Virus record (IMG/VR): IMGVR_UViG_3300010885_010564
Span: 1 to 24,331 of that record
Source of the DNA: a virus
Reading direction: 5' to 3' (one strand)
Length of the DNA stretch: 24,331 nt
Of the stretch, positions 1 to 24,331 are shown piece by piece (the stretch's first letter is position 1; every line of letters begins with the position of its first letter). Both the position numbers and the translations under genes were made by a program. A model generated the notes under the pieces. That model made no database searches. It was not told the origin of the DNA and saw only the letters and a list, made by a program, of their open reading frames with translations.

Positions 1-15
1 CTAAAAGAAAAAGAA

Positions 16-774
16 ATGCTAAAGTTTAAACACAGCGGTAATACTGGCGATATTATTTACTCACTAAACGCAATTAGAAAGGCTTGTCAAGATAATGAGT
101 CTTTAGGCGTACTTTATTTGCATTTGAATCAACCTTTAAGACACATTATGGCAGGACACCCACTCGGCAACGTGATGTTAAACGAGTATATGTTTAAAAT
201 GTTGAGGCCTTTATTGCTTAGTTGTGAATTTATAGCTGATGTAATGGTTTACAATGGACAAAAAATTGATTACGACTTAGATAAGTTTAGAAATATTGGT
301 TTAAATTTAGGTGGTGGAGATATTAAGAAATGGTACTACTACGCTTACCCTGAATTAACCTTTGACATTGAAGGACCATTGTTTACTTCAGATAACCCTA
401 AAGAGGACTTTTTGCTAATAAATCGCACAAATAGGTATCAAAATGGGCAAATTGACTATTCTTATTTAAATGATTACAACATTAAGCAAATGTTTGCAGG
501 CACTAAGGATGAATTTGAGGTAATGAAAAAGAACTTGCCAAGAATTGAATACTTAAAAGTAAATGATTTTAACGAACTAAAAGACTATATCTCATCATCA
601 AAAGTATTTATTGGCAATCAATCAATGTGTTTTGCAATAGCTGAGCAATTACAAACTGACAGAATTTTAGAAGTTTGCTTTGGTTGTCCTAATGTCATTC
701 CTGCTGGTGGGGAGTTTTACGATGTCTTTAACCAAAACGGATTTAAATATGCATTAAACAATTTATTAAAATAA
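16..774 (+). CDS. GT9-like (heptosyltransferase-type) glycosyltransferase or related protein, 252 aa
   Basis: The N-terminus carries a glycine-rich GNTGDIIYSL segment (residues 8-17) typical of the first Rossmann strand/loop of GT-B fold, ADP-heptose-type transferases. Near residues 195-212 a VFIGNQSMCFAIAEQL segment matches the 'hxGxxSxxxHxA' nucleotide-sugar site region of GT9 proteins, although the usual histidine is replaced. The middle is short compared with cellular GT9 enzymes (about 320-350 aa), so this is a compact or divergent phage version. ATG follows an A-rich leader. The stop is one base before the next ATG (TAA-T-ATG), suggesting co-translation with the methyltransferase downstream. 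It is the first gene of a five-gene glycan/methyl cassette. A role in modifying virion or host-surface sugars is inference; the substrate cannot be told, and catalytic activity is uncertain. Confidence 0.6.
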   Translation: MLKFKHSGNTGDIIYSLNAIRKACQDNESLGVLYLHLNQPLRHIMAGHPLGNVMLNEYMFKMLRPLLLSCEFIADVMVYNGQKIDYDLDKFRNIGLNLGGGDIKKWYYYAYPELTFDIEGPLFTSDNPKEDFLLINRTNRYQNGQIDYSYLNDYNIKQMFAGTKDEFEVMKKNLPRIEYLKVNDFNELKDYISSSKVFIGNQSMCFAIAEQLQTDRILEVCFGCPNVIPAGGEFYDVFNQNGFKYALNNLLK

Positions 775-775
775 T

Positions 776-1342
776 ATGGCAGAAACAAAAAAAGCAAGAG
801 AAAGAAGACTCAAAGAAGGCTTCTTTGAAAAGTACATTGATGGCAAAAAAGTAATTGACATCGGTGTAGGTAGATTTGATACTTGGGATGGAGCAGATGC
901 AGTTAGTCCTGATTGTGAAGGATGGGACAAAGACAACGGAAATGCTGAATACATGGAAGGTGTAGCCGATGAAACTTATGACACAGTTTATAACAGTCAT
1001 TTGCTTGAACATTTGCACCAACCTGAATTAGCTATCCACAATTGGATGAGAATTTTAAAACCTGAAGGGCATTTGATTATTGCCGTTCCTCATCGTGACC
1101 TTTACGAAAGGAAAACAAATTTGCCAAGTAAATGGAACGGAGATCATAAATTTTTTATTTTACCCGAAACAGAAGAACTTCCTGACACAAGAAGTCTTAG
1201 AAAGTTAATTGAAGAAGGTTGCAAAGAATACGAGTTTCAGATTATCTCAATTGATGTTCATGATAGTTGCACAAATAAGGATAGACCTGAAGAACATGGA
1301 AATGGAGAATACCAAATTCAAGCTATCATTAGAAAACTATGA
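776..1342 (+). CDS. SAM-dependent methyltransferase, class I, 188 aa
   Basis: This is a small Rossmann-fold methyltransferase. Motif I is VIDIGVGR at residues 26-33, a reduced form of the GxGxG SAM loop. The post-motif aspartate lies in EGWDKDNG. The motif IV/V region is YNSHLLEHLHQPELAI (about 72-87), followed by the motif VI strand ILKPEGHLIIAVPH. The downstream DHKFF segment is common in the methyltransferase family found next to sugar genes. The acceptor is unknown; position between a GT9-like gene and more sugar-transfer genes favours a glycan or small-molecule acceptor over DNA, and no DNA-recognition domain is seen. The next gene starts four bases before this stop (ATGA overlap), implying coupled translation. 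Confidence 0.8.
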   Translation: MAETKKARERRLKEGFFEKYIDGKKVIDIGVGRFDTWDGADAVSPDCEGWDKDNGNAEYMEGVADETYDTVYNSHLLEHLHQPELAIHNWMRILKPEGHLIIAVPHRDLYERKTNLPSKWNGDHKFFILPETEELPDTRSLRKLIEEGCKEYEFQIISIDVHDSCTNKDRPEEHGNGEYQIQAIIRKL

Positions 1343-1989
1343 AAGAGCATTATACACAATTAGAAAACGGAAGTTATAAAAGTAACCATTTTCAAAAACC
1401 TGAAGACATTTATTACAATGACTATTGGTCACCAAATATGAATCATTCAACTATTCACCAGCAAGTCGGCAACGTAGTAGAAAAGAATGTACTTGTTAAA
1501 AACGCATTGACAAAGATTGAACCCAAAAAAGTACTTGAGATAGCATGTGCGCCCGGTATCCTTTTAGGAGATTTATCAGAAGAGTTCAAATGTACTGGTA
1601 TTGAGATAGACGAAAGATACAAGAACGACATTCAAGGACTTGCCAAAGATTCAGACTTACACTTCGGTTTCTTTCCTGAGGTTACTGGCAATTGGGAAAG
1701 TGAACAATTCTCAAACATAATCGCTTTAGATGTCATTGAGCATATTGAAGATGGCAAAGGATTCTTAGAGGAATGTCACAGACTTTTGGTTAATGGTGGA
1801 AGATTAATTATTCAAGCTCCAATGATTTTAGAGGATGGCTTATATGAGGAGAGAATGTTTCACGAAATAGAACATATCTGGATTTACGACGTTAACCACA
1901 TGAAGCAAATGTTAATTGAACAAGAATTTAAAATTGTATCAGTTGAAAGATTTGTATTAGGACATGAACAAATAGTAGCAGAGAAATGA
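1339..1989 (+). CDS. SAM-dependent methyltransferase, class I, 216 aa
   Basis: This second class I methyltransferase differs clearly from its upstream neighbour. Motif I reads VLEIACAPG (residues 65-73). The acidic post-I residue lies in GIEIDE (87-92). ALDVIEHIED (129-138) is the motif IV region, and LLVNGGRLIIQAP is the following strand and loop. The first 60 residues have no recognisable motif and may form the acceptor cap. It overlaps the flanking genes by four bases on both sides (ATGA), so the three genes are almost certainly translated together. Family knowledge supports O- or N-methylation of a small molecule or sugar; the substrate is unknown. Confidence 0.8.
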   Translation: MKEHYTQLENGSYKSNHFQKPEDIYYNDYWSPNMNHSTIHQQVGNVVEKNVLVKNALTKIEPKKVLEIACAPGILLGDLSEEFKCTGIEIDERYKNDIQGLAKDSDLHFGFFPEVTGNWESEQFSNIIALDVIEHIEDGKGFLEECHRLLVNGGRLIIQAPMILEDGLYEERMFHEIEHIWIYDVNHMKQMLIEQEFKIVSVERFVLGHEQIVAEK

Positions 1990-2723
1990 AAATAGTTTAT
2001 TGGGATGCTCACTATGATGAACTTGAAAGAGTTAATCACTATTTAAAATTAATTGGTTTAGAATGCGAAAGGCATTTAGATAATAAACCTCCTGATGAAT
2101 TTGATTTATTATTTGTACATGAAGCACATTTTGCAGGAGCAATTCCACAACATAGGAGAAAAGACTGTATCATTGTTTTTTGCCTTCATCCAATTCATAT
2201 AAATCAATACTATCAAATGGGATTCACAAGAGCTATCCTGAAAAACTCAGAACATAAAAAAAATTGGATAGGCGAAGGAGTAGTTTTACCTCCATTAGTT
2301 AATGTTTACGAACCAGCTCCAGTTAATGACAAGTTAGTTTCAATCATTCACTTTTATAGACAAAGAGATGAACAAGGCTATCATTCAGCTATGAACTTAG
2401 GAGCTTTAGTTTATGGACAAGGAAACGATTTAGGAGAGGCAAACGACCACGAATTGTTCAAGGAAGGAATGAAAGCTTTATTCCACGTCAAGAGGTGCGG
2501 TTATTTATGCAATGCAGTTATTAAGGCTATAAGTTACGGAGTTCCAATTATTATGGATAGAGGTACTTACGACTATGGATACCAAGATATTCTCATACCT
2601 AATTATAACATGGCGGTATTTGGCGAGGATTACAACTTAGACGAGATAAGAGAAAACCAACTTAAACATAGATTACTCCTGCACGAACAAACCAAACAAT
2701 CAGAAATATTAACCTTACTATGA
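1986..2723 (+). CDS. Glycosyltransferase-like protein (GT-B type C-terminal half), 245 aa
   Basis: The C-terminal part contains a nucleotide-sugar-binding-like segment, VKRCGYLCNAVIKAISYGVP (residues 168-187), with a following IIMDRGTY. This matches the conserved 'K..G...N.V..A.ayGvP.v' element of GT-B glycosyltransferases. The N-terminal half (LLFVHEAHFAGAIPQ, then IIVFCLHPI) looks like the acceptor-side Rossmann half. At 245 aa the protein is shorter than standard GT-B enzymes (350-400 aa), so it may be a minimal or partner-dependent transferase. It overlaps the upstream and downstream genes by four bases each. Assignment as a glycosyltransferase rests on the motif and on context; activity and substrate are not determined. 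Confidence 0.6.
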   Translation: MKIVYWDAHYDELERVNHYLKLIGLECERHLDNKPPDEFDLLFVHEAHFAGAIPQHRRKDCIIVFCLHPIHINQYYQMGFTRAILKNSEHKKNWIGEGVVLPPLVNVYEPAPVNDKLVSIIHFYRQRDEQGYHSAMNLGALVYGQGNDLGEANDHELFKEGMKALFHVKRCGYLCNAVIKAISYGVPIIMDRGTYDYGYQDILIPNYNMAVFGEDYNLDEIRENQLKHRLLLHEQTKQSEILTLL

Positions 2724-3781
2724 AAATACTTGTAATTATACCAAAACCAATAACTGGTGTTGAATATCACCGTTTATTAATGCCATTTGATAATTTAGGG
2801 GAAGGATACGAAGTAACCTCAGTTGAAGCAATAGACCATCAACCTGATTCTTTTATACAACAGTATGATTTAATCTATACAAGTTCAGTAATTAGTAAAT
2901 TTGGGCATCAGGAAGTACTATGGGAACAATTAAAGAGGTTAGGTATTCCCGTTATTATTGACCGAGATGATGACTGGATGCTACCTCATGACCACTTAAT
3001 GAAAAGGGATTGGGTTAAAAATAAAACTGCTGAACAAATAGTTTACAATTTTAAGATGGCAGCAGCAGTAACTGTACCTACTGAATACTTAGCTCAAAAA
3101 GTTAGACAATTTAACCATAATGTGTTTGTAATACCGAACGCTATTGACTTTAATCAAGCTCAGTTTAAACCTGATCAAAAGGTAAAGGACCTTAAAACCG
3201 ATAAAGTTCACATTGGTTGGAGTGGTTCAGTTACGCATTTTCAAGATGTAATGATGCTGACTGATACTTTTATGCAACTTAACTCAAATCCTGACACAAG
3301 TAAAAAGTATAGAGTAGTTTTGAGCGGATTTACAGAAGGCCAGCAAGTTTGGGAAGAATACCAAAAGATTTTCACATCAGGTTACAAAATAGCAGAGGAC
3401 CAGTATTGCAGAATTAACGGAATGGATGTCTACACTTACGCAAGTGCTTACGATTTAATGGATGTTGGATTGATACCTTTAAAGGACACCGAATTTAATC
3501 GTTGCAAGTCAGAACTTAAAATGATGGAAATGGGTGCAAAGAAGCTACCAGTAGTGGTTTCTAATCAATATCCCTATACCAACATAGCCAAACATGGAAT
3601 TAACTGCCTAACTGCTAATAAAAAGGATTGGTTCAAAAACATAAAGAGGTTAATTGACAGCAAAGAGTTAAGAGAAGAGTTAGGCGAAGCCCTATATGAA
3701 GAAATATTTACCAATTTTAATATATTAAAAATAAACGAGTTAAGAAAGGAGGTGTTTAATTATGTCACAAGGAAGAAATAA
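2720..3781 (+). CDS. GT4-like glycosyltransferase, 353 aa
   Basis: This is a full-length GT-B fold transferase. The N-terminal segment GVEYHRLLMPFDNL (residues 13-26) and the acidic patch IIDRDDDW (79-86) match phage and bacterial GT4 family proteins. VIPNAIDF (137-144) is the inter-domain hinge signature, and HIGWSGSVTHFQD (164-176) starts the C-terminal nucleotide-sugar domain. The later segment CKSELKMMEMGAKKLPVVVS is the donor-binding E-x7-E-like region. Length fits the family. The gene overlaps the upstream gene by four bases and the terminase small subunit by 20 bases, so a sugar-transfer gene is physically coupled to DNA packaging and probably made late in infection. The acceptor is unknown; virion protein or host surface glycan are both possible. 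Confidence 0.8.
   Translation: MKILVIIPKPITGVEYHRLLMPFDNLGEGYEVTSVEAIDHQPDSFIQQYDLIYTSSVISKFGHQEVLWEQLKRLGIPVIIDRDDDWMLPHDHLMKRDWVKNKTAEQIVYNFKMAAAVTVPTEYLAQKVRQFNHNVFVIPNAIDFNQAQFKPDQKVKDLKTDKVHIGWSGSVTHFQDVMMLTDTFMQLNSNPDTSKKYRVVLSGFTEGQQVWEEYQKIFTSGYKIAEDQYCRINGMDVYTYASAYDLMDVGLIPLKDTEFNRCKSELKMMEMGAKKLPVVVSNQYPYTNIAKHGINCLTANKKDWFKNIKRLIDSKELREELGEALYEEIFTNFNILKINELRKEVFNYVTRKK
3745..3754 (+). promoter_or_regulatory. Strong Shine-Dalgarno site for terS
   Basis: AAAGGAGGTG lies inside the end of the glycosyltransferase gene, with GGAGG nine bases before the terS ATG at 3762. A near-perfect anti-SD match is unusual for Bacteroidetes, whose genes seldom use SD pairing, and it decides the terS start within a 20-base gene overlap. 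Confidence 0.75.
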
Positions 3782-4193
3782 AGCTATTGAAAGTCCTGAA
3801 AAAATGATGGAACTATTTAGCGCATACAAAAAGAAGGCTAAATCTAATCCAATTTTGAAACATACCTTTGTTGGTAAGGATGGAAAATCGGTTTATGAGG
3901 AAAGGGAAAGGGCCTTGACGATGGAGGGTTTTGAATTGTATTGTTTTGAACAAGGCATTATAAGCGATTTGAGCCAATATTTTTCAAATAAGGATGAAAG
4001 GTACAGCGATTTTGACGCTATCTGTCACACGATTAGAAAATCCATCAGAGAGGACCAAATCCAAGGAGGCTTAGCTGGAGTTTATAACCCAAGCATAACT
4101 CAACGACTAAACGGCTTGACCGAGCGAGTTCAAACTGAGCAGAATATAAACGTCAATAAATTGCCTGAATGGTTGACTAAGCCGATTGAGTAA
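3762..4193 (+). CDS. terS: Terminase small subunit, P22 gp3-like, 143 aa
   Basis: The small terminase recognises phage DNA and loads the packaging motor. The family pattern is visible: 'ESPEKMMELFSAYKKKAKSNPI' (split here as SPEKMMELF and KKKAKSNPI), then a beta-rich GKDGKSVYEERERALTMEGF, then a helical DFDAICHTIRKSIREDQIQGG segment and an N-P-S-I-x-Q-R-L-N-G-L ending. This order (ring-forming helices, 'E..RA.T..G', 'I...Q..G...G..N..I...L') is that of the P22 gp3/GP3_package family. The start is fixed by a strong SD in the preceding gene. The stop TAA shares its last A with the ATG of terL (TAATG), the classic small/large terminase coupling. Length is close to that of the family (about 140-165 aa). 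Confidence 0.85.
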   Translation: MSQGRNKAIESPEKMMELFSAYKKKAKSNPILKHTFVGKDGKSVYEERERALTMEGFELYCFEQGIISDLSQYFSNKDERYSDFDAICHTIRKSIREDQIQGGLAGVYNPSITQRLNGLTERVQTEQNINVNKLPEWLTKPIE

Positions 4194-5344
4194 TGTTTAA
4201 TCCTAACTTTGTTTTTTTAGAGAAGGCAGTAAAGGACAAAAGGATAATAGCTCTTCAAGGGGGTACTCGTTCAGGCAAGACCTACTCAGCTTTACAATGG
4301 CTTATCCGATTATGTTTGAAACATCAGGGCATGACCATTTCAATAGTTAGGAAAACTCTTCCTGCTTTGAAGTCGTCTGCAATGCGTGACTTCATAGAGA
4401 TACTAAATTCAATCGGCTACTATAACGAGTCGGACCATAACAAGTCAGAAAATACCTACCTACTTAATAAAAACCTTATTGAATTCTTTTCAGTTGACGA
4501 TGCGCAAAAGATACGAGGTAGAAAGAGAGACATCCTATTTGTAAATGAGGCCAATGAGATAGACCTTGAAGATTGGAGGCAGTTACTTTTAAGAACAACT
4601 GGTAAGGTTATAATTGACTATAACCCTTCAGATTTTGAGCATTGGATTTATGATCAGGTATTAACGAGGGAAGATTGCGGCCTAATCATTACGACATACA
4701 AAGACAATCCCCATTTACCCGATGCACTTAAAAAGGAGATTGAAAGTTTAGAGCAAGCAGACCCTGAATACTGGAAAATCTTTGGTTTAGGGGAAAGAGG
4801 CCAACTGATGGGCTTAGTCTTTAACAATTGGACGAATCAATTAGCGGTACCAGATAACGCCAATTTTGTAGGTTATGGTTTAGACTGGGGATTCTCAGCC
4901 GACCCTACTGCATTAGTTAGCGTTTGGAAGTATGAACAAGAGTTATACATAAGGGAGGAGTTATACGAAAGAAAGTTGACCAACCAAGACATAGCTGAAA
5001 GGTTAAAGGATATGGGCATAGCTCGGAAAGAAATATTTGCCGACTCAGCTGAACCTAAAAGTATTGAAGAAGTGTATAGTTTAGGATTCAATATCAAACC
5101 AACTCAGAAGGGGAAAGACTCAATCATCAACTCAATAGACATTCTTAGACGCTACCGATTGAACCTGATAGGCAACAACCTACAAAAAGAGTTTAGAACC
5201 TACAAATGGAAAACGGACAAAGCAGGAAAGATAGTTAACGAACCAGTTGACTTTAACAACCACTTAATTGATGCTACACGCTATTTAGCTTTGATGAGAT
5301 TGCAAGAACACAGACGTGGTCAATATGTTACAATTAGGGCCTAA
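4193..5344 (+). CDS. terL: Terminase large subunit (ATPase and nuclease), 383 aa
   Basis: This is the DNA packaging motor and headful/cos-cutting nuclease. The ATPase half shows Walker A GGTRSGKT (residues 23-30), an adenine/arginine-rich IVRKTLPALKSSAMRD region, Walker B ILFVNEAN with catalytic glutamate E119 (114-121), and the coupling motif VIIDYNPS (139-146). The nuclease half has the RNase H-like acidic residues: D231 in GLDWGFSADPTA, D284 in IFADSAEPKSIEEV, and D360 in LIDATRYLA. This arrangement is typical of the PBSX/SPP1 type (Terminase_3 plus its C-terminal domain). Length is slightly short but complete. It starts on the last base of the terS stop codon. The stop is followed by an 18-base gap containing an AATATATAG motif before the tail chaperone gene. 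Confidence 0.95.
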   Translation: MFNPNFVFLEKAVKDKRIIALQGGTRSGKTYSALQWLIRLCLKHQGMTISIVRKTLPALKSSAMRDFIEILNSIGYYNESDHNKSENTYLLNKNLIEFFSVDDAQKIRGRKRDILFVNEANEIDLEDWRQLLLRTTGKVIIDYNPSDFEHWIYDQVLTREDCGLIITTYKDNPHLPDALKKEIESLEQADPEYWKIFGLGERGQLMGLVFNNWTNQLAVPDNANFVGYGLDWGFSADPTALVSVWKYEQELYIREELYERKLTNQDIAERLKDMGIARKEIFADSAEPKSIEEVYSLGFNIKPTQKGKDSIINSIDILRRYRLNLIGNNLQKEFRTYKWKTDKAGKIVNEPVDFNNHLIDATRYLALMRLQEHRRGQYVTIRA

Positions 5345-5347
5345 AAA

Positions 5348-5356
5348 AATATATAG
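5348..5356 (+). promoter_or_regulatory. AATATATAG leader motif before the tail chaperone gene
   Basis: AATATATAG fills the 18-base gap after terL and ends six bases before the ATG at 5363. Near-identical copies precede the starts at 13696, 15937 and 19291. It may be a translation-initiation enhancer or the -10 element of a near-leaderless late promoter; the sequence alone does not separate these. Confidence 0.4.
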
Positions 5357-5362
5357 AATAGA

Positions 5363-5953
5363 ATGAAAAGCATTTACTACAATTTAACCTTAAAGGACTT
5401 CATAGAACTAAACTCAGTGAAGGGAAGCGACTTGGAAGCGAAAAGGCAAAAGCTTTCAATCTTGTTTAAGGTGGAAAAGGAGTTTTTTGATGGTATGACC
5501 TCAGCGCAAGTAATTGAGTTATACTCAGACTTTGAGAAGTTAGAAGCCCAGCCGATTAAGACAGTTTATAAAAACAGAATTAAGATAGGCGGTAGATGGT
5601 TTTTTATTGATTACAGATTAAGTCAAATAAGCTCAGCTCAGTTTATTGACATTACTCACTTTGCGAAGTCTAATCCATTGGACAACATACACAGAATAGT
5701 GGCAAGTTGTATCAGGCCGATAAGTTGGAGATTCGGAAAAGCAGGAAAGTATAATGGAGATGAACATGACGAGATTAGCGAACTACTTTTGAATCAAATG
5801 AAAATCAAAGATGCTTACCCTATCATGCTTTTTTTTTGCACTCTATCAAGCAAATTATCGGACAATATCCTAAACTTTTTCCTGAGTCAAGCGGAAACGA
5901 TAGAGAACCAGTTGAAAACTTTAACACTAAATGGGGATGGGTTGCAACGATAG
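5363..5953 (+). CDS. Tail assembly chaperone, 0-frame product (gpG-like), 196 aa
   Basis: No catalytic motif is present. The protein begins with a DFIEL..VKGSD segment, has a beta-type stretch (KTVYKNRIKIGGRWFFIDY, about 67-85) and a helical C-terminus containing PIMLFF (153-158) and an LNGDG ending. This resembles tail assembly chaperones of Bacteroidetes siphoviruses, which coat the tape measure before tail tube polymerisation. Its last 39 codons overlap a second open frame (-1) that encodes a well-formed extension, as in lambda G/GT. A run of nine T's sits at codons 156-158, and the heptamer T-TTT-TTT is in the correct phase for -1 slippage. Location just after terL and before tail genes supports the assignment. 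The call is by resemblance and architecture rather than by a signature motif. Confidence 0.65.
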   Translation: MKSIYYNLTLKDFIELNSVKGSDLEAKRQKLSILFKVEKEFFDGMTSAQVIELYSDFEKLEAQPIKTVYKNRIKIGGRWFFIDYRLSQISSAQFIDITHFAKSNPLDNIHRIVASCIRPISWRFGKAGKYNGDEHDEISELLLNQMKIKDAYPIMLFFCTLSSKLSDNILNFFLSQAETIENQLKTLTLNGDGLQR

Positions 5954-6093
5954 ATAACCTTGCTGGACATGACAAGACCAAATGGGATTACTTTTTTAAC
6001 TTAGGACTAAAGGAATTTTTAAATATAGTTAGTTATCACATAGACCACACCGACGAGATAAAGCGACAGAATGCAAGAACAAGACTACACTAA
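5779..6093 (+). CDS. -1 frame extension of the tail chaperone (gpT-like), 85 added residues
   Basis: This frame is open from 5779 (after a TAG at 5776) to 6093 and has no ATG; the only early start would be a TTG at 5836 inside the T run. The downstream half (NTKWGWVATIDNLAGHDKTK, then FLNIVSYHID) looks like a real domain, with a KWGW element that resembles extensions in related chaperones. If ribosomes slip -1 at 5830-5836, 158 residues of the 0-frame protein are joined to LHSIKQIIGQ and onward, giving a 243-aa fusion. Without this frame, 5954-6070 would be an unusual non-coding gap in a compact operon. The next gene overlaps its end by 23 bases. Alternatives are independent initiation or a one-base error in the T run. 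Confidence 0.6.
   Translation, partial: RTTFESNENQRCLPYHAFFLHSIKQIIGQYPKLFPESSGNDREPVENFNTKWGWVATIDNLAGHDKTKWDYFFNLGLKEFLNIVSYHIDHTDEIKRQNARTRLH
5829..5837 (+). other. T9 slippery run, likely -1 frameshift or transcriptional slippage site
   Basis: Nine consecutive T's (5829-5837) contain the canonical X_XXY_YYZ heptamer T_TTT_TTT in phase with the 0 frame (codons CTT TTT TTT TGC). A -1 shift or insertion of one U by the polymerase would both join the 5363 frame to the frame ending at 6093. No clear downstream stimulatory hairpin is seen. Confidence 0.6.
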
Positions 6094-6691
6094 TTTACTG
6101 AGCGACTTAGGAACTGACTTGTCAGAGCCAGCCGAGTTCAACTCATTAATTGAGGAGGCTGTAATTCGTTTTGTTAATAGTTTGTCTGATGCGATGAAAT
6201 CTAACCTAACCGAGAAGGATGCTTACTACGCTGACTCGGAACTGGTCCAATCAATAATCACTTTACCTATTGAATCAAACGGAACTACTTTTTCAATGGC
6301 TATTGATATGAACTATTATGGTGACTTTATCAATAAGGGTGTAAGCGGTACCAGAAACAAGTTCAATTCTCCTTATTCATTCAAAAAGGAATCAGTTAGT
6401 CCAGCCTTTAACAAGTCACTCAGAAAGTGGATCACCAAAAGAGGCATCCCGATTCAAAGTAGGTATTCACAAACTCGCAACTTGACTAAGTCGGCAAGAG
6501 CTAAAAAACAAATAGACGAAAAAACCAAAATGGCTTACGCTATGGGAATGGGTATTAAAAGGGAAGGTATAGAACCAACTTACTTTATAGACGATGCCCT
6601 GAGTGAAAAGAGCATTCAGACCTTTGCTCAAAGTTTAGCAGATGCCTTAGGAAGGTCCATTTCAGTAACGATAATAAATAAATTCAAATGA
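6071..6691 (+). CDS. Tail completion/neck protein, HK97 gp10-like, 206 aa
   Basis: Resembles HK97 gp10-like neck/tail-completion proteins, which join the connector to the tail. Visible family-like features are a helical N-terminus, a beta segment SMAIDMNYYGDFINKGVSGT (about 77-96; 'Y..fin.G..g'), a basic loop with PYSFKKESVSP, a helical LRKWITKRGIP, and a C-terminal AMGMGIKREGIEPTYFIDDA segment followed by a helix. The Y-x-x-F-I-x-x-G and 'G..p.yFi..A' pattern is typical of this group. It begins inside the end of the chaperone extension (23-base overlap), and its stop TGA overlaps the next ATG (ATGA). In standard siphovirus maps this gene sits near the connector; here it lies with the tail genes. 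Confidence 0.55.
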   Translation: MQEQDYTNLLSDLGTDLSEPAEFNSLIEEAVIRFVNSLSDAMKSNLTEKDAYYADSELVQSIITLPIESNGTTFSMAIDMNYYGDFINKGVSGTRNKFNSPYSFKKESVSPAFNKSLRKWITKRGIPIQSRYSQTRNLTKSARAKKQIDEKTKMAYAMGMGIKREGIEPTYFIDDALSEKSIQTFAQSLADALGRSISVTIINKFK

Positions 6692-7899
6692 TAACAATTA
6701 ACGTATCACCTAATAATTGGCAAAATGTTTACAATGAGCTTTGGTTTAATTTAATAAGTACAAATGCTACTGCACAAGGATTTCAATTCTTGGTGGATAT
6801 TAACGTCTCAGGACAGACAAACCCAGTAGCCCGCCTTACTTTTCCTAAACAACCGGGTGTTAACTTTGTAAATTTAGATGTTAGCGAAGTATTACGCAAC
6901 TATGTGACTTATAACTTTCAAAGTTATAATAGTTCTGGGATCAAACATTGCACGAGTTCAAAGGTTGACTATTGGATAGAGTTTGGAGAGGTTTATAACA
7001 ATGCCTCAGGGATTCCGACTATTTACCCTAATTTAGTAAGTTATAATACAAGTGGAGATAACGCTCACTCAACAAATGCGATTTTTGACTTTTTAGACTG
7101 GAGCAAAACGGCCTTTACAAGTTTAAACATTGGACCACCCGAAAACTCTTTAAAGACTTTGAACCAAACTACCTACCAAGAGAAGTTAAGATATGGAGAA
7201 GAAAGGTTTTTAACTGTCTTTGACCGAGAAGGATTGTTCAGCAATATCAATGTGCAAGTGCTTGATAAAAATTTTACAACTCTAATCCAATCCAATGCAA
7301 GTTTTACCACATATGGTTCAATCGTTTCAATCAATGTAGCTAACTCAGGGAACTCAACTGGATACTATAAGATTGTTTATGATGCTGCCTTTGATTATTC
7401 AGATGCGGTTTACTACCGAGTTAACGGGCAGAACACGAGCGGAAGTGGAGCGATAACTTATTTTAGTAGAACTTTTGTAATTGACAAGAGCTGTCAAAAG
7501 TATTCGCCTATCCGTTTACATTGGTTGAATAACTTAGGTGGTTTTGATGCGTTTACTTTTACAAAGGTTAGCAGAAACTTTACTGACATAGAAAGGAAAA
7601 TGTTTAAGAAGTTTCAACCTTTAAACTATCCTAAAACCTTTAGAGCTAAGACAGACTACTACACTAAGTTTACCGATACGATTCAGATTAACTCAGATGG
7701 ATTGACTGATGCTGAATGGGTTGGCCTAAAAGAGTTAGTCCTTAGTCCAGTTGTCATGATGGAATACGGAGCAACCTATATACCCGTAAACATAAAGGAA
7801 ACCAACTACGAAGAAAAGCAATACGTCAATGACAGACAGTTGAGCAGTTTAAGTTTGACACTTGAGTACACCTTTGACAATTACAGACAATCACTATGA
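6688..7899 (+). CDS. Virion structural protein, probable tail-tip/distal tail component, 403 aa
   Basis: This is a beta-rich, Asn/Ser/Thr- and aromatic-rich protein without enzymatic motifs. It opens with a short strand (MITINVSPNNWQNVYNELWF) and an immunoglobulin-like region (FQFLVDINVSG to DVSEVLRNYV), and ends with a segment on replacement of values in a coordinate-like context (VNIKETNYEEKQYVNDRQ, then LSLTLEYTF). Such proteins commonly pair with the larger protein downstream in Bacteroidetes phage tail modules, where they are thought to form the distal tail or baseplate hub. It overlaps both neighbours by four bases (ATGA). No signal peptide or membrane segment is seen. The specific role is inferred from position and composition only. 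Confidence 0.5.
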   Translation: MITINVSPNNWQNVYNELWFNLISTNATAQGFQFLVDINVSGQTNPVARLTFPKQPGVNFVNLDVSEVLRNYVTYNFQSYNSSGIKHCTSSKVDYWIEFGEVYNNASGIPTIYPNLVSYNTSGDNAHSTNAIFDFLDWSKTAFTSLNIGPPENSLKTLNQTTYQEKLRYGEERFLTVFDREGLFSNINVQVLDKNFTTLIQSNASFTTYGSIVSINVANSGNSTGYYKIVYDAAFDYSDAVYYRVNGQNTSGSGAITYFSRTFVIDKSCQKYSPIRLHWLNNLGGFDAFTFTKVSRNFTDIERKMFKKFQPLNYPKTFRAKTDYYTKFTDTIQINSDGLTDAEWVGLKELVLSPVVMMEYGATYIPVNIKETNYEEKQYVNDRQLSSLSLTLEYTFDNYRQSL

Positions 7900-10508
7900 A
7901 CCAAACAGAATTAAAAATAATAGCTTACAACTCATCAGGTATAGTGAGTAATACTTGGAATGTTGACCTTTATGATAGTGTTCCTATGCCTATTAATAAG
8001 TCAATAGTTGACATTAGAGAACCTGACAAAAGACAGAGCGACTATTCAAAAAGCTTAACCATACCCGGTACCGCAAACAATCATCAAATATTCTCGGCTA
8101 TTTTTAATATTGACCGCTCAACAATAAATAGTTCAACCTTAAATTTTAACCCTGACTTTAATCCAAACTTAAAAGCTGATGCGATACTTTACAGAAAAGG
8201 AATAGCTCAGCTAATAGGTTACATACAATTGGTTAGTATTAAAAATGTTGATGGAGCAATTGAATACGAATGTGTAATAATAGGTAAGTTCGCTAACTTG
8301 TTTCAAGATTTAGGTGAATTAAATTTAGCTCAATTGGACTTGTCAGAGTTTGACCATGTATGGAATAAAACAAATGTTCAAAATTCATGGGCTACATCAA
8401 TCATTAAGAACGGGACTACCTATGTAAACTTTAATGCAAGCGGACAACCTAACGGAGCTGGTTATGTTTACCCATTAATTGACAGAGGCAATTCAAATAC
8501 TTCAGCTGAGAACGACTACAACTTTGGTACTATGTATCCTGCGGTATATGCTAAACAATTAGTTGATTCTATTTTTGCTGGAGCAGGTTATAGGTATGAA
8601 TCAAACTTTTTCAATTCGCAAAGATTTAAAAATTTAATTATCCCTTATTGCGGTGGGGATTTCAGAATGACAGAGGGAGAAGTTGAGAATAGAACTTTCT
8701 TAATGACTAATTCAACTGGCTTAAGTTTTACAAGTTCAGACCAATATAGGTCAAGCGTTTATAAAATAGCTTTTAACACTAACGGAAACGATACCAACCC
8801 TTCAGGAGTTAGCACAGTTAATCATGAATGGACTTGCCCAGCTGGATTAGGTGGTAAATATAGATTTGCAATTGAAGGCAATATTAATATAACTGGAACG
8901 GGTACTGGATTTTGTAAGTTTAATTTTGGGATAAGAGTAAATAGGGGAGGAAGTGTTTTATCACAAATTGCAACAGATTACAGAACAGCAGCGGTAGGGA
9001 ATTCAGGAACAATAAAAATTGAATCAGGTTTATTTGACATACAAGCAGGCGATAAAGTTTACGCAGTAGCTTATTATGAAAGTTATGTAGGAGCTGATGC
9101 AAGATTATTTACTTTAAACTTTCAAACTGGATTTGATTTTTACTCAAACCCTCAAGCCAATTATCAAGAAGGCCAAACAATTGACATAGTATCAGCCTTA
9201 CCCGAAAAGACAAAACAAACCGAGTTCCTTCAGTATTTAATTAAGATGTTTAATCTTTATGTTGAGGTAGACAAGATTGATTACAAGAAATTAATTATTG
9301 AGCCGAGAGATGAATTTTACTTAGACGAATACGAAGACTTAACAGATTATTTAGACGTATCGCAGGAGCTTGAAATTAAACCTATGGGTTTACTTGACTT
9401 CAGAGTTTTTGAGATGACTTATAAATCAGATTCAGACGAGTTTAATAAACGTTATGAAGACGTTTACCGAGAGCCATTTAGTAAAATTAATTTCACTATC
9501 AACAACGACTTTATTCGTGATTCTAAATTTATTGATTTAGGTTTTAGTGCGACTCCTTCAGCTGATGCAAAAACGAACGATAGGATAATTCCAAAAATAA
9601 GACCTCAAGACCCCTCAACTGATTCAAGCAATTTGCCAGTTTACAACATCAGAATTCTTCAATACGGAGGATTAGTTAATACAAGTCAAGGATGGAATTT
9701 GTACTATAACGCTACGGCAATCCAAAATTATACACAGTATCCTTATGCAGGAATGCTGGACAAGATTGTAGCACCTACTTTTAGCTTAGAGGTTACACTT
9801 GCAAAGGCTTATTTTTATGGTAGCAAACCTGACATCACTACGGCTAACCTTTACAATTCTTATTGGCTTAAAACAATTACTGAAATAACTGATAAAGATT
9901 CAAAATTAGTCAGCGGATATTTTCATTTATCGCCTAATCAATTGGCTAATTTGTCATTTAGAAAGTATTACAGAATAGACCAGCAGTATTACCGACTTCA
10001 TCAAGTTGAATACGACTTAAATTCAAATGAGCCAGTACAAATAGAATTCCTAAAAATCAAAACAGCTCCTAATTTTATACCTCAAACCACAACAACAAAC
10101 GGAGGCAGCGGAACTTTTACAACCGATATGCCTAATTTGCCAATTCAAGACTTGCCAACTTTAGACAAGTCAAGCAATACTGGGTTTTTAATTGACCGAG
10201 AAAAGACCTATACGGATATTATTTATACTAATGACTCATTTGTTTTTACTGATTACAGTCAAAAGATTTGGTTAGTAAATGGAGCATCAAGAGTTTATTT
10301 GCCTGATGCAACTATAATCAAACCAAAAACGGGTTATCCTATAATAGTAATTCATAATCAAGGTTCAGATGTATTTGCTTACCCAATAGCTGGACAAACT
10401 ATTGAGGGTGATTCAAGTTTTAAAATAAAAGGTAGGCATACAATTTGGGTAGCTCCAGTTAATGGGAATTGGTCAATCATATTAAACAACAATACAAATG
10501 CTGGATAA
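7896..10508 (+). CDS. Large tail-tip protein (Tal/baseplate-like) with C-terminal beta domain, 870 aa
   Basis: The N-terminal third (SVPMPINKSIVDIREPDKRQ, then YSKSLTIPGTANN and LYRKGIAQLIGYIQLVSI) resembles the hub-like start of Bacteroidetes phage tail proteins, with a gp27/Tal-like 'k...G...l..v' feature. The middle is a long beta-rich region. Residues from about 770 to the end look like a separate beta-sandwich with repeating strands (IYTNDSFVFTDYSQKIWLV, IIVIHNQGSDVFAYPI, HTIWVAPVNGNWSIIL), as in receptor-binding or tail fibre C-termini, preceded by a low-complexity TTTTNGGSGT linker. It is likely at the tail tip and may contact the cell surface. Its ATG overlaps the upstream stop by four bases. 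Its last codons overlap the start of a 42-codon gene. Function is from family resemblance. Confidence 0.6.
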   Translation: MNQTELKIIAYNSSGIVSNTWNVDLYDSVPMPINKSIVDIREPDKRQSDYSKSLTIPGTANNHQIFSAIFNIDRSTINSSTLNFNPDFNPNLKADAILYRKGIAQLIGYIQLVSIKNVDGAIEYECVIIGKFANLFQDLGELNLAQLDLSEFDHVWNKTNVQNSWATSIIKNGTTYVNFNASGQPNGAGYVYPLIDRGNSNTSAENDYNFGTMYPAVYAKQLVDSIFAGAGYRYESNFFNSQRFKNLIIPYCGGDFRMTEGEVENRTFLMTNSTGLSFTSSDQYRSSVYKIAFNTNGNDTNPSGVSTVNHEWTCPAGLGGKYRFAIEGNINITGTGTGFCKFNFGIRVNRGGSVLSQIATDYRTAAVGNSGTIKIESGLFDIQAGDKVYAVAYYESYVGADARLFTLNFQTGFDFYSNPQANYQEGQTIDIVSALPEKTKQTEFLQYLIKMFNLYVEVDKIDYKKLIIEPRDEFYLDEYEDLTDYLDVSQELEIKPMGLLDFRVFEMTYKSDSDEFNKRYEDVYREPFSKINFTINNDFIRDSKFIDLGFSATPSADAKTNDRIIPKIRPQDPSTDSSNLPVYNIRILQYGGLVNTSQGWNLYYNATAIQNYTQYPYAGMLDKIVAPTFSLEVTLAKAYFYGSKPDITTANLYNSYWLKTITEITDKDSKLVSGYFHLSPNQLANLSFRKYYRIDQQYYRLHQVEYDLNSNEPVQIEFLKIKTAPNFIPQTTTTNGGSGTFTTDMPNLPIQDLPTLDKSSNTGFLIDREKTYTDIIYTNDSFVFTDYSQKIWLVNGASRVYLPDATIIKPKTGYPIIVIHNQGSDVFAYPIAGQTIEGDSSFKIKGRHTIWVAPVNGNWSIILNNNTNAG

Positions 10509-10626
10509 ATTTAAAGAGCTTATTGAAAAATGCGAGTTAACCGAGTTAGTTAAATTAATTGATTCGGCTGATTCAACTATATTAAGTATAATAATCAAAA
10601 CAGAAAACGAGGTACTGAATGGCTAA
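10498..10626 (+). CDS. Small coupled ORF, 42 aa, unknown
   Basis: An ATG at 10498 lies inside the last codons of the 870-aa gene (11-base overlap), and its frame runs to TAA at 10624-10626, eight bases into the tape-measure gene. It encodes MLDKFKELIEKCELTELVKL followed by a short acidic/hydrophobic tail, so it would be mostly helical. It exactly fills the 110-base gap that otherwise separates two tightly packed genes, and both junctions are stop/start overlaps typical of this operon. No function can be assigned; a small tail-assembly factor or a leader peptide coupling translation into the tape-measure gene are options. Confidence 0.6.
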   Translation: MLDKFKELIEKCELTELVKLIDSADSTILSIIIKTENEVLNG

Positions 10627-12349
10627 AAATGAAGTAGTAATAGAAACCAAAGTTGTAACTGGTGACAGTGCGGCAAAGATTGAAGAAGTCAGTAAGTCAA
10701 CGGATAAACTCAACGACAACTTAAAGGAAACCCAAAAGGAAGCCAAAGAAACTGAGAAGAAATTAGACAAAGCTACTGATGCGGTTGGGAAAATGCCCGG
10801 TCCTATTGGAGCTGCTGTGGATGGTTTTAAAGGTATGCTTAATTCTTTCAAAGCTATTATTGCTTCTCCAGTAGGAATGGTATTGGCTGCGGTTGCAGTT
10901 GTAGTTGGTTCATTAGTGGCTATATTTTCAAAATTCAGTCCGATAGTTGACTTTCTATCTGATAAGATTGCTTTATTGAGTGGGGCTTTTTCAGGTTTAC
11001 AAAATCAAGTAGTAAGTTTTATTCAGGGAACTGGCTTTAGTACCGAAAAAATAAAGGAACAAGCTTTAGCAATGCAAGAAGCCGAAAGAGCCACAAGAGA
11101 TTTTGAAGACTCTTTATCTGCTTTAAATCTAACTCAAGCTCAACAAGAAAGAGCTATTGATGTAAACTTAAAAAAGCTAAAGAATAAAAACATAACTGAG
11201 AAGGAATCAAATGCTATTATCAATGAAACTATAAAACTTCAAAAGCAGCAGATTGATGACCTACAAAAGAACCAAAAGAAAGAAACTGAAATATTAAAAC
11301 TAAAGGTCAAAGGTTATGGCGGTACTAATAGACAAATACTTGAAATAGTTAGGGGACGTTCAGTTGCAGAGCTAAACACTGGGAATGAGGATTTAGACAA
11401 AGCTTTAATTGCACTTCAGGAGAATTACGGGAAAAGAGTAAGTACAGTAAGCACCTATGAGCAGAAATACGAAAGAATACAAAACGTAAAAGATGCTCAA
11501 GATGCTAAATACAAATCAGCTCAGGAGGCAAGACAAAAAAGAGTTGAAGAAGAACAAAAAAAGAGTTTAGAACGTCAACAAAAACAACTTGATGACTTTG
11601 ATAAGGCACAAAAAGAAAGAGAAGATGCTGTTAAAACTGGATTTGATAAGACCTCAAAAATAACTGAGGACTATTACAAGCAGGAATCAACTAAACTTTT
11701 AAATCAGAATTTAACAACTGAGCAACTAAAAAAAGAGCAGGATGAATTAGATTTAAAACGACTAAATCAGCAACTTGAAAACGCCAAAATGTATGGGCAA
11801 AGTACAGTTGATTTAGAGTATCAATTAGCTCAGAAAAAAGTAGGTATTGCAAAAGAAGCAGCAGATGCTCAAAAGAAAATTGATGATGAAACCGCAGCAA
11901 ACAGAGTTAAGGCTTTAGACTCAGCATCAAATACTTTAAAAACATTTGCAAGCGTATTAGGTGAAACGACAGCTGAAGGAAAAGCTTTAGCAATTGCAGC
12001 TACTACTATTGATACGTATAAGGCCGCTCAGAGTGCTTATGCAAGTTTAGCAGGAATTCCAGTAGTAGGACCAGCTTTAGGAGCAGCAGCCGCAGCCGCA
12101 GCAATAGCCTCAGGGTTAGCAACAGTTAATAAGATTTTAAGTGTTCAGGTACCGGGTAGTTCAGGTGGTGGTTCAATCCCATCAGCACCACCAATGACAC
12201 GTCCTTCAAGTTCATTCACTCGTATAGATAATACTAATCCGATTGATGTAAACAATACTGGAGCAACTAAAGTCTATGTTACTGAAACCGACATCACCAA
12301 TACACAAAAAAAGGTTGACGCTATTAAAGCTAAAGCAGTTATAGGTTAA
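10619..12349 (+). CDS. Tail tape-measure protein, 576 aa
   Basis: The protein sets tail length and is probably injected with DNA. It has a charged, Lys/Glu/Ala/Gln-rich coiled-coil composition with long helices (for example residues 20-55 and 290-440), a hydrophobic segment at about residues 79-103 (AIIASPVGMVLAAVAVVVGS), and an Ala/Gly-rich hydrophobic stretch near 470-510. The C-terminal part turns to a Gly/Ser/Pro linker and a short soluble end. This architecture is typical of tape-measure proteins, and 576 residues would predict a fairly short tail (roughly 85 nm at 1.5 angstrom per residue, family rule of thumb). It starts inside the end of the 42-codon ORF. Tape-measure genes normally precede tail-tip genes; here it follows them. 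Confidence 0.75.
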   Translation: MAKNEVVIETKVVTGDSAAKIEEVSKSTDKLNDNLKETQKEAKETEKKLDKATDAVGKMPGPIGAAVDGFKGMLNSFKAIIASPVGMVLAAVAVVVGSLVAIFSKFSPIVDFLSDKIALLSGAFSGLQNQVVSFIQGTGFSTEKIKEQALAMQEAERATRDFEDSLSALNLTQAQQERAIDVNLKKLKNKNITEKESNAIINETIKLQKQQIDDLQKNQKKETEILKLKVKGYGGTNRQILEIVRGRSVAELNTGNEDLDKALIALQENYGKRVSTVSTYEQKYERIQNVKDAQDAKYKSAQEARQKRVEEEQKKSLERQQKQLDDFDKAQKEREDAVKTGFDKTSKITEDYYKQESTKLLNQNLTTEQLKKEQDELDLKRLNQQLENAKMYGQSTVDLEYQLAQKKVGIAKEAADAQKKIDDETAANRVKALDSASNTLKTFASVLGETTAEGKALAIAATTIDTYKAAQSAYASLAGIPVVGPALGAAAAAAAIASGLATVNKILSVQVPGSSGGGSIPSAPPMTRPSSSFTRIDNTNPIDVNNTGATKVYVTETDITNTQKKVDAIKAKAVIG

Positions 12350-12353
12350 AACT

Positions 12354-12375
12354 TATCTAAAATAAACTATCTAAA
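12354..12375 (+). repeat. Short direct repeat in the leader of the protease gene
   Basis: TATCTAAA occurs twice (12354-12361 and 12368-12375) in the 29-base gap between the tape-measure gene and the protease gene, with a 14-base period. The second copy runs into AATATATG, which contains the start codon. It could be a protein-binding or initiation element, or chance in A+T-rich DNA. Confidence 0.25.
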
Positions 12376-12378
12376 TAT

Positions 12379-14292
12379 ATGGCTAAATTACCTTTATACG
12401 AACTACTTATAAACGAAGATGAAGAAACTGGAGTTGACTTTATTGCTTTAGTAGATTCGCCTGCAATTGAATACGACTGGGTAGCTTTTAAGAGTGAATT
12501 TGAAACTTACAACGACTATCCTAAAGCTGCAAGTGAAAACGCAAAAAGAGCATTAGAACTTAGGGACAAATACCAATTAAATTGTGGCACTCCAGTTGGA
12601 TGGACAAGAGCTAATCAATTGGCTAATGTAGAAAATATCAGCAGAGAAACGATTGCAAGGATGTCAGGCTTTGAACGCCACAGAGAGAATTCTAAAGGCG
12701 ACCCTAAAGAAGACTGCGGGGCTTTAATGTGGTTAGCGTGGGGTGGCGATGAAGGGATAGAGTGGGCAAGTAGAAAATTACAACAGATTGACTTAGCAAC
12801 TCAAAAAATCTCTATTGACTATGATGATACTTTAAGTACTTCAAGAGGACAAGAGTTAGCGAGTAGATTATTATCTGAAGGAGTAGATTTATATGTCATC
12901 TCAGCTCGTAATGATAAAGAGGGGATGTTAGAACTTACTAATAAGTTAGGCATCCCTGAATCAAAAGTTTTTGCTACTGGTTCAAATAAGGCAAAAGTAG
13001 AGAAGGTTAACGAATTAGGAATCTCTAAGCATTACGACAACAACGCAGAAGTAGTTAAGGCACTTGGAACAATCGGGGAAAAGTTTATAGTTGAGCCAAA
13101 AGCAGGAGAAAGCCAAGACGAGTTTGTAAGTAGGTGCATAGGAGTTGAGGTTAATGGCGGAATGAGTCAAGAACAAGCAGCAGCGGTTTGCTATGCTAAG
13201 TGGGAAAAGAAAGGCTTTAGCTTTAAGACAACTGACAAGCAAATAATCTCAGGACCAGCAATGATTCCGAACCAATCTATCTATCGTAGAGGAAAAGATG
13301 GTGAAGAGTATAATGTAGTTTTCTCAAAAGAAACGATTCAAAAAATAGTAGAGAGATATTTCAAAAACCAATACAATAGCAACTTTAATCTGCAACATAA
13401 AAAGAATATGTTAGCGGAAGGGGTTTACTTAATTGAGTCTTTCATCATTGATTCAATGCGTGGAATTAAAGCACCAGAAGGCTTTGAAGATTTACCAGAT
13501 GGTAGTTGGTTTATTTCGTGTAAGGTGGACAACGAGGAGATTTGGAATGACTACATTAAGAGTGGTAAGTTTAAAGGATTTTCTGTTGAAGGATTATTCA
13601 CAGACAGAAAAGTTGAGATGGTTACTAATGTCCAAGAGGCAATCGCACTTGTTGATAAATTAAAATTGAATAAACAAAATATATATACAAATAATATGAG
13701 CGATGTAAAAGAGCTTTTAACTAAGTTGAAAGAAATCTTCTCAGAAGAAGTAGCTTCTTTTGAGGAGGCAAAATTAGCAGATGGAATTACCATCATTAAA
13801 TGGGAAGGACCATTGGCAGAAGGTACGAGTGTAATGGTAGTTAGCGAGTCAGGTGAAGTCCCAGCTCCAGATGGCGAACACGAATTACAAGACGGCAGAA
13901 AAATCACTGTTGAAAATGGAAAAGTAACCACTTTGGTTATGCCTGAAACTCCAGCTGAAATGCCTGAAGCACCAGTTGAAATTGAAATTGAAGCTAAACA
14001 AAAAATGGCTGAAGACTATATGCCAATGGTTGAAGAAATGGGTGCTAAAATCATGAAGTGCGAAGAAATGATAATGGAACTTCAATCAAAAATGAAAGAA
14101 ATGATGGGAGCTACTGAACAAAAAATGGATTCACAAAAAGAAGCTTTTTCTAAGTTAGTTGAAATCGTTGAGAAGTTAGCAGATGCGCCTTCAGAAGTGA
14201 TTGACACAAAAGCTTTCAATGTTAATTTCAAAGCTGAAAAAGACAACCAATACAATAAATTAAACGAAATTTTAAACATATTAAATAAATAA
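12379..14292 (+). CDS. Multidomain prohead protease (XkdF-like) with HAD-like insert, fused to scaffold, 637 aa
   Basis: Residues 1-37 (LPLYELLINEDEETGVDFIA, LVDSPAIEYDWVAF) and 283-407 match the two parts of XkdF-type serine proteases, with likely catalytic His340 (NFNLQH) and Ser402 (KGFSVEG). Between them sits about 245 aa of inserted modules: 44-137, a helical domain with VGWTRANQLA and WGGDEGIEWA; 143-230, a HAD-like domain with D147-Y-D149-D150-T151, Ser175 in VISAR, lysines at 204-209 and HYDNN at 218-222; and 233-280, a small domain with ESQDEFVSRC and AAVCYAKWE. From Met440 the sequence becomes a Met/Glu-rich coiled coil typical of capsid scaffolds. The protease matures the prohead; the HAD activity is untested inference. 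The motif-bearing linker before Met440 suggests the scaffold is also made separately. The protein sits just before the major capsid gene, as expected. Confidence 0.8.
   Translation: MAKLPLYELLINEDEETGVDFIALVDSPAIEYDWVAFKSEFETYNDYPKAASENAKRALELRDKYQLNCGTPVGWTRANQLANVENISRETIARMSGFERHRENSKGDPKEDCGALMWLAWGGDEGIEWASRKLQQIDLATQKISIDYDDTLSTSRGQELASRLLSEGVDLYVISARNDKEGMLELTNKLGIPESKVFATGSNKAKVEKVNELGISKHYDNNAEVVKALGTIGEKFIVEPKAGESQDEFVSRCIGVEVNGGMSQEQAAAVCYAKWEKKGFSFKTTDKQIISGPAMIPNQSIYRRGKDGEEYNVVFSKETIQKIVERYFKNQYNSNFNLQHKKNMLAEGVYLIESFIIDSMRGIKAPEGFEDLPDGSWFISCKVDNEEIWNDYIKSGKFKGFSVEGLFTDRKVEMVTNVQEAIALVDKLKLNKQNIYTNNMSDVKELLTKLKEIFSEEVASFEEAKLADGITIIKWEGPLAEGTSVMVVSESGEVPAPDGEHELQDGRKITVENGKVTTLVMPETPAEMPEAPVEIEIEAKQKMAEDYMPMVEEMGAKIMKCEEMIMELQSKMKEMMGATEQKMDSQKEAFSKLVEIVEKLADAPSEVIDTKAFNVNFKAEKDNQYNKLNEILNILNK
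13678..13688 (+). promoter_or_regulatory. AATATATATAC motif inside the protease gene, before the nested scaffold start
   Basis: AATATATATAC lies seven bases before an in-frame ATG at 13696 and is nearly identical to the motif before the gene at 19291. In the protease frame it encodes a linker (NKQNIYTNN) with no domain character, so the DNA looks like a gene leader that happens to be translated through. Confidence 0.45.
13696..14292 (+). CDS. Nested in-frame scaffold protein (internal start), 198 aa
   Basis: This is the C-terminal part of the protease gene read from Met440 (MSDVKELLTKLKEIFSEEVA). It is acidic and Met/Glu-rich, with a Pro/Glu hinge (PETPAEMPEAPVEIEIEA) and a long predicted coiled coil (about protein residues 115-160), then a short C-terminal helix, as in capsid scaffolds. 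Internal initiation is supported by the leader-like motif just upstream and by precedent: phage lambda expresses scaffold Nu3 from an in-frame start inside protease gene C. The scaffold would template capsid assembly and be removed by the protease. The alternative is that scaffold is released only by self-cleavage of the 637-aa fusion. Confidence 0.6.
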   Translation: MSDVKELLTKLKEIFSEEVASFEEAKLADGITIIKWEGPLAEGTSVMVVSESGEVPAPDGEHELQDGRKITVENGKVTTLVMPETPAEMPEAPVEIEIEAKQKMAEDYMPMVEEMGAKIMKCEEMIMELQSKMKEMMGATEQKMDSQKEAFSKLVEIVEKLADAPSEVIDTKAFNVNFKAEKDNQYNKLNEILNILNK

Positions 14293-14295
14293 AAA

Positions 14296-15252
14296 ATGGC
14301 ATTCTCGGTAGGTACTATCACTGGCTATGTAAAAGCCAACGAAAGAGAATTATTGACTAAGTCTTTATTCTCAGCAAAATCAATTTCTTTGGCTACAAAA
14401 ATGCCAAACGTAAAATCAGCCGCACAAGTTAACGTGATGGATACAGACGCTGTGTTTCAATCAGGTACTTCATGCGGATTCTCTGCATCAGGAACAACAA
14501 CTTTTACAAATAGAAGAATGACTGTTTCTCCTATTCGTGTTCACGAATCTTTATGTCCAAAAACTTTAGAAGATACTTACTTACAGTTAGTATTGCCTAA
14601 TGGTTCAAATCCAAAATCTATTCCATTTGAACAACAATTTACAGACTTAAAAACTGGTTTGATTGCTCAAAATTTGGAGAGAGCTTTTTGGCAGGGTGAC
14701 ATCACTTCAGGTGATAATGCTTTAGCTCGTTTTGATGGTTTAATTAAAATCATTACTACGGTTTCAGGTTCTGCAATTGCTGCTAACAGTTCAGTATTTA
14801 TGGCTGGAGCTCCTTACTCAGCTTCGGGAGGTATTACAGTATCAAACGTAAATGCAATCATGCAAGGTATTTTCAGAGCTATTCCTGCTGCTTTACTTGA
14901 TAAGCCTGATACAGTTATCATGTGCGGTATTGATACTTTCAGAACTTACCAATTAGCATTAACTAACGCTAACTTGTTCCACTACAACACAGATGCTTCA
15001 AACACTAATTTTGAAATCGTCATTCCTGGAACTAACATCAAGGTTATCGGTGTAAATGGATTGAACAGTACTGGCAGAATCTATGCTTTGAGAACTTCAA
15101 ACATGTTCTTCGGTTGCGACGTTTTAGGCGAAGAGTCTAAATTTGAATTGTTCTGGGCACAAGAGGCAATGGAAGTTCGTTATGTAGCGGAATTCAAAGC
15201 TGGTGTTCAAATAGCATTTCCAGCAGAAGTAGTTTACTACGTAGGTTCTTAA
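14296..15252 (+). CDS. Major capsid protein, HK97 fold-type, 318 aa
   Basis: Position directly after a protease/scaffold gene, length of about 320 aa and composition (few charges at the N-terminus, Ala/Asn/Thr-rich) fit a major capsid protein. Features include an N-terminal helix (KANERELLTKSLFSAKS), a beta-rich part with RRMTVSPIRVHESLCPKTLE (about 75-94), the long spine-helix region FEQQFTDLKTGLIAQNLERA (about 112-131), and a C-terminal beta end (VRYVAEFKAGVQIAFPAEVV). ATG is preceded by an A-rich leader (AAATAAATAAAAA), typical of strongly expressed Bacteroidetes genes. The gene is followed by a strong terminator, consistent with high, gene-specific expression. The HK97 fold is inferred, not seen from a signature motif. 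Confidence 0.8.
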   Translation: MAFSVGTITGYVKANERELLTKSLFSAKSISLATKMPNVKSAAQVNVMDTDAVFQSGTSCGFSASGTTTFTNRRMTVSPIRVHESLCPKTLEDTYLQLVLPNGSNPKSIPFEQQFTDLKTGLIAQNLERAFWQGDITSGDNALARFDGLIKIITTVSGSAIAANSSVFMAGAPYSASGGITVSNVNAIMQGIFRAIPAALLDKPDTVIMCGIDTFRTYQLALTNANLFHYNTDASNTNFEIVIPGTNIKVIGVNGLNSTGRIYALRTSNMFFGCDVLGEESKFELFWAQEAMEVRYVAEFKAGVQIAFPAEVVYYVGS

Positions 15253-15262
15253 TTAATTAACT

Positions 15263-15305
15263 AAGAGGGGGTGGGGTTTGAAAAGTCAAGCCTTACCCTC
15301 TTTTT
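15263..15305 (+). terminator. Rho-independent terminator after the major capsid gene
   Basis: AAGAGGG (15263-15269) pairs with CCCTCTT (15296-15302), then TGGGGTTTGA (15272-15281) pairs with TCAAGCCTTA (15286-15295), counting G-U pairs, across an AAAG loop with a two-G bulge. A run of five T's ends the stem. No promoter is evident in the short gap to the next gene, so read-through must supply downstream genes. Confidence 0.85.
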
Positions 15306-15313
15306 ATAAAAAT

Positions 15314-15322
15314 AAAAGGAGA
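15314..15322 (+). promoter_or_regulatory. Shine-Dalgarno-like site for the tail-tube gene
   Basis: AAAAGGAGA, with GGAG nine bases before the ATG at 15331, is one of only three good SD-like sites seen in the window. Confidence 0.55.
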
Positions 15323-15330
15323 AAAAAATT

Positions 15331-15840
15331 ATGCCATGTGCAGTAACAGCAGGATATACTCTTGATTGCAAAGACGCAGTAGGAGGTTTAAAAAATATCT
15401 ACTTCGCAAACGGATTACCAAGCGCAGCTACTATAACAAGTACAACTGCTTCAGGTATTTCTAACGTAAGTGGAGTAAGTTTCTACAAGTATGAGTTGAT
15501 GCCACAAGCAGCAGATTCATTCACTGAAGAAATCACATCAACACCAGCTAACGGAAATGTTTTCTATACTCAAACAGTAGTAGCAAATTTTGCTAAGATG
15601 AGCCAAGCTGACAGAAACAGATGGTACACTTTAGCTCAAGCAAGAGTTTTGACTATCATTGAGAAAAAGGATGGAACATTTTGGTTATTGGGTCAAGTAA
15701 ACGGATTAGAAGTTAGTGCTGGTTCACATACAAGCGGAGCAGCAATGGGTGACTTTAACGGAACTCAAATCACCTTAACTGGTATGGAAGCTCAACCAGC
15801 GCAAATCTTAACTTCAACTTCAGCTTTCACTAAAATTTAA
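15331..15840 (+). CDS. Major tail tube protein-like, 169 aa
   Basis: The sequence begins with CAVTAGYTLDCKDAVGGLKN and ends with a GDFNGTQITLTGMEAQPA segment. In between it alternates strands (VSFYKYELMPQAADSFTEEI, GNVFYTQTVVANFAKMSQAD, TFWLLGQVNGLEV). This layout (C-x-x-T-x-G-Y-x-L-x-C-K-D at the start, 'G...D.nG..itltG.E' at the end) resembles tail tube proteins of Bacteroidetes siphoviruses. Its size fits a tube subunit (about 140-200 aa). The gene stands alone between two strong hairpins, suggesting a separately controlled, abundant message. It could instead be a capsid decoration protein, but the motif pattern favours the tail tube. Confidence 0.65.
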   Translation: MPCAVTAGYTLDCKDAVGGLKNIYFANGLPSAATITSTTASGISNVSGVSFYKYELMPQAADSFTEEITSTPANGNVFYTQTVVANFAKMSQADRNRWYTLAQARVLTIIEKKDGTFWLLGQVNGLEVSAGSHTSGAAMGDFNGTQITLTGMEAQPAQILTSTSAFTKI

Positions 15841-15873
15841 AAGTTTTAAGTAGAGTTTTTTCATAGGTAGATT

Positions 15874-15898
15874 AGGCAATCAGAAATGGTTGCCTTTT
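15874..15898 (+). terminator. Rho-independent terminator after the tail-tube gene
   Basis: AGGCAATCA (15874-15882) pairs fully with TGGTTGCCT (15887-15895) across a GAAA tetraloop (one G-U pair), followed by a T-rich tail (TTTCTATTTT). The base extends with TAGA/TCTA around a 2x2 T/T internal loop. Confidence 0.85.
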
Positions 15899-15923
15899 CT
15901 ATTTTATAACTTTTTACGATTTT

Positions 15924-15932
15924 AATATATAG
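15924..15932 (+). promoter_or_regulatory. AATATATAG leader motif before the gene at 15937
   Basis: AATATATAG ends four bases before the ATG at 15937, just after a terminator. No conventional Bacteroidetes TTTG / TAnnTTTG promoter is visible in the 40 bases between, so this motif is the best candidate for starting either transcription or translation here. Confidence 0.4.
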
Positions 15933-15936
15933 ATAT

Positions 15937-16356
15937 ATGATTCATCTTAATTTTGGATTAAACGAAGTATTTGCAACTGCGAGTGAAAATATAACTATGC
16001 CAAATGCAGGCAATTGGGATAAATTCAATGAAGGTTATTTTGGTATTTATTCGCAAGTAACTAAACAGACAAAGTGGGTTTATGTTGTTAATTCAACTAC
16101 TTACTATCCAAGAATAGATAATTTTACTATTGAATTGGTAGCAAATATTGGAGATGAAGACTTGCAAAATGGTAGAGTTTATTTGAAAGATACTGGAAAT
16201 TACGAGTATTCAATTTATACAAGATTTGAAAGTAACCCTGAACCAAATACAAGCGAACAACTATTAGAAAGAGGGAAATTATTATACGGATTTAATGAGC
16301 TTACAGTAACTACCTACAACCCTAATATTGAAATAATAACTTATGACAGACAGTAA
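15937..16356 (+). CDS. Putative virion protein, 139 aa, unknown function
   Basis: This beta-rich protein lacks enzymatic motifs, signal peptide and membrane segments. It contains strands around TKQTKWVYVVNSTTYYPRID and a G-x-Y-x-Y-S-I-Y-T segment (NYEYSIYTRFES), followed by SEQLLERGKLLYGF. The 'Y.Y.iye.......ll..G.l' pattern recurs in small structural proteins of Bacteroidetes phages next to the portal, but no function is known to me. The end overlaps the portal gene by 14 bases. A capsid or neck accessory protein is the likeliest role by position. Confidence 0.5.
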   Translation: MIHLNFGLNEVFATASENITMPNAGNWDKFNEGYFGIYSQVTKQTKWVYVVNSTTYYPRIDNFTIELVANIGDEDLQNGRVYLKDTGNYEYSIYTRFESNPEPNTSEQLLERGKLLYGFNELTVTTYNPNIEIITYDRQ

Positions 16357-18175
16357 AAGCAAATTTGTTTTTTATAACGAACCAGTAAGCAGTTATCAAG
16401 TCCCAATATTTGAAAAGGACAAAAATAAAGAGTACGTAAACTATGGAGAAGATAATAACTATCCAGCTTATTTAGTTGATTTATTCAACCGCTCAGCTAA
16501 ACATAACGCTATTTTAACTGCTAAACAGAAGTATACTTATGGTAGAGGATTAAAAATAAAAGAAGGATTAGTTATTGATCAGGCAATTAAAGCTCAGGCC
16601 TTTTTAGTTCGTCCTAATACCTTTGAAACTCTAAGTGATATATTCAATAAAACTATTTTAGATAAGCGTTTATACGGAGGATATGCACTTCAAATTGTAT
16701 GGAGTAAGTTAAGTGGTAAGGTAGCACAAGTTTATCACATGGATTTTGCTAAAATCCGTTCTAATGTAGATAACACTTCTTTTTACTACTCGGATAATTG
16801 GGCAGATTACAGACCAAAAGTTGTAGAGTACGACGCTTTTAATCCTGAAAAAAGAGAGGGTGTACAGATTCTTTACTATCGTGAATACAGACCGAATTTA
16901 AATACTTATCCTTTGCCTGATTATATCGGAGCTATTCCGTATATTGAAAGTGACGTAGAAGTAGCAAACTTTCATAGAGCTAACCTTCAAAATAACTTTT
17001 TCTTTGGTGGTATTTTAAACTTTAATAATGGCATTCCGACTGACGAGGAACAAAGAGCATTAGTAAGAAGGATAAACAACAAACATGGCAGCACCGATAA
17101 CGCTGGCAGATGGATTATTAACTTCTCAGATGGTTCAGATAAAGCTCCTAATGTAATTAGTCTTCAGCCAAGCGAATTAGACAAGCAGTTTGATATACTA
17201 AACGATACTATACAACAAGAAATATTCGTAGCTCATAGAGTAACTTCTCCTATTTTTATGGGTATTCGTATAGAAGGCCAATTAGGTGGTAGAAATGAAA
17301 TGGTAGATGCGTTCAAATTATTTGAACAGAATGAAATCAAACCTGACCAACAACATTTTCAAGAATTATTTAATTACATAATAGGTTTTAACGGAATAAA
17401 TCAACCTTACGAAGTTCAGCCTTTAGAACCTTTCAGCCCTGAGTTTACTGAGCAAACGTTGATTCAGATTGCGACTAAAAACGAGTTGCGAGAAATGGCA
17501 GGTTTACCAAAACTTGAAGAGCCAACACCAGTAACACCTCAAGCATTTTCAGAAGATTCAGAAATTGAAGTTTTCGCAGAATATGGAGTAGATGCTGAAG
17601 ACTATTTAGAGTTTGAAAGTAGAAGATTAGAAGTATTTGAAGACCATTATAGCTTTGAATCTCATTTAGAATTTAATGAACAAGAATTAGTAGAGTTAGC
17701 CTTTGCGATTGAGTCTTTAACTGAAGAAGAAAAGAAGTTAATTAGTCAAGTTAAAAAAGACCCATTAATATCTAAAAAAGATTTAGCCGTGAACTTAGAA
17801 ATCAGCGAAGGTAAATTAGACGAGTTAATCAAATCTTTAAAAGTAAAAAAAGTTTTGACTTTAACTGAAGGAGCTTGGAACGTAATTAATATTTTACCTA
17901 CTCAATCAGCGATTGGAAAGATTGCAGACGAGTTGAAAAAGTATGAAGTTAGATACAAATATCAAGGACCTAACGATTCAAAGAACAGAGCTTTCTGTAA
18001 GGCTTTATTAAACTTGAATAAACTCTACACAAGAGATGAGATTAGTAAAATCTCTCAACGTGTAGGGAGAAATGTATGGACAAAAAGAGGAGGCTGGTAC
18101 ACTAAACCCGGTACCGATATTCACCTTCCTTATTGCAGGCATCAATGGGCATCAATTTTAGTTAAGAAAAAGTAA
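16343..18175 (+). CDS. Portal protein with fused winged-helix-like and MuF-like C-terminus, 610 aa
   Basis: Residues 1 to about 400 form the portal: a start with YVNYGEDNNYPAYLVDLF and ILTAKQKYTYGRGL, a clip/stem region, and a crown segment with VTSPIFMGIRIEGQLGGRNE and an ELREMAGLPKLEEP motif (the 'N..R...glp' of portals). An acidic linker follows (about 410-455). Residues 459-508 resemble a winged helix (LTEEEKKLISQVKKDPLISK, then a recognition-like helix). Residues 536-610 look like a Mu gpF/SPP1 gp7 minor head protein end: YKYQGPNDSKNRAFCKALLN, a GGW motif near 583-585, and PYCRHQWA at the end. The portal is the DNA entry channel; the MuF part probably enters the capsid. It overlaps the neighbouring genes. 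MuF is usually a separate gene, so the fusion is notable. Confidence 0.85.
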   Translation: MTDSKSKFVFYNEPVSSYQVPIFEKDKNKEYVNYGEDNNYPAYLVDLFNRSAKHNAILTAKQKYTYGRGLKIKEGLVIDQAIKAQAFLVRPNTFETLSDIFNKTILDKRLYGGYALQIVWSKLSGKVAQVYHMDFAKIRSNVDNTSFYYSDNWADYRPKVVEYDAFNPEKREGVQILYYREYRPNLNTYPLPDYIGAIPYIESDVEVANFHRANLQNNFFFGGILNFNNGIPTDEEQRALVRRINNKHGSTDNAGRWIINFSDGSDKAPNVISLQPSELDKQFDILNDTIQQEIFVAHRVTSPIFMGIRIEGQLGGRNEMVDAFKLFEQNEIKPDQQHFQELFNYIIGFNGINQPYEVQPLEPFSPEFTEQTLIQIATKNELREMAGLPKLEEPTPVTPQAFSEDSEIEVFAEYGVDAEDYLEFESRRLEVFEDHYSFESHLEFNEQELVELAFAIESLTEEEKKLISQVKKDPLISKKDLAVNLEISEGKLDELIKSLKVKKVLTLTEGAWNVINILPTQSAIGKIADELKKYEVRYKYQGPNDSKNRAFCKALLNLNKLYTRDEISKISQRVGRNVWTKRGGWYTKPGTDIHLPYCRHQWASILVKKK

Positions 18176-18753
18176 TGGCAACAGTATTATTTATATCAGA
18201 GGAAACTCTCAAACAAGAAACAATAATTTCTGAAAATGTAGACCCGAAATTATTAGTCCCAACAATTAAAGAGGCGCAGAATATTTACTTACTTCCTATA
18301 TTAGGGACTTCGCTTTACAATCAATTAGTTACTCAGGTATCAAGTAACACAGTAAGTGCTGCTAATGTCACCTTATTGGATACTTATATTACTCCGACTT
18401 TGGTTAAGTACTGTATTTATGAGTCAATTTTGCCGTTGAGTTTCAAGTTTCAGAACAAAAATATAGCTACTAAGAACTCTGAGTTTAGCAATCAGGCTTC
18501 AATGGATGACTTGAGATACTTGTTAGACTACACAAAGAACCGAGCTGAGTGGTATGCTGAACGATTAAGTAATTTCTTGTTAGCGCATACAAGCACTTAT
18601 CCGCTATATTTGACCCAACAAAACGCAAACATTGATACTATTTACCCTAATTCAAATAACTATCAAAACGGAATGTATCTCGGACCAGACATTGATTGGG
18701 ATTTAGTACCACCAAGCGTGAAGTATCAAGGAAACTTTAGAAGAAAAACTTAA
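18175..18753 (+). CDS. Head-tail connector (gp6-like adaptor), 192 aa
   Basis: Mostly helical, it begins with LFISEETLKQETIISENVDP and LVPTIKEAQNIYLLPILGTS. This pattern (short strand, then 'e.....l.p.i..aq...l.piLG..ly..l') is typical of DUF6712/gp6-like head-tail adaptors in Bacteroidetes phages. A later helix (DDLRYLLDYTKNRAEWYAER) and an aromatic C-terminus complete the ring subunit. It follows the portal by a shared base (TAATG), the canonical place for the adaptor. Function by family and position; no catalytic residues. Confidence 0.7.
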   Translation: MATVLFISEETLKQETIISENVDPKLLVPTIKEAQNIYLLPILGTSLYNQLVTQVSSNTVSAANVTLLDTYITPTLVKYCIYESILPLSFKFQNKNIATKNSEFSNQASMDDLRYLLDYTKNRAEWYAERLSNFLLAHTSTYPLYLTQQNANIDTIYPNSNNYQNGMYLGPDIDWDLVPPSVKYQGNFRRKT

Positions 18754-18756
18754 ACT

Positions 18757-18870
18757 ATGAGAAAAAAAGGAAGTAAAAACAAAGCGAATTTAGAAAAATT
18801 AAGAATCTATTTAAATGCAAACCAGCCTAAACAAAGTAGTCAACCTATTACAGGAAATAGCAACAAGTAA
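18757..18870 (+). CDS. Possible small basic ORF, 37 aa
   Basis: ATG lies three bases after the connector stop and encodes a basic, low-complexity peptide (MRKKGSKNKANLEKLRIYLN and a Gln/Ser/Asn-rich end). It fills the 61-base gap and then overlaps the next gene by 56 bases in another frame. It might be a real small protein or a leader that couples translation into the next gene; the long overlap and biased composition argue for caution. Confidence 0.4.
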   Translation: MRKKGSKNKANLEKLRIYLNANQPKQSSQPITGNSNK

Positions 18871-19261
18871 CGCCTTACTAAATGGGAACTTTACTTTTTG
18901 TGATGTCGCAGATTTGGGAGCGAGTGCGCCCTTATCTTATCCTTTGCTTTGGGGCGATGTAAGGCCTTCTAATTTTGGCAGTAAGGTATTCAGTTTAAAC
19001 TTACAATTGACTGCAATAGACATCGTATTAAAGGACTTGAGTAACGAAAGGGACGTACTATCTGACACGCTACAAATTATCTCAGACGTTATTGCTAAAA
19101 TTAAACAATCTACTTACTACGGAAGTTATTTTGAGATGCAGGAAAACATTTCTTGTACTCCTATAAAAGATTCTTATGGTGACGAAGTAGCTGGATGGGT
19201 TTGTAATTTTACTTTAAACATAGCTAATCCTTACGATAGTTGTTTAATTCCAACAAATTAA
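18815..19261 (+). CDS. Tail terminator/neck-like protein, 148 aa
   Basis: The ATG directly follows an in-frame TAA, so this is the earliest possible start. An N-terminal helix (LNKVVNLLQEIATSNALLNG) leads to an LSYPLLWGDVRPS strand, then alternating strands, a helix (NERDVLSDTLQIISDVIAKI) and a closing beta part (TPIKDSYGDEVAGWVCNFTL). This helix-strand arrangement, with 'yPllw' and 'de.vaGw..d..i', is seen in Bacteroidetes phage proteins occupying the tail-terminator position after the connector. It has no enzymatic motif. The assignment is moderate and rests on pattern plus position. Confidence 0.55.
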   Translation: MQTSLNKVVNLLQEIATSNALLNGNFTFCDVADLGASAPLSYPLLWGDVRPSNFGSKVFSLNLQLTAIDIVLKDLSNERDVLSDTLQIISDVIAKIKQSTYYGSYFEMQENISCTPIKDSYGDEVAGWVCNFTLNIANPYDSCLIPTN

Positions 19262-19277
19262 AATTTTAAAATAAATA

Positions 19278-19288
19278 AATATATATAG
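19278..19288 (+). promoter_or_regulatory. AATATATATAG leader motif before the gene at 19291
   Basis: AATATATATAG ends two bases before the ATG at 19291 in a 29-base gap. It differs by only one base from the copy inside the protease gene at 13678. Confidence 0.4.
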
Positions 19289-19290
19289 TT

Positions 19291-19566
19291 ATGATATTAG
19301 AGCAAAGAATGTTAGGCGGTAACGGATGTAAATTCATTGATGCAGCCTCAACTGGAAATACTTTTTATGTATTGGTAGTAAATGCTGATTGCGTTTTGAC
19401 TACTTTGTCAACAGTAGGCGGACAGAACCTATTGACTCAATACGGATTGAGCGGAAAGACCTTAAAACAAGGAATGTTAATCCCTGCTTTTAACGGTGAT
19501 CCGATTGCAAACATAACTCCAAGTTCAGGTTCTGTTATTGGTTACGGCTATAACATATTAGGTTAA
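19291..19566 (+). CDS. Small virion-like protein, 91 aa, unknown
   Basis: This is a compact beta-type protein with no charge clusters, signal peptide or membrane segment. It has N-terminal hydrophobic strands (TGNTFYVLVVNADCVLTTLS), a Gly-rich middle and a GMLIPAFNGDPIANI segment. The size and the 'k.G...p..ft.i...sG.v..Y' pattern fit small decoration- or spike-base-like virion proteins, but I do not recognise a specific family. Its stop overlaps the next ATG (TAATG), so it is coupled to the duplicated-domain adhesin-like protein and may be its partner. Confidence 0.5.
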   Translation: MILEQRMLGGNGCKFIDAASTGNTFYVLVVNADCVLTTLSTVGGQNLLTQYGLSGKTLKQGMLIPAFNGDPIANITPSSGSVIGYGYNILG

Positions 19567-21122
19567 TGATTAGCTTAGGTTTAGGAACAGTTGTAGGTGG
19601 TAATGGTAGTAGCTTTGGCGGATTTTCTGCCGAGTATCAAGCTATTTTAACTGCTGGTAGTGGATTTACAAGACCATCTGCATCTCAACAAATTTTGCAA
19701 AATCAATTAATTATTGATTTAAAAGCAGCTGGTGTATGGGATAAACTTGATTCGTTTATGATGTTTAGAAACGATGGTTCACGAGAATTTGGCACAATCA
19801 ATTGGGTTAATCCTAACAACTTAGCTACAACTACTACTTATCCTACATTTTCAAGTGGTTATGGCTTTCAAGGAAATAACTCAAATATGTTTTTGAATTT
19901 AAATACAACTGGGCAAACTAAATTTACTTTGAATTCTGCTTCTTATGGAGTTTATATTAATGATTTAGGTAATCCAACAACAAATAACAGAGTTTTTATT
20001 GGAGCAAATAATAGTAACAACAGAATTCGTTATGCAACTTGTACAATAAATGGAATTCCAGTAGGTTCTATTCCATCAGCTTCTCCAATTAAGCATTGGA
20101 TGATTAACAAAAACGGAACTGCTTGTACACTTTTTGGTAATGGTTCAAGTCAAGCAACTGCAACTGGTACTGGTACTGCTGAAACTCTAAGTTTTAATGT
20201 TTTTAAATATGCAGATTTTGATTCATTTGGTGGTGGTCAAATTTCAGCAGTTTACAAAGGTTCTGATTTGAGCGGACAAGCTGCAAGTTTAGATTTAATT
20301 ATTCGTAACTACATAGCTTCACTTAATACATTTAGTTCAGATACTTTAGCTTATCAATCAAACATAATTGCAAATGGTGGCACAATTAATTTAGCTACTT
20401 TAGATGTGCTTGATACTTACTTCTTCAGACCAGCAGCAACAAACGGAAATATTTTAAATCAATTAGACAGATTAAATATATATGCTGGTTTAGGTAGTTT
20501 TCAAATTGCTGCAAGAACTAATTTAATTAAGTCTGCTCATTATGTTACACCAGTTAATTCACCAACATTTGATGCAAATGGTTATAAGTCTAATGGTTCA
20601 ACATCTTATCTAAATTTAAACTATACTCCATCAAGTCAAGGTGTAGCATTTTTAAAAGATAAAAACATAGCTGGAGTAATTGTTAAGAATCCAGCATTTA
20701 CAAGTAGCTTTTATTCATTAGGTTCAATCGCCAGTATTGGTGGGGTTGGAGATGTTGCTCATACAATTAACTATTGGAATGGTTCGTTAAGGTCTTATAA
20801 TAACTCGGATGCAAACCCTTATCCACCATCACTTTCAAATACTAATACAGTTACAAGTGGTTATGTTTTTGGGGTAACAAAACGAACTACAAGTACTAAT
20901 GCAGAATCAATAATCAATGCTAACTCTGTTGCATCAACTTTAAATTCACTTGCGATGCCAAATATTAGTCAATTTGAATTAGTTATTAATAACAACGGAG
21001 GTACTTCAGGGGTTGCATTTGATACTCAATATCATGCTTGTAGTTTTCATGGGTCAAGCGATTTAGATTACACAAATTTTAGAACCTATATTTTAAATGT
21101 TTTAACCGCACTTAATGTTTAA
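19566..21122 (+). CDS. Adhesin-like structural protein with two tandem sandwich domains, 518 aa
   Basis: The protein contains two copies of one roughly 230-250-residue unit. Copy 1 (about 25-260) has KAAGVWDKLDSFMMF, an aromatic NWVNPNN turn, PTFSSGYGFQGNNSNMFLNL, and ends near AASLDLIIRNYIASL. Copy 2 (about 265-518) has NILNQLDRLNIYA, RTNLI, SPTFDANGYKSNGSTSYLNL, and ends near FRTYILNVLTAL. Each looks like a LamG/concanavalin-like beta sandwich. Such proteins occur in Bacteroidetes phages and probably sit on the virion surface or tail and bind glycans. Asn/Ser/Thr/Gly richness and lack of enzymatic residues fit. It begins within the upstream stop codon and ends two bases before a small membrane-protein gene. 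Confidence 0.65.
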   Translation: MISLGLGTVVGGNGSSFGGFSAEYQAILTAGSGFTRPSASQQILQNQLIIDLKAAGVWDKLDSFMMFRNDGSREFGTINWVNPNNLATTTTYPTFSSGYGFQGNNSNMFLNLNTTGQTKFTLNSASYGVYINDLGNPTTNNRVFIGANNSNNRIRYATCTINGIPVGSIPSASPIKHWMINKNGTACTLFGNGSSQATATGTGTAETLSFNVFKYADFDSFGGGQISAVYKGSDLSGQAASLDLIIRNYIASLNTFSSDTLAYQSNIIANGGTINLATLDVLDTYFFRPAATNGNILNQLDRLNIYAGLGSFQIAARTNLIKSAHYVTPVNSPTFDANGYKSNGSTSYLNLNYTPSSQGVAFLKDKNIAGVIVKNPAFTSSFYSLGSIASIGGVGDVAHTINYWNGSLRSYNNSDANPYPPSLSNTNTVTSGYVFGVTKRTTSTNAESIINANSVASTLNSLAMPNISQFELVINNNGGTSGVAFDTQYHACSFHGSSDLDYTNFRTYILNVLTALNV

Positions 21123-21123
21123 T

Positions 21124-21288
21124 ATGAATCATAAATTTTTAGAATTAAATATAGTTAGCTGGGCATTGGCTTTTATAGGTTTTATGACGCATTGGCTGCC
21201 GGTAGTTCAGTTTCTTTCGTTTACTTTATCGGTTATTATTTCTTTGTGGCAAATCTCTCAAATGCTAAAAAAATGGTTAAAAAAATAA
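21124..21288 (+). CDS. Small membrane protein, holin candidate, 54 aa
   Basis: ATG lies one base after the adhesin-like gene's stop. The 54-aa product (MNHKFLELNIVSWALAFIGF at the start; then a second hydrophobic stretch VVQFLSFTLSVIISLWQI) has two potential membrane spans separated by THWLP, and a basic tail KKWLKK. This size and topology, beside an endolysin and spanin-like genes, fit a holin or holin partner. It overlaps the next membrane-protein gene by 16 bases. Function is inferred from topology and context. Confidence 0.6.
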   Translation: MNHKFLELNIVSWALAFIGFMTHWLPVVQFLSFTLSVIISLWQISQMLKKWLKK

Positions 21289-21512
21289 AAGAAAATATCT
21301 CAATTTTAAATCATCCAATCACTACGATTTGCGGGTTTGTATGTTTCTTTTATTCACTATTCTTAATCGGATATCCTTTACTGTATGAGCCGAAAACAAA
21401 AATTGATATTTACTATCCTATTAGTATTGGAACTGTTGGTCTATGCTTATTGGTTATTCCCGATGATTTGAAAGGAGCTTTAAAAAAGTTAATCAAAAAT
21501 AAGAGTGAATGA
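21273..21512 (+). CDS. Small membrane protein, 79 aa, possible holin or antiholin
   Basis: The ATG at 21273 is preferred. A longer reading from a TTG at 21192 would add 27 residues that are only the shifted shadow of the overlapping 54-aa gene. The protein has two hydrophobic segments (about 17-38, TTICGFVCFFYSLFLIGYPL; about 48-63, YPISIGTVGLCLLVI), a short connecting loop, and a basic C-terminus (KKLIKNKSE). It overlaps the upstream gene by 16 bases and its stop overlaps the next ATG (ATGA). Paired small membrane proteins of this sort often act as holin and antiholin; which is which cannot be told here. Confidence 0.55.
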   Translation: MVKKIKENISILNHPITTICGFVCFFYSLFLIGYPLLYEPKTKIDIYYPISIGTVGLCLLVIPDDLKGALKKLIKNKSE

Positions 21513-21781
21513 TTTTATTACTCCTATATGTTTGGCTTGATGCAATTCGTGATTCAATAGCTCATCATGACGCTTACTATAAGTTAGGTAGATTCTTTTC
21601 AAGGGAACGCAGCGAGATGCTAAAGCCTTTGTTCTTTCAATACTTTCCAATGCTATGGGATGCTTGGCATTTAGCAAAGTTTATTCAGTATAACATAGTA
21701 GCTTTTTTAATTGTTAAGTCCTTAGCCTTTCCAATAGTAACTACCATAATGAGCTTGTTATTTATATCACTCTATATATGA
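21509..21781 (+). CDS. Membrane-associated protein, 90 aa, unknown
   Basis: Begins with a hydrophobic segment (MILLLLYVWLDAIRDSIAHH), followed by a soluble middle containing YYKLGRFFSRE and PMLWDAWHLAK, and a hydrophobic C-terminus (VTTIMSLLFISLYI). The 'lDa.rDa..h...Y..lG..fsR' and 'WDAWHl.K' elements occur in small Bacteroidetes phage proteins, which have no known function to my knowledge. It is coupled by four-base overlaps on both sides (ATGA at each junction), inside the lysis block. A role in membrane association or lysis timing is possible but unproven. Confidence 0.6.
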   Translation: MILLLLYVWLDAIRDSIAHHDAYYKLGRFFSRERSEMLKPLFFQYFPMLWDAWHLAKFIQYNIVAFLIVKSLAFPIVTTIMSLLFISLYI

Positions 21782-22743
21782 AAAAACCAAACAATATTAT
21801 CTACGAATATTTAAAAGACTACCCAAATACCCCAAATAATACTTTAGCTAAAAAGATCTATTCAGATAACCCAGCTCAATTTAAAAGTGTTGAATCAATC
21901 AGAAGATTAATTAGGTATTATAGAGGTTCAGATGGTGATGCTAACAGAGGTTTTGCAAAAGAACATATTGATTACTTAGCTAAACTAAAAGAGGAACTAC
22001 CTAAAGGCGAAAGTGAAAAGGTAGAACCATACTATCTACCAAAAGACCGTCACAAAGTTTTAATTATTAGTGACATTCACTTACCTTACCATGATGATAA
22101 GGCTTTATTTGCTGCACTTGAATATGGATTAAAAGAAGAAGTAGATACTATCTATATCAATGGTGACCTTTTAGATTTCGCTTTAATTTCCAAGCACGAA
22201 AATACCACTACAAAACACTCGGTTAAATACGAGTTAGACTGTGCTAAAGTATTTTTAAAAGGCCTTAGAGAAATGTTCCCAAAAGCTCTGATTATTTATA
22301 AGTACGGAAATCATGATTTAAGGTTTGATAAGTGGATTAGACTTAAAGCTCCTGAGCTATTAGATATTGAGCACATAAATTTAGCAGAGATACTCGGACT
22401 TAGGGAACTTGAGATAATTCAATTAGATAGTTTACAATGGTGCTATATGTTTGACATCGCAGTTTTGCATGGTCACGAACTACCAATGAAAAGTGGAGGG
22501 ATTAATCCAGCAAGAACAGCGAGGTTAAAGATAAATAGACCATTAATTATAGGTCATTTTCACAGACAAAGCAAAGATGCTGGAATGATTTTAGGAAAAC
22601 CATATTATTATGCTTATTCAACTGGATGCTTGTGCGATTTATCCCCAGCTTACATGCCAATTAACGATTGGGTACATGGGTTTATTTTAATTAATCAAGG
22701 ACAAGTCTATCAAAAGGAGGTTATAAATGGAACAGTTATCTGA
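21778..22743 (+). CDS. Calcineurin-like metallophosphoesterase with N-terminal HTH-like region, 321 aa
   Basis: All core motifs of metal-dependent phosphoesterases are present: D99-x-H101 (ISDIHLP), GDLLD (129-133), GNHD (177-180), HGH (231-233) and GHFH (259-262). The N-terminal 50 residues (YPNTPNNTLAKKIYSDNPAQ, then VESIRRLIRYYRG) resemble a helix-turn-helix unit, suggesting nucleic-acid binding. Family members hydrolyse phosphate mono- or diesters, including nucleotides and nucleic acid; substrate here is unknown. It is placed between small membrane proteins and the endolysin, an odd site for a nucleic-acid enzyme, and is coupled by overlaps on both sides. Catalytic residues look intact, so an active enzyme is expected. 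Confidence 0.9.
   Translation: MKKPNNIIYEYLKDYPNTPNNTLAKKIYSDNPAQFKSVESIRRLIRYYRGSDGDANRGFAKEHIDYLAKLKEELPKGESEKVEPYYLPKDRHKVLIISDIHLPYHDDKALFAALEYGLKEEVDTIYINGDLLDFALISKHENTTTKHSVKYELDCAKVFLKGLREMFPKALIIYKYGNHDLRFDKWIRLKAPELLDIEHINLAEILGLRELEIIQLDSLQWCYMFDIAVLHGHELPMKSGGINPARTARLKINRPLIIGHFHRQSKDAGMILGKPYYYAYSTGCLCDLSPAYMPINDWVHGFILINQGQVYQKEVINGTVI
22712..22721 (+). promoter_or_regulatory. Strong Shine-Dalgarno site for the gene at 22727
   Basis: AAAAGGAGGT lies inside the end of the metallophosphoesterase gene, with GGAGG seven bases before the ATG at 22727. Like the terS site, it is a near-perfect SD at a gene overlap. Confidence 0.7.
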
Positions 22744-22957
22744 GGAAACAGTAAATGAAGAAATCATCTACGAAGCATGCGAAACAAGGGGAGAAATTAT
22801 ACACATTTGCTCGGTAGCTTTAGGGGTTTCTGAGGCCTACGATTACTCTATGCAGAGCCGAGAAGACAAGGACCGAATAGATAATATTAGGCGAATGGCT
22901 TTAATACTTACAGAAGGATTTTTAACTGAGATATATTATGAAAACTATGAAGATTAG
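22727..22957 (+). CDS. Small acidic protein, 76 aa, unknown
   Basis: An acidic, helical protein (MEQLSEETVNEEIIYEACET at the start; QSREDKDRIDNIRRMALILT in the middle) with no signal peptide, membrane span or known motif. The start is set by a strong SD, and it overlaps the upstream gene by 17 bases and the endolysin by 20 bases. I do not recognise the family. Close coupling to the endolysin suggests co-expression in late infection, but the role is open. Confidence 0.6.
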   Translation: MEQLSEETVNEEIIYEACETRGEIIHICSVALGVSEAYDYSMQSREDKDRIDNIRRMALILTEGFLTEIYYENYED

Positions 22958-23351
22958 CGAACACATAAGTTACGATGAGGCTACCTTGTCACCAACAGCG
23001 ATAAGAAACGGAATATCTAACCAGCCTAATGAACAAGAATTAACCAACATGAAATTGGTTGCTGAGCATTGTTTTGAACCATTAAGAAAAATGTGGGGAA
23101 AGCCAATTAAAATTAATTCTTTTTTCAGGTCGCAAAGTTTAAATCAGTTGGTAGGTGGAAGTCCATTAAGCCAACACACCAAAGGACAAGCAATAGATAT
23201 CACTACTGGTAGTAAATCAGAAAACAAAAAGTTATTTGAACTTGCAAAAACTTTAGACTTTGACCAGCTTATTAATGAGTACGATTTTAGTTGGTTGCAC
23301 ATCTCTTTTAAGTCATCAGGAAACCGCAAACAAATTTTAGTTATAAAGTGA
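22938..23351 (+). CDS. Endolysin, peptidase M15 (D-Ala-D-Ala carboxypeptidase type), 137 aa
   Basis: The zinc-binding pattern of M15A/M15_3 peptidases is complete: S-x-H-x-x-G-x-A-x-D at SQHTKGQAID (H80, D87) and the third ligand H121 in WLHISF. R64 in the SFFRSQSLN segment matches the conserved arginine before it. The N-terminal KISEHISYDEAT is typical of Bacteroidetes phage M15 enzymes. It cleaves peptidoglycan cross-links or stem peptides to release progeny. It has no signal peptide, so it needs a holin, consistent with the membrane genes upstream. An in-frame ATG at codon 4 is an alternative start. The stop TGA overlaps a GTG that opens a tiny membrane ORF. Confidence 0.9.
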   Translation: MKTMKISEHISYDEATLSPTAIRNGISNQPNEQELTNMKLVAEHCFEPLRKMWGKPIKINSFFRSQSLNQLVGGSPLSQHTKGQAIDITTGSKSENKKLFELAKTLDFDQLINEYDFSWLHISFKSSGNRKQILVIK

Positions 23352-23431
23352 ACCAACAGAAAAAAGAAGACATAATCATTTTAATTTTGTGCATCATTTG
23401 GGTAAGCTATTTACTATCTACACTACTATGA
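23348..23431 (+). CDS. 27-residue single-span membrane peptide (GTG start)
   Basis: GTG at 23348 overlaps the endolysin stop (GTGA), and the TGA at 23429-23431 overlaps the next ATG (ATGA). Between them is a charged head (NQQKKED) and a hydrophobic segment (IIILILCIIWVSYLLSTLL) that could span a membrane. Exact filling of the gap with stop/start overlaps on both sides supports a real gene. A small holin-like or lysis accessory peptide is plausible. The alternative is an unused reading frame that serves to pass ribosomes between genes. Confidence 0.55.
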   Translation: MNQQKKEDIIILILCIIWVSYLLSTLL

Positions 23432-23583
23432 AATCATTATTGAAATACAAAGCTACTCCTGAACAGATAAAAGCCATTGCAGAACACGAATTAAAAAGAA
23501 AAAAGTTAATAGCTGAAGTAGAAAAAGAATGGGAATTAAAACAAAAGACTGGTAATTATTTAAAGAATGGGAAAAGGAAGTAA
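23428..23583 (+). CDS. Small charged helical protein, 51 aa, unknown
   Basis: The ATG at 23428 is preferred over an upstream GTG at 23389, because the first 13 residues from that GTG are the shadow of the coupled 27-residue ORF and ATGA coupling is the rule in this operon. The product is Lys/Glu-rich and helical (TPEQIKAIAEHELKRKKLIA, then EVEKEWELKQK), without a membrane segment. It overlaps the spanin-like gene by 17 bases. No family is recognised; position is inside the lysis block. Confidence 0.6.
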   Translation: MKSLLKYKATPEQIKAIAEHELKRKKLIAEVEKEWELKQKTGNYLKNGKRK

Positions 23584-23896
23584 TTCAGCAATTAGTTTAT
23601 TTATCATTTTAGCTTTGTGTATTGGCTTGTTTTACACGAACTGGTATAAGTTTAAGCCAGCCCAACAAATAAGTGATACAACCATCCAAAATAGGTTAAA
23701 CGATAACCTTAGAATTGATACTATTATAAAGAGATATGATTCTTTAATTTACAAAACCAAGATTAAAACAAATGAAAAAATTATTTATATCTATCTTATT
23801 CCTGATAGCGTTTTGCTTGACAGCATCAAGTCAGGACTGCAAGACTTTGACTCCATCGGAAATGCGAAAAATCCTAAGTATAATGGAACAGAATAA
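23567..23896 (+). CDS. Inner-membrane spanin-like protein (Rz-like), 109 aa
   Basis: One N-terminal membrane span (about 8-25, AISLFIILALCIGLFYTNWY) is followed by a periplasmic-type domain with a polar helix (LNDNLRIDTIIKRYDSLIYK), a beta segment (KIIYIYLIPDS) and a short tail. This topology, position after the endolysin, and the out-of-frame overlap (125 bases) with a second exported small gene match Rz-like inner-membrane spanins that fuse inner and outer membranes at the end of lysis. Sequence similarity to enterobacterial Rz is not visible, so the assignment is by architecture. Confidence 0.6.
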   Translation: MGKGSNSAISLFIILALCIGLFYTNWYKFKPAQQISDTTIQNRLNDNLRIDTIIKRYDSLIYKTKIKTNEKIIYIYLIPDSVLLDSIKSGLQDFDSIGNAKNPKYNGTE

Positions 23897-24113
23897 AAGC
23901 ATTAGTATAATCTCGCATACACAAAAAGAAGTGATAGAAATTCTTGAACGCAAGGTGGGAAACTACCGAGATATAGCCGAGCAATACCAGTATCAAACCA
24001 AAAGTTTAGAAAAAGAAAACTTGGTCCTTGAATCTAAACTAAAATTCCATCAAAAACTTAGCCTAATTGCTACAACTTCAGCAATTATTTTAGGCCTGAT
24101 CATTATTTTTTAA
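23772..24113 (+). CDS. Exported coiled-coil membrane protein, spanin partner candidate, 113 aa
   Basis: A signal peptide-like N-terminus (MKKLFISILFLIAFCLTASS, cleavage likely near residues 20-21) precedes C23; the sequence around it (SSQDC) is not a canonical lipobox. A coiled-coil region follows (about 55-92, AEQYQYQTKSLEKENLVLES), then a C-terminal membrane span (LSLIATTSAIILGLIIIF). Exported coil plus C-terminal span resembles the spanin-type proteins of Bacteroidetes phages, and could act alone or with the preceding protein. Its first 125 bases overlap the Rz-like gene in another frame, the Rz/Rz1 style of nesting. It is the last gene before the intergenic promoter. Confidence 0.55.
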   Translation: MKKLFISILFLIAFCLTASSQDCKTLTPSEMRKILSIMEQNKSISIISHTQKEVIEILERKVGNYRDIAEQYQYQTKSLEKENLVLESKLKFHQKLSLIATTSAIILGLIIIF

Positions 24114-24136
24114 AAATTAATATCTCTGATTTATAG

Positions 24137-24152
24137 CACTTTACAAAAAGTG
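24137..24152 (+). terminator. Weak hairpin at the end of the late operon
   Basis: CACTTT (24137-24142) and AAAGTG (24147-24152) form a perfect six-base stem around ACAA. The downstream sequence (AGGGAATTATTTT) is only mildly T-rich, so termination would be weak. It sits in the 135-base gap after the last lysis gene. It could instead be part of the control region for the next gene. Confidence 0.4.
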
Positions 24153-24173
24153 AGGGAATTATTTTGTCTAATT

Positions 24174-24199
24174 TGTTTGCAGGTGTTTGCAATTGTAAA
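24174..24199 (+). promoter_or_regulatory. Possible operator: 10-base tandem repeat and imperfect palindrome
   Basis: TGTTTGCA occurs at 24174-24181 and 24184-24191, exactly one helical turn apart. TTTGCAATTGTAAA (24186-24199) is palindromic except for one pair, and covers the -33 element of the promoter next to it. This layout suits a repressor or activator site. Confidence 0.4.
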
Positions 24200-24216
24200 C
24201 CATTATACTATCTTCG
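24186..24216 (+). promoter_or_regulatory. Bacteroidetes-type promoter
   Basis: TTTG (24186-24189), a 19-base spacer and TATCTTCG (24209-24216) match the Bacteroidetes primary sigma consensus (TTTG, 19-21 bases, TAnnTTTG) with one mismatch. Transcription would start about seven bases downstream and give a short A-rich leader before the ATG at 24249. Confidence 0.7.
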
Positions 24217-24248
24217 TTCTACAATTAACCACTTAAAAATAACTAATT

Positions 24249-24331
24249 ATGAAAATTCAAAATCTTATTAAAAAAGCAAATCAAAATAATTTTCAGGATT
24301 ATTCAGATTGCCCACATCCTGACAGAGTAGA
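24249..24331 (+). CDS. Start of a new gene, partial (27 codons visible)
   Basis: ATG follows an A+T-rich leader (AAAATAACTAATT) downstream of a good promoter. The visible residues are MKIQNLIKKANQNNFQDYSD and then CPHPDRV, running off the window. The gene has its own promoter and sits after the lysis block, so it probably opens a separately controlled operon. No function can be assigned from this fragment. Confidence 0.65.
   Translation, partial: MKIQNLIKKANQNNFQDYSDCPHPDRV

Follow-up and report, generated by a model that had tools for sequence, protein, structure and literature searches.

A HAD phosphatase-like domain among exchangeable small modules in the XkdF-type capsid protease of an uncultured tailed phage

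The window, which is the whole IMG/VR virus record IMGVR_UViG_3300010885_010564 of 24,331 bases, encodes at 12379..14292 (+ strand; 637 aa, ATG start) an XkdF-type capsid protease that is interrupted at residues 38–282 by three small modules, A, B and C. Its predicted structure and aligned relatives identify module B as a HAD fold whose catalytic residues are all in place. In relatives the modules are gained and lost in exact in-frame steps, their order and carrier change, and each occurs once in every tested record that contains it. The best explanation, which we hold tentatively and at a little short of an even chance, is that module B, a member of a pool of portable modules, is a capless HAD phosphatase with a full catalytic set, is loaded into the phage head and acts independently of its carrier.

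The protease was identified through residues 283–406, which match Pfam Peptidase_S78_2 (XkdF; PF14550) with 46.2 bits against a cut-off of 24. This core (13225..13596, +) contains His340, present in 53/53 rows of the protease core alignment, and Ser402, present in 52/53 with one gap, which we take to be the catalytic residues of the XkdF protease. The N-terminal segment of the protease (residues 1–37; 12379..12489, +) consists of two strands in the whole-protein model, at residues 6–10 and 18–25; its profile, N, precedes S78 in relatives with a bare protease, and the insertion point is shared. Because the N segment ends at about residue 37, the point where bare relatives continue straight into S78, the original prediction was correct in splitting the protease after residue 37 and resuming it at about residue 283. 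Between these parts lie module A (helical, residues 38–139; 12490..12795, +), module B (HAD phosphatase-like, residues 140–236; 12796..13086, +) and module C (two-helix, residues 237–281; 13087..13221, +). The core is followed by a C-terminal scaffold-like region with a long coiled coil (13654..14289, +; COIL profile, helix 548–601), which is a separate gene between the protease and the major capsid protein (MCP) in many relatives. The ORF sits in a head gene cluster, with a probable MCP (14296..15252, +; phrog_1623 virion structural protein, E 1.5e-6, and phrog_11320) and a portal protein (16343..18175, +; phrog_33693 portal, E 1e-40) downstream. The portal carries an additional C-terminal domain, J, recognized by profile at residues 535–611 (about 17942–18172). 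The order protease, coil, MCP and portal was found in 92 loci.

AlphaFold2 modeled module B alone, with 59 aligned rows, as a HAD fold with a pLDDT of 96 and a pTM of 0.89. HAD motif I, DxDx(T/V), is placed at the end of the first strand (143–146), after which a helix begins, and motifs II (Ser/Thr 175), III (K206) and IV (D220) are all present, the last of these as DNN. D147, D149, T151, R177, K206, D220, N221 and N222 were found in 59/59 rows, and residue 175 is Ser in 57 rows and Thr in 2. The motifs thus lie where the original prediction had placed them (D147-x-D149-x-T151, S175, one of K204/206/209 in the form of K206, and D220-N-N), and neither of the two tests that it had set for refuting the assignment, a structure prediction of the region and the conservation of D147 and D149 in relatives, refuted it. 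In fold comparisons, HAD phosphatases matched overall with Z 9–11 across 97–100 residues, including the T4 Pnkp 3′-phosphatase domain (5uj0; Z 11.4, 2.4 Å across 99 residues) and human phosphoserine phosphatase (6hyy; Z 11.2). Universal stress proteins equaled them (3tnj, Z 11.7), which leaves the motifs, rather than the fold by itself, as the evidence for a phosphatase.

Profile comparisons of the 59 members of module B were also performed. At E ≤ 0.1, 47 members matched phrog_8630 ‘nucleotidase’ (best 2.7e-5), two phage families of unknown function were matched by 48 and 45 members, three matched phrog_415 polynucleotide kinase weakly and four matched Pfam Hydrolase_3 (best 0.013). The Rossmann family ADH_zinc_N was matched by 50/59 (best 2.3e-4). 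Against Pfam, the 59 members stay below the HAD cut-offs, which we read as a limit of the sequence models because HAD motifs and fold are both present; in the search against HAD families that had been proposed earlier, the Pfam HAD models were hardly reached. Among named phages (60 of 71 records), HAD relatives were found only at 28–31% identity (E 0.002–0.02), nearly all of them in Flavobacterium ‘elemo’ phages, in which they are annotated as HAD family hydrolase.

Taken as sequence evidence, these data make module B most likely a working, capless phosphatase, as the conserved catalytic residues together with purifying selection (median dN/dS of 0.24; Nei–Gojobori, pairs with dS 0.15–1.2) argue for an enzyme. 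Capless HADs frequently act on large substrates. The Pnkp-like and nucleotidase links would point to nucleic-acid ends or nucleotides as the substrate, with the link to Pnkp being structural and weak. It was also considered that the HAD fold may be an assembly or binding part devoid of catalysis. Such a role would suit the companion modules A, C, D, F and I, none of which matched a Pfam enzyme family, and the absence of the HAD from close relatives. We nevertheless consider it improbable, as a nucleophile, acid/base, Lys and metal-binding Asp that are invariant in 59/59 rows are not expected of a pseudo-enzyme, and as a second, different HAD with DxDxT stands between A and C in locus L023 (Hydrolase_3, 24.5 bits; cut-off 20.9), as if phosphatase chemistry were the thing kept. 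L023 is a fragment cut at the contig start and, by its first residues, is probably a protease with modules behind the core.

The distribution of the modules was surveyed in 248 loci, which were drawn with three queries (the insert, the HAD and the protease core; best 80 each) and from named phages. Some loci repeat a contig; module strings and architectures were counted over distinct sequences. The window was compared with eight relatives. L021 and L022 are without exactly 306 nt (12490–12795, module A), and L024, L025, L028, L031 and L035 are without exactly 291 nt (12791–13081 or 12793–13083, module B); L037 is without 288 nt of module B and has further small shifts. The DNA on both sides of these gaps is 79–92% identical in all except L037. 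The 306-nt A cassette is likewise present in one and absent from the other of L158 and L138, with flanks that are 97% identical across 1,744 nt and 699 nt. The exact gaps establish the three modules of the insert, as originally proposed, as real units. The accompanying idea that the insert comes and goes as a cassette stands in part: the HAD does so in frame, but A, B and C move separately rather than as one cassette.

Across 156 distinct protease cores, the A/B/C strings were none (48), CB (35), AC (19), CA (9), ABC (8), CAB (7), CBA (7), A (7) and ten rarer ones that include ACB and BCA and strings with modules behind the protease core. Of the six ways to order the three modules, all but BAC were seen among these cores. 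The insert can differ even where cores are the same in all 162 columns that were kept, as in L013 (ABC) versus L030 (AC), L119 (CAB) versus L132 and L141 (CB), and L158 (CAB) versus L113 and L138 (CB). A quick tree, from which rows without N or S78 and cut-short rows were excluded, required at least 46 string changes (18 for B, 26 for A and 15 for C), counts that may be too high among near-identical rows because 55/142 inner branches of the tree are open. In the most extreme pairs the module DNA is 80–87% identical, and the protease core DNA shows no match over 80% of its length. The protease core precedes A in L046 and L051–L055, and the protease loop holds up to four profile-detected modules, with A-HAD-C in the window. 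When loci were drawn with the protease core (best 80 of at least 579), 52 (one a truncated locus) were without a module, 28 had at least one and 3 had the HAD; the earlier statement that XkdF proteases ‘usually run straight’ is accordingly about right. With 52/80 core-drawn loci and 48/156 distinct cores bare, a general need for the modules in head assembly was rejected. A sequencing chimera or assembly artefact was also rejected, as relatives of at least part of the insert are encoded in 516 IMG/VR stretches. L011 and L012, which come from different metagenomes, are 100% identical to the insert as protein.

Turnover this fast raises the question of selfish or neutral passenger domains that spread by recombination at permissive loops, a reading for which the identical cores with different inserts (L013/L030, L119/L132/L141 and L158/L113/L138) speak. 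In L119, module A is bounded on either side by an exact 7-nt repeat (TTTGCAG), which, like the weaker constraint on module C (median dN/dS 0.43), points in the same direction. The other four breakpoints, however, have end repeats of 0–1 nt, and the similarity of the two ends is 9–12/24, with none of the five above the chance 95% point of 12. Purifying selection on A (median dN/dS 0.11) and B, at values to be compared with 0.06 for the protease core, the single copy in every positive record and the lack of any match to a Pfam recombinase or homing-enzyme family among the modules further count against passengers, and we rate this reading as quite improbable. Module junctions seem to favor Phe, often as F-A, which may be a cleavage site or only the start of a strand.

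The HAD is not confined to the protease. Loci drawn with the HAD (best 80 of at least 372) placed it in a protease in 75 cases, in a portal in four and in a separate 149-aa C-B protein in one. In the portal loci L136, L146, L147 and L167 the HAD lies between the portal core and J, giving PORT-B-J in L136 and PORT-C-B-J in the other three. It also occurs in small genes, as D-B-A in L058–L061, C-B in L144 and L263 and D2-A-B in L036, and A and D-A are likewise found as small separate genes. The original view of the HAD as a special part of the protease was thus not borne out, the same HAD being found in portals and in small separate genes, and combining with A and C in nearly any order. That the modules tune the protease was rejected on the same grounds, since they are shared with portals and separate genes. 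A further candidate, the 46–216 span of an HRTV-4 protein as A plus HAD, was rejected as well; the protein holds A only, between portal and MuF, and no HAD motif was seen by eye in the rest of the span.

Copy number was assessed record by record. At E ≤ 0.001, each record positive for the HAD held a single one, with 10/11, 39/39 and 1/18 (bare-protease) records positive and 48 different positives in all. Single copies were also found for A (21/32 and 19/42 records positive) and C (28/50 positive, L110, L140, L142, L164 and L170 being omitted from the 55 records first meant), although a second copy could be missed because the records are mostly fragments. In G001, G002 and G004, the portal-HAD records in which a protease was found, the protease is bare, with an N-S78 of 202–207 aa; no protease was found in the fourth portal-HAD record, a 4.4-kb fragment. 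A separate A gene of 140–186 aa (D-A in nine, D-A-F in one) occurs in 10/18 bare-protease records. Excluding three records chosen for a separate A, it was found in 0/27 records with A in the protease versus 10/43 without (Fisher p 0.005, uncorrected for kinship). All ten records with a separate A are bare-protease phages, and it was absent from the other 22 records that have the HAD but whose protease lacks A.

As carrier and position are free and the copy number is one, the module would act by itself and not by tuning the protease; it thus probably works independently of the protease, which would be one carrier among several. The pattern suggests a portable phosphatase module that is joined to any late virus protein available. 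The main rival builds on the same pattern: a late phosphatase that hitchhikes on late genes would act in the producing cell at packaging or assembly, for example on DNA ends from terminase or HNH enzymes or on nucleotides, and would gain from fusion to protease or portal only late, abundant expression, with no delivery. Support for it comes from separate genes and their neighbors. In L059, D-B-A lies between a glycosyltransferase gene and HNH and terminase large genes, and in L263, C-B is one ORF ahead of a terminase large gene. The D-A gene of L279 has a glycosyltransferase gene on one side and a ParB-like gene on the other, and an ORF that is HNH-like by eye falls in the same interval. A copy number of one regardless of carrier fits this rival too. 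Yet 79 of the 80 HAD-drawn loci (best 80 of at least 372) have the HAD fused to prohead proteins, protease or portal, and a purely cytoplasmic enzyme gains nothing from a place in the protease loop. We regard the rival as possible, at well below an even chance. For the separate A, D-B-A and C-B genes themselves no capsid tie is evident, and a late function in the producing cell fits them equally.

Module A is helical in the whole-protein model, with the consensus CG..GW.RANQLA..WGGDEGIEWA. Tailed viruses of haloarchaea carry it in a portal or protease protein (55–57% identity); it is also part of a Vibrio phage protein encoded between MuF and capsid genes, and of small hypothetical proteins, S-CBS4 gp19 among them. 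It has no useful Pfam or PDB relatives, its profile finding only one designed protein in the PDB (E 4.8). Module C is a short two-helix unit with the consensus GES..EF.SRCI...QAAAVCY.KW and two invariant Cys in a 12-row alignment; it accompanies B in protease, portal and separate gene and has no relative in named phages. The whole-protein model (pLDDT 69.5, pTM 0.34) gave no fold-search match at E ≤ 0.001, a search that is uninformative on A or C because its matches are listed without ranges. At least seven further small modules accompany A, B and C in a pool lettered A to J, and those in the slot include E (a zinc ribbon), F, G, H, I and J, of which H is DUF3721 (41.2 bits; cut-off 27).

To return to the favored explanation, tailed phages of this group would attach pool modules, one copy per genome, to late head or packaging proteins. 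The commonest site would be the XkdF-type protease, in the loop that joins its second strand to its third; at other times a module would sit behind the protease core, in the portal or in a small separate gene. Such proteases enter the prohead together with the scaffold, and the portal forms part of the shell. A module built into the portal, or into a protease that sits next to the scaffold, would end up in the prohead, from which we infer loading into heads; packaging and delivery of the HAD are plausible. Module B, possibly cut free at maturation, would then act as a phosphatase in the capsid or the newly infected cell, most likely on a nucleic-acid end or a nucleotide. In a more specific form, the strand-2/3 loop would serve as a payload bay whose interchangeable modules are co-packaged with the scaffold, released by proteolysis and delivered with the genome, with the portal as an alternative bay under a one-copy rule; we see this as possible, at well below an even chance. 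If the favored explanation is true, a large group of uncultured, probably Bacteroidota, phages uses its maturation proteases and portals to carry swappable small proteins that are turned over faster than single residues of their carriers. These would provide a natural catalog of enzymes that may be delivered with the head, and a compact site at which cargo could be engineered into harmless phage heads. For annotation, a small domain such as a HAD or a zinc ribbon within a record labeled ‘XkdF’ or ‘portal’ is uninformative on the carrier’s own job.

The host is probably a member of the Bacteroidota, as judged from phage relatives. Among the 12 best terminase matches (of 1,261 records with many hosts), ten are Bacteroides or Parabacteroides phages at 39–40% identity. 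The Nonlabens phages P12024S/L are the only named phages that match the portal core (27% identity) and the best for the protease core (30%). In GTDB genomes, 64 pattern matches for the HAD and 19 for the protease core contained no relative of either, and no host is therefore named.

The architecture is already in public databases, without comment. In BFVD, this HAD is found in uncharacterized ‘XkdF’ proteins from uncultured Caudovirales phages (A0A6J7WUA4; TM 0.96, 66% identity), and standalone HADs of the module B kind are present as well. A full-text search, assessed by titles and abstract starts and with subscription papers and preprints outside its range, listed no report that describes a HAD inside a capsid protease or the shuffling of modules in its loop. 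The only paper found with both ‘haloacid dehalogenase’ and ‘prohead protease’ (PMC5099504) has them in separate places in the text retrieved, and a jumbo phage survey (PMC7824862) mentions XkdF peptidases and RNA-repair HADs separately in its retrieved passages. Compared with the XkdF protease of the phage-like element PBSX, the window protein shares the core domain, the His and Ser and the place before scaffold and MCP genes, and differs in a loop that carries A-HAD-C. Module B has the fold and the DxDxT/S/K/D motifs of capless HAD phosphatases such as the T4 Pnkp 3′-phosphatase domain, KdsC and MDP-1; it differs from them in its size of ~95 aa, scores under the Pfam HAD cut-offs, fusion to a capsid protein and a motif IV of DNN.

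The nearest known systems are polyvalent proteins, MuF/portal fusions and T4 Alt. Release by a built-in peptidase is not a new idea. In the passages retrieved from Iyer 2017 (PMC5512222), polyvalent proteins are described as multidomain proteins thought to be packaged and injected, some with a C-terminal assemblin-like (virion maturation) peptidase, and release of the joined domains by the embedded peptidase is proposed. ‘XkdF’ and ‘phosphatase’ do not occur in the text searched, nor a HAD family in those passages. Like polyvalent proteins and MuF/portal fusions (compare portal-A-MuF in HRTV-4), the window protein joins several unrelated domains in one phage protein. It differs in that the host protein is the capsid protease proper and the modules are very small, single copy and variable in order and carrier; in the window, moreover, the protease core follows the modules, is XkdF and not assemblin-like and is not terminal, as the coil follows it. 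No Pfam domain of the polyvalent repertoire, which Pfam may not cover as a whole, was found in the window protein or the tested modules. Domain mosaicism in phage proteins (Smug 2023, PMC10684548) likewise involves ongoing exchange of domains within proteins, in a main text that, as far as retrieved, features neither protease nor portal. T4 Alt and other internal proteins are, according to the retrieved part of the SPN3US paper (PMC7411985), processed by the prohead protease, ejected and equipped with a capsid targeting sequence of their own. The idea of prohead enzymes that are cut at maturation and enter the host would be common to both systems; Alt-type cargo, in contrast, is a substrate of the protease, whereas the cargo described here is built into the protease or the portal itself.

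At locus L119 (3683-3995), the 306-nt module A cassette has at each end an exact 7-nt direct repeat, TTTGCAG, which encodes F-A, a residue pair found again at many module junctions. Tailed viruses of haloarchaea likewise carry module A, one of the three modules inserted in the window protease, as a fusion within their head proteins: the portals of HRTV-4 (L001) and HRTV-28 (L003) and the prohead protease of HGTV-1 (L002) contain it with 55-57% identity to the window copy.

The modules also occur in small separate genes. In record G009, a D2-A-B gene (L036 193-993) holds both A and the phosphatase-like HAD module B, and the protease lies at a different place, bare and with the scaffold-like coiled coil fused to it (L252 1330-2472). 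A separate D-B-A or D-A gene directly follows the phrog_7162 glycosyltransferase in L059 and L279, respectively. In the window, a phrog_7162 glycosyltransferase (2720-3781) adjoins the terminase small subunit. The tape-measure-like gene (10619-12349) lies immediately 5' of the protease gene, thereby placing tail genes between the terminase and head genes, and a metallophosphoesterase (21778-22743; Pfam Metallophos, E = 1e-7) is encoded close to the window end.

Module G, a Cys-rich segment of ~115 aa (CPIATQDIK...CGNCAFF...CDAWV) with no match in Pfam, sits between module C and the HAD in four proteases (L159, L161, L165 and L145). In L023 (2-931), whose protein is incomplete because the contig start truncates it, a second HAD domain distinct from B lies between A and C; it bears the motif DIDDT and exceeds the cut-off for Pfam Hydrolase_3.

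Module J forms an extra domain at the end of the window portal (17942-18172; YKYQGPND..NRAFC...CRHQW). Elsewhere it occupies the protease insertion slot (L155 and L156), follows the protease N-terminal segment (L099) or is carried by a separate ORF (L252). It has no match in Pfam, and we take it to resemble MuF C-termini.
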